Source of the DNA: Flavobacteriia bacterium | GTDB lineage: Bacteria; Bacteroidota; Bacteroidia; Flavobacteriales_D; Crocinitomicaceae | Length of the DNA: 64,000 nt | Direction: 5' to 3' | Assembly (NCBI GenBank): GCA_947450325.1 | Contig: CANFUT010000001.1 | Span: forward strand, 124,001-188,000 | Shown: positions 1-64,000 of the stretch, one piece after another | How positions within the stretch are numbered: the stretch's first letter is position 1 | How the letters are laid out: each line of letters begins with the position of its first letter | The notes under the pieces: model-generated | Seen by the model: the letters and a program-made list of their open reading frames with translations, nothing else | Databases searched by the model: none | What the model was told of the DNA's origin: nothing | Program-made: the position numbers and the translations under genes

Positions 1-154
1 TACAGAAAGCAAGAATAATAATACGTGGTGTGGCTTAAAAACTTTCATTTCTACAAAAAACGTCCACAAAAATACCTTAAGAAATTGTGGTATCAAGGAT
101 TTTTAACGATTTTTTATCGCTGAACTGATTAAAAAAGAAGACAAATTGAAAATA

Positions 155-889
155 TTAGAACAATTTCAGGTCACTTTTATCAATCCAAACAATCATTTGA
201 TTTTGCAATAAGATACCGATTCGGTTGTTGGAAAATCCATCGATTTTGTATCGACTTCCCATTTTTATACTCATGTCGATTTTCATGTTTCCTTGCGCGT
301 CGTTGAACACAGAAGAGATGTCATGAAGTACAATCGCATGTGTATTTGAGTTTTGATAATTTGAAGCTTGAATTGCATTTTTTAGTGACAGCAACATAAA
401 GCACATAACCAAAATCCCAAAAATCAAGCTTATTTTTCTCGTAGAAGAATTACTTGAAGTCATACGAAACCAAATCAAAATTGCGAGCACGAAAGCGGAA
501 ATCAAAGCACAAAAAGTCCAATTATCAGCGCCAAATGAAAATACTTTTTGCTCAAAAAGACTTTGATCTGAAGCACTGTAATCACTGATATTCAATTTAT
601 TGTAGCAAAATTGTAAGTTTTCTCTCGCTCCGATTAACTTTGGATCTAATTTCATTGATTTCTCCAAGGCCCAAATTGCTTCAGGATATTGATTTACAGC
701 TGCCAATGTTGTTCCTAAATTATACAAAGCATTCGCATCATTTGGATTTTTGTCAATGCACTTTCTGAATGAAATCTCTGCTTCATGCCAATTTTTGGTC
801 CTTGCAGCCTTTACACCTTCCTCAAAATCTGAAGAGAAAGCAGAAAGACTAAGGACACAAAAAATCAAACTTAAAATCAAACTTTTCAT
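155..889 (-). CDS. batE: BatE-like TPR membrane protein of the aerotolerance operon
   Basis: A 244-residue protein with an N-terminal signal peptide (about 1-19), two TPR-like helical hairpins (about 22-95, with NPNDANALYNLGTTLA typical of a TPR), two membrane segments (about 125-141 and 152-170) and a C-terminal part that may be a small SH3-like fold. This layout is that of BatE in Bacteroidota bat operons. It is the last gene of a leftward operon starting at moxR, 13 bases after batD. The Bat proteins are thought to form a periplasmic or membrane complex linked to oxygen and stress tolerance, but the biochemical role of BatE is unknown. Family assignment rests on gene order plus architecture. 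Confidence 0.85.
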   Translation of the reverse strand: MKSLILSLIFCVLSLSAFSSDFEEGVKAARTKNWHEAEISFRKCIDKNPNDANALYNLGTTLAAVNQYPEAIWALEKSMKLDPKLIGARENLQFCYNKLNISDYSASDQSLFEQKVFSFGADNWTFCALISAFVLAILIWFRMTSSNSSTRKISLIFGILVMCFMLLSLKNAIQASNYQNSNTHAIVLHDISSVFNDAQGNMKIDMSIKMGSRYKIDGFSNNRIGILLQNQMIVWIDKSDLKLF

Positions 890-902
890 CGCTCAAAAAA
901 GA

Positions 903-2612
903 TTATAAAATGGTTTGAATAAAAGTTTTTGCTTCTTCAAATGTGTGATTGAACTTGTCAACATCCTCTAAAAACGCATAGCGCGCTTCTTCACAATGTA
1001 AAATAATTTGCTGATAGAGTTGAACCATTTCATCTGAAACGATTTGCTTTTCCAACGCTGCAGAAATTTCTAACATAGTAAGTTCGTTCTCTTGTCGTTG
1101 CAACTTAATACAAACTGCCAATTTAACGGCTTTTTCAATGGAAGAAAATGCATTTTTGATTTCATTTTCACTCGCTTTGGAAGCAGCTTGAAGCATAAAA
1201 TCATGCACTTTTTTCTGTCTTTCTTTGGCAATAGAACTTTGCGTAATCACCTTCACTATTTTTTTCCTTCTGGTGAAAAATAATCCGCCTAAAAATGCAA
1301 TGGCAATCGGACTCACTAATGTCGGCCAAAACAAGACTGATTCGATAAAGGATTTGCCTTTAGAACGACTCGATGTATGACTTAAAACCGGTCTCAATTG
1401 CTCAATTTCAGCATTTTTGCTCTGCTTTTTAGCTGGCATGGAAGCTTTGAAAGCGCTTGATTTTTCGCCATAAACAGTCACTTTTTCTTCACTCAAGGAA
1501 ACGTATTTCTTCAAATTGGGATCAAAATAACACAAAGACATTGGTTCCAACTCAAAATCGCCATCTTGAACCACTTGTAAATTGAATTTATAAATCATTT
1601 GACCTTCGGCTCCGCGTAAACCAAAAGTTACCTTTTCTTCAATTTCAGGATCGCCATAAACCACAATTCCTTTCGGTAAATTGAAAGTTGGCGTATTGAT
1701 GTTGTGCAAATTTCCGTAACCTGAAATCGTGACGGTCATTGTAATCACTTCTCCTTGTTTAACTTGCGTTTTATCAAATGTGCGTTCGAAAGTGTATTTT
1801 CCAACAGCACCAATAAAATTAGCAGGTGCATTTGCAGGCAAGGGAATTACTTCTATCATACCGCCATTGGAGACAAAAGACGTTGATTCTGCATAAATGT
1901 CTCCTACTTCATACAACACCGCCATTTCAAAAGGACTGATTTTGTATTTTCCAGGCACAGTAAAAAACAGCACTTTTTTCTCAAATTCCGCAGCAGCAAA
2001 TTTCTGACCGTTTAGGACTTCAGGTGTGAAAACCAAATCTGTAGAATTGCTCAATTCAACCAATTCAGCATTTCCAGCCACTTCAAACGGATGATATCCT
2101 TGCACGTTTACTTTTGATCTCGTGTAAATTTTTCCGTTAATCAAAACGGGCTCGCCTTCATAAACTTTCGTCTTTGATTTTTCAACCACGCCAAAAACAG
2201 GTTGTTTCAAATCTCTTTGACTCAAACCACCGCTGTGTGTTACTTGTTTCACCACTTTGATGGTAATTGGCTTCGATCTGTAAACCTTGTTTTTACTCGT
2301 AATCAGCGCGCGCAAAGTGTAATTTCCAACTTTTGAAAAAGCGCCATTTTGTGCAAAGAAATAAACTGTTGACACTTTTCCAGTGTTGTAATCCATTTCT
2401 TGTTGCATGCCATTTTGCTCTCCCGAACCACTTACAAATTCATCTGGAAAAGTGATATCTAAAGTACCTGAAACTGTTGATTTAACAGTAATAATGACCG
2501 TTTCGCCCACTTCGACTTCGTCAAAATCAGATGAAATTTTGATGTATGGCTTTTGTGCAAGCAAAATCGTTGCAAAATTGAAAAAGCAAAATATGGCGAA
2601 TAAATATTTCAT
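903..2612 (-). CDS. batD: BatD-like oxygen tolerance protein
   Basis: A 569-residue protein with a cleavable signal peptide (about 1-19, ending LLAQ), a large extracytoplasmic region of immunoglobulin-like beta domains rich in FEVG/YT-type strands, one membrane segment near residue 430 (SPIAIAFLGGLFFT) and a cytoplasmic helical tail. This matches the BatD (oxygen tolerance) family in length and topology. It shares one base with batC upstream and is followed after 13 bases by batE, so it is translated from the same mRNA. Function is inferred from the operon: the Bat/MoxR systems are implicated in envelope stress and aerotolerance. Confidence 0.9.
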   Translation of the reverse strand: MKYLFAIFCFFNFATILLAQKPYIKISSDFDEVEVGETVIITVKSTVSGTLDITFPDEFVSGSGEQNGMQQEMDYNTGKVSTVYFFAQNGAFSKVGNYTLRALITSKNKVYRSKPITIKVVKQVTHSGGLSQRDLKQPVFGVVEKSKTKVYEGEPVLINGKIYTRSKVNVQGYHPFEVAGNAELVELSNSTDLVFTPEVLNGQKFAAAEFEKKVLFFTVPGKYKISPFEMAVLYEVGDIYAESTSFVSNGGMIEVIPLPANAPANFIGAVGKYTFERTFDKTQVKQGEVITMTVTISGYGNLHNINTPTFNLPKGIVVYGDPEIEEKVTFGLRGAEGQMIYKFNLQVVQDGDFELEPMSLCYFDPNLKKYVSLSEEKVTVYGEKSSAFKASMPAKKQSKNAEIEQLRPVLSHTSSRSKGKSFIESVLFWPTLVSPIAIAFLGGLFFTRRKKIVKVITQSSIAKERQKKVHDFMLQAASKASENEIKNAFSSIEKAVKLAVCIKLQRQENELTMLEISAALEKQIVSDEMVQLYQQIILHCEEARYAFLEDVDKFNHTFEEAKTFIQTIL

Positions 2613-3343
2613 TACCAGTCTTTTCCTGTTCGTTTCACACCAGTTCCTGAGCCTTTCACTCCGTCAAATTTCTTTTTGGTTTCCATTTCTTTTTTCACCA
2701 ATTCATCCAACATGCGTTCTGTTTTTTTGTCAGAAAGTTTGGCAGTTTTGCTTTCCGCTTGCTGTTTTTCAGCATTTGACGGCGATTTAGATGGTGGTTG
2801 AGATTGATTTTTATTAGGTTGATTTGGATTCGATTTTTGGTTGGGTTTACCGTTGGATTGATTATTTTGACACTGATTTTGATTTTGTTGTTGCTCTTTT
2901 TGTTGCTGTTGCTTTTGTTCTTTAGCTTTTTTCAAAGCTTGTGTCAAATTGTATCTTGATTTACTGTCTTTCGGATTATTTCGCAACGATTCTTTGTAAG
3001 ACTCAGCTGCTTCGTCATATTTACGCTGTTGCATTTTGGCGTCGCCAATTTGACGGTTAATGTTTCCCTTTTGCGTCGAATTTCCTTTGTTGGAACTGCT
3101 TTTTGCAAAAATCTTCTCTGCATCTTGGTATTTTCCAGCCTTGTATGCCGCATGTCCCATTTCGTCCGACAAATCGATTTGCTTGGGTGCTAACTTTTGC
3201 GCTGAACGGTATTGTTTGTATGATTTTTCGTAATCGTGATTGACAAAAGATTTTCTAGCTTCACGCAAGGTATCCTTCCATTCTTGACCAAAAACAGGCT
3301 GAGAAAGCACGAATAAGAAAAATATGTAAGTTACAATTTTCAT
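2612..3343 (-). CDS. batC: BatC-like TPR protein with Q/N-rich segment
   Basis: A 243-residue protein with a signal peptide (about 1-19, ending VFGQ) and three TPR-like repeats (about 20-140, including DSKSRYNLTQALKKAK). A strongly biased linker of Gln, Asn, Pro, Ser and Lys follows (about 145-195), then a charged C-terminus ending in KDW, which is the usual BatC ending. The protein probably mediates contacts among the Bat proteins in the periplasm. It follows batB after an unusually long 190-base gap and overlaps batD by one base. The low-complexity linker makes its exact length likely to vary between strains. Confidence 0.88.
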   Translation of the reverse strand: MKIVTYIFFLFVLSQPVFGQEWKDTLREARKSFVNHDYEKSYKQYRSAQKLAPKQIDLSDEMGHAAYKAGKYQDAEKIFAKSSSNKGNSTQKGNINRQIGDAKMQQRKYDEAAESYKESLRNNPKDSKSRYNLTQALKKAKEQKQQQQKEQQQNQNQCQNNQSNGKPNQKSNPNQPNKNQSQPPSKSPSNAEKQQAESKTAKLSDKKTERMLDELVKKEMETKKKFDGVKGSGTGVKRTGKDW

Positions 3344-3533
3344 TTTTTAATACACCAAGCAATTGTTTTTTGTAGCAATATCTAAATGACTTTTTAACGA
3401 ATTGAAAAACAACAATCAACGTTTCAATGTCCTAGTCATTCGTTTTGAAAAAAAATCTAAAACCGAAAAACAAAGTTATTGAAAATGATTGTAACTGTTG
3501 GTTAATTTGTGTTAATATGTCAAAACTACACTA
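3344..3533. other. 190-base gap inside the bat operon
   Basis: This is the only sizeable gap in the otherwise tightly packed bat operon, whose other junctions overlap or are close. It carries no open frame I would call. On the minus strand it has one full match to the Bacteroidota -7 box (TAACTTTG, 3471-3478), but I see no -33 TTG at the usual distance. It could be an internal promoter for batC-batD-batE with a leader of roughly 120 bases, or simply spacer DNA. Confidence 0.35.
3471..3478 (-). promoter_or_regulatory. Possible internal promoter -7 box before batC
   Basis: The minus strand reads TAACTTTG, a full match to the Bacteroidota TAnnTTTG box, about 128 bases before the batC start. No clear -33 TTG is present at 17-23 bases upstream, so this could be a chance match in AT-rich DNA. 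Confidence 0.25.
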
Positions 3534-4709
3534 TCAATTTTTCACCCGTTTTCTGCGCCAAATGTCCAGTAAAAGATTAATGTTTTGAGGCAAAATCAAA
3601 AATAAAATCCAAAAAATGATTCCCAACATTAGCGGAAACTGATAAATATTTTGTTTCACATCAAACGAAATCGTTTTCACTTTCGTGCGTTTCATGCGTT
3701 TCAAATTTTCTAACAAGGTCGTTAAATCAGGATAAGGCGAATCACTGATTAGATAAGTTCCTCCTGATTTCGAAGCCAAGGATTTCACCAATTCTGGATT
3801 CATTTTCGAAACAATCGGCGTGCCTGAAGGATTCAATTTGTAACCAAATTCTGGCTGATCGGGGTTGTTGGGAATCAATCCTCCATTTACAGTTCCGAGA
3901 CCGAGCACCGATAATTCTATTTCTTTTTCTTTCAATTGATTCAAGAAAATGTCGATTCCGCCTTCGTGGTCTTCCGCATCAGAAATCAAAATAATGGCTT
4001 TGCTTGATTTTGTTTTAGTGAACATTTTCTGAGACACTTGCAACGCGGCTGCGATATTGGTTCCTTGGTTTGAAATCATTCCTGTTTCAATTTCTCCGAC
4101 AAACATTTTAGCGGCATCGTAATCCATTGTCAGTGGCAACTGAGCAAAAGCGTCGCCTGCAAAAACAACCACACCCAATTTTTCTCCGTGTAAATTGTTG
4201 ATCAATTGCACCATCGCTCGTTTCGCAATTCCCAATCGGGAAACGTTGTCGTCGATGTCTTTTACATTCATCGAAGAGGAAATATCAAGGGCAACAATCA
4301 ATTCTAAACTTTCAATCGTTCCTGTTACTTTTTTGCTGCCAAAAACCGGTTGCGCCATGGCAAGAATGATGAACGCAATTGCATTTCTAAAAAAGAAAAA
4401 CTTCAAAAACGCTTGCAAACTTGAAATTGGTGAAAGCATAACGCTTTGAATTTGGTGATTGCCAATTGCATTAAATCGCTTGTTTTTCCATGAAATAAAC
4501 CAAAGAAAAACCAAATTCAAAGGCAAAATCAAGAACAAATATGGCAAAGCATCTTCATTTTTGAATCCCATTTGGGTACCAACGTTGGAATTGCTGAAAT
4601 AGCCCATCATCAGCAAAAATCCGAAAAAAGCAATCCAAAAGATGAATTCCCAAATTAAAATTCCAGTTAAGATCAAGGGAAATCGGTATGTAAATAAACG
4701 CTTATCCAT
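3534..4709 (-). CDS. batB: BatB, von Willebrand factor A domain membrane protein
   Basis: A 391-residue protein with N-terminal membrane helices (about 12-38, 50-66, 104-122), a VWA domain (about 135-335) and a C-terminal membrane helix (about 355-378). The metal-ion-dependent adhesion site is complete: DISSS (DxSxS), the GTN threonine, and SDAEDHEGG. Together with BatA it is expected to form a VWA-containing membrane complex whose MIDAS faces the periplasm. The start overlaps the end of batA by 8 bases, consistent with translational coupling. The gene is followed by an unusual 190-base gap before batC. Confidence 0.92.
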   Translation of the reverse strand: MDKRLFTYRFPLILTGILIWEFIFWIAFFGFLLMMGYFSNSNVGTQMGFKNEDALPYLFLILPLNLVFLWFISWKNKRFNAIGNHQIQSVMLSPISSLQAFLKFFFFRNAIAFIILAMAQPVFGSKKVTGTIESLELIVALDISSSMNVKDIDDNVSRLGIAKRAMVQLINNLHGEKLGVVVFAGDAFAQLPLTMDYDAAKMFVGEIETGMISNQGTNIAAALQVSQKMFTKTKSSKAIILISDAEDHEGGIDIFLNQLKEKEIELSVLGLGTVNGGLIPNNPDQPEFGYKLNPSGTPIVSKMNPELVKSLASKSGGTYLISDSPYPDLTTLLENLKRMKRTKVKTISFDVKQNIYQFPLMLGIIFWILFLILPQNINLLLDIWRRKRVKN

Positions 4710-5736
4710 TGGTTTTGAAATAAATAATTTGAAAAGCCCAAGCCAACAAAGTTAGAACCAAAGTCCAATTTAAGAAAGGCAAAGGCGTTGTTGGCGGTTC
4801 AGATTTATAGTCAATTGTTTTGATTTTTCGCTTTTCAAGTTGGTTGATTTGCTCATAAATGGAACGCAAACTGGCTTCATCTGTTGCCCTAAAATATTGA
4901 CCATCTGTAATTTTGGCAATTTTCATCAGCGTTACCTCATCAATTTCAACTTCCTCATCGACGTAGCGCACACCAAAAGGTGTAAATTGAGGTGAAGGCG
5001 CCGTTCCGCGAGATCCAACGCCAATCGTGTACACTTTGATGTTTTTTGATTTTGCCAAATTTGCTGCTTCTTCTGGAGTAATATCTCCGTCCATGCTCAC
5101 GCCGTCAGTCAATAAAATAATCACTTTGGAAGGCAAACTGTCATTTCGCAATCTTGTTACGGCTGTTCCCAATCCGATTCCGATTGCTGTGCCTGATTCC
5201 AAAATTCCAGATTGCAATTGATCGATTTGTTGGTACAAAACCTCGTAATCGGTCGTTGCGGGACAAGCAGTAAATGCTTCCGCTTCATAAGCAACCAATC
5301 CAATTCTGTCGCCTTTTCGACCTTTGATAAAATCTTTGGCGACTTTTTTCGCAACTTCTAATCGATTTGGGAGGAAATCCTGCGCCAACATCGAACCAGA
5401 AATATCTAAGGCAATCACAATGTCGATTCCATTTTTGTAATCTGAATCGTTGTCATCATAAGCAGACCAATGAAAAGGCCTTGCAAAAGCGACGATTAAA
5501 AGGGAAGCAACCACCACATAAATCGTCAAAATTGACCAGCGAATGTATTTGATTCCATCCTTTCCCAAATTCTTTTGTTCGCGTTCAGTGCGTGAAAATT
5601 TGAAATCGCCGGCTTTGTTTTTGTCGAAGTAAAACGCAATCCAAATCAAAAATGGAATGAGCAAGAGCAGCCACAACCAATGTGGAGAAAGGAATTCATA
5701 TTCCCAAATCGCTATGTTCCAATTTTTAAACATCAA
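4702..5736 (-). CDS. batA: BatA, von Willebrand factor A domain membrane protein
   Basis: A 344-residue protein with two N-terminal membrane helices (about 19-37 and 64-87), a VWA domain (about 105-310) with a complete MIDAS (DISGS, then GTAIG and LTDGVSMDGD), and a C-terminal membrane helix (about 318-338). This is the standard BatA layout. It overlaps the upstream membrane-protein gene by 11 bases and batB by 8 bases, so all are co-translated. MoxR-type AAA+ ATPases are thought to act as chaperones for VWA proteins such as this one; that link is family knowledge, not seen here directly. Confidence 0.92.
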   Translation of the reverse strand: MMFKNWNIAIWEYEFLSPHWLWLLLLIPFLIWIAFYFDKNKAGDFKFSRTEREQKNLGKDGIKYIRWSILTIYVVVASLLIVAFARPFHWSAYDDNDSDYKNGIDIVIALDISGSMLAQDFLPNRLEVAKKVAKDFIKGRKGDRIGLVAYEAEAFTACPATTDYEVLYQQIDQLQSGILESGTAIGIGLGTAVTRLRNDSLPSKVIILLTDGVSMDGDITPEEAANLAKSKNIKVYTIGVGSRGTAPSPQFTPFGVRYVDEEVEIDEVTLMKIAKITDGQYFRATDEASLRSIYEQINQLEKRKIKTIDYKSEPPTTPLPFLNWTLVLTLLAWAFQIIYFKTNG

Positions 5737-6664
5737 ATTCTAGTGGGCTTGTTTCGGCAACAATTTGTTTTGCCAACGCAGAAATTCTCAAAATCTCAAT
5801 TTCTGTCGGCAGTGATTTCGCAAATTTCACCATGTCGGATTGTTCTAAAATCATCTGAATTGTTTCGACCGTATCTTCACTCAAACCTTGGTGCTTCAAT
5901 AAAATTTTGGTTTGAAAACTCGTCGATTCAAGCAAATTCAATTCGTATCGCACGCCTAAATATGATCTTAAAATGTAAGACATTTCGATGTAATGTTCTT
6001 TCAACATTCCTTTTTCCCAAAGTTTTGAATTGTCGAGCGCTTCAATGGCGAACAATGTTTTGTCTTTCAAAGAAATTTCCTTTTTAATTGGTTCAGGTTT
6101 TCTATTTTTCCATCGAATGTAAAACCAATACAAAACGCCCAAAACCACCAACAAAATCATCCACCAAAGATTCGATTTCAACCAATAAAACGGATCATTT
6201 GGAATATCGGTGAATGTTGGATCTGATTCCATCAATTCTTGGCCAGCAATTAATTTCGTTGGAACAACTTTGAATTGAATCGGCTGAAAATTGACCATGC
6301 TGTCTTTCCAAACTATGACTGGCGCAGGAATTTCAAAATGTCCTGTGTCCCAAGCGGTAATTGTATATTTCCCAATCCATTTGACTTTTTTTCCGTAAGC
6401 CAAACTGTCTTGAAATTTGCCGATGATTTCAATGTTCACTTTTTGTCCAGACGAAAGTTGGCTGTTTTTTTGAACGACATCACAAGGTATCAATCTCATT
6501 TTAGGTTCAAAACGCACGGCATCGTTTTCAGAATCTAGATTCAGTTCGTAGTAAATTTCTGTTTGTTCGCCAATTTCCAAACTCGCCTTTTGAATGCGCG
6601 ATGTTTGACTTGAAACCACGAATGGCAAGCAAATCAAAAGCGATATGGAAATCCAAATTTTCAT
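5726..6664 (-). CDS. Bat-operon membrane protein with BatD-like tail
   Basis: A 312-residue protein with a signal peptide (about 1-19), an extracytoplasmic beta-rich domain (about 20-160), one membrane helix (about 168-187) and a cytoplasmic helical domain (about 195-312, with LRSYLGVRYELNLLE) resembling the cytoplasmic tails of BatD and DUF4381-type proteins. A gene like this commonly sits between the DUF58 gene and batA in Bacteroidota. It overlaps the DUF58 gene by 4 bases and batA by 11. I do not assign a specific name. A second, shorter BatD-like subunit of the complex is the best inference. Confidence 0.75.
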   Translation of the reverse strand: MKIWISISLLICLPFVVSSQTSRIQKASLEIGEQTEIYYELNLDSENDAVRFEPKMRLIPCDVVQKNSQLSSGQKVNIEIIGKFQDSLAYGKKVKWIGKYTITAWDTGHFEIPAPVIVWKDSMVNFQPIQFKVVPTKLIAGQELMESDPTFTDIPNDPFYWLKSNLWWMILLVVLGVLYWFYIRWKNRKPEPIKKEISLKDKTLFAIEALDNSKLWEKGMLKEHYIEMSYILRSYLGVRYELNLLESTSFQTKILLKHQGLSEDTVETIQMILEQSDMVKFAKSLPTEIEILRISALAKQIVAETSPLEFDV

Positions 6665-7530
6665 TTTCTGGTTTGAAAAAGTTGCACGAGTTTCGGAATG
6701 TAATCATCGGTTGTTTGAATCGTTGTTTGGTCGATTCCCAACTGTTTAAAAATATCATTCAACTGATTTTCAAAAGACCTGAAATTTTCCTCGAAAATCT
6801 GTTGCGCAACCACAGAAGATGAATTGACCCAGGTTTTTCTGCCTGTTTCAGCGTTGTATAAATGAATCATTCCCAAATCTGGCAGTTTACTTTCGGCAGG
6901 ATCTGACAATCGAATCGCCACCAAATCGTGTTTTCTTTTATTTACATTGAATCCTTCTTGAAAGGAATTTGAATCGATGAAATCACTGATTACAAAACCA
7001 ATGCTTCGTTTCTTTTGCGTGTTTCTCAAAAACTTCAAACCTTCGTTGATGTTGGTTTTCAAGCTTTTTGGTTTCAAGGCAATCAATTCCCGCAAAATGT
7101 ACAAGGCGTGTTTTTTGCCTTTTGCTGGTGCAATGTATTTTTCAATTTGATCTGAAACGAATATCGCACCAATTTTATCGTTGTTTGCTATGGCAGAAAA
7201 AGCCAATACTGCCGCCAATTCTAAGGCTAAATCTCTTTTTGTTTTGTTTTGTGTTCCGAATTCAGATGAACCAGAAACATCGATCATCAGAATGACGGTC
7301 AATTCGCGTTCTTCTTCAAATACTTTGACGAAAGGCGCATTGAATCTTGCCGTTACATTCCAATCAATCGTGCGCACTTCATCGCCCACGTTGTATTCAC
7401 GCACTTCGCTGAATGCCATTCCTTTTCCTTTGAAAGAAGAGTGATACGCACCCGAAAATACTTGCTTGGTCAAACCACGCGTTTTGATCTCAATCAATTT
7501 AATTTTCTTCAGCAATTCGTTTGTGTCCAT
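6661..7530 (-). CDS. DUF58 domain protein of the moxR/bat operon
   Basis: A 289-residue soluble protein of the DUF58 family, without signal peptide or membrane helix. The family signature around GDEVRTIDWNVTAR (about 50-62) is present, followed by a degenerate VWA-like fold starting with LMIDVSGSSEFG (about 81-92). DUF58 proteins almost always lie directly after a moxR ATPase gene, as here (42-base gap), and are presumed clients or partners of it. The end overlaps the next gene by 4 bases (ATGA type), indicating coupled translation. The function is not known biochemically. Confidence 0.9.
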   Translation of the reverse strand: MDTNELLKKIKLIEIKTRGLTKQVFSGAYHSSFKGKGMAFSEVREYNVGDEVRTIDWNVTARFNAPFVKVFEEERELTVILMIDVSGSSEFGTQNKTKRDLALELAAVLAFSAIANNDKIGAIFVSDQIEKYIAPAKGKKHALYILRELIALKPKSLKTNINEGLKFLRNTQKKRSIGFVISDFIDSNSFQEGFNVNKRKHDLVAIRLSDPAESKLPDLGMIHLYNAETGRKTWVNSSSVVAQQIFEENFRSFENQLNDIFKQLGIDQTTIQTTDDYIPKLVQLFQTRK

Positions 7531-7572
7531 TGTATCGGATTACAACTTTTTAAATGAATTTATTCTCCTCAA

Positions 7573-8595
7573 TTAAGGAACTTCAACGCGGTTTAAAATC
7601 TTTACAATGATTTGGGCAGCATCCATGTTTTCTGCTTCAGCTTCGTAGGTCAAACCAATTCTGTGACGCATCACATCTGCAGCAACCGCACGAATATCTT
7701 CTGGCACAACGAAAGCGCGATTTTGCAAGAAAGCATGCGCTTTTCCAGCCAAAGCCAAATTTAAACTTGCTCTTGGAGAACAACCAAAACTGATCAATGG
7801 CGACAATTCATTTAAATTATACTTTTCGGGATTTCTCGTTGCAAAAACGATGTCCACGATGTATTGCTCAATTTTTTCATCCAAATAAACTTCACGAACC
7901 AAATCGCGCAGGTTCAAAATGTGGTTTGAATCGACCACTTTGTTGACTTTCGCCAAACCTTCTTTGCGCACATTCGAGCGAATAATTTGCTTTTCTTCTT
8001 CCATTTTCGGATAATCCAACACCACTTTGAGCATGAATCGATCGACTTGTGCTTCTGGCAAAGGATACGTTCCTTCTTGTTCAATCGGATTCTGCGTTGC
8101 TAATACCAAAAATGGTTTCGGCAATGGAAAAGTTTCATCGCCAATCGTCACTTGTTTTTCTTGCATCGCTTCCAACAAGGCACTTTGTACTTTCGCTGGA
8201 GCACGATTGATTTCATCAGCCAAAATAAAATTGGCGAAAATCGGCCCTTTTTTGACGATGAAAGCTTCACTTTTTTGATTGTAAATCAAGGTTCCTGTAA
8301 CGTCGGCAGGCAATAAATCTGGCGTAAACTGAATGCGGCTAAATTGTGCGTCGATGGCTTCTGAAAGCGTTTTGATAGCCAATGTTTTTGCCAATCCTGG
8401 AACACCTTCTAACAAAACATGTCCATCAGCCAAAAGTGCGATCAACAAACGATCAACCATATACGTTTGACCAACAATTACTTTGGCAATTTCTTGACGC
8501 AACTGTTGGATAATTCCATTTTCTTTTTGGATTTTTTCCGAAAGAATTCTCAGATTCTCCGCAGGACTTAAAGTAGCATTTTCAAACTCCGACAT
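7573..8595 (-). CDS. moxR: MoxR-family AAA+ ATPase
   Basis: A 340-residue AAA+ ATPase, the normal length for MoxR. Walker A is GVPGLAKT (64-71), Walker B is LADEIN (about 125-130), and the sensor-1 region ATQNPIEQEGTYPLPEAQ is typical of the family. The C-terminal lid domain contains GCSPRASLNLA. It is the first gene of the leftward operon ending at batE. MoxR ATPases are thought to help assemble or activate VWA-domain proteins, here BatA and BatB. A partial -7-like box (CAACTTTG) lies shortly upstream, so the operon promoter is probably within 8596-8660. Confidence 0.93.
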   Translation of the reverse strand: MSEFENATLSPAENLRILSEKIQKENGIIQQLRQEIAKVIVGQTYMVDRLLIALLADGHVLLEGVPGLAKTLAIKTLSEAIDAQFSRIQFTPDLLPADVTGTLIYNQKSEAFIVKKGPIFANFILADEINRAPAKVQSALLEAMQEKQVTIGDETFPLPKPFLVLATQNPIEQEGTYPLPEAQVDRFMLKVVLDYPKMEEEKQIIRSNVRKEGLAKVNKVVDSNHILNLRDLVREVYLDEKIEQYIVDIVFATRNPEKYNLNELSPLISFGCSPRASLNLALAGKAHAFLQNRAFVVPEDIRAVAADVMRHRIGLTYEAEAENMDAAQIIVKILNRVEVP

Positions 8596-8702
8596 ATCAT
8601 AAATTGGATGAACTCACAAAGTTGCTAAAGTTTGTGTGCAAAAACTTGCTGTTGCTGTTAAATATTGTTAACCTTGTTTTGTAAAATCAGACTTTCAATT
8701 TT

Positions 8703-9065
8703 ATGGAACAGCGTGCTTGTCAGGAATGTGGTCAAAAGTTAAACGGCAGAAAGGATCAGAAATTTTGTTCTGATTATTGTCGAAATGCCTTTAACAACAA
8801 GTTGAACGAAGATTCAAACAAATACGTGCGTCGAATCAACGGCATTTTACGCAAAAATCGACGTATTTTAGAGAAATTGAACCCCAATGGAAAAGTCACC
8901 ACAGACGGAATCACGTTGGCAGAAGAAGGATTTAATTTTCACTATTACACCAATATTTACACGACGCAAAAAGGCGGACAATATTTTTTCTGCTACGAAC
9001 ATGGTTACATTAAATTGGAAAATGACCAGTATATGTTGGTGATGAAGCAGGATTATGTTAAATAG
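8703..9065 (+). CDS. Small zinc-ribbon protein of unknown function
   Basis: A 120-residue protein. The N-terminus holds four cysteines spaced CQEC (8, 11) and CSDYC (23, 27), a DUF2116-like zinc ribbon resembling the treble-clef fragments used in nucleic-acid binding or protein contacts. The middle is basic and helical (about 35-60, with many Arg/Lys). The C-terminal 50 residues are rich in aromatic residues (FHYYTNIY, YFFCYEHGYIKLEN) and look like a small beta domain. It is transcribed divergently from moxR. I do not know a function. DNA or RNA binding is a plausible inference only. Confidence 0.75.
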   Translation: MEQRACQECGQKLNGRKDQKFCSDYCRNAFNNKLNEDSNKYVRRINGILRKNRRILEKLNPNGKVTTDGITLAEEGFNFHYYTNIYTTQKGGQYFFCYEHGYIKLENDQYMLVMKQDYVK

Positions 9066-9096
9066 ACAACTAGACTGTAGACAGAAGATATTAGAC
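9063..9096. repeat. Short interspersed TAGAC repeats
   Basis: Four copies of TAGAC lie in 34 bases (9063, 9071, 9078 and 9092), starting at the stop codon of the zinc-ribbon gene. I recall runs of TAGAC/TTAGAC units in intergenic DNA of other Bacteroidota, but cannot verify that here. No function is apparent. Confidence 0.5.
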
Positions 9097-9113
9097 TTTC
9101 AAAATTCTCTAGC

Positions 9114-9145
9114 AAAAAAAATCCCGATAAAAACTTACCGGGATT
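9114..9145 (-). terminator. Rho-independent terminator of the 9166-9540 gene
   Basis: Read on the minus strand, a perfect 7-bp stem (AATCCCG / CGGGATT; plus-strand arms 9139-9145 and 9120-9126) is followed directly by a run of eight Ts (9121-9114). It lies 20 bases after the stop codon of the leftward gene. It may also slow transcription arriving from the zinc-ribbon gene. Confidence 0.8.
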
Positions 9146-9165
9146 CAATGTTATTTCAAAACGAA

Positions 9166-9540
9166 TTATGCAGTTTTGAGTTGTTCTAAAAAACGTTCTA
9201 AATTTGGGTTTTTGGTCAATGCGTCTGAACCTGTTGCAAGAATTGTTTTGCATTTGTTGCGATCTAACCAAAGTGAAAAATTCGATACTGCAACAGACAA
9301 GGTTCCGTTGATGTCGATTTTGCTAATTCCACGTTGTTTTTGTTCAAATGCAGCCAATAATTCTTGTTGCACCCTGTCGATATCGTGGTTTTCATGAAAA
9401 AGCAACAAACCGTCAATTTGGTTCAATTGTTCTTCCGTTTTGTGATCAAATTTTACAGTTTCGATACCAATGCTTTCAGCCCAGTTAGAGATAGTTTTGC
9501 CAAAAGTACTTTCTTCGAAATATAATTGTGTAACTTTCAT
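9166..9540 (-). CDS. Unknown small cytoplasmic protein
   Basis: A 124-residue protein with no signal peptide or membrane helix. Predicted alternating strands and helices (MKVTQLYFEE, then IDGLLLFHE, then ISKIDINGTLSVAV, then CKTILATGSDAL) suggest a small Rossmann-like or flavodoxin-like alpha/beta fold. I recognise no family. A good terminator follows it and a -7-like box precedes it (9582-9589), so it is probably a monocistronic real gene. Its neighbours give no functional hint. Confidence 0.65.
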   Translation of the reverse strand: MKVTQLYFEESTFGKTISNWAESIGIETVKFDHKTEEQLNQIDGLLLFHENHDIDRVQQELLAAFEQKQRGISKIDINGTLSVAVSNFSLWLDRNKCKTILATGSDALTKNPNLERFLEQLKTA

Positions 9541-9581
9541 TTTATTAATTGAATGTTGTTGTGCACGTCAAAATGAGACCG

Positions 9582-9589
9582 CAAAAATA
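9582..9589 (-). promoter_or_regulatory. Candidate -7 box for the 9166-9540 gene
   Basis: The minus strand reads TATTTTTG, a full TAnnTTTG match 41 bases before the start codon at 9540. No -33 TTG at the expected distance was found. Confidence 0.35.
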
Positions 9590-9658
9590 GGATTAAGATT
9601 TGATTAAATCTCCTATTATTATTTAAAAATGTTTATTTAATGTTAATTCAAATAAGAA

Positions 9659-11056
9659 TTATTGTTGATAACCCAAGATTTTGAGGTAATCACTCGCTGT
9701 TTGCTCTTCCGAAAACAACTGCGTGAAGATTTTACCATTTTCATCTCGCTGAATCAGAATGTGCTTTGGCTCAGGAATTAAGCAGTGTTTCAAGCCGCCA
9801 AATCCTCCGATTGTTTCTTGGTATGCACCTGTGTTGAAAAATCCAATGTACAAAGGTTTGTTTTTATTGAATTTTGGCAAATAAATCGCATTCGAATGTT
9901 GCTCTGAATTGTAGTAATCATCGCTATCGCAAGTCAAACCGCCCAACAAAACGCGTTCATAATCATCGTTCCATCTATTGATTGGCAACATGATAAATCG
10001 CTGATTGATTGCCCAAGTATCTGGCAAATTGGTCATGAATGAAGAATCAATCATGCTCCATTTTTCTCGGTCATTTTGTTGTTTTTGGTGCAAAACATTG
10101 AAAATCGCACCGCCGCTTTCGCCCACTGTAAACGATCCAAATTCAGTGAAAATATGTGGTTCAGGAATGTCGTTGTCGGTGCACATTCTTTTCACTTGCG
10201 TCAAAATCTCTTTCACCATGTAGGCGTAATCGAAATCAAAAGCCAAGGATTTTTTAATTGGAAATCCACCGCCGATATTCAAAGAATCCAAACTTGGACA
10301 CACTTTTTTCAAGTCGCAATAAATGCGCAACAATTTGGTCAATTCGTTCCAATAGTAAGAAGTGTCGTTGATTCCAGTATTGATAAAGAAATGCAACATT
10401 TTCACTTTCACACGTGGATTGTCGTGAACCATCGCTTTGTAAAACGGAACAATTTCACGGTAACGAATTCCTAAACGAGAGGTGTAAAACTCAAACTTTG
10501 GTTCTTCCTCCGAAGCAATTCGAATTCCGATATTGAGATCTTTGTCAGTTGCTGAAAGTAAATCTTGTAATTCTTGCGTATTGTCAACAACAGGAACGAT
10601 ATTAAGTTCCGTTTCAGACATCAAAGACGCAATATTCTTGATATATTTTTCAGGTTTGTAGCCGTTACAAATCACATATTTTCCATCTGTAATTTTTCCT
10701 GAATTGTAAAGATTTTTTACAATGTCAATATCAAAGGCAGAAGACGTTTCAATGTGTACATCATTTTTCAAAACTTCATCCAAAACGAAAGCAAAATGCG
10801 AACTTTTAGTACAATAGGAATAATAATAATTTCCTGTGTAACCAATGTTATTCATCGCTTCACGGAACCAACCTTTGGCCCTTTGAACGTTGTATGAGAT
10901 TTGGGGTAAATAATTAAATTTCAGAGGCGTACCATATTCTTCAATCAATCGCATTAAATCAATTCCATGAAAAATTAGTCGGTCGTCTTGCAAGTTAAAT
11001 TCATCTTGCGGAAAGTCAAAAGTTTGATCTATTAAATCGATGTATTTTGTTCTCAT
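9659..11056 (-). CDS. speA: Arginine decarboxylase, PLP-dependent (type III fold)
   Basis: A 465-residue alanine-racemase-fold decarboxylase (PLP barrel about 55-330, C-terminal beta domain about 340-465). The probable PLP lysine is in YSYCTKSSHF, near residue 84. Other conserved elements are HFFINTGIND, the phosphate-binding loop NIGGGFPIK and the C-terminal GAYQETIGGFGG. This short form of arginine decarboxylase is the one common in Bacteroidota, whereas E. coli SpeA is much longer (about 658 residues). The product would be agmatine, feeding polyamine synthesis. No other polyamine gene is adjacent. Substrate assignment comes from the family and could in principle be a related basic amino acid. 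Confidence 0.85.
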   Translation of the reverse strand: MRTKYIDLIDQTFDFPQDEFNLQDDRLIFHGIDLMRLIEEYGTPLKFNYLPQISYNVQRAKGWFREAMNNIGYTGNYYYSYCTKSSHFAFVLDEVLKNDVHIETSSAFDIDIVKNLYNSGKITDGKYVICNGYKPEKYIKNIASLMSETELNIVPVVDNTQELQDLLSATDKDLNIGIRIASEEEPKFEFYTSRLGIRYREIVPFYKAMVHDNPRVKVKMLHFFINTGINDTSYYWNELTKLLRIYCDLKKVCPSLDSLNIGGGFPIKKSLAFDFDYAYMVKEILTQVKRMCTDNDIPEPHIFTEFGSFTVGESGGAIFNVLHQKQQNDREKWSMIDSSFMTNLPDTWAINQRFIMLPINRWNDDYERVLLGGLTCDSDDYYNSEQHSNAIYLPKFNKNKPLYIGFFNTGAYQETIGGFGGLKHCLIPEPKHILIQRDENGKIFTQLFSEEQTASDYLKILGYQQ

Positions 11057-11183
11057 TTACCCTAATAATGTGTGCAAAGTTCCCTTAAAATATTGATTTT
11101 TGAAAGAAAGTGATAAAAATAATTGAAAAATTGGGTTTGAAGTGGATTTCAAAAACATGAAAACGCTAGTAAAATCTATACGT

Positions 11184-11212
11184 TAAGTGATTCTAACGGA
11201 TAAAATCACTTA
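11184..11212 (-). terminator. Hairpin at the end of dacB
   Basis: A perfect 9-bp inverted repeat (TAAGTGATT at 11184-11192, AATCACTTA at 11204-11212) with an 11-base loop begins at the dacB stop codon on the minus strand. No T-run follows, so it is either a weak or Rho-assisted terminator or an mRNA 3' stabiliser. Confidence 0.4.
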
Positions 11213-12679
11213 CATCACCGCCATCGTATTCATGAGCTTTTCAATCTTCAAAACCAAAGCGCTATTTGTACAATTGTAATTGTTAAAAATAAACGCAAAA
11301 GCCAATTCTTTCCCAGATTTCGTGGTCACATAACCAGCATACGATTTTACTTTCGACATCGTACCACTTTTCGCTTTGACTCTGCCTTCACCCGCTTGAT
11401 TTTTGCAAATATCTACCATCGTGCCAGTTTCTCCTGCAATTGCAAACGTTTTTTTGAATGCCGCTGCATTTTTAGAATGGTGCATGTGTTTCAACAATTC
11501 ACAAAAATGTTCTGCGCTGATGGCATTTGTGCGTGAAAGTCCGCTGCCGTCTTTTAAAAACAAGCCCGCTGTATTTATACGCGAATCCCAAAACTTATCA
11601 ATATAATTGATGCCATTTTCAGTCGAACCGTTTCCGTTTTTGTGAAAACCAATCCAGCAAACCAATTCTTCCGCGAAAAGATTGACACTTTTCAAATTCG
11701 TCCAATACGCAATCGAAGCAACCGTTGGACTTTTGTGCTTGTAAATCAAAAAATGGCCCACGCTGTATCTTTTCCAAGCGGATTCCAATTGCATATTTCT
11801 TGCGTTTTTTGCTTTTCCCGTAACTTCAATTCCCCTTGCGATGAGCGCATTTTTGAGCTCGATTGCAAATTGCAGTTCAGGATCTGGAATACTTCCTTTG
11901 ACAGTAATATTTGAATTTGCTTCCAAATAGCCAGTCCCAAAGCGATCTAAAGAATAAGGCGCTCCGTAGATGTAGGAATTATCTCCAGTTGAACTGCTTC
12001 CTTCGATGTAATTATTGAAATTGAAATTTTCAACGATTGGAAAAGTCTTCAACAATTCAGGTTTTGTCCCAATTCCATTGATTTTGAAATAGTAGCGCAA
12101 CATGTTGTCGAAAATCGGCAGACCAGACGGTCCAGCGCCGTAATAATTTCCCATGTCGTTCCATGTCCAGCCGTCGGGCGCACCTCTATAGCCAAATTCG
12201 GATGCATCGCCAATTACATTTCCTTCAATTTTTCGCAAACCAAGTTTATACAAGGTATCTGCCCATTTGGTGAGAAAACTGGATTCAGACCCACTTTCAT
12301 TGTAGTATTTACTGCCCAAAGTAACGTCGCCACCGCCACGAATCCACAAATCTCCAGAAACAATTCCTTTGGCAGAAATTTCGCTTGTGGTGTATAATTT
12401 AGTTTCAGTATGAAAATTTTCGCCCAAGATTTCAAAAGCGGTTGCCGTCGAAAAAAGTTTGGTTGTGGAAGCGGGAGAAAGTGATGTTTTTGCTTGGTTT
12501 TGAACGATTTTCTCGCCTGTCTTGACATCTATGACACAAATTCCTACACTTGCATTGGCCAACAAGGGATCATTGACAATTTGATTTTTGATATTTTCTA
12601 ATTCATTTTGTGAAAAAACAAACGAATTTTGAATTTGTATAAAGACAATCAAATATATCAACAAACTTGTTAACTTCAT
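11210..12679 (-). CDS. dacB: D-alanyl-D-alanine carboxypeptidase/endopeptidase (PBP4 type)
   Basis: A 489-residue class C penicillin-binding protein with a signal peptide (about 1-23, ending VFSQ). The catalytic motifs are present: SxxK as STTK at 71-74, the SxN-type motif around GSGLSRTN, and KSG in VKAKSGTMSKVKSYAG. The large insertion between motif 1 and motif 2 is typical of PBP4/DacB. It acts in the periplasm, trimming terminal D-Ala from pentapeptides and cutting peptide cross-links. It is monocistronic, with a hairpin at its stop codon. Other peptidoglycan genes (lytic transglycosylase, ddl, namZ) lie elsewhere in the window. Confidence 0.92.
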   Translation of the reverse strand: MKLTSLLIYLIVFIQIQNSFVFSQNELENIKNQIVNDPLLANASVGICVIDVKTGEKIVQNQAKTSLSPASTTKLFSTATAFEILGENFHTETKLYTTSEISAKGIVSGDLWIRGGGDVTLGSKYYNESGSESSFLTKWADTLYKLGLRKIEGNVIGDASEFGYRGAPDGWTWNDMGNYYGAGPSGLPIFDNMLRYYFKINGIGTKPELLKTFPIVENFNFNNYIEGSSSTGDNSYIYGAPYSLDRFGTGYLEANSNITVKGSIPDPELQFAIELKNALIARGIEVTGKAKNARNMQLESAWKRYSVGHFLIYKHKSPTVASIAYWTNLKSVNLFAEELVCWIGFHKNGNGSTENGINYIDKFWDSRINTAGLFLKDGSGLSRTNAISAEHFCELLKHMHHSKNAAAFKKTFAIAGETGTMVDICKNQAGEGRVKAKSGTMSKVKSYAGYVTTKSGKELAFAFIFNNYNCTNSALVLKIEKLMNTMAVM

Positions 12680-12824
12680 GGCGTAAAAATTTTGATAAAA
12701 ATGGGCATTAATCTAATATGCAATGATTGAATTAACGAAACTTTATCAACATCACTTAGACGAAAACGAAACATTAATTTAAGAAATAGTTTTATTGAGC
12801 AAGTCCAAAACAAAACCAAAACAT

Positions 12825-12832
12825 TACTTTTG
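12825..12832 (+). promoter_or_regulatory. Candidate -7 box for the polysaccharide cluster
   Basis: TACTTTTG is a full TAnnTTTG match 30 bases before the ATG at 12863. The nearest TTG (12795) is 27 bases upstream, longer than usual. The box overlaps the alternative TTG start at 12830, which argues against that start. Confidence 0.45.
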
Positions 12833-12862
12833 GAAGTTCAAAGAACGATACAAGCAGACAAG

Positions 12863-14029
12863 ATGATTAAAGTATTGAGGATAATAAATCGCTTCAACAT
12901 TGGAGGACCAACATACAATGCTACCTTTTTAACTCGTTTTTTGGATGATGAATTTGAGACTTTGCTGATTGGCGGTTTGCCAGAAGAAGGCGAAGCAGAC
13001 TCTTTACACATCCCGCATGAATATGGCGTAGAACCGCAAATTTTGGAAGAAATGAAGCGAACGCCAAATTTCAAATCAGACAGAGAAGCTTACAAAAAAA
13101 TCAAGGAAATAATAAAAGAATTTCAACCTGACATTGTCCACACACACGCCTCAAAAGCAGGTGCTTTAGGACGAAGAGCGGCGTTTGCTTGCAAAGTTCC
13201 TGTGGTTGTACACACTTTCCACGGACACGTTTTTCATTCGTATTTTAATCCCTTGAAAACAAATATTTTCAAAGCAATTGAAAGACGTTTGGCACGAAGA
13301 TCAACTGGAATCATTGCAATCAGTGAATTGCAAAAACAGGAATTGAGTCAAGTGCACAAAATTTGTCCTGCCAATAAAATCAAGGTAATTCCATTAGGAT
13401 TTGACTTAGAAAAATTCAGAGTAAATTTAACCGAAAATCGCATTTCAGTTCGAGACAAATATGGTATCAAGGACGAAGAAGTAGCAGTTGCAATTGTAGG
13501 AAGATTAGCACCTATCAAAAATCACGATTTTTTTCTTAAATTAGTGGAATCAATCCTGTCAAAAGGAATCGAAAAAGTAAAATTTTTCATTGTTGGTGAT
13601 GGTGAATTGAAAAATGAAATTGAAGAAAAATGTAAAGAAATCAATGCAAAATTTGGTGAAAAAGTGTTCATGACTTCTTGGATCAAAGACATTGCTACAT
13701 TCAATGCAGGAATGGATATCATGTGTTTAACGTCTGATAATGAAGGAACACCTGTTAGTTTAATTGAAGGACAAGCAAGCAGTTTGCCAATCATTTCAAC
13801 TGATGTTGGCGGAGTGAAAGACATAGTAGATGAAGGAGTTACAGGTTTTGTAATTCCAAAAGGCGATTTAAATCAGTTCACTGAAAAAATGGCTTTATTG
13901 ATAGAAAATGAAGAAATTCGCAAAAAAATGTCACAAAATGGATGGAACTTCGTAAGAGATAAATTCCATTACATGCGTTTGGCTTCGGACATGGGGAAAT
14001 ACTACAGAGAATTACTAAAGAAAAAATGA
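12863..14029 (+). CDS. Glycosyltransferase family 4 (GT-B)
   Basis: A 388-residue retaining GT-B glycosyltransferase of the GT4 type. The N-terminal acceptor domain carries the GGPTYNATFL loop near residue 12. The donor domain has VGRLAPIKNHDFFLK and the E-x7-E signature EGTPVSLIE (Glu294 and Glu302), which binds the sugar nucleotide. I use the ATG at 12863: the upstream TTG at 12830 lies inside the promoter-like box. The stop codon overlaps the next start (ATGA), linking it to wza- and wzc-like genes, so it most likely adds a sugar to an exopolysaccharide repeat unit on the cytoplasmic face. The sugar is unknown. Confidence 0.9.
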   Translation: MIKVLRIINRFNIGGPTYNATFLTRFLDDEFETLLIGGLPEEGEADSLHIPHEYGVEPQILEEMKRTPNFKSDREAYKKIKEIIKEFQPDIVHTHASKAGALGRRAAFACKVPVVVHTFHGHVFHSYFNPLKTNIFKAIERRLARRSTGIIAISELQKQELSQVHKICPANKIKVIPLGFDLEKFRVNLTENRISVRDKYGIKDEEVAVAIVGRLAPIKNHDFFLKLVESILSKGIEKVKFFIVGDGELKNEIEEKCKEINAKFGEKVFMTSWIKDIATFNAGMDIMCLTSDNEGTPVSLIEGQASSLPIISTDVGGVKDIVDEGVTGFVIPKGDLNQFTEKMALLIENEEIRKKMSQNGWNFVRDKFHYMRLASDMGKYYRELLKKK

Positions 14030-14847
14030 AAAAATTCTGTTCAAAATATTATAAATATTTTTCAATTATAGCATTACTTTTAATTACAGCTAGCTGTGGA
14101 ATTAATAGTAGTTTAATGTTGAAGGTCCCGAAAGAATCGGAGCCAAAACCAGATTCTTTAAAAACCATCCAAGAAAAGTACTACAAACTGTATGATAAAG
14201 ATTCTATTCCACTTTTACCAAGAGAAGATTACAGAATTGCTATAGATGATAAATTCACCTTTACTTTAAGTACTAATGATGGAAAAAACATATTAGAGGG
14301 ATTAGCTGGAGTGGGACAAGTGACTACTGGAGGGGCTCAAACTGAATATTTGATTAGGTCTGATGGTTTTACAGTTTTACCTGTAGTAGGTGAGGTTCAA
14401 ATTATAGGATTTACTGTAAAACAGGCAGAAGATACTTTAAAAAAAATGTTTTCAAAACATTATCTAAATCCTTTTTTGCAAATTAAGATAACAAATCAAA
14501 GAGTTATTGTTTTGCCTGGAGATGGAGGACAAGCAGAGGTTGTTTATTTAAAAAACAACAACACAACTTTAATGGAAATAATAGCAAGTGCAGGTGGAAT
14601 TTCATCGAGAGGCAGGGCAAATAGAATAAAGTTAATTCGTTTTATAGATGGAAAAAGAATTATTTTTCCGATTGATTTGTCTTCTGTAAATGGCTTAATT
14701 TATGCAGATTTGTATGTGCAAGCAAATGATTACATATACGTAGAACCAAATCCGAATATTGCTACGGAATTATTAAAACAAACAGCACCAATAGTAGGGA
14801 TTTTATCCGGTGTTGCTGTAATATTTACGATTATTAACAGATTTTAA
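14026..14847 (+). CDS. Wza-like polysaccharide export lipoprotein
   Basis: A 273-residue lipoprotein with lipobox TASC (Cys24). Next come a Poly_export domain (about 60-150, with RIAIDDKFTFTLS and YLIRSDGFTVLPVVGEVQIIG) and a SLBB-type domain (about 160-245). A hydrophobic stretch near the C-terminus (IVGILSGVAVIFTII, about 253-267) may be the outer-membrane helix seen in Wza-type proteins. It would form the outer-membrane exit channel for the polysaccharide. It overlaps the upstream GT4 gene by 4 bases and is followed after 9 bases by the tyrosine-kinase gene. Confidence 0.9.
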   Translation: MKKFCSKYYKYFSIIALLLITASCGINSSLMLKVPKESEPKPDSLKTIQEKYYKLYDKDSIPLLPREDYRIAIDDKFTFTLSTNDGKNILEGLAGVGQVTTGGAQTEYLIRSDGFTVLPVVGEVQIIGFTVKQAEDTLKKMFSKHYLNPFLQIKITNQRVIVLPGDGGQAEVVYLKNNNTTLMEIIASAGGISSRGRANRIKLIRFIDGKRIIFPIDLSSVNGLIYADLYVQANDYIYVEPNPNIATELLKQTAPIVGILSGVAVIFTIINRF

Positions 14848-14856
14848 TCTATCATA

Positions 14857-17244
14857 GTGGGTACAAGTTCAAAAAAAGTAATTATAAACAAAGAATATAA
14901 TCCTTATATTTTAAATTCGGTAGTTAAAAGATATTGGTATTGGCCTTTGTTTTTCGTCTTTATTTTCACTTGTTTTGCTTATGTTTTTCTTAGATATACC
15001 AAAGCAATTTTTGAATCTAGTTCGTTAATTCAAATAGAAAACACTGATCAAGCCAAACAAATAATTGATGTTGAAAATATTAACACAAAAAATAATGTTT
15101 CCTCGGAAATAGAATTATTAAAATCTCAATTACTTTTTGAAAAAGCAATTGATAAACTAAATATGAATGTTAGTTTATTTTCAAAGGGTAAAATTTTAAC
15201 TGAAGAATTATATCTACTGAGCACATTTAATGTTCAACCGTATTCATTAAATGATTCAAGTTTGTGTAATATTCCTATTTTCGTGAAATTTGAAAATAAT
15301 AAAGTTAATTTAACATATACCTTTAATGGCGTTAAATTTTCATCAAGCGGAAAGTTAAATTCAAATATCAAAAACAAACATTTTAATATAATCATTAAAT
15401 CTTCAAACATTAAAGAATTTCAAATAGCAAGCGATGCAAATAAACTCTATTTTACTTTTAATGAAAAAGGTAGTTTAATTGAAAGATTGTTACCTGGTTT
15501 GATTATAAATCCTATCAATTTAGATGCAAAAACAATTCAAATAAGCTATCAATCCTATAATCCAGTTTTGTGTAATGACATTGTTAGAGTTGTAACTGAA
15601 GCCTTCTTTGAATATGACGAAAATTTAAAGAAACAAAGTTCCGATAATATTTTATTTTTTATCGAATCGCAACTTGACTCTCTGTCAATTGAATTAAAAT
15701 TATCAAAAGATAGTTTAGCTGATTTTCAAAGAAATTCAAATTTGCCAGATCCAGAAATGGCAGGTTCAAAATTAAATGGAGACTTATATAAATACAATGA
15801 CGAGTTAAATACTTGTAAAGACGAACTAGCTACACTAAAATTGGTTTCAAGTAAATTGAAAGCAGAACCTAATAGATTAGAAATTTACAAAATTTTACCC
15901 GAAATGCTTGGCAAAAGCTATGAAAGTGCGCTTTCCAATCAAATTGAAGATTTACATCAAATTTTAGAAAAGAAGGAGGATTTACTTTTTAAATTAAAAC
16001 CTGAAAACCCTGAAATCAAAAATATTAATGAAAGAATAGACAATAAAATTTATTCCATAAAACGAAGTATGTCTGTTATTCAGGAGAGGTTAACAGATAA
16101 TATTAGAAATCTACAATTAAAAATTGATTTATTAGATGGTGAATACTTTCAACTACCAGCTAAAAAAATGGAGTTTAACCGATTGAAATCTCTCCAAGAA
16201 TTGAATGAAAAATATTACTCCTTATTGACTGAAAAAAAAGCACAATATGCCATCTCTAATGCAGGATATGCTCCTTCAAGTCGCGTACTTAGCAAGCCTT
16301 TTGTTCCAGAAATTCCAGTGAGTCCAAATAGAAAAATCATTTACATTTCATTCTTTTTATTTGGACTTTTAATCGGAATAGGCTTGATAATTTATAAGTA
16401 TTTGACTTATAATGAAATTAATAGTATGGACGACTTAAAGAAACTTTTGCCAGACAATGTCAGTTTCTTAGGAGGTGTTCCAACGGTGAAAAAAAACATG
16501 GAGTTTTCTCAAATTGTTGTCAATGAATCGTCTAAATCTAGAATTGCTGAAGCAATGAGAAGCATTCGCTCCAATTTAAGTTTCGTTAATGAAAATGCAA
16601 AAGTTATAGCTATATCTTCATCAGTTTCTGGAGAAGGAAAAACATTCGTTGCAATTAATCTTGCTGGTATTATTGCGCTTTCAGGTAAAAAAACAATTAT
16701 TGTCGATCTGGATTTACGCAAACCAAAAGTACATTTAGCATTTGATGTAAAAAACGACAATGGAATGAGTAATTTAATCATTCATCATTCTTCTTTAGAT
16801 GAATGTATCCAGCATTCTAAAGTCAAAAACTTAGATTTTATTACGGCAGGTGAAGTTCCTCCAAATCCCTCAGAATTAATACTTAGTGATTCTTTCAAAA
16901 ACATTTTGGAAGTCTTAAAATCCCGTTATGACTGTATAATTGTTGATAACCCACCTATTGGATTGGTATCTGATGGAATTCCCGTAATGGCAAGTGCTGA
17001 TATTCCTATCTACATTTTCAAAGCAAATTATTCAAAAAGAATTTTTGCTGAAAGGGTAATTGAACTATTTGAAGTTCAACAAATGAAGTCATTGAATGTT
17101 ATTTTAAATGGTGTGGATTCAGGTAATAGAAGATATGGTTACGGATACGGTTATGGCTATGGCTATGGCTATGGACAAGGATATTATGATGATGATGAAG
17201 ATGGAAAAAAACGCAGAAGGAGAAAAAAGAAAAGCGTTTACTAG
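14857..17244 (+). CDS. Wzc-like polysaccharide co-polymerase and tyrosine autokinase
   Basis: A 795-residue protein: membrane helix 1 (about 27-46), a Wzz/GNVR periplasmic region with long coiled coils (about 50-490), membrane helix 2 (about 497-517) and a cytoplasmic BY-kinase. Walker A is SSVSGEGKT (about 588-596), Walker A' is IIVDLDLRKP (614-623) and Walker B is CIIVDNPPIG (693-702). The usual Walker B reads DTPP; here it is DNPP. The C-terminus has seven consecutive Tyr-Gly units, an acidic patch and a very basic tail; such tyrosine clusters are the autophosphorylation sites that control chain length. The start codon is GTG. It pairs with the Wza-like protein. Confidence 0.93.
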   Translation: MGTSSKKVIINKEYNPYILNSVVKRYWYWPLFFVFIFTCFAYVFLRYTKAIFESSSLIQIENTDQAKQIIDVENINTKNNVSSEIELLKSQLLFEKAIDKLNMNVSLFSKGKILTEELYLLSTFNVQPYSLNDSSLCNIPIFVKFENNKVNLTYTFNGVKFSSSGKLNSNIKNKHFNIIIKSSNIKEFQIASDANKLYFTFNEKGSLIERLLPGLIINPINLDAKTIQISYQSYNPVLCNDIVRVVTEAFFEYDENLKKQSSDNILFFIESQLDSLSIELKLSKDSLADFQRNSNLPDPEMAGSKLNGDLYKYNDELNTCKDELATLKLVSSKLKAEPNRLEIYKILPEMLGKSYESALSNQIEDLHQILEKKEDLLFKLKPENPEIKNINERIDNKIYSIKRSMSVIQERLTDNIRNLQLKIDLLDGEYFQLPAKKMEFNRLKSLQELNEKYYSLLTEKKAQYAISNAGYAPSSRVLSKPFVPEIPVSPNRKIIYISFFLFGLLIGIGLIIYKYLTYNEINSMDDLKKLLPDNVSFLGGVPTVKKNMEFSQIVVNESSKSRIAEAMRSIRSNLSFVNENAKVIAISSSVSGEGKTFVAINLAGIIALSGKKTIIVDLDLRKPKVHLAFDVKNDNGMSNLIIHHSSLDECIQHSKVKNLDFITAGEVPPNPSELILSDSFKNILEVLKSRYDCIIVDNPPIGLVSDGIPVMASADIPIYIFKANYSKRIFAERVIELFEVQQMKSLNVILNGVDSGNRRYGYGYGYGYGYGYGQGYYDDDEDGKKRRRRKKKSVY
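17134..17175 (+). repeat. Hexanucleotide repeat encoding seven Tyr-Gly units
   Basis: Seven codon pairs encode Tyr-Gly in a row at the kinase C-terminus. The central part is a nearly perfect GGCTAT repeat, while the first units differ at third positions. Because the period is six bases, repeat slippage would change the number of tyrosines without a frameshift. Confidence 0.85.
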
Positions 17245-17285
17245 ATTAGCATTTCATTAATTCTTTAGAGTTTCCCTAAATTGAA

Positions 17286-17314
17286 TTGATAACTCTAACT
17301 TTTTTCTAACTTTG
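17286..17314 (+). promoter_or_regulatory. Promoter for the phosphoglycosyltransferase gene
   Basis: TTG at 17286-17288, an 18-base spacer, then TAACTTTG at 17307-17314 match the Bacteroidota TTG / TAnnTTTG promoter at consensus spacing. The predicted transcription start is near 17320. This excludes the TTG at 17312 as translation start and supports a start downstream. Confidence 0.65.
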
Positions 17315-17338
17315 CCTAAAATATTATACATTTCGATT

Positions 17339-18412
17339 TTGATTGAAAAAATAATTTTATTAGTTGCATTCTTTGTTGTTGGTATTATAGTTTCCTATAT
17401 CATCAATATTCTTTTATTGCGTTTTTCTGAAACTTTAGGAATACGCAATAAAAATGATGTGGTGGTAAGATGGAGCAATCAATCTAAACCTTCACTTGGT
17501 GGAATCAGTTTTTTTGTTGTTTTTCTTTTTTCTGCAATTGGCTACAGCATTGTATTTAGCGAAGATCAAAGTATTTTTCAAAACAAACAATTCATAGGAT
17601 TATTTGCAGCTGGTTCTATCGCTTTTCTCATGGGATTGGCGGATGATGCATACAACACCAAACCGTTGATAAAATTAGCTGTTCAGATTGGCTGTGGATT
17701 AATATTTGTCTTCACAGATTCTCTTATTGATTTAACACATCACTTTTGGATTGACGCCATTATTACTGTATTATGGGTAATTGCTGTAATGAATTCACTC
17801 AATATGCTCGACAACATGGATGGTATAACAGGTACCGTTGTTGTATTCATTTTAGCCGCCTGTCTAACTTCTTCATACTTGGTTTTTGAAGTAAATAGAA
17901 ACATTTGGTCCATTTTATTAGTTTCGCAAATTGGCGCGATGATTGGTTTTTTAAAATTGAATATCAATCCAAGTAAACTTTTTATGGGCGATGCTGGTAG
18001 TCAATTCATTGCCCTTTTTGTTTCCTTTTTTGCCATTCATAATCTATGGGATGCTGGGCAAAGTATTGATAGTCCCTCTTGGACAGGATTATTGATTTGT
18101 TTGGTTGCCTTCACTCCTTCAGCTGTAGATACACTTACTGTTGTAATTAATAGATTAAGAAAAGGAAAATCTCCGATGGTTGGAGGAAAAGATCATACCA
18201 CACATCATTTGGTTTATGCTGGTTTAAACGATATCAAGGTATGGTATGTTTTTTTAACTATCTCATTTATTTCTTTGATTCTTAGCTCGATAATGGTTTA
18301 TCTAATCATTCTGAAAATTTATTGGGTGCTAGGATTCTTTGCACTTTACTTTCTCATTGTCTTTGTTATACTTTTTAGGCTGACACTGAAATATGCACAT
18401 AAAGTAAAGTAA
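17339..18412 (+). CDS. WecA/MraY-family undecaprenyl-phosphate sugar-1-phosphate transferase
   Basis: A polytopic membrane protein of about 357 residues with around ten helices. It has the polyprenyl-phosphate phosphoglycosyltransferase signatures: LADDAYNTKP, NMLDNMDGITG, FMGDAGSQFIAL and the histidine loop KDHTTHHLVYAGL. It moves a sugar-1-phosphate from a UDP-sugar to undecaprenyl phosphate, starting a glycan repeat unit. It is closer to WecA than to MraY in these motifs. A TTG at 17312 falls inside the promoter box, so I choose the TTG at 17339; the true start is uncertain. It lies just after the wza/wzc-like genes, so it probably primes the same polysaccharide. Confidence 0.85.
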   Translation: MIEKIILLVAFFVVGIIVSYIINILLLRFSETLGIRNKNDVVVRWSNQSKPSLGGISFFVVFLFSAIGYSIVFSEDQSIFQNKQFIGLFAAGSIAFLMGLADDAYNTKPLIKLAVQIGCGLIFVFTDSLIDLTHHFWIDAIITVLWVIAVMNSLNMLDNMDGITGTVVVFILAACLTSSYLVFEVNRNIWSILLVSQIGAMIGFLKLNINPSKLFMGDAGSQFIALFVSFFAIHNLWDAGQSIDSPSWTGLLICLVAFTPSAVDTLTVVINRLRKGKSPMVGGKDHTTHHLVYAGLNDIKVWYVFLTISFISLILSSIMVYLIILKIYWVLGFFALYFLIVFVILFRLTLKYAHKVK

Positions 18413-18438
18413 TCTTTCGCATTTATTACATTGCTATC

Positions 18439-19362
18439 ATGAATTTTAAATTACTGCTTTTCATAACGCTAGTTGTGGTGAGTTGTTCCAATCAAAAGGA
18501 AAAATCACCTATAGAAAAAAATGCTCAAAATACGGAAATTGGTTTTGCTACCATTCCCAATTTGCCAGAATCTATGACTTTCGCTGGTGAAAAGATCCTC
18601 CTTCAAGATGAAGACATTATCGAACGATTAGACCGCGAAGTTTTGACAAACGCCTATTACCAAAGCGCTACAACGCAAATGCTAAAACGCGCAAATCGCT
18701 GGTTTCCTGCGATTGAACGTATTCTGAAAGAAGAAAAAATTCCTGATGACTTCAAGTATTTAGCAGTCATCGAAAGTGGTTTAGTCCAAGCAACAAGTCC
18801 AGTTGGCGCACAAGGATTTTGGCAATTTATGCCTTTCACAGCCAAGCAATATGATTTGGAAATTAACGACGAAATCGACGAAAGACTGCATATCGAAAAA
18901 AGTACGCGTGCGGCTTGTGCTTATCTTCGCGATGCGCAAGATACTTTGAAAGATTGGTTGCTTGCTTCGGCTTCTTACAACAGAGGAATTGGTGGTGTGC
19001 GACAAGATATGCGCTGGCAAGGAACTGATCACTATTTCGATACAGACCAAAATAGCGAAACTGCTAGATATGTTTTTCGAATTTTAGCTGTCAAATTAAT
19101 TTTTGAAAATCCGAAAGCTTATGGCTTCAATACGGATAAAATAAAATTATATGAACCTTTTAAAACAAAGCGTGTTGTTGTTAAACAAAGTATTCCGAAC
19201 TTAGCAAGATGGGCACTGGAAAAAGGTATCAATTTTAAGATTTTGACAAAATTAAATCCTTGGCTAAAAGGAAATAAATTAACAATCAAAAACAAAACAT
19301 ATCAATTACTTTTGCCCTCGGAAAGTGAAAACTTAAAACCGTACAAGCAATATCTCAAATGA
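18439..19362 (+). CDS. Lytic transglycosylase, SLT domain lipoprotein (MltD-like)
   Basis: A 307-residue lipoprotein with lipobox VVSC (Cys16) and an SLT/goose-lysozyme-like domain (about 90-230). The catalytic glutamate is E112 in IESGLV. The family motifs GAQGFWQFMPFTA and ASASYNRGIGG are present. The last 60 residues (IPNLARWALEKGINFKILTK) resemble a degenerate LysM-type module. It cuts peptidoglycan glycan strands to 1,6-anhydro-muropeptides in the periplasm. Its end overlaps the uvrA start by 4 bases, so the two are co-translated although functionally unrelated. Confidence 0.9.
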   Translation: MNFKLLLFITLVVVSCSNQKEKSPIEKNAQNTEIGFATIPNLPESMTFAGEKILLQDEDIIERLDREVLTNAYYQSATTQMLKRANRWFPAIERILKEEKIPDDFKYLAVIESGLVQATSPVGAQGFWQFMPFTAKQYDLEINDEIDERLHIEKSTRAACAYLRDAQDTLKDWLLASASYNRGIGGVRQDMRWQGTDHYFDTDQNSETARYVFRILAVKLIFENPKAYGFNTDKIKLYEPFKTKRVVVKQSIPNLARWALEKGINFKILTKLNPWLKGNKLTIKNKTYQLLLPSESENLKPYKQYLK

Positions 19363-22181
19363 AAGAAGAAGTAGAAGATGAACAACAATACATCGAAGTT
19401 TACGGCGCTAGAGAACACAATCTCAAAAACATAGATTTAAAAATACCGCGCAATAAATTGGTCGTTTTCACTGGACTTTCAGGTTCTGGAAAATCTTCTC
19501 TGGCATTTGATACCATTTTTGCTGAAGGTCAAAGACGTTACATCGAAACTTTTTCCGCTTACGCTCGACAATTTTTGGGCGGATTGGAACGTCCTGATGT
19601 TGATAAAATTGATGGATTAAGTCCAGTGATTTCGATCGAACAAAAAACCGTTTCTCGTTCTCCGAGATCAACCGTGGGAACAATCACTGAAATTTACGAT
19701 TTTCTCCGACTTTTCTTTGCGAGAGTTGGAACTGCTTATTCTTATGAAACTGGTGAAGCAATGGTCAAATATTCTGATGACCAAATTGTAGACCTCATCA
19801 TCGAAAATTATCAAGGTAAAAAAGTGGTCATTCTAGCGCCTAAAATCAAGGGACGAAAAGGACATTACCGCGAGCTTTTTGAACAAATTCGAAAAATGGG
19901 TTTTTCCAAAGTGCGCATCGATGGTGAAATCAAAGACATCGAAAGCGGAATGCGCGTGGATCGCTACAAAGTTCACGATATCGAAATTGTAATCGACAGA
20001 CTAATCATTGATGGTTCCGACAGAAAACGCATTTATGATTCTGTAATCACAGCCATGAAGCAAGGCTCAAAAGCGATGATGGTTATGGATTTCGAAACAA
20101 ATATCGCGCGACATTTTAGCCGTGCCTTAATGTGTCCAACTTCAGGAATCAGTTATCCAGAACCAGAACCAAGTTTGTTTTCTTTCAATTCACCTTATGG
20201 TGCTTGTCAGACTTGCAACGGTTTGGGAGAAATTTCAGAAGTGGACTTAGAAAAGATAATTCCAAATTTCAAATTATCCATCAAGAAAGGTGGTTTGGCT
20301 CCTTTGGGAGAATATAAAAAAACGTGGATTTTTGAAAAAATTGACGCTTTCTTAATTCAAGAAGGATATTCAATCAATACTCCTTTGGAAGAAATTCCAG
20401 AAGATTTATTGCATATTTTATTGAACGGAAATGAAGGTATGGAACGTTCTCCTAAAAATAAATCAATTGTTTTTGAGGGAATTGTAAACTTTTTGACACG
20501 CCATTCAGACGAAAGTTCTGCTGCTATTCAGCGCTGGGCACAAAGTTTTATGAATCGTGTGATTTGTCCAACTTGCCACGGAACAAGAATTAAAAAAGAA
20601 GCGCATTTTTTCAAAATCAATGGTAAAAACATTGGCGAATTGGCGCAGTCAGATATTGGTGAATTGAAAATCTGGTTTGATACCTTGGAAGAGAAACTTT
20701 CGCCTTCAGAACTTCAAATTGGAACTGAAATAATCAAAGAAATCAAAGATCGCTTGAATTTCATCATGGAAGTTGGTTTAGATTATTTGTCCTTGCATCG
20801 TTCTGCGAAAACACTTTCTGGTGGAGAAGCGCAACGCATTCGATTGGCAACTCAAATCGGTTCTGAACTGATGAACGTATTGTATGTATTAGATGAACCA
20901 AGCATTGGATTACATCAAAGAGACAATACGCGATTGATAAATTCACTCAAAAAATTGCGTGACACTGGAAATTCAGTCATTGTGGTGGAGCACGACAAAG
21001 AAATGATTGAAGCCGCTGATTTTGTCGTAGATATTGGTCCAAGAGCTGGCATTCATGGCGGACAAATTATCAATGCTGCGCCATTTGGAGATTTACATTC
21101 CAAAGATTCATTCACAACCAAATATTTGCGTGGTGAAATGAAAATTGAAATTCCGAAGAAAAGACGCAAAGGCAACGGAAATAAAATCAGTTTGTTAGGT
21201 GCAACCGGACACAATTTACAAAATGTTGATTTACACATTCCATTGGGTACTTTTACTTGTATTACCGGTGTTTCAGGAAGTGGAAAATCGACATTGATCA
21301 ATCATACTTTGTATCCCATTTTGAATGCGCACATTTACAATGGAGTTAAAAAACCAATGCCTTATAAAAAGTTCAATGGCTTGGAATTTTTAGATAAAGT
21401 AATCGAAATTGACCAAAGTCCGATTGGACGAACGCCTCGTTCAAATCCTGCGACTTACACCAATGTTTTCACTGAAATCAGAAGTTTATATGCGAGCATG
21501 CCTGAAGCGCAAATTCGCGGTTACAAACCAGGAAGATTTTCATTTAATGTTGCTGGAGGAAGATGTGAAACTTGCGGCGGTGGCGGTGTGAAAGTAATTG
21601 AAATGAACTTTTTACCAGATGTTTACGTCGATTGTGATGGCTGTCAAGGAAAACGCTATAATCGTGAAACATTGGAAGTTCGTTACAAAGGAAAATCCAT
21701 CAGCGATGTACTTGAAATGACCATCGAAGATGCAGCAATTTTCTTTGAAAAAATCCCTAAAATTTTCCGTGTTTTGGACACCATGGTTTCCGTAGGATTG
21801 GGTTACGTCAAATTAGGTCAAGCGTCCACTACCCTTTCTGGTGGCGAAGCGCAACGAATCAAATTGTCAACAGAACTTGCCAAAAAAGGAACAGGAAGTA
21901 CGATTTATATTTTGGATGAACCATCCACAGGATTGCATTTTGAAGATATTCGTTTACTATTGATTGTGTTGCAACGATTGGTGGATGAAGGAAATACCGT
22001 TCTGGTTATCGAACACAATTTAGACATTGTGAAAGTGGCAGATTATGTGGTTGACATTGGTCCTGAAGGCGGAAAAGGCGGAGGAGAAATCTTATTTGCA
22101 GGAACACCAGAAGACATGGTCAAAAAAGCGATGAAGCGTTCTCATACAGCACAATACTTGGAAATGGAATTGAAACAATAA
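19359..22181 (+). CDS. uvrA: UvrA, excinuclease ABC subunit A
   Basis: A 940-residue protein, the normal length for UvrA. It has two ABC ATPase modules: Walker A motifs GLSGSGKS (39-46) and GVSGSGKST (637-645), signatures [13 protein letters not shown] and [13 protein letters not shown], and Walker [13 protein letters not shown] and [12 protein letters not shown]. The C-terminal zinc finger is complete (CETC and CDGC), but the first one reads CPTS at 259-262, with serine where E. coli UvrA has its second cysteine. It recognises bulky DNA lesions and loads UvrB for nucleotide excision repair. The start overlaps the lytic transglycosylase gene by 4 bases. Confidence 0.97.
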
Positions 22182-22351
22182 AATTTCAAAACAATTTCCA
22201 AAGCTGCATTCACGATTTAAAATTTTGTATTACCTTTAAATTTCAAAGGATAAAACCAACGGTATTTGTTTTTTCGCGGAATGATTTCCCAAAAACAAAA
22301 AAGACACTTCACTATCCGTACTTAAAATTAATTTTCTTAAAAAACTATTTT

Positions 22352-23035
22352 ATGCACGCAGCAAAGAAAGATTGGAATGCCATAAAAACAAACGACAGTT
22401 GGGCAATTTTCAAAATCATGTCAGAATTCGTTGAAGGATATGATCGCATGGCGCAAATTGGACCTTGTATTTCTATTTTTGGTTCAGCGCGTACCAAGGC
22501 TGACAATAAATATTATCAATTGGCAGTAGAAGTTGCGAATAAATTGACCAAAGCAGGTTATGGCGTCATTACTGGCGGTGGACCTGGAATCATGGAAGCA
22601 GGAAACAAAGGTGCTCAAGAAGGTGGAGGTGCTTCAGTTGGACTGAATATCAATTTACCTTTCGAACAAAGCCACAATCAATACATCGATTTAGATAAAG
22701 TACTTGATTTTCGCTATTTCTTTGTCCGCAAAGTGATGTTTGTGAAATATGCACAAGGATTTGTCATTCTACCTGGCGGAATGGGAACAATCGACGAACT
22801 TTTCGAAGCGCTAACCTTGATTCAAACCAAAAAAATCAAGAAAATGCCTGTTGTATTGATCGGTCATGACTATTGGGATGGTTTGGTTGATTGGATTCGA
22901 ACAGTAATGCTAGAAAAAGAAAACAATGTTTCTCCTGAAGACATGCATTTATTGAAAGTTGTTGATACTGCAGATGAAGCAGTAAAATACATTGAAGAAT
23001 TCTACAAATCTCATGAGTTGAGACCGAATTTCTAA
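22352..23035 (+). CDS. LOG-family protein (TIGR00730 Rossmann fold)
   Basis: A 227-residue protein with the LOG-family signatures GGGPGIMEAGNKGA (nucleotide-binding loop) and PGGMGTIDELFE. Family members are phosphoribohydrolases that release cytokinin-like bases or nucleobases from nucleoside monophosphates. In bacteria the physiological substrate is usually unknown, and older annotation calls them lysine decarboxylases, which is wrong for this type. The 170-base gap before it shows no gene. A strong terminator follows the stop codon. Confidence 0.9.
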   Translation: MHAAKKDWNAIKTNDSWAIFKIMSEFVEGYDRMAQIGPCISIFGSARTKADNKYYQLAVEVANKLTKAGYGVITGGGPGIMEAGNKGAQEGGGASVGLNINLPFEQSHNQYIDLDKVLDFRYFFVRKVMFVKYAQGFVILPGGMGTIDELFEALTLIQTKKIKKMPVVLIGHDYWDGLVDWIRTVMLEKENNVSPEDMHLLKVVDTADEAVKYIEEFYKSHELRPNF

Positions 23036-23054
23036 TTTAAATTAAATCTTTGTG

Positions 23055-23087
23055 AACCCATTTGACTTTTCAAGTGGGTTTATTTTT
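23055..23087 (+). terminator. Rho-independent terminator after the LOG gene
   Basis: An 11-bp stem (arms 23055-23065 and 23070-23080, one G-T pair, CTTT loop) is followed by a T-rich run. It ends the LOG gene and lies across the 3' end of the convergent arsC-like gene. Confidence 0.8.
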
Positions 23088-23433
23088 TGTCAAATAATTC
23101 CAATACCTTTTCTATCGGTCTTCCAATTGCAGCTTTATTTCCGTGAACAACGATCGGACGTTCTATCAATTTTGGAAATTGCACCATTGCTTCAATCCAT
23201 TCAGCTTCAGTCAATGTTTTGCCTTTGAAATTTTCTACAAAAATCGCTTCACTCTTACGAATCAATGCTTCAGCAGGAATTTGGAGCATTTTCAAAATCG
23301 ATTTCAATTCTTTGGCAGAAGGCGGATTTTTCAAATACTCAATCACCTCTACATCAGCATCTAATTGCTTAACTGCTTCCAAAGACAAGCGACTTTTACT
23401 ACATTGATTGTTGTGATAAATGACTGTTTTCAT
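23080..23433 (-). CDS. arsC: ArsC-family thiol reductase
   Basis: A 117-residue protein of the glutaredoxin-coupled ArsC family. It has a thioredoxin-like fold beginning MKTVIYHNNQCSKS, with the catalytic Cys11, and the conserved C-terminal segment FPKLIERPIVVHGNKAAIGRP with its arginine. Arsenate reductase is the family name, but no ars regulator or arsenite pump is nearby, so it may instead be a Spx/YffB-like thiol reductase with another substrate. It lies 10 bases after prfB on the same strand and is probably co-transcribed with it. Confidence 0.8.
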   Translation of the reverse strand: MKTVIYHNNQCSKSRLSLEAVKQLDADVEVIEYLKNPPSAKELKSILKMLQIPAEALIRKSEAIFVENFKGKTLTEAEWIEAMVQFPKLIERPIVVHGNKAAIGRPIEKVLELFDKK

Positions 23434-23443
23434 TGCAAGAAAA

Positions 23444-24529
23444 TTAATTTCCGTAGGTCATCAAATATGCTTTCAAAAATTCATTCAAATCGCCATCCAT
23501 TACTGCTTCAACGTTTCCTGTTTCGTGACCAGTTCTGACATCTTTCACCAATTTATATGGATGCATGACGTAGTTTCTGATTTGAGAACCCCACTCGATT
23601 TTCTTTTTGTTCGCTTCAATTTCATTGCGTTTTTCCATGCGCGCACGGTATTCCAATTCGTATAATTGAGAACGCAACAATTGCATCGCTTTTTCTTTAT
23701 TTCCTAGCTGAGATCGAGATTCAGAGTTTTCAATGATGATTCCAGAAGGTGCGTGTTTCAAACGAACCGCTGTTTCAACTTTATTTACGTTTTGTCCACC
23801 TGCACCGCCCGAACGGAAAGTGTCCCACGTAATATCTGCAGGATTGATATGAATATCGATTGTATCATCCACCAAAGGATAAACATAAACTGATGCAAAT
23901 GAAGTGTGTCTTTTGGCGTTAGAATCAAACGGAGAAATACGCACCAAACGGTGAACGCCATTTTCGCCTTTCAAATAACCAAAAGCAAAATCTCCTTCAA
24001 ATTCAATTGTAACTGTTTTGATTCCAGCAACATCTCCTGCTTGATAATTCAATTCTTTTAATTTATAGCCATTTTTGGTGCCCCACATCATGTACATGCG
24101 CATCAACATCGATGCCCAATCGCAACTTTCTGTACCTCCAGCTCCTGAAGTTATTTGTAATACCGCGCTCAATTGATCTTCTTCACCAGAAAGCATGTTC
24201 TTGAGTTCTAATTCTTCCACTTTAGCAGCAAGTGATTTGAATGCTTCATCCACTTCAGATTCTTCGGACATTCCTTCCTTGAAAAAATCAAAAAGAACTT
24301 CCATATCGTCCATTCCAGATTTCAATTCGTCGTAAGTTGCGATCCAAAATTTAAGCGTTCGAATGGATTTCATTTCCACTTCCGCTTTTTTAGGATCATT
24401 CCAAAAATCAGGATCTTGCGTTTTCAATTCTCCTTCTTGGAGTTGAACGCGTTTTTCCTGAATTTTCAAATAATCGGAAATTGCTTGGATGCGCGTACTC
24501 AGTTCTTTCAGCTGTTCTTGATTCACCAT
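23444..24529 (-). CDS. prfB: Peptide chain release factor 2
   Basis: A 361-residue class I release factor. The GGQ motif that triggers peptide release is at 244-246 ([11 protein letters not shown]). The stop-codon recognition loop, SPF in VRISPFDSN, is of the RF2 type. In many bacteria prfB has an in-frame UGA near codon 26 and needs a +1 frameshift. Here the matching place reads Tyr-Leu-Lys in one continuous frame (Leu21 codon at 24467-24469), so that autoregulation is absent. The arsC-like gene follows closely on the same strand. Confidence 0.95.
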
Positions 24530-24662
24530 AAGGACACAAAGATAATGCGATAATTTGAAAAGTCAGAATGGAAAGGATTGTAAAATCAGTTCTTGAAAAA
24601 CTAGAATGAGTATAAATACCGCACAAAAGTCTAAAGTAACTTCCAAATCTCAAATAAAATAA

Positions 24663-24670
24663 TAAATTTG
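24663..24670 (+). promoter_or_regulatory. Candidate -7 box for gcvH
   Basis: TAAATTTG is a full TAnnTTTG match. It ends one base before an in-frame ATG at 24672, so a transcript starting from it would not contain that ATG. This supports the downstream ATG at 24696 as the real gcvH start. Confidence 0.5.
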
Positions 24671-24695
24671 CATGATAAAATTAAAGACTAAAAAA

Positions 24696-25073
24696 ATGAG
24701 TATCCCAGCTGAATTAAAATATACGAAAGACCACGAGTGGGTTCGTGTTGATGGAAATATTGCTACTGTAGGTATTACTGCATTTGCTCAAGGCGAATTA
24801 GGTGATATCGTTTATGTTGAAATTGAAACAGAAGGCGAAGAATTGGATCAAGAAGAAGTTTTTGGTTCTGTTGAAGCAGTAAAAACTGTTTCTGATTTGT
24901 TTATGCCAGTTTCTGGAAAAATCATCGAATTCAACAGTGCATTGGAATCAAATCCTGAAGCTGTAAATTCAGATCCTTACGGAGATGGCTGGATGGTAAA
25001 AGTTGAATTGAGTAATCCTTCTGAATTGGATGGTTTATTAGATGCTGCTGGATACCAAGCGCACATCGGATAA
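24696..25073 (+). CDS. gcvH: Glycine cleavage system H protein
   Basis: A 125-residue lipoyl-carrier protein of normal GcvH length. The lipoylated lysine is K63 in [10 protein letters not shown], and the N-terminal KYTKDHEWV is typical. It shuttles the aminomethyl group between the P, T and L proteins of glycine cleavage. I start at the ATG at 24696, which follows an A-rich stretch typical of Bacteroidota start sites; the earlier ATG at 24672 touches the promoter box. No other gcv gene is in the window. A strong terminator follows. Confidence 0.95.
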
Positions 25074-25093
25074 TCAAAATATATTTATCTATA

Positions 25094-25127
25094 ATCCCTC
25101 ACGCAATTTTGTTTGAGGGATTTTTTA
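25094..25127 (+). terminator. Rho-independent terminator after gcvH
   Basis: A perfect 8-bp stem (ATCCCTCA at 25094-25101, TGAGGGAT at 25114-25121) is followed by a T-run. It closes the gcvH transcript 20 bases after its stop codon. Confidence 0.85.
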
Positions 25128-25136
25128 TTTTACGCT

Positions 25137-25814
25137 ATGAAATCGATACTGCTTTTCTTATTGATATTTCTGACATGTAACTTATCTTTTGCAAAAAAAG
25201 GTGAAGTTAGAATCAATTTAACGGATGACTTTCAGGAAATGTATATTGCTAATGTTCAGATTTTTGATGAGTCTAATAATTTGATTGGAAAAACGGATAA
25301 TGGCGGTGACTACTACTTAGAAAGTCCAAAAACTCCTATTAAAATAAGATTTTCAAAAGTAAACTACCTTGATACTGTCATTACAATCAACTCAAAATCT
25401 AACTCCATCTTTGTGAAAATGAAATTACTTCCCGATGTAATTATCAAACTGAACGGAGTTATCAGGGATGAAGCTTGCATCAGTGAGATGCTAAAAATTA
25501 AAAATGATAGCTCCGTCGTCGACCCCTATTATGGATCTCCAGGAAAGGAAACTTTATTCAATTATCTCTCAAAAGAATTAATTTATCCTCTATTTGCTAT
25601 AGAGCATGGTATTGAAGGAAAGGTATATGTAACTTTCATTGTTGAAGCGGATGGTACAGTCTCGTGTGCAAGCATCCTAAAAGGTGTTTCTTATTGTTTG
25701 GACATAGAAGCAATTCGTATCGTTAAAGCAATGTCAAAATGGATACCTGCTCAAAAAAATGGAGTTTCAGTTCGTTCAGTTTGTAATTTACCTCTAAACT
25801 TTAAGCTGCAATAA
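25137..25814 (+). CDS. Secreted protein with TonB C-terminal domain
   Basis: A 225-residue protein with a signal peptide (about 1-19, ending LSFA), a CarboxypepD_reg/DUF4480-like beta sandwich (about 24-100, with NVQIFDESNNLIGKTDNGG) and a C-terminal TonB_C domain (about 130-225, with GIEGKVYVTFIVEADGTVS). Unlike TonB itself it has no long proline linker. Such proteins are common in Bacteroidota and are often annotated as energy transducer TonB, but their partner receptors are unknown. I start at the ATG at 25137, after the gcvH terminator; an upstream in-frame start would lie inside the terminator. Confidence 0.85.
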   Translation: MKSILLFLLIFLTCNLSFAKKGEVRINLTDDFQEMYIANVQIFDESNNLIGKTDNGGDYYLESPKTPIKIRFSKVNYLDTVITINSKSNSIFVKMKLLPDVIIKLNGVIRDEACISEMLKIKNDSSVVDPYYGSPGKETLFNYLSKELIYPLFAIEHGIEGKVYVTFIVEADGTVSCASILKGVSYCLDIEAIRIVKAMSKWIPAQKNGVSVRSVCNLPLNFKLQ

Positions 25815-25840
25815 ATTTTAACTCTTTATCCTAACTTTTC

Positions 25841-25848
25841 TATCTTTG
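25841..25848 (+). promoter_or_regulatory. Candidate -7 box for the MBOAT operon
   Basis: TATCTTTG, a full TAnnTTTG match, lies 20 bases before the ATG at 25868. No TTG was found at the usual -33 distance. Confidence 0.5.
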
Positions 25849-25867
25849 AATCGATTTAAAAAAATTC

Positions 25868-27289
25868 ATGGTTTTTAGTAGCATCACATTTTTGGTTTAT
25901 TTTCTTCCGCTGTTTGTCTTGATTTATCATTTCATCGCGAAAGAATACAAAAATTGGTTCATACTTTTATCTAGTATTTATTTCTTCAGTTGGGGCGCAC
26001 CCAAGTTTGTTTTTGTGCTTGTTGGCGTCACGATTTTAGACTTCTACCTCGTCAAATTTTTATTTGAATCCAAAACGACGCTTCGGAAAAGAATTTTGCT
26101 GATAACTTCACTAACCATGAATTTAGGAATGTTGGCTTATTTTAAATACGCCAATTTCTTCATCGAAAATGTGAACCGATTTTTATACAAGGAAGGATTT
26201 GAAACCATCGAATGGACTAAAATCGCCTTGCCGATTGGAATTTCATTTTTCACCTTTCAAAGTTTGACTTACGCTGTTGATGTGTATAGAAATGTGCACA
26301 AACCGCTTGATAAATTGAGCAATTACATGTTGTTCATCGTTGCTTTTCCGCAGATGATTGCTGGTCCGATTGTGAGATTCAACTACATTGCGGATCAAAT
26401 TACAGAACGAAATGAAACCATTGATGACAAATTGCAAGGATTCATTCGTCTGTGTATCGGTCTAGGAAAAAAAGTGTTGATTGCCAACGTAATGGGACAA
26501 CAAGCTAAATTATTCATGGAAATTCCTGTTGATCAATTAACTATGGCTTCCGCCTGGATTGGGATTTTAGCTTATACTTTCCAAATCTATTTCGATTTTG
26601 CGGGATATTCCGATATGGCGATTGGACTGGGAAAAATCATGGGATTCACTTTTCCTGAAAACTTTGACAGTCCATACATTTCAAGAAGTATTACGGAATT
26701 TTGGCGCAGATGGCATATAACTTTGGGAACTTGGATGCGCGACTATTTGTACATTCCGTTGGGAGGGAATAAAGTAAAAACAAAGATGCGTCTATACATG
26801 AACTTGTGGTTCGTTTTCGTCATTTCTGGTTTGTGGCACGGAGCATCCTGGAATTTTGTCATTTGGGGAGCATTTCACGGATTTTTCTTGGTCATTGAAC
26901 GATTGTTTTTAGGGAAAATTCTTTCTAAAATCGGCATGATTCCCAGTATGATGTACACCTTTTTGATTGTGATGATTGGCTGGGTTTTCTTCAGTATAGA
27001 AAAATTCGATCATGCAAAAGCTTACATTTTCAAACTCTTTACTTTTGACGCAAAAGGATTGCCAACCATGCTTCCTGTATTCAAAATGACCATTTTCTTG
27101 GCGATTTTATTTTCATTTATTGGAGCCTTCAAAAAAGCCAAAGATTGGGAAAACAAAATTTATTTCAATGCCAATCCTTCAATGACTTGGTATTATTCGT
27201 TTTTAGGAATCTCCTTGCTACTATTCGTTCTTTCTTTGAGTTCGATTGCTGCACAAGGATTTAATCCATTCATTTATTTTAGATTCTAA
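25868..27289 (+). CDS. MBOAT family O-acyltransferase (AlgI/DltB-like)
   Basis: A 473-residue polytopic membrane protein with roughly ten or more helices. It carries the MBOAT signatures, including the catalytic histidine H324 in GLWHGASWNFVIWG and the upstream FWRRWHITLGTWMRDYLYIPLGG stretch (residues about 278-300). It moves an acyl group, usually acetyl, across the inner membrane. Its stop codon shares one base with the start of the AlgJ/AlgX-like partner gene, so the pair probably O-acetylates an exported polysaccharide. The acceptor is not known; the polysaccharide module at 12.8-18.4 kb is a candidate. Confidence 0.93.
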   Translation: MVFSSITFLVYFLPLFVLIYHFIAKEYKNWFILLSSIYFFSWGAPKFVFVLVGVTILDFYLVKFLFESKTTLRKRILLITSLTMNLGMLAYFKYANFFIENVNRFLYKEGFETIEWTKIALPIGISFFTFQSLTYAVDVYRNVHKPLDKLSNYMLFIVAFPQMIAGPIVRFNYIADQITERNETIDDKLQGFIRLCIGLGKKVLIANVMGQQAKLFMEIPVDQLTMASAWIGILAYTFQIYFDFAGYSDMAIGLGKIMGFTFPENFDSPYISRSITEFWRRWHITLGTWMRDYLYIPLGGNKVKTKMRLYMNLWFVFVISGLWHGASWNFVIWGAFHGFFLVIERLFLGKILSKIGMIPSMMYTFLIVMIGWVFFSIEKFDHAKAYIFKLFTFDAKGLPTMLPVFKMTIFLAILFSFIGAFKKAKDWENKIYFNANPSMTWYYSFLGISLLLFVLSLSSIAAQGFNPFIYFRF

Positions 27290-28431
27290 TGGAAAAGCAA
27301 ACTAAAATAAAAAAATATTTGTTCGGTGGAATCATGATTTTACTGCTGCTTCCCATGTTGCAAGCCAGTTTGACCATTTTTAAATTGAAGCCACTGAAAG
27401 GAGCAATCGAAACATTTGAAAAACCTGATTTCACATTTGAAACTTGGAAAACGGGTGAGTTTCAAAAGAATTATGAAAAATACTTAGACAACAATTTTGG
27501 TTTCCGAAGTACATTTATTCGCATCAATAATCAACAAGCTTATAGTTTTTACAACGAAGCGAAAGCCAACGGTGTTATCATCGGAAAAGAAAATTATCTA
27601 TTTGAAAAAAACTATTTGAAAGCTTACTTAGGTACTGATTACATCGGAGAAAAAGCGATTGAAAGTCAGGTTTTCAAATTGAAGAAAATTCAAGATACGC
27701 TGCAAAAATTGAATAAAGACCTTTTGATGATTTTTGCACCTGGAAAAGGAACTTTCTTTCCCGAATACATGCCAGATTATTGCGCAAAGCAAAAACGAAG
27801 TAAGACGAATTATTCTGGTTATCTATCAGCAATTAAATCTCACAAAATCAATTATTTAGATTTCAATCAATGGTTTTTGAATATGAAATCCAAAAGTAAA
27901 TATCCACTTTACGGCAAAGCAGGAATACATTGGAGCAAATATGGCGAATACTTGGCTGCTGATTCAATTATCGAAGTGATTGGGAAAATGCGAAAAACCG
28001 CAATGACAAAATTGGTGTTGGATAAATTAGAAGTCAAAAAAGTCAATGAGCAAGGTGACTATGACATTGGGGAAGGCATGAATTTGTTTTTCATGATGGA
28101 CACTTATCCGATGGCTTATCCAACTTTTCATTACGAAAAACCGAAAAATCAGCAAAAAGCGCCAAAAGTTTTAGTTGTTTCGGATAGTTATTTTTGGGGA
28201 ATGTTCAATGCTGGAATTTCGCGAGAAGTTTTCGATGATGGACAATTTTGGTTTTACAATCAAGAAATTTATCCCGACAGCGATGATAGTCCAAAAAATG
28301 TGGGAGACATTGATATTCAATTGGAAGTAGAAAAAAACGAAGTGGTTGTATTGATTTGCACTGATGCCAATTTATTCAAGTTTGCTTTTGGATTTGTGGA
28401 TCAACTATACGCTAAGTATTATCCAAAGTAG
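27289..28431 (+). CDS. AlgJ/AlgX-like SGNH-fold acetyltransferase partner
   Basis: A 380-residue protein with one N-terminal membrane anchor (about 9-30) and a periplasmic SGNH/DHHW-type domain. Recognisable blocks are LMIFAPGKGTFFPEYMP (about 143-160), the catalytic-type GIHWSKYGEYLAAD (about 210-225) and VLVVSDSYFWGMF (about 289-301), whose serine would be the nucleophile. These proteins accept acetyl groups from an MBOAT protein and place them on a polysaccharide. The start overlaps the MBOAT stop by one base, confirming a two-gene unit. Confidence 0.85.
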   Translation: MEKQTKIKKYLFGGIMILLLLPMLQASLTIFKLKPLKGAIETFEKPDFTFETWKTGEFQKNYEKYLDNNFGFRSTFIRINNQQAYSFYNEAKANGVIIGKENYLFEKNYLKAYLGTDYIGEKAIESQVFKLKKIQDTLQKLNKDLLMIFAPGKGTFFPEYMPDYCAKQKRSKTNYSGYLSAIKSHKINYLDFNQWFLNMKSKSKYPLYGKAGIHWSKYGEYLAADSIIEVIGKMRKTAMTKLVLDKLEVKKVNEQGDYDIGEGMNLFFMMDTYPMAYPTFHYEKPKNQQKAPKVLVVSDSYFWGMFNAGISREVFDDGQFWFYNQEIYPDSDDSPKNVGDIDIQLEVEKNEVVVLICTDANLFKFAFGFVDQLYAKYYPK

Positions 28432-28492
28432 ATTTATTTAAATCGAAAAACCATCAATTCTCAAATAATCCTTATTTTTCCAAAAAAAACGA

Positions 28493-29221
28493 ATGAAATT
28501 TTATTATTTAATCGGTATTCTATTGACTTTTCTTTCTTCCTGTGTTGGGAATGAAGTTAAATCCAATTTAAATGAAGAAAAATCGATTGAATTTCCGCTA
28601 GAAATCAGCGTTCAACTTTCAAAATTCCCTTTAAAAAGTAGTGATTTCAAGATTGATTCACTTTATTTTGTCAAAGATTCAACTTTTAAATTTTTAAAAG
28701 GAAATCTAGACATTGAGACAGTTAAATTACTTTCTAAAAAATTATCAACAGACGAAATTACAACAAGGGAAAAATACTATTTGAACGATTTTTTCCTCGT
28801 TCAAGAAGCGAAAGAAAAAGGAAAATTTGATCAGTTTAAGAAAAAACTAGACATTGGAATGACCGAAAATGCCGTTTGTAACGCTATCGGAAGAATTGAA
28901 TATGGCGATTCAGCAGCTTTGCTTTTGTGGGAAATCGTCTACAAATCAAACGATGCTTGTCCGTTCTACTTTGGTCATGATGTGATGGGAACTTTGGTTA
29001 AAAACGGTAAAATTATTTCAAGTATTACATTGGCTGCCAAAGAATCCGGTGCCGATGCTCCCATGTCATACGAAATGTATCAATTGTTTAAAATGGATGA
29101 ATTTGGACAAATCTTCATCAAAAATCATTCTCAAACGAGCGAAGAAAATACTGTCATTGAAAAATCAAGATTTGCTTCGAGATATAAAATCAATTCTTTC
29201 GGTTTTGAATGGCAAAAATAA
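28493..29221 (+). CDS. Lipoprotein of unknown function
   Basis: A 242-residue protein with an N-terminal lipobox LSSC (Cys17). The rest is hydrophilic with no family I recognise. A possible small domain around DIGMTENAVCNAIGRIEYGD (about 122-141) looks like the helix start of the SmpA/OmlA-type fold. It has only a short gap after the O-acylation pair and may be co-transcribed with it; a functional link is unproven. Confidence 0.7.
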   Translation: MKFYYLIGILLTFLSSCVGNEVKSNLNEEKSIEFPLEISVQLSKFPLKSSDFKIDSLYFVKDSTFKFLKGNLDIETVKLLSKKLSTDEITTREKYYLNDFFLVQEAKEKGKFDQFKKKLDIGMTENAVCNAIGRIEYGDSAALLLWEIVYKSNDACPFYFGHDVMGTLVKNGKIISSITLAAKESGADAPMSYEMYQLFKMDEFGQIFIKNHSQTSEENTVIEKSRFASRYKINSFGFEWQK

Positions 29222-29276
29222 TTGCAGATTGACGCAAACTATTTCCTGTTTAGAAGGATTTTAAATAAGCAAATTG

Positions 29277-29284
29277 TATCTTTG
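29277..29284 (+). promoter_or_regulatory. Candidate -7 box for the suf genes
   Basis: TATCTTTG, a full TAnnTTTG match, lies nine bases before the ATG at 29294, so the 5' leader would be only a few bases. No clear -33 TTG was found. Confidence 0.5.
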
Positions 29285-29293
29285 TATCCGATT

Positions 29294-30529
29294 ATGGATT
29301 CAACTATTAAAAGAAAGTTTAGCGTTAGAGAAATCAGAGAAGATTTCCCCGCTTTGCGTCAGACAATTTACGGTAAAAATTTAATCTATTTCGATAACGG
29401 AGCGACTTCTCAAAAGCCTCAGTATGTTTTAGATGCAATCAATCAATATTACAGTAAAGACAATGCAAATATCCACCGCGGAGTTCACCATTTAAGTCAA
29501 AAAGCAACTTCAGAATACGAAGCTTCACGCAAGTTTATTGCCGCATATCTAAACGCTAAATCTTCAGATGAAATCATTTTCACAAAAGGAACAACAGATG
29601 GAATCAATTTAGTTGCTTCCTCTTTTGGTCATCTTTTGAATGCTGGCGAGGAAATCTTGATTTCAGCTATGGAACATCATTCCAACATTGTACCATGGCA
29701 AATGCTTTGCGAGCGAAAGGGCTGTGTTTTGAAAGTGATTCCAATCAACAAAAAAGGTGAAATCATTCAAGATGAATATGAGAAATTGCTGTCATCCAAA
29801 ACCAAATTAGTTGCTGTGACGCACATTTCAAATTCTTTGGGAACAATCAATCCAATCAAAGAAATGATTCAAAAAGCACATGTAGTTGGAGCGAAAGTTT
29901 TGATTGACGGTGCGCAAAGTATTCAGCACGACAAAATTGATGTCAAAGATTTAGACTGCGACTTCTTCGTTTTTTCAGGTCACAAGGTTTTTGGACCTAC
30001 TGGAATTGGCGTTTTGTATGGAAAAGAAGCATTGTTGGATCGTATGCCGCCATATCAAGGTGGTGGTGACATGATATTGAAAGTTACATTTGATAAAACG
30101 ACTTACAACGAATTGCCCTATAAATTTGAAGCTGGAACACCGCATATTGCAGGTGGAATTTGTTTGGGAAAAGCGTTGGAATATTTGAATCAATTCGATA
30201 TTGAATCCATCAAAAAACACGAAACTGAATTGGCCGATTATGCCCAAGACTTATTGTTGACTTTTGAAGACATGAATATCATTGGTGAATCGAAAAAGAA
30301 AACGAGTGTTGTCTCTTTTATTGTTGATGGAATTCATCCTTTCGATATGGGCACATTGCTTGACAAACAAGGAATTGCAGTAAGAACAGGGCATCATTGT
30401 ACACAACCATTGATGGATTTTTACAAAATTCCCGGAACAGTTAGGGCCTCTTTTGCGTTTTACAATACGAAAGAAGAAATTGACACATTTATCGCTGCAG
30501 TAGAAAAAAGCATTGGAATGTTGAAATAG
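29294..30529 (+). CDS. sufS: Cysteine desulfurase SufS
   Basis: A 411-residue PLP enzyme of the group II cysteine desulfurases. The Schiff-base lysine is K231 in SGHKVFGPTGIG and the persulfide cysteine is C369 in GHHCTQP. It takes sulfur from cysteine and hands it to SufE for iron-sulfur cluster assembly. The ATG at 29294 is preferred: the upstream in-frame frame from 29222 runs through the promoter-like box and the conserved sequence begins only with FSVREIREDFPAL. The gene heads a sufS-sufE-sufT-like unit; sufBCD are not adjacent. Confidence 0.95.
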   Translation: MDSTIKRKFSVREIREDFPALRQTIYGKNLIYFDNGATSQKPQYVLDAINQYYSKDNANIHRGVHHLSQKATSEYEASRKFIAAYLNAKSSDEIIFTKGTTDGINLVASSFGHLLNAGEEILISAMEHHSNIVPWQMLCERKGCVLKVIPINKKGEIIQDEYEKLLSSKTKLVAVTHISNSLGTINPIKEMIQKAHVVGAKVLIDGAQSIQHDKIDVKDLDCDFFVFSGHKVFGPTGIGVLYGKEALLDRMPPYQGGGDMILKVTFDKTTYNELPYKFEAGTPHIAGGICLGKALEYLNQFDIESIKKHETELADYAQDLLLTFEDMNIIGESKKKTSVVSFIVDGIHPFDMGTLLDKQGIAVRTGHHCTQPLMDFYKIPGTVRASFAFYNTKEEIDTFIAAVEKSIGMLK

Positions 30530-30554
30530 AAATTTCAGCAAAAACACTTCAGTC

Positions 30555-30992
30555 ATGACATTAGAAGAAAAACAAAAAGAAATAGTTGAAGATTTTGCCA
30601 TCTACGATGATTGGATGGAAAAATATGAATACATCATTGAGCTTGGAAGAGACTTGCCCATCATAGAAGAGGAGAAAAAAACCAAAGATCGAATCATTGA
30701 AGGTTGTCAATCACAAGTTTGGTTAGATTCTAGTTTCGCTGATGGCAAAATGCATTTCAAAGCAGATTCTGATGCGATTATCACCAAAGGAATTATCGGA
30801 CTTTTGATTCGTGTTTTAGACGATGAAAAGCCAGAAGATATTGCCAAATGTGATTTACATTTCATCCAAGAAATTGGTTTACACGAACATCTTTCACCAA
30901 CACGTTCAAACGGATTAGCAAGCATGGTCAAAAAAATGAAAATGTCTGCTTTAAAAGCATTAACAACAAACGATTCAGAACAAAAAGCTTAA
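30555..30992 (+). CDS. sufE: SufE, sulfur acceptor protein
   Basis: A 145-residue SufE-family protein. The sulfur-accepting cysteine is C51 in EGCQSQVWLD. It receives persulfide sulfur from SufS, stimulates its activity and passes the sulfur on to the SufBCD scaffold. It follows sufS after 25 bases and precedes the MIP18-like gene by 3 bases, so all three are one operon. Confidence 0.95.
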   Translation: MTLEEKQKEIVEDFAIYDDWMEKYEYIIELGRDLPIIEEEKKTKDRIIEGCQSQVWLDSSFADGKMHFKADSDAIITKGIIGLLIRVLDDEKPEDIAKCDLHFIQEIGLHEHLSPTRSNGLASMVKKMKMSALKALTTNDSEQKA

Positions 30993-30995
30993 ACA

Positions 30996-31301
30996 ATGAT
31001 TGAACTAGAAAATAAAGTAGTTGAGGTTCTTAAAACCATTTACGATCCTGAAATTCCAGTCGATGTATTCGAATTGGGATTGATTTATGAAGTCAACATT
31101 GACGGTGACAAAAATGTTTCGATTGACATGACTTTGACATCTCCAAATTGCCCCGTTGCTGAGTCGATGCCGAAGGAAGTAGAAGATAAAGTTGGAGCAA
31201 TCGAAGGAGTGAATAGCGCAAAAGTAAACATCGTTTTTGATCCACCTTGGGACAAGGACATGATGAGCGAAGAAGCGAAATTAGAGCTGGGGTTTTTATA
31301 G
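30996..31301 (+). CDS. MIP18/DUF59 family protein (SufT-like)
   Basis: A 101-residue DUF59 (MIP18) domain protein with the family pattern TIYDPEIPVDVFELGLIYEV and the TLTSPNCPVAESMP loop containing the conserved cysteine. Members act in iron-sulfur cluster maturation or carriage (SufT, PaaD, the CIA2 family). Its position directly after sufE supports a SufT-like maturation role. The symbol sufT is sometimes used, but SufT proteins can have extra domains, so I leave it blank. Confidence 0.88.
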   Translation: MIELENKVVEVLKTIYDPEIPVDVFELGLIYEVNIDGDKNVSIDMTLTSPNCPVAESMPKEVEDKVGAIEGVNSAKVNIVFDPPWDKDMMSEEAKLELGFL

Positions 31302-31306
31302 AGGCG

Positions 31307-31399
31307 GAAAATTGCAGATTGAAAAATTAACAGATTTGCAAATTGGAAAATTGGCAGATTAAAAGATTGCGTATTGCAGATTGAAAGATTCACGGATTT
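31307..31399. repeat. Degenerate AAAATTG-CAGATT repeats between suf genes and fabF
   Basis: About five imperfect units combining ATTG and CAGATT fill the gap before fabF. Two contain the identical 12-mer ATTGCAGATTGA (31311-31322 and 31373-31384). A third identical copy lies at 29221-29232, on the other side of the suf genes. There is no obvious coding, pairing or promoter role. Confidence 0.6.
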
Positions 31400-31414
31400 T
31401 ATAGATATTTTAAG

Positions 31415-32659
31415 ATGAGAAGAGTAGTAATAACCGGGCTTGGGGCTTTGACTCCGGTTGGGAACGATGTTGAAACTTTTTGGAAAAACATTCAAGCTGG
31501 TGTCAGTGGCGCTGGGAAAATAACGAAATTCGATACTTCAAAATTCAAAACAACCTTTGCTTGCGAATTGAAAGATTTTGATGCAAAAGGACACTTTGAT
31601 GTGAAAGAAATCAGAAAATATGATTTGTTTTCTCAATATGCTTTGGTTTCTGTGCAACAAGCAGTTGAAGATGGAAAAATTGATTTTGAATCGTTAAATA
31701 GAGATCGAATTGGCGTTATTTGGGGTTCTGGGAATGGAGGAATTCAAACTTTTCAAGACCAAATGATTGAATTTTGTGAGGGAGATGGAACTCCACGTTT
31801 TACTCCTTTTTTCATTCCACGAATTTTGGTTGATATCGCTTCTGGAATCATTTCTATCAAATACGGTTTACGTGGAGTAAATTTTTGCCCAGTTTCTGCT
31901 TGTGCAACTTCAAATACAGCATTGATTGAAGCGTTTAATTACATTCGCTGGAACAAAGCTGACATGATTATTTCAGGTGGTTCTGAAGCGGCAATTACGC
32001 AATCAGCAATTGGAGGTTTTTCTTCTGCGAAAGCACTTTCAACTTTAAATGAAACGCCAGAATTAGCTTCTCGCCCGTTTGATGTCGATCGCGATGGATT
32101 TGTGATGGGTGAAGGTGCTGGTGCATTGATTTTAGAAGAATATGAACACGCCAAAAAACGTGGTGCGAAAATTTATGCCGAAGTTGTAGGTGGTGGAATG
32201 GCTGCCGATGCTTATCATTTAACTGGTACACATCCTGAAGGAGATGGAGCAGTTTTAGGAATGAACTTGGCCATGGAAGAAGCAGGAATTATTGCTGAAC
32301 AAATCGATTACATCAATATGCACGCAACTTCTACCGCTCAAGGAGACACGAGTGAATTGATAGCAGCAAAAAGAGTATTTGGTGAAAGAAAATCATTAAG
32401 TATTTCTGGAACTAAATCCATGACAGGACATTTATTGGGTGCTGCAGGAGCCATTGAAGCCATAATTTGCGTGAAAGCTTTGCAAGACAATATGGTTCCT
32501 CCTACAATCAATACCCAAGAAATTGAACCAGAATTTGCGAATTTATTCGATTTTCCGCTAGAAAAAGCACAAGCTAAAGAAATTCAATATGCGATGAGTA
32601 ATACATTTGGTTTCGGTGGACACATTGCTTCTGTCGTTCTAAAAAAATGGGCTGAATAA
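31415..32659 (+). CDS. fabF: 3-oxoacyl-[acyl-carrier-protein] synthase II
   Basis: A 414-residue condensing enzyme with the Cys-His-His triad: C163 in SACATSNTALIE, the histidine in MHATSTAQGD and the histidine in SMTGHLLGAAG. It extends acyl-ACP chains with malonyl-ACP. The length and the MRRVVITGLGALTPVGND start are typical of FabF. It is not next to acpP or other fab genes. Upstream is the degenerate repeat region; the stop codon is 7 bases from the convergent DUF2279 gene, with no terminator visible between them. Confidence 0.95.
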   Translation: MRRVVITGLGALTPVGNDVETFWKNIQAGVSGAGKITKFDTSKFKTTFACELKDFDAKGHFDVKEIRKYDLFSQYALVSVQQAVEDGKIDFESLNRDRIGVIWGSGNGGIQTFQDQMIEFCEGDGTPRFTPFFIPRILVDIASGIISIKYGLRGVNFCPVSACATSNTALIEAFNYIRWNKADMIISGGSEAAITQSAIGGFSSAKALSTLNETPELASRPFDVDRDGFVMGEGAGALILEEYEHAKKRGAKIYAEVVGGGMAADAYHLTGTHPEGDGAVLGMNLAMEEAGIIAEQIDYINMHATSTAQGDTSELIAAKRVFGERKSLSISGTKSMTGHLLGAAGAIEAIICVKALQDNMVPPTINTQEIEPEFANLFDFPLEKAQAKEIQYAMSNTFGFGGHIASVVLKKWAE

Positions 32660-32666
32660 TCAGGCT

Positions 32667-33572
32667 TTAGAAATAAAGTAATCTTCCAGAAATATCATTT
32701 CCTCGGAAAACCAATGCTGGAAAGGGAATTTTAATCACATTAAATGGACTAAGTACTTTCTTTAACCATGGTTTTTTAATGGGCAATTTTGTCACATCTA
32801 AATCTAGGGAAAGTACAAATTCTCGTTTGGCTGTAAAACTCTTCATGCCATCAGCAGTTTGAAAAAAATCGTTGCTTCCAGCGAGTTTTGCATCGACGCT
32901 ATAGCCCGCAGCAATGGCTATCCAAGCAGGAATTTTACTTTTCGGAAAAATAGATCCTGGAGAAAATGTCAACCAATAGGTTTGTCCATTGTAATCTTTC
33001 AATAATCTTTCTGGAAAAGTAGCGCCTAAAATCGAAGGTCGATATTGCGCGAAATCACTTGGGCTGTAGGAAAATTTAAACTTCAAATATTGTTCTTGCC
33101 AAATCAATTCCTGAGACAAAAAAAGTCCACTTCCAATGGTGTTTGCACCTACATCTGACCAAGAAAATCCCCATCCAGCGCTTTGAGCATCCAAAAACTC
33201 AAAAGACATTTGGTAACCCCATCCAACACCCGCTCCGATCAAAGCACTTTTTTTTCTGTCGAGTCCTGACCAACGATAAAGTTTTGAAACCTTGTCGCTC
33301 AGGTGATAAGCTGTAAAAACATGCCCCATTTTGTCCATTTGCATCCATTCACGAGAATCATCAAAAGTGTGAAATGAAGATTTCGGAACATCTTTGTACC
33401 AAACTGTCGACAAGCCAATTATACTTCCCGACCAAATAACGCCAGTACCAATTGAAGAACCAATTAATCTTTTATTATTCAGAGAATCTGAAGGAGAAAG
33501 CAATGTAGATTGAGACCATGCATTGAGACCTATCAAAAGCGCCAAAAAGATTTTACAAAAATTGGATAACAT
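32667..33572 (-). CDS. DUF2279 family envelope protein
   Basis: A 301-residue protein with a signal peptide (about 1-20) and the DUF2279/YfiM pattern: MDKMGHVFTAYHLSDKVSKL, then GAGVGWGYQMSFEFLDAQSA, then FSWSDVGANTIGS (about 80-160). The C-terminal half has alternating aromatic strands and ends in Phe, as outer-membrane proteins often do. The function is unknown. It is a single gene; a -7-like box (TACCTTCG) ends four bases before its start codon. Confidence 0.8.
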   Translation of the reverse strand: MLSNFCKIFLALLIGLNAWSQSTLLSPSDSLNNKRLIGSSIGTGVIWSGSIIGLSTVWYKDVPKSSFHTFDDSREWMQMDKMGHVFTAYHLSDKVSKLYRWSGLDRKKSALIGAGVGWGYQMSFEFLDAQSAGWGFSWSDVGANTIGSGLFLSQELIWQEQYLKFKFSYSPSDFAQYRPSILGATFPERLLKDYNGQTYWLTFSPGSIFPKSKIPAWIAIAAGYSVDAKLAGSNDFFQTADGMKSFTAKREFVLSLDLDVTKLPIKKPWLKKVLSPFNVIKIPFPALVFRGNDISGRLLYF

Positions 33573-33576
33573 GGAG

Positions 33577-33584
33577 CGAAGGTA
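33577..33584 (-). promoter_or_regulatory. Near-consensus -7 box four bases before the DUF2279 gene
   Basis: The minus strand reads TACCTTCG (one mismatch to TAnnTTTG), then four bases, then the ATG at 33572. The spacing is the same as at purK, rbfA and the 61838 gene. Confidence 0.35.
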
Positions 33585-33625
33585 AAAAAATATAGGAGGA
33601 AATTTTTTTTATTAAGAAAAAAGAA

Positions 33626-33633
33626 TAATTTTG
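33626..33633 (+). promoter_or_regulatory. Candidate -7 box for the HTH-Fic gene
   Basis: TAATTTTG is a full TAnnTTTG match. It overlaps the TTG at 33631, ruling out that codon as the start, and lies 33 bases before the ATG at 33667. No -33 TTG was found at the expected distance. Confidence 0.45.
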
Positions 33634-33642
33634 TGGATTAAA

Positions 33643-33667
33643 TTTGTCAACAATATTTTTGTCAACA
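33643..33667 (+). promoter_or_regulatory. Tandem direct repeats, candidate operator of the HTH-Fic gene
   Basis: Two identical copies of TTTGTCAACA at 33643-33652 and 33658-33667 are spaced 15 bases apart. They lie just after the -7 box and reach the A of the ATG start. A protein bound here would block transcription start or translation. The HTH domain encoded directly downstream is the obvious candidate binder. Confidence 0.45.
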
Positions 33668-34734
33668 TGGAATTGTCTGTTTATTTAAAAGAAGGAAGAA
33701 TTAGTAAGGAATGGAGTTTACGTAAATTAAGTACAGAAACTTCCATTGACTCTTCTTTGCTCAATAAATTTGAAAAGGGCGATAGAATTCCTACGAAGCC
33801 ACAAATAAATCGATTACTCGAAGTTTTAGAATTGGATAAAAAACAAACCCTTACGCTTTGGTTGGGAGAAAAAATTTATCGCATAATTGAGCATGAGGAA
33901 TTTTATGCAGAATCTATGAAGGTTGCAGACAACAAAATTTCTTACGGTTTATCGAAAGCAGAAAAACTTCAGAATGAATTGCCTGAAAACATTCAAACAT
34001 TGCTTTTAGCGTGTGACTTATTGAAAGAAGAATGGATCAAATTGAAACCACTCAAAGGAATACAACTTCAAAAAATGAACGAGTATTTTCGTTTAAATTA
34101 TACGTATGAAAGTAACCGAATAGAAGGTAACACATTGACTTTGCAAGAAACACATTTGGTCATCAATGAAGGATTAACGATTGGAGGGAAATCGATGCGA
34201 GAGCACTTGGAGGTTGTAAATCACTCAGAGGCAATTGAATATATTTCTGAAATTGTTCAAAATAAAGTTGATTTTAACGAGCGTATTTTAAAACAAATTC
34301 ACTACCTAATTTTAAAAGGAATTGACAGAGAAAATGCAGGAGTATATAGGTCAATTAGCGTAAGAATTTCGGGAAGTTCACATTTGCCTCCAGAGCCATT
34401 TCTTCTAAACCGGATGATGGAAGAAGTATTTGAATACTATCAAAAAAATAAAAACTTACTTCATCCTATCATTTTAGCAGCTGAAATGCACGAACAAATT
34501 GTACGAATTCATCCCTTTATTGATGGCAATGGTCGAACAACCAGACTTATTATGAACTTGATTTTGATACAACATGGTTTTCCAATTGCAAATATCAAAG
34601 GAGATTTAAATTCACGTTTGGCATACTATCAAGCACTTGAAAACGCACCTAAAGAAGATAAAGCATCATTTTACGAATTGGTTGCCCAAACCGTTCGAGT
34701 TGCGCTCAACGAACACATTGAGCTAAGTAGATAA
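33667..34734 (+). CDS. Fic-family protein with N-terminal XRE-type HTH domain
   Basis: A 355-residue fusion. Residues about 1-60 form an XRE/Cro-like helix-turn-helix (EWSLRKLSTETSIDSSLLNK). Residues about 135-350 form a Fic domain with a complete active site HPFIDGNGRTTR (H282 onward), so AMP transfer or a related nucleotidylylation is possible. The motif SNRIEG (149-154) before the Fic core fits the class II inhibitory (S/T)xxxE(G/N) helix that keeps the enzyme off. I choose the ATG at 33667. Fic genes are often acquired horizontally and act as toxins or regulators; no antitoxin gene is next to it, consistent with built-in inhibition. Confidence 0.9.
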   Translation: MELSVYLKEGRISKEWSLRKLSTETSIDSSLLNKFEKGDRIPTKPQINRLLEVLELDKKQTLTLWLGEKIYRIIEHEEFYAESMKVADNKISYGLSKAEKLQNELPENIQTLLLACDLLKEEWIKLKPLKGIQLQKMNEYFRLNYTYESNRIEGNTLTLQETHLVINEGLTIGGKSMREHLEVVNHSEAIEYISEIVQNKVDFNERILKQIHYLILKGIDRENAGVYRSISVRISGSSHLPPEPFLLNRMMEEVFEYYQKNKNLLHPIILAAEMHEQIVRIHPFIDGNGRTTRLIMNLILIQHGFPIANIKGDLNSRLAYYQALENAPKEDKASFYELVAQTVRVALNEHIELSR

Positions 34735-34739
34735 AACAA

Positions 34740-34769
34740 AAAGAGGAATTACTTTCGCAATTCCTCTTT
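34740..34769. terminator. Bidirectional terminator between fic and rfbB
   Basis: A perfect 11-bp inverted repeat (AAAGAGGAATT at 34740-34750, AATTCCTCTTT at 34759-34769) lies between two convergent genes. Leftward transcripts from rfbB meet a good T-run after the stem; the T-run for the rightward fic transcript is weaker. Confidence 0.8.
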
Positions 34770-34773
34770 CAAT

Positions 34774-35811
34774 TTATGAATACATTTTCTTGTAATATTC
34801 TTGATATGCACCGCTAGTAACTTCATCTACCCAGTCTTGGTTATTCAAATACCAATCTACGGTTTTTTCTAGTCCTTCTTCAAATTTGATTGAAGGTTTC
34901 CAGCCTAGTTCTGCAGAAATCTTAGAAGCATCAATCGCATATCTTTGATCGTGTCCTGCTCGGTCTTTTACATAAGTAATCAACGAAGCACTTGTACCTG
35001 GTTCACGATTTAATTTTTTATCTAACAAATCGCATAAAAAATTCACCAAATCGATATTTCTCCATTCATTCAGTCCTCCAACGTTGTAAGATTCACCAAT
35101 TTTCCCTTTGTGAAAAATTGCATCAATTGCAGAGGCGTGATCTTCGACCCACAACCAATCACGAATATTGTCGCCTTTTCCATAAACTGGAAGTGGTTTC
35201 ATATTCACAATATTTCCAATCATCAATGGAATCAATTTCTCTGGAAAATGATGACTTCCATAGTTATTAGAACAATTTGACATTTTAATTGGGAATCCAT
35301 ACGTGTGGTAAAAAGCACTTACAAAATGATCTGAAGATGCTTTTGATGCAGAATACGGACTGCGTGGATCATAAGGGGTAGTTTCCATAAATAGTCCTTC
35401 CTCACCTAAACTTCCATAAACCTCATCAGTAGAAACGTGGTGAAAAACATGTTCATCATCAGTCCAAAAAGACTTTGCAACAGACAATAAATTCAATGTT
35501 CCAACCACATTTGTCATCGCAAACTCTAAAGGTCCTTCGATTGAACGATCAACATGAGATTCAGCAGCCAAATGGATTACGTGGGTGATATTGTGAATTT
35601 TAAATGCATTTGTTACATCGTCAAGAGAACAAATATCTCCTTTAAAAAAAGTATATTTAGGATTGTCTTCAACATCCTTCAAATTTGACAAATTACCAGC
35701 GTAAGTCAATTTATCAAAATTGATAATATTGCAATTTGGATAAAATTTCAAAAATCTTCGCACTACATGCGAACCAATAAAACCAGCACCTCCCGTGATT
35801 AAAATATTCAT
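34774..35811 (-). CDS. rfbB: dTDP-glucose 4,6-dehydratase
   Basis: A 345-residue extended short-chain dehydrogenase. It has the NAD-binding GGAGFIGSHVVRRF at the N-terminus, the catalytic STDEVYGSL segment and the YSASK motif. The AAESHVDRSIEGP block is typical of RfbB/RmlB. It makes dTDP-4-keto-6-deoxyglucose, the branch point to rhamnose and other deoxysugars for surface glycans. The other rml genes are not adjacent. A strong terminator follows and a -7 box lies 20 bases before the start. Confidence 0.93.
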   Translation of the reverse strand: MNILITGGAGFIGSHVVRRFLKFYPNCNIINFDKLTYAGNLSNLKDVEDNPKYTFFKGDICSLDDVTNAFKIHNITHVIHLAAESHVDRSIEGPLEFAMTNVVGTLNLLSVAKSFWTDDEHVFHHVSTDEVYGSLGEEGLFMETTPYDPRSPYSASKASSDHFVSAFYHTYGFPIKMSNCSNNYGSHHFPEKLIPLMIGNIVNMKPLPVYGKGDNIRDWLWVEDHASAIDAIFHKGKIGESYNVGGLNEWRNIDLVNFLCDLLDKKLNREPGTSASLITYVKDRAGHDQRYAIDASKISAELGWKPSIKFEEGLEKTVDWYLNNQDWVDEVTSGAYQEYYKKMYS

Positions 35812-35831
35812 TTTTACTTTAATTTATGCCT

Positions 35832-35839
35832 CAAAAATA
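35832..35839 (-). promoter_or_regulatory. Candidate -7 box for rfbB
   Basis: The minus strand reads TATTTTTG, a full TAnnTTTG match, 20 bases before the start at 35811. The -33 element is not clear. Confidence 0.45.
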
Positions 35840-35906
35840 AGTAAAAAAACTGACTATAATATGAAACAAATTTTGATAATCAAAAGTTAATCAAGCAATA
35901 ATGAAA

Positions 35907-36872
35907 CTATTTCAATTCCACATCCAAAATCTCTTTCCAAAAATTTTGAATAGTATTTCCTTCGCAAGCAATCATTTGAGGAACCAGACTCGCAGGTGAA
36001 AATCCAGGTGTTGTGTTCACTTCAATTACATGAGGAACGTCATTAACCAACATAAAATCGATTCGAGCAATGGATCGCAAACGCAACAATTGGTAGATTT
36101 TTTTGGAAATTTCCTGCACATTTTTCGAGATTATATCAGAAACTCGTGCAGGCGTAATTTCTTGCGAAGCACCTAGATATTTAGCTTCATAGTCAAAGAA
36201 ATCATTTTCAGTAGCGATTTCTGTCAACGGAAGTGCATGGATTCCGTTTTTTGTACGATAAACACCACAAGTGACTTCCGTTCCGTTTAAAAACGATTCA
36301 ATCACGACGGTTTCACCTTCAGCAAAAGCCTTTTCCAAAGCAGGTTGCAATTCTTCCGCTGTTTTCACTTTAGAAATTCCATAACTAGAACCAGAATCAG
36401 AAGGTTTCACAAAACAAGGCAAGCCTAAAGTTTCCAAAATATATTGATTTTCAAACGCATCGATTGAAATCAATAAAAGTGATTTAGCAACTGGAATATC
36501 AAATCCTCTTAAGAATTGATTGCAGTACCATTTGTCAAATGAAAGCTCTGATGCCAATGCACCAGAATTGACAAATGGAACATCTTTCATTTCAAGAAAT
36601 GCTTGCAACTTTCCGTTTTCACCCGGATTTCCATGAATATAAATTATTGCTGCATCAATCGCAATTTCTTGATTTTGAAACTCAAAATTCAAATTCCAAG
36701 GATTAAAAACCAATCTTTCATTTTGATAAATTGCGGTCCAATTTTCTTTCGTTATTTCCACCAAAAAAGGATAGTATCCCTCTGGAAAATTGGCTAAAAT
36801 AGTATTAGCACTTTTGAGAGAAATTTCAAATTCGGAGGAAAATCCTCCACAAAAAATGGCAATTCGTTTCAT
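35907..36872 (-). CDS. ddl: D-alanine--D-alanine ligase
   Basis: A 321-residue ATP-grasp ligase. It has HGNPGENGKLQAFLE (the family HGxxGEDG-type loop, here with Asn replacing Asp), the ATP-grasp block CFVKPSDSGSSYGISKV and the C-terminal ARIDFMLVNDVPHVIEVNTTPGFS (about 275-300). It joins two D-alanines for peptidoglycan precursor synthesis. It is divergent from the PASTA-protein gene across a 212-base gap; this association of ddl with a PASTA protein gene is one I recall from other Bacteroidota. Confidence 0.93.
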   Translation of the reverse strand: MKRIAIFCGGFSSEFEISLKSANTILANFPEGYYPFLVEITKENWTAIYQNERLVFNPWNLNFEFQNQEIAIDAAIIYIHGNPGENGKLQAFLEMKDVPFVNSGALASELSFDKWYCNQFLRGFDIPVAKSLLLISIDAFENQYILETLGLPCFVKPSDSGSSYGISKVKTAEELQPALEKAFAEGETVVIESFLNGTEVTCGVYRTKNGIHALPLTEIATENDFFDYEAKYLGASQEITPARVSDIISKNVQEISKKIYQLLRLRSIARIDFMLVNDVPHVIEVNTTPGFSPASLVPQMIACEGNTIQNFWKEILDVELK

Positions 36873-36899
36873 ACTTTCAATTTGAGATGCAACTAAAGA

Positions 36900-36921
36900 A
36901 TATATGTTTAACTACATATAT
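36900..36921. promoter_or_regulatory. Inverted repeat upstream of ddl
   Basis: A perfect 8-bp inverted repeat (ATATATGT / ACATATAT) with a 6-base centre lies 28 bases before the ddl start, in the ddl/PASTA divergent region. It could be an operator or a chance product of AT-rich DNA. Confidence 0.25.
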
Positions 36922-37054
36922 ACTATAACAAAGGTAAAGCCGAATTATTTGAAATTAATCAATTTTAGCAAAAGTTTTCAGCAATAAAAATTGGATAAAA
37001 ACGATAATCAAATTGATAAATAATGTTAAGTGAGATTTTCTCAGTCGTATTTTA

Positions 37055-37062
37055 TATATTTG
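37055..37062 (+). promoter_or_regulatory. Candidate -7 box for the PASTA gene
   Basis: TATATTTG, a full TAnnTTTG match, ends 22 bases before the ATG at 37085. No TTG lies at the expected distance upstream. Confidence 0.4.
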
Positions 37063-37084
37063 TTGCTCATATTGACTTTCATTC

Positions 37085-37885
37085 ATGGAATTTTTAACGA
37101 AGCTCAAAAATTTTATCTTGTCTAAACATTTTGTTAAACACCTTGGTTTGGTGATTTTAGCATACATTGTTATTGTAGGTGGAACGGTCTTAATGCTAGA
37201 TAGTATAACCAATCATGGGCAAAAAATTGAAGTTCCTTCTCTTTTTGGGAAAAATGTAAAAAACATTAAAGGAATTATCGAAGAAAGTGGATTACAATAT
37301 GAAATTTTGGATTCTATTTACGCTCCAAATAAACCTGAAGGAACTATTTTATCGCAAGATCCGCGACCAACTGATTCAACTGATGTGTTTGTAAAAGAAG
37401 GAAGAATTATCCGCTTGCGTGTATCGAAAAGATCTCGTTTGGTTGAAATGCCAAGTTTGATTGATAAATCGCAACGTTTTGCTGAAAGTGTACTCAAAAA
37501 TCGTGGTTTGAAATATACAATCGTTTTCGAAACTACTAGGGAAGCTGATGGAGCTGTATTGAATCAAAAATACAAAGGATCAGTTATCAAAGAAGGAACT
37601 AGAATTCCAATTGGTTCGACTGTTCAACTTGTAGTTGGTAAAAATCAAGCTGGAGAACCAGTTCAAATTCCTGATTTAGCTTGTTTAACAATAAATGAAG
37701 TTAAAAGTCGTTTAGCTGAATTGTCTTCAATCACTTTGTTTGAATCATATAGTGGTTGTAATAATGCGGAGGATAGTTTGAACGCCAAAGTAATGTCCCA
37801 AACTCCTGAATTTATCGATGGTGTGTTGAGTCCTGCTGGATCTACAATCACCATATTATTGCAAAAAAATGGCTGTACAGATTAG
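37085..37885 (+). CDS. Stand-alone PASTA domain membrane protein
   Basis: A 266-residue protein with a short cytoplasmic N-terminus, one membrane helix (about 17-40) and three PASTA domains outside (about 45-112, 115-188 and 190-262). The domains show the typical VPSLFGKNVKNIKGIIEESGL and LSQDPRPTD pattern. PASTA domains bind muropeptides or peptidoglycan strands in kinases and PBPs, but here neither a kinase nor a transpeptidase domain is attached. Its gene is divergent from ddl, suggesting a role in sensing or organising cell-wall synthesis. The 30-base gap to the T9SS cargo gene allows co-transcription. Confidence 0.88.
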   Translation: MEFLTKLKNFILSKHFVKHLGLVILAYIVIVGGTVLMLDSITNHGQKIEVPSLFGKNVKNIKGIIEESGLQYEILDSIYAPNKPEGTILSQDPRPTDSTDVFVKEGRIIRLRVSKRSRLVEMPSLIDKSQRFAESVLKNRGLKYTIVFETTREADGAVLNQKYKGSVIKEGTRIPIGSTVQLVVGKNQAGEPVQIPDLACLTINEVKSRLAELSSITLFESYSGCNNAEDSLNAKVMSQTPEFIDGVLSPAGSTITILLQKNGCTD

Positions 37886-37915
37886 TTGCGAAGACAAAAA
37901 CAAAAGCTTCAATAA

Positions 37916-40150
37916 ATGAAAATTATAGTCACAATTGCCGCAATCATTGGATTTTTCCAATTTACATTTGCACAGGGAGAAGGAATTTATCCACTTGCTA
38001 GCAATGCAGATATTGTTAAACCAATTCCTATGAAATCAGGTTCTGAGACTTTTGATTCAACTTTCATTTACACTTCAGATACTTTAGAAATTACGCTTAC
38101 CAAATCTATTTTGGATGATTTTTCCAAAGATCATTTTCAAAAATATGTGGCTAATTATGCTGATCCATCGATTACTTTTGACAAAAGATATAAACTGTTG
38201 GACAGAAATACCAATCTTCCGTTGCCATTGAATGCCAAGTATTCAAATATTCCAACTTTCAGAAGAATTGTTTCTCAGGCATCTGGAACAAGTGTAAACG
38301 AACCTCTTCCTTCCGATACAATAAAAATTACCAACTTTTTGGTATATCCGCCAGTTTACGACGAAACAACAGTTTATCCACCTTACATCATTTACGACAC
38401 TTTAGATTTTCCAAATGATCCAGATACAGTTTGGCAAGTTCCACCGTTTTTTGTGCAAGATTCAGCGACACAATTTTTCGCAAATATTCACGATCAAAAT
38501 GCTTATTGGTTAGACAATTATGCCTATCACAATTACCGATTCGCCAAAAATCCTTGGACACTTGGAGTGGTAACTTTCGATGGTTTAGATGAAAATGGAT
38601 ATCCCTACAATTTTGGTTCAAGCGCTGTCGGTTTAGCGGATGTTCTGCATTCAAAACCAATTGATATGTCTACGGTAAACAACTCAAATGAAGTCTATTT
38701 CAGTTTTCTTTATCAAACAGAAGGATTGGGTGATATTCCAGAAGAAACTGATTCGTTGGTTTTAGAATTTTATGCACCAACTGTCAATCAATGGTTTAGA
38801 GCATGGTCAACAATTGGAGCTCCAGTTGAAGATTTCAAAAAAGTACACATTCGAATTCAAGATGCAAAGTATTTCCAAAATGGTTTTCAATTTAGATTCA
38901 AAAGTTACAGTGGCTTATCTGGAAGCTTAGATCATTTTCACATTGATTACGTTCATTTACGAGCGCTTTCTGGTGCACAAGATACATTGTTCAAAGATTT
39001 TGCTTTTGTTTATCCTTTAGGTTCATTTTTGAAAGATTACACTTCAGTTCCTTGGGATCACTACAAAAATAATTTTACAGATAAAATGACTGATTCAGCG
39101 CGAATTTTTGTCAGAAACGGCAGCAATATTCCAGAAAACAGTCAAATTGGGGAAGCTTGGGTACAATATGGCGGTGTGACTGAAGGTTCATTTCCTTTGA
39201 GCACATTGGTGCTGACCAATCAAGATCCTGTTCAAAATTATCAACCTCGCACTTTTTACGAAAGTTTCCATGATTTTTCTGCTGGATATCATTTTGATGA
39301 AACAAAAATAGGTGATTATCAGACTTTTGATTTACACGCAACAGCAACATCTCCTTTTGCTCAAATCACATTAAATGATTCAACTGTTGGTCAGCAAGTG
39401 TTTGCCAATTATTACGCGTATGACGATGGTTCTGCCGAACAAGCTTATGGAACAACTGGAAATCAATCTCGTCTTGCTTATCAATTTACACCATATGAGG
39501 CTGATTCTTTGATTGGTGTCCAAATGCATTTTGTACCAACTGTGCAGGATGTATCTGGCAAACTATTTTTATTGTGTGTTTGGGATGATAACAATGGAAA
39601 ACCGGGAAATGTAATTTATGAAGATGATTTCTTTTTTCCTCGTCAACCGAAATATGAAAATGAGCGAAATAAATTCACCAACTATTATCTAAAAGATACA
39701 GCTAAGTTAGCGATTACGGGAACTTTTTATGTTGGTTGGAGACAATTGGCAGCAGAAAAGTTATGTATCGGTTTTGACAGAAATACCATCAATTCTGATA
39801 AGATTTTCTACAGCGTAGATAATGGTACAACTTGGCCAAATACTTCTTTTGAAGGTTCTGTAATGATTAGACCTATTTTTTCCACTGCGATGGATGCTTC
39901 ATTGGGAATGAAAGAGAATTCAATTGTTAAAACACAATTCGAAGTATATCCAAATCCAGTGAATAATATTTTGCACTTGAATGTCGATAAAACGCAATAC
40001 AAAGGAGCTTTGCTTTTTGACTTACAAGGAAAATTAATGTTTGAAATTGATGCTTCTAGTACAGAAATCAATGTTGATTCTTTGACAATTGGCGTTTATT
40101 TCGTGAAAGACATACAATCTGGTGTTACACGTAAGATAATCAAAAATTAA
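37916..40150 (+). CDS. Secreted protein with T9SS type A sorting domain
   Basis: A 744-residue protein with a signal peptide (about 1-19, ending FTFAQ) and a C-terminal type A sorting domain (about 668-744) starting FEVYPNPVNNILHLNV and ending GVTRKIIKN. The signal is cleaved after transport by the type IX system, and the protein is released or anchored at the surface. Between them are beta-rich domains with repeated aromatic and Asp residues that I cannot assign to an enzyme family. No catalytic motif was recognised, so a structural or adhesive role is the default guess. The gene is followed closely by ribF. Confidence 0.88.
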   Translation: MKIIVTIAAIIGFFQFTFAQGEGIYPLASNADIVKPIPMKSGSETFDSTFIYTSDTLEITLTKSILDDFSKDHFQKYVANYADPSITFDKRYKLLDRNTNLPLPLNAKYSNIPTFRRIVSQASGTSVNEPLPSDTIKITNFLVYPPVYDETTVYPPYIIYDTLDFPNDPDTVWQVPPFFVQDSATQFFANIHDQNAYWLDNYAYHNYRFAKNPWTLGVVTFDGLDENGYPYNFGSSAVGLADVLHSKPIDMSTVNNSNEVYFSFLYQTEGLGDIPEETDSLVLEFYAPTVNQWFRAWSTIGAPVEDFKKVHIRIQDAKYFQNGFQFRFKSYSGLSGSLDHFHIDYVHLRALSGAQDTLFKDFAFVYPLGSFLKDYTSVPWDHYKNNFTDKMTDSARIFVRNGSNIPENSQIGEAWVQYGGVTEGSFPLSTLVLTNQDPVQNYQPRTFYESFHDFSAGYHFDETKIGDYQTFDLHATATSPFAQITLNDSTVGQQVFANYYAYDDGSAEQAYGTTGNQSRLAYQFTPYEADSLIGVQMHFVPTVQDVSGKLFLLCVWDDNNGKPGNVIYEDDFFFPRQPKYENERNKFTNYYLKDTAKLAITGTFYVGWRQLAAEKLCIGFDRNTINSDKIFYSVDNGTTWPNTSFEGSVMIRPIFSTAMDASLGMKENSIVKTQFEVYPNPVNNILHLNVDKTQYKGALLFDLQGKLMFEIDASSTEINVDSLTIGVYFVKDIQSGVTRKIIKN

Positions 40151-40157
40151 TTTTTTC

Positions 40158-41123
40158 GTGAAAGTTTACCAAGATTTTGAAGAAGTTGGAAAAATTCCAA
40201 ATGCTGTATTAACGATTGGAACCTTTGATGGTGTGCATCTTGGACACCAAAAAATCATTGAAAGATTAAAGGAAGAAGCTAGAAAAGTAAACGGAGAAAC
40301 GGTGCTTTTTACTTTCTTTCCACATCCTAGAATGGTTATCAATCCAACCAATCATGGTTTAAAACTTATTCAAACGCAAGCAGAAAAAATTGAAAATTTA
40401 GAGCGTTTGGGACTCGATCACTTAATCATTTTTCCTTTTACTAAAGAATTTTCAAACTTAAGTGCAGACGAATTTGTAGAGGATTACTTAGTAGATAAAT
40501 TACATGTGAAAACCATTGTGGTGGGCTACGATCATCAATTTGGTAAAAACAGAGAAGGAAGTTTAAAACAACTACAAAAACTGTCAGAAACGCTTCCTTT
40601 TGAGGTTATCGAAATTCCTGCGCATGAAGTAGATGAAATCAATGTCAGTTCAACGAAAATAAGACAAGCTATTGAAATCGGTGATGTTCAAACAGCCAAT
40701 AGTTATTTGAATGAACCGTTTGAGATTTCAGGGAAAGTGGTAAAAGGCAATCAAATTGGTAGAACAATCGGTTTTCCTACAGCGAATATCGAAATTGGAG
40801 ATGATTTGAAAATTGTTCCCGCCATTGGCGTCTATGCAGTGGAAGTCATTTTAGAAGACCAAAGAAAATTGCAAGGAATGATGAATATCGGCATTCGACC
40901 GACGGTTACAGATTCTAAAGAAGTCAAAATTGAAGTTTTCATATTTGATTTTTCTGAAGCAATTTATGATCAAAGAATAAAAGTATATTTGTTACAAAGA
41001 ATTCGCGGAGAACATCGCTTTCAATCAGTAGAGGTGTTGCGCGCTCAATTGCAAGAAGATGAAAAAACTGTTCGTTCTATTTATAGCCATCAGCCTTCAA
41101 CCATTCACGCTCAAGGCAAATGA
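40158..41123 (+). CDS. ribF: Bifunctional riboflavin kinase/FAD synthetase
   Basis: A 321-residue protein with an N-terminal FMN adenylyltransferase domain (VLTIGTFDGVHLGHQKII, about 16-33; INVSSTKIRQAIEIGD) and a C-terminal riboflavin kinase domain (GNQIGRTIGFPTANIE and GIRPTV). It makes FMN and then FAD. The start is GTG. The gene extends about 20 codons beyond the usual end of the kinase domain, and its last 65 bases overlap the start of the LRR gene in another frame. Confidence 0.95.
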   Translation: MKVYQDFEEVGKIPNAVLTIGTFDGVHLGHQKIIERLKEEARKVNGETVLFTFFPHPRMVINPTNHGLKLIQTQAEKIENLERLGLDHLIIFPFTKEFSNLSADEFVEDYLVDKLHVKTIVVGYDHQFGKNREGSLKQLQKLSETLPFEVIEIPAHEVDEINVSSTKIRQAIEIGDVQTANSYLNEPFEISGKVVKGNQIGRTIGFPTANIEIGDDLKIVPAIGVYAVEVILEDQRKLQGMMNIGIRPTVTDSKEVKIEVFIFDFSEAIYDQRIKVYLLQRIRGEHRFQSVEVLRAQLQEDEKTVRSIYSHQPSTIHAQGK

Positions 41124-41637
41124 ACCTATCAAGGTTTATTCTTGGGAAGAAGCATTGATTGCGAATCCTGATTCTGTTTTTGCGATTTCATTTGAACGTT
41201 TGAAATTAGATTCATTGCCTCAAGCATTGAGTAAATTTAAATCTATTCAAAAACTAGATTTAAGCAAGAATAAATTGACTCATTTACCTGATTTTATCAA
41301 AGATTTTGAGAATCTCACAGAACTCAATTTAGATAAAAATAAATTCGTTAATTTTCCTTTGCAAATTTGCTCTATGAAAAGTTTGGAAAAACTAATTGTT
41401 AGCAGAAATGAATTTATTAAAATACCTGAATGTATTCAATATTTGACCGAACTTAATTATTTAGATTTATCAGATACACCAGTAGGTTCATTTCCAGAAG
41501 CATTTGTTTTGATGCCTAAATTAACAACTTTGAGTTTGCATGGATTAGCTTATCCTCCGAGTTTTCAATCACGTTGGAAGGAAAGATTACCGTGGATGCG
41601 CATTGAGTTTGATGCACCTTGTCATTGTATGGAATAA
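41059..41637 (+). CDS. Secreted leucine-rich-repeat protein
   Basis: A 192-residue protein with a signal peptide (MKKLFVLFIAISLQPFTLKA) and about five leucine-rich repeats of the LxxLxLxxNxLxxLP type (about 45-165, for example IQKLDLSKNKLTHLPDFI). It ends in a short Cys-containing tail (CHCME). LRR proteins usually bind other proteins; no enzyme domain is visible. The signal peptide is encoded inside the 3' end of ribF, in a different frame (65-base overlap). That region reads as a good signal peptide, which supports the ATG at 41059. It ends one base before the convergent permease gene. Confidence 0.85.
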   Translation: MKKLFVLFIAISLQPFTLKANEPIKVYSWEEALIANPDSVFAISFERLKLDSLPQALSKFKSIQKLDLSKNKLTHLPDFIKDFENLTELNLDKNKFVNFPLQICSMKSLEKLIVSRNEFIKIPECIQYLTELNYLDLSDTPVGSFPEAFVLMPKLTTLSLHGLAYPPSFQSRWKERLPWMRIEFDAPCHCME

Positions 41638-41638
41638 A

Positions 41639-43297
41639 TCAATTAAATCTTATTGCTTTCACAGGTGAAATTCTCGTGATAACATATGAAGGTATTATCA
41701 AAGCCAACAAGCAAACGATAAGCGTTGCCAGATTCAAAACCAAAATAGAAAAAATATTGATATCGATTGGAACTGCGTTTAAATAATATACCTCTGGATT
41801 GAGTTTGATGATGTGAAAATACTTTTGCAACAAACACAAACCAATGCCGATCAAATTTCCCCAAAACATTCCACGTAAAATCAAAAATCCCGCCTGATAC
41901 AAAAATATTTTGCGAATGCTCCAATTTTTTGCACCCAAGGCTTTCATCATTCCAATAAAATTAGTTTTGACTAAAATCATCACTAATAATGCTGAACCCA
42001 TATTGATTACGCCAATGATAATCATCAAAACCAAGATGATATAAACATTGATATCCAAAAACCCCAACCAAACAAAAATATCGCTTTGGCTATCTACAAT
42101 GCTTGTCACACGCAAATCTTCTCCACTTGGCTGTTGAAATTGAATTTGCTTTTTCAAGAATTTGACATCATTTTGAAGTAAATCCCAATCTCTAAGAGTG
42201 AATTCAAAAGCGCCTACATATTTTTGAAAACTGCCTTTTCCATCTACCTTTTGAAATTTGATTTTCTTTGGACCAGCAGAAATTTCAAATTGATAACCTT
42301 TCTCATCGAGATATTTTTTGGCGATTTTATGATCTGCATCTAAATCATAAGGAAAAAGAGAAGCTTTGTCTCCAGAAATGGTCACTTTCAAATAAGCAGT
42401 ATCTGGAACACTCGTCTGTTCGCCATTTCCATCTAAATACATCCAGTAATCTGAAGCAATCAATCTTATTACAGTATCTTTCTTTGGGAAAAATGTAAAT
42501 CCTTTGTAATTTTCATAACCTCTTCCCCAGTCATAGCGATAATTTCCATTTCCGCCGACAATTTCACCTTCTACAATCAAATGACCATTTACCAATGTAT
42601 CAGATACAACAATGGAAGCTTGAATTCCCCAATCATTCAATTTTTGAATTTGACGAATGTCTCCCAAAACCATTTCGCGGTCAAAATCCTCTAAACCAGT
42701 CTCAAAAATCCCGACGATTTTAAACATTTTTTTGATTGGTTTATTCTTCACAAAAAATGTTCTCGCCTCCTCTCCTACTTTGTAATTCAAATCTTTGGCA
42801 ATCTTTTTTGAAATGATAATTTCGTCGGAAATTGTATCCTGGTGTATGTTTGGAACTCGGCCAGAAACCAAATGCTGTTTGAAAAAGAACCAATCGTATC
42901 TTTCATCCACTCCTTTCATCATGATTCCTTGAATCTCTTGCGCCGCATTTCCATCAGCATCAGATTGCAGCAAAGCTGGTTTGTATGCGACAGCTTGAAT
43001 GTGCACTACTTCATTGGACAATTCCAATCTTGGATAAAAACTTTGATCTTTTAAAATTGGATCGCTCTCGAAAATGGATGCTTCACCCGATTTTGTGACT
43101 ACCGCATGTGCTCCAAATCCAATTACTTTGTCTCTCACTTCTTTCTGAAAACCAGTGACTACCGCTAATGTTATCAGATTTACTAACATCGCAAGGCTGA
43201 TACTAATTATAGAAATGCGGACGATAGGTCGGGAAACTTTCTTACCTTCGACCTCATTTTTAAGGATTTTTCTCGCTATGAAATACTCGAATTTCAA
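41639..43297 (-). CDS. LolC/E-like (FtsX-family) ABC permease, enlarged form
   Basis: A membrane protein of about 552 residues with the lipoprotein-sorting permease layout: one N-terminal helix (ISIISISLAMLVNLITLAVV, about 28-47), a large periplasmic domain, then three C-terminal helices. The conserved beginning is [12 protein letters not shown], whose first codon is TTG at 43297; an ATG further upstream would add about 28 unrelated residues. The periplasmic part is clearly larger than usual (family about 400 residues). It would extract lipoproteins or act as a MacB-type transenvelope machine with an ATPase encoded elsewhere. Its 5' end overlaps the divergent namZ start by 20 bases. Confidence 0.82.
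   Translation of the reverse strand: MKFEYFIARKILKNEVEGKKVSRPIVRISIISISLAMLVNLITLAVVTGFQKEVRDKVIGFGAHAVVTKSGEASIFESDPILKDQSFYPRLELSNEVVHIQAVAYKPALLQSDADGNAAQEIQGIMMKGVDERYDWFFFKQHLVSGRVPNIHQDTISDEIIISKKIAKDLNYKVGEEARTFFVKNKPIKKMFKIVGIFETGLEDFDREMVLGDIRQIQKLNDWGIQASIVVSDTLVNGHLIVEGEIVGGNGNYRYDWGRGYENYKGFTFFPKKDTVIRLIASDYWMYLDGNGEQTSVPDTAYLKVTISGDKASLFPYDLDADHKIAKKYLDEKGYQFEISAGPKKIKFQKVDGKGSFQKYVGAFEFTLRDWDLLQNDVKFLKKQIQFQQPSGEDLRVTSIVDSQSDIFVWLGFLDINVYIILVLMIIIGVINMGSALLVMILVKTNFIGMMKALGAKNWSIRKIFLYQAGFLILRGMFWGNLIGIGLCLLQKYFHIIKLNPEVYYLNAVPIDINIFSILVLNLATLIVCLLALIIPSYVITRISPVKAIRFN
43243..43250 (+). promoter_or_regulatory. Near-consensus -7 box for the namZ-like gene
   Basis: TACCTTCG (one mismatch to TAnnTTTG) lies 27 bases before the ATG at 43278, inside the coding region of the divergent permease gene. 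Confidence 0.3.
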
Positions 43298-44588
43298 TGT
43301 ATTTACTAATAAGTCGCTAAAGTACGCAAAGCTTTTGTGCCTTAAAAGTATTTTATTGATTTTGATGTTTTCTTGTAACATAAAAAAGAAATATTACGAA
43401 TTTCAAGAGAAAAAAAACAACGCTGAAAAACATGTTGTTACTGATCCAAATGAGAGCCAAGAACTATTGGTAGAAGAAAAATACAAATCGAATACCCCCA
43501 TTTTAGGAGGTGAAAGAATGAATTTGTATCTCGATTCTTTGAAAGGAAAAAGAGTTGCAATCGTTGGAAATCAAACTTCTACAGTTGGAAATTCACATTT
43601 AGTTGATACATTAATTTCACTTGGAATCACCATCCAAAAAGTATTTTCCCCTGAACACGGATTTAGAGGTGATGCGGATGCCGGCGAAAAAGTGTACAGC
43701 GGAACGGATTTAAAAACTGGTCTTCCGCTTATTTCTCTGTACGGAAACAATAAAAAACCAAAGCCGTCTCAAATGGAAGATGTTGATGTTGTCATTTATG
43801 ACATTCAAGATGTTGGTGTTCGTTTTTACACATACATTTCAACGCTTCATTATGTAATGGAAAGTTGCGCTGAAAATAACAAACCATTGATTGTTTTGGA
43901 TCGCCCAAATCCGAATGGACATTATGTTGATGGGCCCGTAAGAGACAGTTTGCACAAATCATTTATTGGAATGCATCCTGTGCCAATTGTTTACGGAATG
44001 ACAATTGGTGAATATGCCTTGATGGTGAATGATGAATGCTGGTTGTCAGACAGTTTACATTGTCGCTTGAGCATTGTTCCATGCAAGAACTACTCACGTA
44101 AAATGAGGTATTCTATTCCCATTCCACCAAGTCCTAATTTGAGATCTGATGCAGCGATAACTTTGTATCCAAGTTTGTGTTTGTTTGAAGCTACTTCCGT
44201 AAGCATTGGGAGAGGAACAGAAAGACCTTTTGAATATTTTGGACATCCTGAGTTTCCTAAAACAGAATTTACATTTACCCCGATTTCAAGTTTTGGTGCG
44301 AAAAATCCAATGTATGAAAACAAATTGTGTTATGGCTACGATTTAAACGCTTTGACGAAAAAACGGAGTTATGACATCAATTTGAATTGGCTAATTGAAG
44401 CCAAAGCCTTATTAGGTGATAGCAATCAATTTATTGATCAACCTGCATTTTTTGATAGACTTGCAGGAACGGCAGAATTGCGTAAACAAATCAACGAAGG
44501 TTGGACAATCAAAGAAATTCGTGCATCCTGGAAACCCGAAATTCAAGAGTTCAGAAAGATTCGTGCAAAATATCTACTCTACGATTAA
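43278..44588 (+). CDS. namZ: NamZ-like exo-N-acetylmuramidase lipoprotein (DUF1343)
   Basis: A 436-residue DUF1343 protein with a signal sequence ending in a lipobox-like LMFSC (Cys33). Conserved blocks include [44 protein letters not shown] and [10 protein letters not shown]. NamZ of Bacillus and Tannerella is an exo-acting muramidase that releases MurNAc in cell-wall recycling. I use the ATG at 43278; the longer frame from 43155 would run through the divergent gene. The stop codon overlaps the convergent purE stop by 3 bases. Confidence 0.88.
43317..43324 (-). promoter_or_regulatory. Near-consensus -7 box for the permease gene
   Basis: The minus strand reads TACTTTAG (one mismatch to TAnnTTTG) 19 bases before the TTG start at 43297. 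It lies inside the namZ-like coding region. Confidence 0.3.
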
Positions 44589-45061
44589 CCAAGATTTTTG
44601 CCACTTTCTAGTACCGCTTTCTTCAATTCTTCCATATAATCAGCAAGCCTTTGTAGCAATTTCTCATCTGAAATTGCAATCATTTTAGCAGCTAAAATTC
44701 CAGCATTTTTTGCAGCGTTCAATGCAACTGTAGCAACTGGAATTCCATTCGGCATTTGAAGAATCGACAAAATACTGTCCCAACCATCAATTGAATTGCT
44801 CGATTTAATTGGAACACCAATGACAGGAAGTGGAGTCAACGAAGCTGTCATTCCTGGCAAATGCGCAGCACCACCAGCTCCAGCGATAATCACTTTGATT
44901 CCATTTTTATGCGCATTTTTCGCGTATTCAAACATCAATTCTGGAGTTCTATGTGCAGAAACAACATTGATTTCATAAGCAACACCTAATTCTTTTAGAA
45001 TATTTGCAGCTTCTTGCATAATTGGAAGATCTGATTTGCTTCCCATAATGATTCCTACCAT
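44585..45061 (-). CDS. purE: N5-carboxyaminoimidazole ribonucleotide mutase
   Basis: A 158-residue class I PurE. It has [13 protein letters not shown] at the start, [14 protein letters not shown] and [20 protein letters not shown]. It converts N5-CAIR (made by PurK) to CAIR in purine synthesis. It follows purK after 24 bases on the same strand, forming a purKE operon. Its stop codon overlaps that of the convergent namZ-like gene. Confidence 0.95.
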
Positions 45062-45085
45062 AATTTCCTTTTTATAACGTTTTAT

Positions 45086-46231
45086 CTAAGCTTCTACTTT
45101 TATTAAATCTTTGATTTCTCTGCCGATTTTTTTTGCTTCTTCAAGATTTTCAGCTGTGATAGTGACATGTCCCATTTTTCTGAAAGATTTGGTGTTTGCT
45201 TTTCCGTAAATATGCGTTTTCACACCTGGAATTGCCATAGCGGCATCCAAATTTCTATAAATTGCAGCACCTTCAAAACCTTTTTCGCCCAATAAATTAA
45301 TCATCACACCTGGTTGAATAGAGCGTGTTGAACCTAAAGGTAAATTCAAAATACTTCGTATGTGTTGTTCGAATTGAGAAGTCACATTACATTCAATGGT
45401 ATGATGACCGCTATTGTGCGGACGAGGAGCAATTTCATTTACCAACAATTCTCCCGTTTTAGTCAAGAACAATTCAACTGCTAAAATTCCAACCATTTCT
45501 AATGAATTGATAATTTTTACGGCTAATTTTTCAGCGTCTTTTTCAAGTTGATCCGAAATATTGGCTGGAGCAAAAAGAAATTCAACCAAATTGGCTTCTG
45601 GATTAAATTCACATTCCACCACAGGAAAAACAGCTGTTTCACCTTTTTCATTTCTTGAGACAATTACGGAGAGTTCTTTTTCAAAATCAACAAAAGATTC
45701 CAAAACGCTTGGAACGTCAAAGGCAGTTTCTAGATCGGCAGCAGATTTGAGCGCAGTAACACCTTTTCCATCATATCCACCTTTTCGCATTTTTTGCATG
45801 AAAGGAAATTCACCAATATATTTTTCTATTTCAGCCTTATTTTCGACTAAATGAAATGGAGGTGTTGGAATATTATTGGCTACATAAAATTGTTTTTGTA
45901 ATCCTTTGTCTTGAACCATTTTCAAAATGTGTGGCTGCGGAAAAACTTTCTTTCCTTCTAGAACCAGTTTTTCTAATGCTTCGATATTCACATGTTCAAT
46001 TTCAACTGTCAATACATCTTTGTCTTTTCCGAAATTGTAAACGGTATCAAAATCAGTCAATGAACCAACAGTAAACGAATGTGCCAAATCAACACAAGGA
46101 GCTTGCGCATCAGGATCTAAACAATGAACATAAACATCATAATTTACCGCTTCTTGAATCAGCATTCTTCCCAATTGTCCGCCACCTAAAACGCCCAATC
46201 GAAAATCTTTTCCGTACCACTTTTTCTGCAT
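45086..46231 (-). CDS. purK: 5-(Carboxyamino)imidazole ribonucleotide synthase
   Basis: A 381-residue ATP-grasp enzyme with GVLGGGQLGRMLIQEA at the N-terminus, MRKGGYDGKGV as the ATP loop and the C-terminal NEIAPRPHNSGHHTIE signature. It carboxylates AIR using ATP and bicarbonate. The start is the ATG at 46231: a -7 promoter box ends four bases upstream, and the alternative start 18 bases upstream lies within that box. It is the first gene of purKE. Confidence 0.95.
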   Translation of the reverse strand: MQKKWYGKDFRLGVLGGGQLGRMLIQEAVNYDVYVHCLDPDAQAPCVDLAHSFTVGSLTDFDTVYNFGKDKDVLTVEIEHVNIEALEKLVLEGKKVFPQPHILKMVQDKGLQKQFYVANNIPTPPFHLVENKAEIEKYIGEFPFMQKMRKGGYDGKGVTALKSAADLETAFDVPSVLESFVDFEKELSVIVSRNEKGETAVFPVVECEFNPEANLVEFLFAPANISDQLEKDAEKLAVKIINSLEMVGILAVELFLTKTGELLVNEIAPRPHNSGHHTIECNVTSQFEQHIRSILNLPLGSTRSIQPGVMINLLGEKGFEGAAIYRNLDAAMAIPGVKTHIYGKANTKSFRKMGHVTITAENLEEAKKIGREIKDLIKVEA

Positions 46232-46235
46232 GCAA

Positions 46236-46243
46236 CAAAGATA
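46236..46243 (-). promoter_or_regulatory. -7 box four bases before purK, leaderless start likely
   Basis: The minus strand reads TATCTTTG, a full TAnnTTTG match, then four bases, then the ATG at 46231. Transcription would begin at or next to the A of the start codon. No -33 TTG is seen at the usual distance. Confidence 0.55.
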
Positions 46244-46407
46244 ACTCAAAGAAATGAAATCTTCGAAAACGGCAAGCTAGTTTTTAATCTCAATGAAACG
46301 AAAATTAACTGTTACCAAAACGATAAAATCATCTTATAAACAATTACTTGCGGACAATTAAATCCAAAAGTGAAAATTTCAGCCCTTGAATTGTTTTTTT
46401 TTGTACA

Positions 46408-47301
46408 GTGAAAAATATTGTCTTTTTTATATTGTTGTTTCCTTTCTGTGGAAAATCACAGTTCCTCGATAATTCGAAAGGAAATGCTTTTTCTGAGATT
46501 CCATTTTTTAATGAAAAATTTGTAAAAAACAACAAAATTAAAAGTTTAAAGGGAACTTATACTTTCAAAAAAATGGGCGATATCATGAGAGAAACTGATT
46601 ATGTTTTTCAATATGATTTTGATAATAAAGGCCACTTAATTCAATCTTTTGAAACCAATAACGAAAGTCGCAAGATTGATACAACACTGCTTCTTTACAG
46701 CTATTACAAAGATGGAAATTTGGCATTTGTAAGAAGAAAAGACAATATTGGATATTACTCTACACATTATTTTTATGATTCAATAAATCGCGTTATTAAG
46801 GAAGAATACAAACGTGATATCGACACAGCAGGAACTTTTTTTGTCCCTAGTTTTGAAAGAAGCATGTTGCTAAATTTTGAAACAATCAAATATGAAAAGA
46901 CTGGGGTTTTTGAAAAATCTACCGTTCACAACAGCTATGGACTGCCTTTCAAAGAAATTATTTCTACGCATGATTCAACTGGATACCTAATTTCAAAAGA
47001 AGAAAAACTAAAATTTGGCAATCAAAGAACAATAACTCAATTTGAGTACAATGAAAATGGATGGATTTCAAATATCAAAATAACCAATTCTAATAATTCT
47101 AAGTTAAATCAAGAATTGCGTTTCAAATATGACGAATTTGGAAATTTAAGCGAGAAACACATCTATAAAAACAATCAGTTTATTACGGACATTCAAGTGA
47201 TTTATAATTTAAAAACAGGACTTATCTCGTCAATCTTGACTAGAGATGTTGCTACCAACTTTATTTCAATTTTGAGATTTGAAGTTGTAAAATTCTATTA
47301 A
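46408..47301 (+). CDS. Secreted YD/RHS-repeat-like protein
   Basis: A 297-residue protein with a signal peptide (about 1-17) starting from GTG at 46408. It contains several degenerate YD/RHS-like repeats: FDNKGHLIQSFE, YYKDGNLAFVRRK, YDSINRVIKEEY, YNENGWISNIKI and YDEFGNLSEKHIY. It lacks the long repeat array and toxin tip of true RHS proteins, so a small secreted beta protein of unknown role is the best description. A strong bidirectional terminator follows. Confidence 0.75.
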   Translation: MKNIVFFILLFPFCGKSQFLDNSKGNAFSEIPFFNEKFVKNNKIKSLKGTYTFKKMGDIMRETDYVFQYDFDNKGHLIQSFETNNESRKIDTTLLLYSYYKDGNLAFVRRKDNIGYYSTHYFYDSINRVIKEEYKRDIDTAGTFFVPSFERSMLLNFETIKYEKTGVFEKSTVHNSYGLPFKEIISTHDSTGYLISKEEKLKFGNQRTITQFEYNENGWISNIKITNSNNSKLNQELRFKYDEFGNLSEKHIYKNNQFITDIQVIYNLKTGLISSILTRDVATNFISILRFEVVKFY

Positions 47302-47330
47302 ATAAAAAAATCAAATCTTTTTTAAACTAA

Positions 47331-47360
47331 AAATGCCCTAGAGGTAAGCCTAGGGCATTT
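47331..47360. terminator. Bidirectional terminator
   Basis: A perfect 11-bp inverted repeat (AAATGCCCTAG at 47331-47341, CTAGGGCATTT at 47350-47360) with an 8-base loop. It can end the rightward gene at 47301. On the minus strand the stem runs into a T-rich stretch and would end a leftward transcript. Confidence 0.85.
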
Positions 47361-47417
47361 ATTCCACAATATTCATCAGTAGTATTTAATCTTCTTGTGG
47401 TTTTAATTTCTTTACGA
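47331..47417 (-). ncRNA. Candidate small RNA
   Basis: A minus-strand promoter (TTG, 20-base spacer, TATATTTG at 47421-47428) points at the strong terminator hairpin only about 60-80 bases downstream. The predicted transcript of about 85 nt has no credible open frame. A second, weak hairpin is possible near its 5' end (CCACAA / TTGTGG, arms 47395-47400 and 47364-47369). This fits a small RNA gene. It matches no RNA family I recognise. Confidence 0.45.
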
Positions 47418-47420
47418 GGT

Positions 47421-47451
47421 CAAATATATAGTTGAAAACCAGTTTGTGCAA
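47421..47451 (-). promoter_or_regulatory. Promoter of the candidate small RNA
   Basis: On the minus strand TTG (47451-47449), a 20-base spacer and TATATTTG (47428-47421) match the Bacteroidota promoter consensus at proper spacing. No protein gene lies downstream before the terminator. Confidence 0.5.
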
Positions 47452-47545
47452 CTTATGTTACAGGACAACTGTTGGACATAGAAATTAAAAAACCAGAAAA
47501 AAAATTAAACCATTGATTTGCAAATACTTAATGACAAATATAAGT

Positions 47546-48262
47546 TTACGCCAACTGTAGTAAATATCTTTGAATTGTATTTTCTAACCCAAAATATAGC
47601 GCATCAGAAATTAATGCATGACCAATTGAAACTTCTGCAAGTTGTGGGATATTTTCTTTAAAAAATTTCAAATTTTCTAAACTCAAATCGTGTCCAGCGT
47701 TTACTTCCAAACCTAGTGAGGTTGCTAAATTTGCAGCATCGATATATGAACTTATTGATTTCTCCGCATCAATTGGAAATTCCTCGGCAAATGGTCCTGT
47801 ATATAATTCGATTCTATCCACGCCCGTTTTAGCTGCATATTCAATATTGACTAATTCGGTGTCAACAAAAATAGATGTTCGAACTCCGTGAGATTTAATT
47901 TCTGCAATCAAATTGGTCAACCATTCTAAATTGGCTTTGGTATCCCACCCAGCGTTAGATGTCAAAACGTGCGGCGGATCTGGAACTAAAGTTGCCTGTG
48001 CGGGTTTCAACTCTGCAATCATTTGCATAAATCTTTCATCTGGATAACCTTCGATGTTTAATTCAGTTTTTACAACTTTATGTAAATCATAAACATCTTT
48101 TGTCGTAATGTGTCTTTCGTCTGGTCTCGGATGAATTGTAATTCCATGAGCCCCAAATCGTTCACAATCAATTGCTACTTGAACTACATTCGGCGTATTT
48201 CCACCACGCGCATTTCTTATCGTTGCAATCTTATTGATATTGACACTTAATTTAGTCTCCAT
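47546..48262 (-). CDS. pdxJ: Pyridoxine 5'-phosphate synthase
   Basis: A 238-residue TIM-barrel enzyme with [17 protein letters not shown] at the start, then [28 protein letters not shown] and [11 protein letters not shown]. It condenses 1-deoxy-xylulose 5-phosphate with 3-amino-2-oxopropyl phosphate to form PNP, a vitamin B6 precursor. It is a single gene. A -7-like box (TATATTTG, 48303-48310, minus) lies 41 bases upstream of the start. Confidence 0.95.
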
Positions 48263-48302
48263 AATGTAATTTTATCAATTGAAGTTCATCTGTTACAGAC
48301 CA

Positions 48303-48310
48303 CAAATATA
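48303..48310 (-). promoter_or_regulatory. Candidate -7 box for pdxJ
   Basis: The minus strand reads TATATTTG, a full TAnnTTTG match, 41 bases before the pdxJ start. The -33 element is not clear. Confidence 0.35.
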
Positions 48311-48456
48311 CTGATTCAAAAACCATCAGAAATAAGAAAAATGTCCTATTGTTGATTAAGTTTCAATTTTAAAATGGAAGAAAATTGATTTTTTTTCAAA
48401 AACTAATTGAATTGAAATTTTAGAAATATGAACTAATTTAGTACTTTGGCAACACA

Positions 48457-49119
48457 ATGACAGCAAAAGATTTAATTACGGATGAGATTCCACCTTTAAA
48501 ACACACAGATTCAGGTGAAATTGCTTTGAGATGGATGGATGAATTTAAAGTTACGCATCTTCCTGTTTTAAAAAACGGAAATTTTGTAGGTTTAATTTCA
48601 GAATCTGACATTTTAGATAAAATGGATTTGGACGAAACGTTGGACAAGCTTTTTGAACATTTGCCTAGACCTTATGTTCGAGGAAATGCACATATTTATG
48701 AAGTACTATTCAGGGTTGCAGAACAAAAAATTTCTGTTGTTCCCATTCTTGATGAAGATGATTCATATTTAGGTTGTACAAGTATTCATCAGTTAGTTAC
48801 GATGATTGCCAATACTGGAAGCATCAAAGAAAGCGGTGGAATTATCGTTCTTGAAGTCAACAGAAATGATTATTCTTTAGCTCAAATCGCTCAAATTGTT
48901 GAAAGCAACAACGCCAAGATTTTGAGTTCTTATATAATGTCATCGCCTGATTCAACAAAACTTGATATCACTTTGAAAATAAATCAAGTAGAACTGGATC
49001 GCATTCTGAGAACTTTTGAAAGGTATGATTATACCATCAATGCTTCTTACCAGAAAAGTAATTTTGATGATGATTTACAACTACGATTTGATTCTTTAAT
49101 TAATTTCTTGAACATTTAG
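48457..49119 (+). CDS. CBS-domain pair protein, possibly with ACT-like tail
   Basis: A 220-residue cytoplasmic protein. It has two CBS domains (about 1-60 and 62-125, with LPVLKNGNFVGLISESDILD and VVPILDEDDSYLGCTS). The C-terminal region (about 130-205), beginning GGIIVLEVNRNDYSLAQIAQIVES, looks like an ACT-type ligand-binding domain. CBS pairs sense adenosine nucleotides. It sits 3 bases before nadK, so an NAD- or ATP-related regulatory role is plausible. I recall the CBS-nadK arrangement from other Bacteroidota. Confidence 0.85.
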   Translation: MTAKDLITDEIPPLKHTDSGEIALRWMDEFKVTHLPVLKNGNFVGLISESDILDKMDLDETLDKLFEHLPRPYVRGNAHIYEVLFRVAEQKISVVPILDEDDSYLGCTSIHQLVTMIANTGSIKESGGIIVLEVNRNDYSLAQIAQIVESNNAKILSSYIMSSPDSTKLDITLKINQVELDRILRTFERYDYTINASYQKSNFDDDLQLRFDSLINFLNI

Positions 49120-49121
49120 TT

Positions 49122-50000
49122 ATGAATGTCGCCATTTATGGAAGAAAAGTCAATAAACAAGATGTTGCTGACTATGAAAATTTGCTCAAAATCATCAAAG
49201 ATTTTGGGTGGAATGCCATTCTCGAGAAAGATTTAAAAAAGGAATTAGAAAAAAAATCCAACATCGGTTCACATTGTGAAACTTTTTCAACCCACAAGGA
49301 TTTCAAAAAAGGAATTGATTTTGCTTTTAGCATCGGTGGTGATGGAACATTCATAAAAACAGTAAGTTACATTCGTGATTCAGGTGTACCGATTTTAGGA
49401 ATCAACACTGGAAGATTGGGATTTTTAGCGAATATCAGTAGAGATCAAATTCATTCAACAATGGAAATGATTGATCAGAAAAAATACGTTTTCCAAAAAC
49501 GATCATTGTTAAGGGTTGAAACTGAAGATAATCTGTTTGGTGATGACAATATTGCTTTGAATGAAGTAACGCTTCACAAAAAAGACACTGCTTCGATGAT
49601 TACGGTACATGCGTCTTTGGATGGAAATTACTTAAATTCTTATTGGGCTGACGGATTAATCGTTTCTACTCCAACAGGTTCAACAGCCTATAGCTTGAGT
49701 TGTGGAGGACCAATTATCACTCCCGGTTGTCAAGTACATATTCTCACACCTATTGCGCCACACAACCTCAATGTACGTCCGGTAGTTGTGCCAGATCATA
49801 TGCCAATCAAATTGAAAATTGAAGGGCGCGAGCGAAAATACCTCATCAGTTTAGATGCAAATTCGAAAAATATCCCACAAGGTTCAGAGCTGATTATCAA
49901 AAAAGCGGAATTCATGATTAATGTGATGAAATTCGAAGACAATAATTTCTTAGATACCATCAGAAATAAAATGCTTTGGGGAATTGATAAAAGAAATTAA
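49122..50000 (+). CDS. nadK: NAD kinase
   Basis: A 292-residue ATP-NAD kinase. It has the GGDGTFIKTV motif (about 70-79) with the catalytic aspartate, NEVTLHK, and the glycine-rich PTGSTAYSLSCGGP block. It makes NADP from NAD. It is translated 2 bases after the CBS protein, in one operon, and followed by an OmpA-like gene after a short gap. Confidence 0.96.
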   Translation: MNVAIYGRKVNKQDVADYENLLKIIKDFGWNAILEKDLKKELEKKSNIGSHCETFSTHKDFKKGIDFAFSIGGDGTFIKTVSYIRDSGVPILGINTGRLGFLANISRDQIHSTMEMIDQKKYVFQKRSLLRVETEDNLFGDDNIALNEVTLHKKDTASMITVHASLDGNYLNSYWADGLIVSTPTGSTAYSLSCGGPIITPGCQVHILTPIAPHNLNVRPVVVPDHMPIKLKIEGRERKYLISLDANSKNIPQGSELIIKKAEFMINVMKFEDNNFLDTIRNKMLWGIDKRN

Positions 50001-50044
50001 GCGTAACAAAAATGGCATTTGCCATTATATCAACTAAAACCAAA

Positions 50045-50953
50045 ATGCGAATATTTCTTTTATTTTCTTTTGTAATCGTTCAACAATGTTGCAGTTTTGC
50101 TCAAGTTGAAAAGTTTATTCCAATGCGGAGTAAAATACCACCTTACGACGATTCGATCGTTAAACTTCCCAACCAAGAGTATGAATTACAATACTATAAA
50201 GAGAATCAAGTTCCAATAAAATTAAAAGATAATTTAGTCAGCTTAACTTGTTATTTTGATTACAAAAGCAAGAATTTTGCCGTTGATTCGATTCAAAATC
50301 TGAAAAATTGGGTCAAACAGTTTACTGGAAAGAAGAATTTTAGTCTCAGTTTAGTTGCTTACACTGATACCATTGGATCGACTAAATCCAACTATGAGTT
50401 AGCAAAAAACAGATTGAATTCAATCGAAAATTTGCTAAAAACGAACGCTATAAAAATAGAAAAACGATTTATTATAGGAGAAAATTATCCCCCATTCTAC
50501 GGTTACAATCATCGTAAATATAGAAAAGTATCTGTTTTTATTGAGTTTGATAATGAGGATGTTGTCAATCCCGAACTTGTGGGAAGAATGGAAGTTTTTG
50601 CTGCAGCTACGCCTGAAATTCCAATTAGCTTAAACATTCAATTTGTTGGAGATCAAGCTGTGTATTTAAATGAATCGTCCATTCTCGAAGTGATCACTTT
50701 ACTCGAATTTCTGAAAAAAAATCCCAATAAAAAAGCATTTATTCGTGGTCACGTGTGTTGTGCAAATGATGTTGAACTTTCAATACAAAGAGCTTTTGCA
50801 GTTTACAATGATTTGCTTCTTGAAGGCATTGACGCATCAAGAATTTCTTACCAAGGTTTTGGAAACTCTCTGCCAATTTCACCAGAATTAGATGAACAAA
50901 CGCGTCAATTAAATCGCCGCGTTGATGTAATATTTTCAGACATCAAGCAATAG
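50045..50953 (+). CDS. OmpA-like peptidoglycan-associated protein
   Basis: A 302-residue protein with a signal peptide (about 1-19, ending CSFAQ) and a C-terminal OmpA/MotB domain (about 200-302, with YLNESSILEVITLLEFL, the GHVCCAND turn and LNRRVDVIF). A second, weaker OmpA-like unit may lie around 75-180 (LVAYTDTIGSTKSNYELAKN). Such domains bind the peptidoglycan. I choose the ATG at 50045, since the 11 residues before it would not be part of a signal peptide. It ends one base before the convergent DUF5723 gene. Confidence 0.85.
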   Translation: MRIFLLFSFVIVQQCCSFAQVEKFIPMRSKIPPYDDSIVKLPNQEYELQYYKENQVPIKLKDNLVSLTCYFDYKSKNFAVDSIQNLKNWVKQFTGKKNFSLSLVAYTDTIGSTKSNYELAKNRLNSIENLLKTNAIKIEKRFIIGENYPPFYGYNHRKYRKVSVFIEFDNEDVVNPELVGRMEVFAAATPEIPISLNIQFVGDQAVYLNESSILEVITLLEFLKKNPNKKAFIRGHVCCANDVELSIQRAFAVYNDLLLEGIDASRISYQGFGNSLPISPELDEQTRQLNRRVDVIFSDIKQ

Positions 50954-50954
50954 T

Positions 50955-52319
50955 TTACTCAAATTTGGCTTTGGCTTCTTTGTCCTTATTTGGCCCTATC
51001 AAAATGTTAAAGCCAGTACTTAAATGTGCATTTTTAGCGCCTTGTGGTGCCATGAAAGCCAAAATATTATCTGAAATAACGTACCATTGAATTGGTCCTC
51101 CTTTGATAGAAAATCCTAAACCAATATTGGCAAATGAACGCGCATAAGCAGAATAATTTACACTTGCTGCAAACCAATTATTCACTTTCAGGTTTCCAGA
51201 AAGTATCAAACCAGGTCGATAATGTTTTTTGATAATCTCATTGTATAAAGTCGCACCGAAAGCAAAACTTTTTGACATTTGATAAGTTGATCCTACATAA
51301 AATCTAGTGTAAAGGCCTGAAATATATGAATCTGATTTTTGGTAGCCATCAAAGACTTTCGTCAAAGTATCGGTAATAGCGTCCACAAAAGAATAGGTAC
51401 TGTCATTCAAATATTGGTTTAAATCTACTCCTTCGAACTTAAAATTGACATCATTTGAAACAAAATTTGCATTTTGTGTATTCCATTTGATAGCGCCCAA
51501 ATCAAGTAAACTCGCACTGAAAGCAAATTTTTCATTCAATTGATAAGTAGCACCTAAATCAACCGCCATTCCAAAATTTTTGAAATTTAAAATACTTTTA
51601 AACGGATTGTAAGTTGCTGTATTCGTTTCATAAAAAGGTTTTATTCCTGACGTATTTACTTGCGCAGCACCATCAATTGTCAAATCAAAAGTAGTTGGAT
51701 CTGTTGTGATTCCTAATCTACTTTTTCGTGTATCGACATTCGCAATTCCTGACAATAATTTGAGTCTACCTCCTAGTGTTAGTTTGCTGTTTATCTTTCT
51801 GTTGTAACCAAATGCATATTCAATATATGAATTCAAATTGAAACCCAAACCATCTAAAGAAGCGCGCTTTCCAAGCAATGATTTTCCATTTCCTTCGATC
51901 GCAAATCTGAATAAATCACTTGGGTACGTAAAATTTGAAACCAAATGGTTGGTCAATGAAAAACTGAAATAGTTGTCTTTCGCATTGAATCCAAAAGCAA
52001 AAAGTTCATTGTGCATTTCCGCAGTCAAAAAATTAAGCTTCGCCATTTTGTTCAAGGCATTGTTTGGATTCAACACCAAAGAATCATCGCTTGCTCTTGT
52101 TTGAAGTAAGTCATTCAATTTGAATCCACTATTTGATACCCCAAAACTCTGATAAGCAATTGGCAAGCTCAAATAAAACTTGGCTTTGGTCTTAAAAGCT
52201 GGATTCAAATAGTGCGCTTGTGCAGTTTCATTTAAACCATAAAGCGTGAAATTTTTCTGTGCAATGAGTTTACTAGAACCCAATAATACAAGGAGAAAAA
52301 ATAGATATTTTAAATTCAT
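50955..52319 (-). CDS. DUF5723 family outer-membrane beta-barrel protein
   Basis: A 454-residue protein with a signal peptide (about 1-20) and the DUF5723 start NFTLYGLNETAQAHYLNPAF. The remainder shows many amphipathic strands with aromatic residues and Asn/Gly turns, expected for a large outer-membrane barrel similar to PorV/FadL types. The function is unknown. It follows the large lipoprotein gene on the same strand after 40 bases, and the two are likely co-transcribed. Confidence 0.82.
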   Translation of the reverse strand: MNLKYLFFLLVLLGSSKLIAQKNFTLYGLNETAQAHYLNPAFKTKAKFYLSLPIAYQSFGVSNSGFKLNDLLQTRASDDSLVLNPNNALNKMAKLNFLTAEMHNELFAFGFNAKDNYFSFSLTNHLVSNFTYPSDLFRFAIEGNGKSLLGKRASLDGLGFNLNSYIEYAFGYNRKINSKLTLGGRLKLLSGIANVDTRKSRLGITTDPTTFDLTIDGAAQVNTSGIKPFYETNTATYNPFKSILNFKNFGMAVDLGATYQLNEKFAFSASLLDLGAIKWNTQNANFVSNDVNFKFEGVDLNQYLNDSTYSFVDAITDTLTKVFDGYQKSDSYISGLYTRFYVGSTYQMSKSFAFGATLYNEIIKKHYRPGLILSGNLKVNNWFAASVNYSAYARSFANIGLGFSIKGGPIQWYVISDNILAFMAPQGAKNAHLSTGFNILIGPNKDKEAKAKFE

Positions 52320-52359
52320 CTGAAATCTTTATCAATATTAATACTTTATCTAAACCGAC

Positions 52360-53976
52360 TTACAATCCAACTTTTCCTTGAATTTGCATTCCCAATTTCA
52401 ATCCCAATTTATAGGAATCATAGAATTTTACGATTTGTCCATTGGTTCCATCCAATGTTTGTGCAACTCCGTTTATCAGTACATATTTTACTTGATTCAA
52501 CTGACTTATTTGAAGCGTATTTAAAGTTGCATCTGTGATTTTCAAAGTGTTTTGATTTACTTTTCCACCATTGTCTACCAATGCGGATTGCACGACAGCT
52601 TCAGGGGAATTGAAAATTGTGAATAACGGATTGTAATTTTGATCTAGAAAAATAAGTTGCGTCTTAAAATCGACCGGAAATCCATTGTCAACGTTGATCC
52701 GAAACATGACAGATTCGATAACCGAAACATCTTCATTGAAGTTAAACGGAACGGTATCTTTCAACTCAAATCCATAAGCCAAACCTTCCAAAGGCAATTC
52801 TACTTCAGTACGAACTTTAAATTTTGAATCTGCCTCAATGAAATTTAAGTTTGCAGTTTGTCCGCTAGGATTGGATTGTGCTGTAGCTGCAAAATAAAAA
52901 TACTTTGGAACTGGCGTAATCACTGTGGATAAATTGGGTGTATTTGTGGTATTCAATTCCAAAGTAGAAGTTGCCGTTTGTCCCATTATTGCAGGAGCAT
53001 TAACTTCAAAAACACTTGGAAAACTTGATAAAGGAAATTCTTGACCAGTAGCTACATTGATTGTTTTTATTTCTGAAAAATTAATTCTTGAGGGAAATCC
53101 AAATGAATTTTCCACGATGAATTTCACTTTTGGATTAACCAATTCAAAATAACCAGTTGATGCCGTTTCAAAGATTTTCATCAAAATGGTATCATTTGAA
53201 ATCCCCAAATTTTGTTGACCAAAATAACCTTGAACGTTTTCAAATGCTAAGTTAGATAGATTGAAATCAATTTGAATATTTTCATTTCCAACAACCGGTT
53301 GACCAGTTCCCGTAATGTTTGTTTGACAATTAACTTTAAAAGTATTGACCGTTGTATTGCCTAAAGTAAAATCTCCAACCACATTCGTTAAATCAATTGA
53401 AGTCGAACCTGTTTGAGGAATTCCGCCTGTATAAGTTAAGTTGATGGTTCTTGAAATGGGAACATTATTCAGTTTCAAATCAGGAAAAGTCAACACAGCA
53501 GTTATATCATGTTGTAAGTTGGTTGTAACTGTCAAATTTAAGGTTCCATTACTAAAATCTACCGTATAAATTTCAACGCCAGCGTTTGTATTGAAGACAA
53601 TATTATTTGAATTATTGGTACTAATCGTTCCGCTTAATGCTGGCAAAGTAACCAAATTCAGGTCTGTGAGTGAAAGTACAGTCTGCGAATTTTGATCGTT
53701 TAATTGAACTATCGACTGTGCATCATAAGAAACTACTTCGCCCTTATAAACCAATGCGATTGCTCCAGTAGTATTATCAATCACTACAATATCGCTAGAA
53801 TCCTGTCTAGCCAAAATATCATACACTCCAAAATTGGCATGCGCTAGAGGAATTGCTAAATTTGGATTCCAGGCATTTTGAGCCAATTTGTCAAACTCCA
53901 ACTTTTTACATGCTGGAAAAATTCCAACAACAAGTAAAATGAGCGCTAAAAATTTGATGTTTTTTTTCAGTGAATT
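52360..53976 (-). CDS. Large lipoprotein of unknown function
   Basis: A 538-residue lipoprotein with lipobox FPAC (Cys23). The rest is rich in Asn, Thr and beta strands (for example SIDLTNVVGDFTLGNTTVN), and no enzyme motif is visible. It looks like a tandem beta-sandwich surface protein. It is the upstream partner of the DUF5723 barrel gene, so the two may form a surface complex. I use the ATG at 53976; the frame offers another start three codons upstream, which would only lengthen the signal peptide. Confidence 0.75.
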   Translation of the reverse strand, partial: NSLKKNIKFLALILLVVGIFPACKKLEFDKLAQNAWNPNLAIPLAHANFGVYDILARQDSSDIVVIDNTTGAIALVYKGEVVSYDAQSIVQLNDQNSQTVLSLTDLNLVTLPALSGTISTNNSNNIVFNTNAGVEIYTVDFSNGTLNLTVTTNLQHDITAVLTFPDLKLNNVPISRTINLTYTGGIPQTGSTSIDLTNVVGDFTLGNTTVNTFKVNCQTNITGTGQPVVGNENIQIDFNLSNLAFENVQGYFGQQNLGISNDTILMKIFETASTGYFELVNPKVKFIVENSFGFPSRINFSEIKTINVATGQEFPLSSFPSVFEVNAPAIMGQTATSTLELNTTNTPNLSTVITPVPKYFYFAATAQSNPSGQTANLNFIEADSKFKVRTEVELPLEGLAYGFELKDTVPFNFNEDVSVIESVMFRINVDNGFPVDFKTQLIFLDQNYNPLFTIFNSPEAVVQSALVDNGGKVNQNTLKITDATLNTLQISQLNQVKYVLINGVAQTLDGTNGQIVKFYDSYKLGLKLGMQIQGKVGL

Positions 53977-54169
53977 CATATACAACCTATTGATTTAAAA
54001 CTGCCTGTTGTAAATATAACAATCTAAATCTAGAATAGCAAAATTTTCTCCCATAGATCAAAATAACATTTCAAATTGAATTAACTGAAAATCAAAATTC
54101 GGATCTATTTTTCCTAAAAATTGCAATTTTCTTCGTAATTTTCCGTTCTTTTTTGGAATCATCTAAAAT

Positions 54170-54991
54170 ATGAAATTTAAATTAATCATACTATCACTTT
54201 TGTCTGTTATGCAGGTTTTTGCGCAGCGCCAGAATTTTAGATCCAAGTCTGAGATTGGTGTGATGGGTGGAGGTGCATATTATATTGGTGATTTAAATCA
54301 ATATAATCATTTCAAAAATTCAAATCTATCTTTAGGGTTGGTTTACAAATACAATGTAAATACACGGTTGGCTTTTCGTGCGAACGCGATGTTTGGAACT
54401 GTTGAAGGAAGTGACAATCAAGCGTCAAATCCTGTAATTGTCAACCGAAATTTATCCTTTTCTTCAACGATATATGAATTTGCTGCAGGTGTTGAGTTCA
54501 GCTATTTGCCTTTTCAAATCGGTAATTCTCGCTATTTTGGAACTGCTTATTTATTGACTGAAATCGGCATTTTTCAAATGAATCCGACAGCGAATTTCAA
54601 TGGAGACAAAATCGATTTACAATCTTTGGGCACTGAAGGTCAAGGAACAAGTCTTTCATCAGAAGCTCCATACAAAAAAACACAATTGACAATTCCGCTT
54701 GGAGTTGGTTGCAAATTTGCCATCGGTGGACGAGTAACTTTGAGTTTAGAATATGGAATTCGCAAAACCTTTACAGATTATTTAGATGATGTGCATGCCA
54801 ACAGATATGTGAATGCAGATGATTTAGCTGCCATCAATGGTCCGCTTTCTGCTGCACTTTCAAATCGTAGTTTGGATGGATCAGCATATGGAAAAAGAGG
54901 AAATGCTACTACCAAAGACTGGTATGTTTTCTATGGAGCGATGTTCAGTATTCGACTTGGGGGACCAAGAAAATGCAACATGCCGAGATAA
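54170..54991 (+). CDS. DUF6089-like outer-membrane beta-barrel protein
   Basis: A 273-residue protein with a signal peptide (about 1-18, ending VFAQ) and the DUF6089-type opening EIGVMGGGAYYIGDLNQY. Eight or so amphipathic strands follow, ending near VFYGAMFSIRLGG. It is probably a small outer-membrane barrel of unknown function. It is divergent from the lipoprotein gene and ends 3 bases before the convergent ribE. A -7-like TAATTTTC is present upstream, but with one mismatch. Confidence 0.82.
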   Translation: MKFKLIILSLLSVMQVFAQRQNFRSKSEIGVMGGGAYYIGDLNQYNHFKNSNLSLGLVYKYNVNTRLAFRANAMFGTVEGSDNQASNPVIVNRNLSFSSTIYEFAAGVEFSYLPFQIGNSRYFGTAYLLTEIGIFQMNPTANFNGDKIDLQSLGTEGQGTSLSSEAPYKKTQLTIPLGVGCKFAIGGRVTLSLEYGIRKTFTDYLDDVHANRYVNADDLAAINGPLSAALSNRSLDGSAYGKRGNATTKDWYVFYGAMFSIRLGGPRKCNMPR

Positions 54992-54994
54992 TAA

Positions 54995-55579
54995 TTATTG
55001 CTGTTGAAGCATCAATTTTGCAACATATTTTCCAATAATATCAAACTCTAAATTCACTAAATCATTTACTTTCAACTGATGAAAATTGGTATGTTCGAAA
55101 GTAAAAGGAATAATGCAAACAGAGAAAGATTTAGACATTGAATCAACAACTGTCAAACTCACGCCATTAATAGTTACTGATCCTTTCTCTACAGTTACTT
55201 GATCTGTCAAATATTCAAAAGTAAATTTCCAACTTCCATTTTGATCTTCAATCGCAACACATTTCGCAATTGTATCTACATGTCCTTGAACGATATGACC
55301 ATCCAAACGACCATTCATTTGCATGCATCTTTCTAAATTTACTTTTGTTCCAACATTCCAAGAACCTAAATTCGTTTTGTTCAGCGTTTCTTGAATGGCT
55401 GTCACTGTGTATAAATCTCCTTGAATATCAACGACTGTCAAACAAGTACCATTATGTGCTACACTTTGATCGATTTTTAACTCTGAAGTAAAAGGTGAAA
55501 ATAAAGTAAAATTTATATTTTCTTGTTCTTGTTCAATTTGACGGATTTCTCCAAGTTGTTCGATTATTCCTGTAAACAT
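54995..55579 (-). CDS. ribE: Riboflavin synthase
   Basis: A 194-residue riboflavin synthase alpha chain made of two lumazine-binding repeats (about 1-96 and 97-190). The start MFTGIIEQLGEI, then VAHNGTCLTVVDI and GSVTINGVSLTVVD, are characteristic. It converts two lumazines to riboflavin plus a pyrimidine. ribF is at 40.2 kb, so riboflavin genes are scattered. I looked for an FMN riboswitch in the leader and saw none. Confidence 0.95.
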   Translation of the reverse strand: MFTGIIEQLGEIRQIEQEQENINFTLFSPFTSELKIDQSVAHNGTCLTVVDIQGDLYTVTAIQETLNKTNLGSWNVGTKVNLERCMQMNGRLDGHIVQGHVDTIAKCVAIEDQNGSWKFTFEYLTDQVTVEKGSVTINGVSLTVVDSMSKSFSVCIIPFTFEHTNFHQLKVNDLVNLEFDIIGKYVAKLMLQQQ

Positions 55580-55663
55580 AATTGTGCTTTAAATTAACCT
55601 AAAATGGTCTTCAAATTTCGGAATTCTATCTGATTTAATAATATAAAAGATGAATCCTTTCGA

Positions 55664-58060
55664 TTATTTTATCAAAACGACATGGCCGGTAATCGTTTCC
55701 TCTATGGCTCCGGTTGTAACATATTCTATCTTGTACACATAAACTCCATCCTGCACTCGAAAGCCTTTGTATGTGCCATCCCAGGCAAAATCTAATTCAT
55801 CAGATTCGAAAATCAATTCACCCCAACGATTGTAAATTTTAACGTTCAATTTCGCAATGTTTACCGTACTCGCTGAAAAATAATTATTTGAACGATTTCC
55901 ATCAGGTGTAAATGCATTGGGAACATAAATATAATACTCAGGCAAAATTATAATTGGTTTACTAACAGTATCTTTACAGCCCAATTGATTAGTAGCAATC
56001 AATGTTACGGTATAAGTTCCTGGAACTTGGTATGTATTGTTTGGATGCACCATCGTGGAACTATTTCCATCACCAAATGTCCAAAAATAAGTAACTCCGC
56101 CTGAAGTTAAATTTTGAAAAGTAACAGGCAGACCATCAAAAAGTGTGTGACTTGAGATCGCAAAATCTGCATTAGGTCGGATTACTTCAACAACTGCTGT
56201 ACCTTCGACTGTAAATGTTTGACATTCATCTGAAACTGAAACATCATACAATGTAGTTTCTGTTGGTTTCACCCATATTCCATCAGTTGTTGCCCCATTT
56301 ATTGCCCAATGATAATAATATTGACCATAACCGCCAGTAGCAGTAACCGAAACATAAGCAGAATCTCCAGGACAAATTAATTGAGAAGGCGACATGGTCA
56401 AAATTAGTGGTGCACTTGTAATAGTATAAACCACTTGCTCATTCGTAGTATTTCCACATTGATCGGTAATTAGTACATTATAAGTTGTAGAACTTGACGG
56501 CAAGACATCTTGTGTTGAAGCAGTACCTAAATTCGTTGTTCCAGCCGACCATTGATAAGTATAAATGCCTGACCCACCTGTTGCTGTAACCGATAATGTT
56601 GCCGGAATATATGGACAAATTTCAGTAATATCTGAAGATGAAGTCGCAGTTAATGGCAAAAATACTGGAACATTCACTGTTCCAGATCCAACAGCAGTCT
56701 GAAGTAAACAATTGTCGGTTACAGAAACCGTATAAGTCTGTGTACTCGTTGGATTTACGAAAATACTACTTGTTGTTTCTCCTGTGTTCCAAGCATATAC
56801 GTAAGGTCCTACTCCACCAGTGGCATTGGCGATAACTTCAATTGGATTTCCTGGGCAAATCACATCACTTGTTACTACAGTTACCTGAACTGGTGCAATA
56901 TCATTAATTTTCAAATTGATTGTTTGATTCGCATTTCCACCACAAGGATCAGGAATTGCAAAAACAAGGTTTACTGTTTCTATTCCTTCAGCTACTCCAT
57001 CTGCTAATGCATTGAAAGTAAATGAAACCGAAGTTTGTCCTGCAGGAAAAGTGATAGAACTTGGAATCGTTGAATAATCAACTCCAGCAGTTGCTGTTCC
57101 TGTTACGGCAATTGGAATGGTTAATGGAACTGTCAAATTATTACTTCCTCTCGTCAAAGTTACGGTTGTAGAAACACAACCTTCAGCCATCATTGTTGGG
57201 TCATTGAAAGCATCGTACGACATTGTATAATCAACTGATACAGGCACTTTGGAAGTTAAACTATTTGCTTGTAAAAATATTCCTGAATCAAAAATTCCAT
57301 CTCCCACATCAGCAATAGCGATCGCTAAATGATAAGTTTGTCCACATTGAACTTTTGCTACAGCTTCTAGGGGTTTTGTAAAACCATCGTATTGAATGTA
57401 AGTATTACTTGCATTGTACGGACTATTTGATCCAGTTCCGTTATATTTATAATACGCACAGTTCGCGCAATTCGCAACGTATGTCCCAGTTGATTCAGAG
57501 CCATCATTCACATTATTGATGGCGACAATTGTGTTATTGGGTAACCTCGCCATGTTTTGAATTCCTCCAGGAATTCCTGGTCCAGAAATAAAGAAAGCAA
57601 AAACATCATTGAAGGTAGAATTTACATATTCTCGATATTCTTCAGATCCAAAAACATAGCTGAACCTTACGGTATCCGAATATGGAATAAAATCAAATTC
57701 TAAAACGGCCGCATTAAATGTGGAAGTACCATTCACTAGATTCGTTAGTCTAAAATATCCAGGAGCATTGTTGTCAATCCCAGCATTTGTAGAATTGTTT
57801 GGTCCGTGAGGTCCATCTCCATTATTCAAAACAGTACCTGTTGTAAGTACAATCCCTTCTGGAATTTGTAAATTTGTTCCTGCTGCTGAAAAATATCCGA
57901 TTGCTTGTTGTGAACCAGAATAGCTTATATTCGAAACTGTTACTCCCGGTCCGAGCAATACATTTTGCACCAAACCATTTGGAGTTTGGGATGTATTGGT
58001 CACCAATTGACTAAAAGCCAAAAACGGAAACAAAAAAGCTATAGAAATAAGTAATTTCAT
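55664..58060 (-). CDS. Large T9SS type B adhesin-like protein
   Basis: A 798-residue secreted protein. Signal peptide about 1-18. A choice-of-anchor-L-like N-terminal domain follows (about 20-255, with SYVFGSEEYREYVNSTFND), then a Calx-beta-like region (about 280-385). Three SprB/PKD-like repeats come next (about 390-635), each with a CPG-type opening and NPTSTQTYTVSVTD-like strands, then a PKD domain (about 640-705, WTFGDGNSS). The C-terminal gliding-type (type B) sorting domain (about 710-798) has VPNAFTPDGNRSNNYF and NRWGELIFES. It is probably a surface adhesin transported by the type IX system. ATG 58060 chosen over TTG codons just upstream. Confidence 0.9.
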   Translation of the reverse strand: MKLLISIAFLFPFLAFSQLVTNTSQTPNGLVQNVLLGPGVTVSNISYSGSQQAIGYFSAAGTNLQIPEGIVLTTGTVLNNGDGPHGPNNSTNAGIDNNAPGYFRLTNLVNGTSTFNAAVLEFDFIPYSDTVRFSYVFGSEEYREYVNSTFNDVFAFFISGPGIPGGIQNMARLPNNTIVAINNVNDGSESTGTYVANCANCAYYKYNGTGSNSPYNASNTYIQYDGFTKPLEAVAKVQCGQTYHLAIAIADVGDGIFDSGIFLQANSLTSKVPVSVDYTMSYDAFNDPTMMAEGCVSTTVTLTRGSNNLTVPLTIPIAVTGTATAGVDYSTIPSSITFPAGQTSVSFTFNALADGVAEGIETVNLVFAIPDPCGGNANQTINLKINDIAPVQVTVVTSDVICPGNPIEVIANATGGVGPYVYAWNTGETTSSIFVNPTSTQTYTVSVTDNCLLQTAVGSGTVNVPVFLPLTATSSSDITEICPYIPATLSVTATGGSGIYTYQWSAGTTNLGTASTQDVLPSSSTTYNVLITDQCGNTTNEQVVYTITSAPLILTMSPSQLICPGDSAYVSVTATGGYGQYYYHWAINGATTDGIWVKPTETTLYDVSVSDECQTFTVEGTAVVEVIRPNADFAISSHTLFDGLPVTFQNLTSGGVTYFWTFGDGNSSTMVHPNNTYQVPGTYTVTLIATNQLGCKDTVSKPIIILPEYYIYVPNAFTPDGNRSNNYFSASTVNIAKLNVKIYNRWGELIFESDELDFAWDGTYKGFRVQDGVYVYKIEYVTTGAIEETITGHVVLIK

Positions 58061-58114
58061 CAACAACTATAACGATTGAAAGCCCTGAATAGTTGCGAAA
58101 TTGCGACTAAAAAA

Positions 58115-58129
58115 AATCATTCAATGATT
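58115..58129. promoter_or_regulatory. Perfect palindrome upstream of the T9SS type B gene
   Basis: AATCATT C AATGATT is a perfect 15-base palindrome, 55 bases upstream of the start codon at 58060, in a 141-base gap. It may be an operator or a chance match. Confidence 0.25.
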
Positions 58130-58201
58130 AAAAGGTACAAGTTACTGATTATACTGAAAATGGGACTTGATTTTATCAGTAATTTAACAAAATATAAGTT
58201 T

Positions 58202-60049
58202 CTATTCCATTCCTTGCATCGCGCAAAGATTGTAATACATTCCTCTTTTTTCAATTAATTCATCGTGAGATCCTTGCTCTACTATTTGACCTTTTTGTAA
58301 TACAACAATAATGTCTGCATTTCTAATCGTACTCAAACGATGTGCGATAACCAAAGAAGTGCGATCTTTCATCAATTTTTCTAGAGCTTCTTGCACCAAT
58401 TTTTCTGATTCAGTATCCAAGGCCGAAGTCGCTTCATCTAAAATCAACAAAGGTGAATTTTTCAATACAGCTCTTGCAATACTGATTCTTTGTTTCTGTC
58501 CACCAGAAAGTTTATTACCACGCTCACCAATATTGGTATTGTAGCCTTCATCTAAACGAATGATAAATTCATGCGCATTAGCTACTCGAGCAGCATTTTC
58601 AATGTCTTGATCTGAAACATGAGGCATCCCAAAAGCAATGTTATTTCGAACAGAATCGTTGAATAAAATTGACTCTTGCGTTACCATTCCAATTTGATCT
58701 CGTAAATCAACAATTGAAGCACTTTTTATTGGTGTAGAGTCAAATAAAATTTCACCTTCCACCGTGTCGTAAAACCTTGGTAACAAATCGGCGATGGTTG
58801 ATTTTCCACTTCCAGACTCTCCAACTAAAGCAACTGTTTTTCCTGCAGGAATAAATAGATTAATGTTCTTCAAAACCATAGTATCACGGTATTTGAATGA
58901 AATATTTTTGTAGGTAATTCCTTTTGTCAATTCGCCTAATTTGATCGGATTTTCAGTTTCATAAATGTGTTCGTCTGCATCTAATATTTCATTGATTCTA
59001 TCTTGCGATGCTTTTGCTTTATTTAAATTGGCCACACTGGTTGCAATACCTTGAATTGGTCGTAATAATTGAGAAAACACGATGATAAAACCAAGAAATT
59101 TTTCACCTGTCATTCCTGAAGAGTTTTTAGCATCCAAAATCATTGAACCACCAAACCAAACAATCCCCAACATTACAGAGGAACCCAAAAATTCATTTAA
59201 AGGCGGAGATAAATCTCTTTTTCTAAAAGCCTTCGTAATTAATTGCTGATGTCTTAAATTAATTGTTTTGAATGAACCTAAAACATATGGTATGGCATTG
59301 AAAGCCTTGATAATCCTAATTCCACCTAAATTTTCTTCCATCGAAGAAAACAAAATTCCCATTTGCGCTTGACCTTCTTTGGCTGTCTTCTTCAAACTTT
59401 TTCCGATTCTTGAAATTACGAACGCTGAAATCGGTAACAGTAAAAATGAAATAATGGTCAATTTAGGACTCCAATAAAGCAAGGCTATCAAGTTGATTAT
59501 GATGGCAATTGGTTCCCTGAAAATCAACTCAAGTACACTGACAACTGCAATTTCAATTTCACCGACATCATTGTTCATTCGCGCCATCAAATCGCCTTTT
59601 TTCTCTTCAGAATAGAAAGCCAAAGGCAAATTCATCGCTTTTTCAAACATCTTGTCACGCAAATCACGCACAACTGCCATGCGCAAATGTGATTGATGAT
59701 AAATCGCTAAATACCTGAACAAATTTTTCAGAAAAAAGGCAAAAAGCACTGAAATGCAAACCATTAGAAGGGCATTTTTGGGACTCTCAACCACCATTGT
59801 TTTCATAAAATACTGGTAATAATCAGAGCAGTATTCGAAAAATTTGATAAATCCTCCATTGTATAATGGCTCAATAATTTTTTCTGGATGAAGGATTTCA
59901 TCTTTTGGAAAAATCAATTGAAGGAATGGAATGAAAAGAACCAGAGAAACTAGGTTAAAAATCACAAACAACAAGTTGAAAATGATGACTAAGATTGCCT
60001 TTAACTTGTACGAAAAAGTCAATCGATATATTTCTAAAAGTGATTTCAT
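58202..60049 (-). CDS. MsbA-like ABC exporter (fused permease and ATPase)
   Basis: A 615-residue half-transporter. It has six membrane helices in the first 340 residues and a cytoplasmic ATPase domain: Walker A GESGSGKST (about residue 410), signature LSGGQKQR, Walker B LLILDEATSALD and the H-loop IAHRLST. The long first extracytoplasmic loop (about 50-75) follows helix 1, as in lipid exporters. It probably flips lipid A-core or another lipid-linked glycan; waaA in the same region fits this. Other multidrug exporters look alike, so the substrate is inferred. A -7 box (60058-60065) lies 8 bases before its start. Confidence 0.88.
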   Translation of the reverse strand: MKSLLEIYRLTFSYKLKAILVIIFNLLFVIFNLVSLVLFIPFLQLIFPKDEILHPEKIIEPLYNGGFIKFFEYCSDYYQYFMKTMVVESPKNALLMVCISVLFAFFLKNLFRYLAIYHQSHLRMAVVRDLRDKMFEKAMNLPLAFYSEEKKGDLMARMNNDVGEIEIAVVSVLELIFREPIAIIINLIALLYWSPKLTIISFLLLPISAFVISRIGKSLKKTAKEGQAQMGILFSSMEENLGGIRIIKAFNAIPYVLGSFKTINLRHQQLITKAFRKRDLSPPLNEFLGSSVMLGIVWFGGSMILDAKNSSGMTGEKFLGFIIVFSQLLRPIQGIATSVANLNKAKASQDRINEILDADEHIYETENPIKLGELTKGITYKNISFKYRDTMVLKNINLFIPAGKTVALVGESGSGKSTIADLLPRFYDTVEGEILFDSTPIKSASIVDLRDQIGMVTQESILFNDSVRNNIAFGMPHVSDQDIENAARVANAHEFIIRLDEGYNTNIGERGNKLSGGQKQRISIARAVLKNSPLLILDEATSALDTESEKLVQEALEKLMKDRTSLVIAHRLSTIRNADIIVVLQKGQIVEQGSHDELIEKRGMYYNLCAMQGME

Positions 60050-60057
60050 ATTGAATA

Positions 60058-60065
60058 CAAAGTTA
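60058..60065 (-). promoter_or_regulatory. Candidate -7 box for the ABC exporter gene
   Basis: The minus strand reads TAACTTTG, a full TAnnTTTG match, with eight bases between it and the start at 60049. The -33 TTG is not clear. Confidence 0.4.
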
Positions 60066-60132
60066 AGTTAATTCTTAGTATTTGAAAATTTGTAATCAAA
60101 AGAGCATTTGAAATTGATTTAGAAAATAATAA

Positions 60133-60166
60133 TTGATAAGATTTTCCCTCATTTTTAGTAAATTTG
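60133..60166 (+). promoter_or_regulatory. Promoter of rbfA, leaderless start likely
   Basis: TTG (60133-60135), a 23-base spacer and TAAATTTG (60159-60166) form a complete Bacteroidota promoter. Only four bases separate the box from the ATG at 60171, so transcription should begin at or just before the start codon. Confidence 0.65.
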
Positions 60167-60170
60167 CAAC

Positions 60171-60509
60171 ATGGGATCGATTAGACAAAATAAAATTGAA
60201 GGTGTAATTCAAGAAGAATTATCCATGTTTTTTCAAAGAAATATGCATGAAATCTGCTTGGGTGCAATGGTGAGCGTTACTGTTGTTCGCATCACTCCTG
60301 ATTTGTCGTTGGCCCGAGTCTACTTAAGTATTTTCGCTGGACCAGAAAAAGAAGAAGTCTTGAAATCAATCCAAGAACACGCTAGTAAAATCAGAGGAGA
60401 AGTTGGAAGAAGGTTGAAAAACATGCGTAAAATTCCTGAATTGATTTTCAAAATTGACGATTCGCTAGATTACGCAATGGAAATCCAAAATCTGTTGGCA
60501 AAAAAATAA
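60171..60509 (+). CDS. rbfA: Ribosome-binding factor A
   Basis: A 112-residue RbfA with the KH-like fold. It opens IRQNKIEGVIQEELSMFF and ends IDDSLDYAMEIQNLL, the typical family ending, and contains SVTVVRITPDLSLARVYLSI. It helps 30S maturation and 16S 5' end processing. It is preceded by a complete promoter four bases away and followed after 19 bases by the permease gene, so both are probably on one transcript. Confidence 0.94.
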   Translation: MGSIRQNKIEGVIQEELSMFFQRNMHEICLGAMVSVTVVRITPDLSLARVYLSIFAGPEKEEVLKSIQEHASKIRGEVGRRLKNMRKIPELIFKIDDSLDYAMEIQNLLAKK

Positions 60510-60528
60510 TCGTTTAAAACTCCCGATC

Positions 60529-61746
60529 ATTAACGTTCCTTTTTACATAGCAAGAAAGTATCTTTCTTCCAAAAAAAGGAAGAATGTGATTCATTTGATC
60601 ACGCGTATTTCTGTGGTTGGAATTTCCATAACAACGGCTGCACTGGTTATTCTCATTGCAGCGTTTAATGGAATCGAAAAGATGGTGGAGCAACTTTACA
60701 GTGAATACGATACCAATCTTACTATTCGTTCAACCAAGGGAAAAACATTTGATGAATCAACGCTAGATATCGAAGCAATCCAAAAGATAAATGGTGTTTA
60801 TCTAACTTCAAAAGCAATTGAGGAAATTGTTGTTCTCAAGCACGAACAAAAATGGGTAAATGCCAGAATGATAGGAATCGAACCTTCGTTTTTGAAAATG
60901 ACCAATATGCCTAAACATATTGTAGATGGATTTCCAACATTAGATGAAAATGGTGAGCCAATGGCTTTAATTGGAGCAACTTTACTCGATAAACTAAACG
61001 GTTTTATTCCTAAAAACACTGGTTATGAAACTGTTGATTCATATTTCCCCAGACGAAGTGCGAAAATTAGCAACTTCACCAATCCGTTTAACAACCAAAT
61101 AATTAAAATTTCTGGAAGAGTCAATTTCAATCGAGAAGTAAATCAAGAAGCATTTATCATTCCTATTGAATTAGCAAAAGCAAATTTGGATTATCAAAAA
61201 GACATTACAGCACTTTATGTAAACGTTGAAAAAGGATTTGAAGCGGAAGATGTGAAAGCAGATATCCAACAAAAAATTGGAAAAAATTTCATCGTTAAAA
61301 CACACTTAGAAAAAAATGCCTTGATTTATCAAACGAGTAAATCAGAGAGATTCATCGTAATATGCATTTTAATTTTCGTGTTCATTATGGCTGCTTTTAA
61401 TTTAGTTGCTTCTTTGACAATGTTATACATTGAGAAAAAAGACAACATCAAAACGATGGAAAGTTTTGGAGCCAATGAACAATTTGTCTTTCGAATTTTC
61501 TTTTACGAAGGAATTTTAATTGCTACCAAAGGAATTATCGTTGGCTTAATTTTGGGTTATGGCGTATGTTTTTTACAAATTTTTGGACACGTTTTAGAAA
61601 TGCCAAATTCGGGTGGTGAACCTTTTCCAATAAACTTGACATGGGGCGATGGAATTTTAGTCTTGTCATTGGTTGGAATTCTTTCAATTCTTGCTTCTTA
61701 TTTACCAGTGAAATATTTGGTTTACAAAAACAGAAATTCAAATTAA
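60529..61746 (+). CDS. LolC/E-like (FtsX-family) ABC permease with rare start codon
   Basis: A permease of about 405 residues. The family beginning (V-P-F-Y-I-A-R-K-Y-L-S-S-K-K) is encoded from 60535, yet no ATG, GTG or TTG lies upstream in frame before the rbfA stop region. The usual first residue falls on ATT at 60529 (or ATC at 60526). The first standard start, GTG at 60586, would remove this conserved N-terminus. Four membrane helices are visible: one N-terminal (about 28-46) and three after residue 270. It probably works in lipoprotein sorting or an analogous transenvelope process. A second, larger relative is at 41.6-43.3 kb. An ATPase partner is not adjacent. Confidence 0.75.
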   Translation: MNVPFYIARKYLSSKKRKNVIHLITRISVVGISITTAALVILIAAFNGIEKMVEQLYSEYDTNLTIRSTKGKTFDESTLDIEAIQKINGVYLTSKAIEEIVVLKHEQKWVNARMIGIEPSFLKMTNMPKHIVDGFPTLDENGEPMALIGATLLDKLNGFIPKNTGYETVDSYFPRRSAKISNFTNPFNNQIIKISGRVNFNREVNQEAFIIPIELAKANLDYQKDITALYVNVEKGFEAEDVKADIQQKIGKNFIVKTHLEKNALIYQTSKSERFIVICILIFVFIMAAFNLVASLTMLYIEKKDNIKTMESFGANEQFVFRIFFYEGILIATKGIIVGLILGYGVCFLQIFGHVLEMPNSGGEPFPINLTWGDGILVLSLVGILSILASYLPVKYLVYKNRNSN

Positions 61747-61805
61747 GTTTACTCAATCAATCATACATTTCACAATATTTATTGCTTAAACAGCGTTTCT
61801 TTTCT

Positions 61806-61833
61806 TTGTCTTTACTCGTTTTCTTTATCTTTG
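61806..61833 (+). promoter_or_regulatory. Promoter of the 61838 gene, leaderless start likely
   Basis: TTG (61806-61808), a 17-base spacer and TATCTTTG (61826-61833) match the Bacteroidota promoter. Four bases separate the box from the ATG at 61838. Confidence 0.65.
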
Positions 61834-61837
61834 GGAC

Positions 61838-62599
61838 ATGATTTTTAGAATATTATTTTTTGTTTTTTGCTTAACTCTCGGATTTAAGGGATTTTCACAA
61901 AGAAATTTAAAAGATTCAGTAATTGGAACTCCTTGGGTGGCTATACATTATGGAGCAAATGCTACTGCTGGAGATTTAGCCGATAGATTTGGATTTTTGA
62001 ACCACATTGGCGCTGTTGCTGGATATAAAACTTCAAAAAATTGGTTTTGGGGATTGGATGGAAATTTCATTTTCGGAAATAAAATTAGAGAAACAGGAAT
62101 CCTTAATAATTTGGTCGATAGCTACGGACATGTTACTGATATTAATGGAGATATAGGTAAAGTTTACATTTTGGCTAGGGGATTTAATGTCAATTTAGCA
62201 GTTGGAAAAATTGTTCCAATATCCAAGAAAAACAGAAATTCAGGTTTATTTTTTCATGCTGGCGCAGGTTATTTATTGCACAAAATGAGAATTGAAACGC
62301 AGGATCAAGTCATTCCACAATTAGAACTTAACTACCGAAAAGGTTACGACAGACTGACAGTTGGTATTAATACACACCAATTTGCTGGATATGCATTTTT
62401 AGCACATCACGGATTCGTCAATTTTTATGGTGGATTTTATGCGCAACAAGGATTTACTAAAAACCAAAGAGATATTTTCTTTGATCAACCAGGAGTAGCC
62501 GTCGATAAAAAAATCAGAATTGATATACAATATGGACTAAAAATTGGCTGGTTCATCCCTATTTACAAGCGACAACCTAAGGACTTTTATTTCGATTGA
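61838..62599 (+). CDS. Outer-membrane-like protein of unknown function
   Basis: A 253-residue protein with a signal peptide (about 1-20, ending GFSQ) and amphipathic strands with aromatic and glycine residues (GFLNHIGAVAGYKTS, LFFHAGAGYLLHK, GFVNFYGGFYAQQGF), consistent with a small outer-membrane barrel. No specific family is recognised. Its stop codon overlaps the waaA start (TGATG), so they are co-translated. That may place it in LPS or envelope biogenesis, but this is inference only. Confidence 0.78.
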   Translation: MIFRILFFVFCLTLGFKGFSQRNLKDSVIGTPWVAIHYGANATAGDLADRFGFLNHIGAVAGYKTSKNWFWGLDGNFIFGNKIRETGILNNLVDSYGHVTDINGDIGKVYILARGFNVNLAVGKIVPISKKNRNSGLFFHAGAGYLLHKMRIETQDQVIPQLELNYRKGYDRLTVGINTHQFAGYAFLAHHGFVNFYGGFYAQQGFTKNQRDIFFDQPGVAVDKKIRIDIQYGLKIGWFIPIYKRQPKDFYFD

Positions 62600-63807
62600 T
62601 GAATTTACTTTACTCAATAGGAATTAGAATCTACGGTGCTATTTTATGGTTGGCACAATTTTTCAATCCAAAAGCCAAAAGCTGGGTTGTAGGACGCAAA
62701 AATTTTTGGGAGAAATTGCCTGCAATTGAAAATCAAGAAGTTTATTGGTTTCATTGTGCTTCTTTAGGAGAATTTGACCAAGGATTGCCATTGATGAATC
62801 AACTTAAATTAAACAATCCATCGATTTATATTTTAGTGACATTCTTCAGTCCGTCAGGTTTTGAAAATTACCACAAAAGAAAAAATTCAGCAGATTTTGT
62901 CTGCTATTTACCTCTCGATACAAAAGCGAATGCGCGCAAATTTATTCAACATTTTAAGCCGGTAAAAGTCTTTTTTATCAAATATGAATTTTGGACGAAT
63001 TACATTTCTGAAGCAAAAAAATCAAACGCTAAAGTATATTCGATCAGTGTATTATTCAGAACCGACCACCGATTTTTCAAGTGGTATGGCGGGCAATTTA
63101 GAGAGACTTTGCGGAAAATCGATTACTTTTTTGTGCAAAATGAATCGTCATTAAAATTGTTGCAAAGTATAGATATAAATCAAGCTACACTCACAGGTGA
63201 TACGCGTTTTGATCGCGTCATCGAGAATAAAGAAAACGTTCAAAAGGATTCAGTCTTGGAAGCGTTTACACTAAAAAATAAAGCATTTGTCATCGGAAGT
63301 TCATGGCCGGAAGATGAAGATTTACTGAAAAATTTAATTTTAGCTTATAAACTTCCAGTTATCATCGCTCCGCATGATATTTCTGAAACTCATTTGACAC
63401 AAATCGAGCAAAAATTTGAAAAAGAAACAGTACGTTATTCAAATTGGAACGCGGATTCAACTAAAAATATTATTATTCTAGATTCTATTGGAAAATTAGC
63501 AAACGCTTATAGCTACGGACAAATCGCCTATGTAGGTGGCGGATTTTCAGGTAGTTTACACAACATTTTAGAACCAGCTGTTTTTGGATTACCAGTCATA
63601 TTCGGACCAAAACACAAAAGATTTCCTGAAGCACAAACATTTATTGATGCTGGCGTTGGATTTTCAGTCGAGAATAGCGAAGAACTAAATTTAGCTTATA
63701 AAACTATCCTACAAAATCTAGAAGAATTGAAAGTGAAAACGAGCAATTTAGTGCTTGAATCCAAAGGAGCAACACAAAAAATTATTGATTCTCTAAATAA
63801 CGATTGA
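62599..63807 (+). CDS. waaA: 3-deoxy-D-manno-octulosonic acid (Kdo) transferase
   Basis: A 402-residue GT-B enzyme of the WaaA/KdtA type. It has an N-terminal membrane anchor (about 4-22), the WFHCASLGEFDQGLPL catalytic block with the conserved glutamate, VFFIKYEFWTNYI, TGDTRFDRV and the C-terminal AYVGGGFSGSLHNILEPAVFG. It adds Kdo to lipid A precursors at the inner membrane. The start overlaps the stop of the upstream gene. The presence of waaA and an MsbA-like exporter indicates an LPS-bearing cell. Confidence 0.95.
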   Translation: MNLLYSIGIRIYGAILWLAQFFNPKAKSWVVGRKNFWEKLPAIENQEVYWFHCASLGEFDQGLPLMNQLKLNNPSIYILVTFFSPSGFENYHKRKNSADFVCYLPLDTKANARKFIQHFKPVKVFFIKYEFWTNYISEAKKSNAKVYSISVLFRTDHRFFKWYGGQFRETLRKIDYFFVQNESSLKLLQSIDINQATLTGDTRFDRVIENKENVQKDSVLEAFTLKNKAFVIGSSWPEDEDLLKNLILAYKLPVIIAPHDISETHLTQIEQKFEKETVRYSNWNADSTKNIIILDSIGKLANAYSYGQIAYVGGGFSGSLHNILEPAVFGLPVIFGPKHKRFPEAQTFIDAGVGFSVENSEELNLAYKTILQNLEELKVKTSNLVLESKGATQKIIDSLNND

Positions 63808-63809
63808 TT

Positions 63810-64000
63810 TTACTTGTAGAACGGCGAGATCATGTAGTAAACAATTACTCCAGTTGAAGCAACGTAAAACCATATTGGCCAAGTAAATACCGTCCATTTT
63901 CTATGACGAGTAATATCGCCTTTCCAAGCAAAAAGATATGAAAACAATACCAACGGAACAACCATAACACTTAACAAGATGTGCGTAATCAAAAGAATAT
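63810..64000 (-). CDS. DUF420 membrane protein, truncated at the window edge
   Basis: The C-terminal 63 residues of a DUF420 protein; the frame stays open to the right edge of the window, so the N-terminus lies outside. The visible part has ITHILLSVMVVPLVLF, the GDITRHRKW loop and FTWPIWFYVASTGVIVYYMI, all typical of the family. DUF420 proteins are linked to cytochrome oxidase assembly (YozB/CtaM relatives), which would fit a respiratory gene cluster beyond the edge. Confidence 0.82.
   Translation of the reverse strand, partial: ILLITHILLSVMVVPLVLFSYLFAWKGDITRHRKWTVFTWPIWFYVASTGVIVYYMISPFYK

Follow-up and report, generated by a model that had tools for sequence, protein, structure and literature searches.

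Within the window (the whole 64,000-nt stretch of DNA that was analysed), a predicted small RNA (sRNA) gene lies on the minus strand between pdxJ and a convergent gene encoding a 297-aa protein (Table 1). The initial annotation had proposed a promoter, a terminator and a second hairpin at this place, and we found each of them: the TTG, the 20-base spacer and the TATATTTG box are all present on the minus strand, a perfect 11-bp hairpin (AAATGCCCTAG-GCTTACCT-CTAGGGCATTT) is followed by a T-rich tail (TTAGTTT), and the CCACAA/TTGTGG arms are present and can pair in all four species that carry the unit. The gene is downstream of pdxJ, as had been noted, with 94 bases between the end of pdxJ and the TTG. 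Since the sigma-A box of Flavobacterium psychrophilum was mapped at -12 to -5 (PMC9723704), we predict that transcription would start at 47416. Below, copy a denotes the window unit, G000 the window genome, and G001 to G004 the other species of the same genus.

Table 1. Features of the predicted sRNA gene and its neighbours (window coordinates).
Feature	Position	Strand	Remarks
Convergent neighbour, 297-aa protein	46408..47301	plus	weak RHS-repeat match
Predicted sRNA, about 91 nt	47326..47416	minus	start from sigma-A box position, end from terminator
Intrinsic terminator hairpin	47331..47360	minus	U-tail to about 47324; terminator scan and folding
Hairpin 1, CCACAA/TTGTGG, 25-nt loop region	47364..47400	minus	arms 47400-47395 and 47369-47364; pairs in 4/4 species
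Invariant loop UACUACUGAUGA, candidate seed	47373..47384	minus	identical in all four copy-a homologues
-7 box TATATTTG	47421..47428	minus	TAnnTTTG retained at this position in G004 and G002
-33 element TTG	47449..47451	minus	spacer to -7 box 20 nt in G000 and G004, 21 nt in G002
Direct repeat TGTCC-N6-TGTCC, possible activator site	47463..47478	minus	11-bp period; position kept in three species
pdxJ, upstream neighbour	47546..48262	minus	Pfam PF03740 (PdxJ), E 8.9e-90

Neither the promoter match nor the terminator match is evidence by itself, since both occur at chance level in the window: the pattern TTG-N19-21-TAnnTTTG is found 13 times compared to a shuffle mean of 8.3, as the initial annotation had cautioned that such a motif arises by chance, and there are 4 terminator-like sites with 4.3 expected. 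The 101-nt sRNA region folds better than 200 of 200 dinucleotide shuffles (z -3.8), and the copy-a homologues and a second copy, described below, also fold well (z -3.6 to -7.3).

We compared the regions downstream of pdxJ across 29 relatives, and found the sRNA unit between pdxJ and the convergent gene in three of the other four congeneric species (G004, G001 and G002). Thus, the unit is strongly conserved in sister species, and is not absent from close relatives, the outcome that had been named as counting against it. It is missing downstream of pdxJ in G003, where pdxJ is still followed by sequence similar to the convergent gene's end; because G003 lacks the RNA, the sRNA is evidently dispensable in that species. 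Identity of the 76-nt core to the window was 100% in G004, 92% in G001 and, over the alignable columns, 75% in G002, compared to 58%, 41% and 29%, respectively, at the four-fold sites of the adjacent pdxJ, our neutral yardstick (the pdxJ of G001 is 87% identical to that of the window). The stretch from pdxJ to the promoter aligned little better than shuffled sequence, and the hairpin, the loop UACUACUGAUGA and the terminator were retained where the flanks no longer align, with hairpin 1 and its loop conserved to about the same degree as the terminator. Even the diverged G002 retains TAnnTTTG, a TTG at 21 nt and the loop (UUUACUACUGAUGA), with a closing stem of hairpin 1 that is one G-U pair longer and a shortened terminator loop. 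The distance of TAnnTTTG from the loop is likewise kept (-46, -46 and -47 in G000, G004 and G002); in G001 the box is degenerate (CACATTTA). Conservation above that of the pdxJ four-fold sites lifts the unit far above chance and, together with its recurrence at the same locus, supports the original proposal of a small RNA gene. As judged by this comparison, the pattern is that of a noncoding RNA gene kept functional by selection, and we consider it very likely that the window locus specifies a functional noncoding RNA.

Upstream of the promoter, the second TGTCC of the direct repeat begins exactly 39 nt before TAnnTTTG in G000, G004 and G002; the repeat is missing at the sRNA locus of G001. 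With the two halves spaced by about one turn of the helix, the arrangement would be compatible with an activator that binds direct repeats. We rejected TGTCC-N6-TGTCC as a regulator site used genome-wide, other copies lying mostly in coding sequence and defining no clear regulon.

A probable second copy was found elsewhere in two of these genomes. In G000 it lies at C25:24234-24315 on the minus strand, where a covariance search (E 1.6e-4) agrees with a search for exact matches to the loop complement, and in G004 the covariance search places it at C14:24576-24664 (E 1.6e-3). Its structure is GAATCAA-AACTACTGATGAATG-TTGATTC with a terminator immediately after, and its loop (AACUACUGAUGAAUG in G000, UACUGCUGAUGAAUG in G004) differs in each case by one change from that of copy a. 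Stem 1 is wholly different, GAATCAA/TTGATTC compared to CCACAA/TTGTGG in copy a, and pairing is kept in both. With a random core, 1.5% of positions have a 7-bp closing stem, and the combination of stem, loop, adjacent terminator and conservation makes it unlikely that the second copy arose by chance. We conclude that this locus is probably a copy of the window sRNA gene, homology as opposed to convergence being not proven. In G000, some two dozen bases separate it from a fasciclin gene upstream, so close that this copy may be part of a 3′ UTR; in G004, the upstream neighbour is a DUF6671 gene, and a fasciclin gene was not seen beside it.

The initial annotation had also suggested looking for compensatory changes in the hairpins, and here the outcome was divided. 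Copy a displayed wobble changes only (for instance, G-C to G-U), and with four homologues covariation is necessarily thin; the second-copy terminator stem, in contrast, shows two compensatory pairs and one G-U to A-U change between G000 and G004. In a family-wide covariance search (model R1, 240 genomes), the matches inspected outside the genus were terminators, tRNA ends or chance sequence. When contigs were scanned for the loop followed by TGTGG, a pattern that proved too loose, a terminator adjoined the motif, among the matches listed, only at L148 (a G001 contig); also among these, L124 had a hairpin about 40 nt on, and the others look like chance. We conclude that the predicted sRNA gene is previously undescribed and genus-restricted.

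Sequences related to the loop were noted at several other places. TTCATACTACTACTGATGATGAAC occurs immediately past the terminator of a D-Ala-D-Ala dipeptidase-like (EWWHF) gene and is conserved in two species (L241, G000:C24:30679-30689; L240, G001:C6:114596-114606); these sites carry the sRNA loop on a 5-bp stem, with no terminator of their own seen. At L238 (G002:C204:11804-11819), TACTACTG-ATG opens a reading frame slightly downstream of a TATATTTG box, and the site shares ACTACTGATGAATATT with the window sRNA. In another genus, L275 (G109:C48:3590-3605) is a ACTACTGATGAAT inverted repeat around a short centre, in apparently intergenic DNA.

We considered what else could account for a conserved unit at this place. 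The unit is on the pdxJ strand and always directly downstream of pdxJ, and the scan reported no terminator nearer pdxJ on the minus strand, as one might expect if the RNA were a processed 3′ end of the pdxJ mRNA, a pdxJ 3′ UTR-derived sRNA in place of an independent gene. We think this unlikely, given that the box and the TTG are kept at the right distance in three species amid diverged DNA, and that there is a probable second copy elsewhere in the genome. That only the terminator matters, perhaps bidirectionally between pdxJ and the 297-aa gene, with the remainder incidental, would fit the convergent neighbours and the use of similar ATGCCCTAG..CTAGGGCAT hairpins as terminators elsewhere in the family; this idea is largely refuted by the comparable conservation of hairpin 1 and its loop, and is made very improbable also by the conserved promoter and by a T-run that follows the hairpin on the minus strand only, with none on the plus strand.

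A coding function is likewise very improbable. Apart from a five-codon AUG frame, no conserved reading frame was found in the four species, in agreement with the earlier view that the transcript has no credible ORF: in the comparison, all frames longer than five codons differ or carry stops. A 22-codon TTG frame overlapping the promoter (47451 onwards) was rejected; it is open in G000 and G004, broken in G001, and starts upstream of the predicted RNA. The five-codon frame (47378-47361) is present in all four species and runs from an AUG in the loop to a stop whose distance is kept despite different stop codons (UAA, UAG and UGA) and an intervening indel in G002, which might point to a tiny peptide (MNIVE, MSFVE or MMTMW). 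However, the peptide would have only five residues, these are not conserved in G002, the AUG is inside the hairpin, and by our estimate a stop would fall there in G002 with a chance of roughly 5%. It is also possible, although improbable, that the hairpin is bound by an RNA-binding protein (serving as a sponge or 3′-end stabiliser), such that the loop is read by protein and not by pairing. This would explain a loop that is kept on changing stems, at two loci and always beside a terminator, and no mRNA 5′ UTR target was found; on the other hand, no candidate protein is known, and the existence of a perfect complement, within a 3′ UTR that is itself conserved, favours pairing.

We therefore favour an independent regulatory sRNA gene (about 90 nt) that acts by pairing through its loop, which we hold to be reasonably probable. 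From the computed presence, structure, conservation relative to the neutral yardstick and lack of a conserved ORF, we infer transcription, pairing in trans and a partner as follows. RNA polymerase would start at the Bacteroidota-type promoter and stop at the intrinsic terminator, and the RNA would fold into two hairpins, the first presenting the invariant UACUACUGAUGA in a large loop and the second being that of the terminator. That the loop stays invariant while the stem varies suggests that the loop does the work, and most likely it would act in trans, as a seed for pairing with other RNAs. One candidate partner would be a DUF465-gene 3′ UTR, in which CAUCAGUAGUA is present.

This candidate came from listing every 10-mer occurrence of ACTACTGATG across five genomes, in which one complementary site, GCATCAGTAGTA in the 3′ UTR of the 76-aa DUF465 gene, was kept in three species. 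These are the three species in which both the DUF465 gene and the sRNA were found (G000, G004 and G001), and GCATCAGTAGTA is invariant in all of them. The site is a perfect 11-nt complement to the sRNA loop (-14.3 kcal/mol as an isolated duplex) and is flanked by a conserved ACCTTG...CAAGGT hairpin on one side and a terminator on the other. G003 lacks the DUF465 gene as well as the sRNA; the DUF465 homologue of G005, which belongs to another genus, does not have the site, and no sRNA was found in that genome; in G002, a 73% complete genome, there was no match to the DUF465 gene. Counting this site, the genome has about three non-family 10-mer matches, about the chance number according to reversed-pattern controls, and the 3′ UTR is conserved along its whole length. 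Full-length duplex energies were lower than the mean of the shuffles by about 2 sd in both G000 and G001, and in G004 the difference was less than 1 sd, so that duplex scores against this 3′ UTR display no clear advantage over shuffles. As a candidate pairing partner of the sRNA loop, the DUF465 3′ UTR is suggestive only. That the two sRNAs (with one loop and unrelated stems and terminators) and the structured 3′ UTR form a regulatory pair, of an sRNA with a sponge or a 3′ UTR target, is a tentative idea that we regard as doubtful.

We also note that the DUF465 3′ UTR (L304, L305 and L306; G000:C10 about 33905-34040, G004:C6 and G001:C9) is a conserved structured element, made up of that hairpin, the linear CATCAGTAGTA, and a terminator with a changed yet paired stem. 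It has no Rfam match, and no tRNA or tmRNA was found there.

The regulatory RNAs of the little-studied Flavobacteriales are almost unmapped. With its defined loop, its probable second copy and a candidate partner, this conserved sRNA offers a concrete starting point. Moreover, a Bacteroidota promoter and a terminator, when tested against neutral divergence, can single out sRNA genes from sequence alone.

The loop contains CUGAUGA, the hammerhead core heptamer. A hammerhead ribozyme, which would also need a stem II, GAAA and a third helix with a cleavage site, was rejected: no GAAA follows a stem II in copy a or in the second copy, and there was no Rfam hammerhead match even at E 10. With Rfam 15, the window had no match at the gathering threshold (best sub-threshold score 23.2 of 43 bits), and gathering and permissive thresholds alike yielded no family for the sRNA or the second copy. 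Three Bacteroides sRNAs, GibS (RF04182; 16.9 of 115 bits gathering, on the second copy), rteR (RF04181; 16.5 of 72 bits) and BTnc049 (RF04179; 20.9 of 81.9 bits, other strand), resemble the window sRNA in being small RNAs of Bacteroidota, but these scores are so far below gathering that neither the window sRNA nor the second copy is a member of those families. In F. psychrophilum, also of the Flavobacteriales, intergenic sRNAs including Rfp18 are independent noncoding transcripts, and the sigma-A promoter is TAnnTTTG (PMC9723704). Whereas Rfp18 is a known transcript and the window sRNA a prediction, the two are alike by description, Rfp18 being conserved within its genus and having a proposed pairing stem-loop (PMC9723704).
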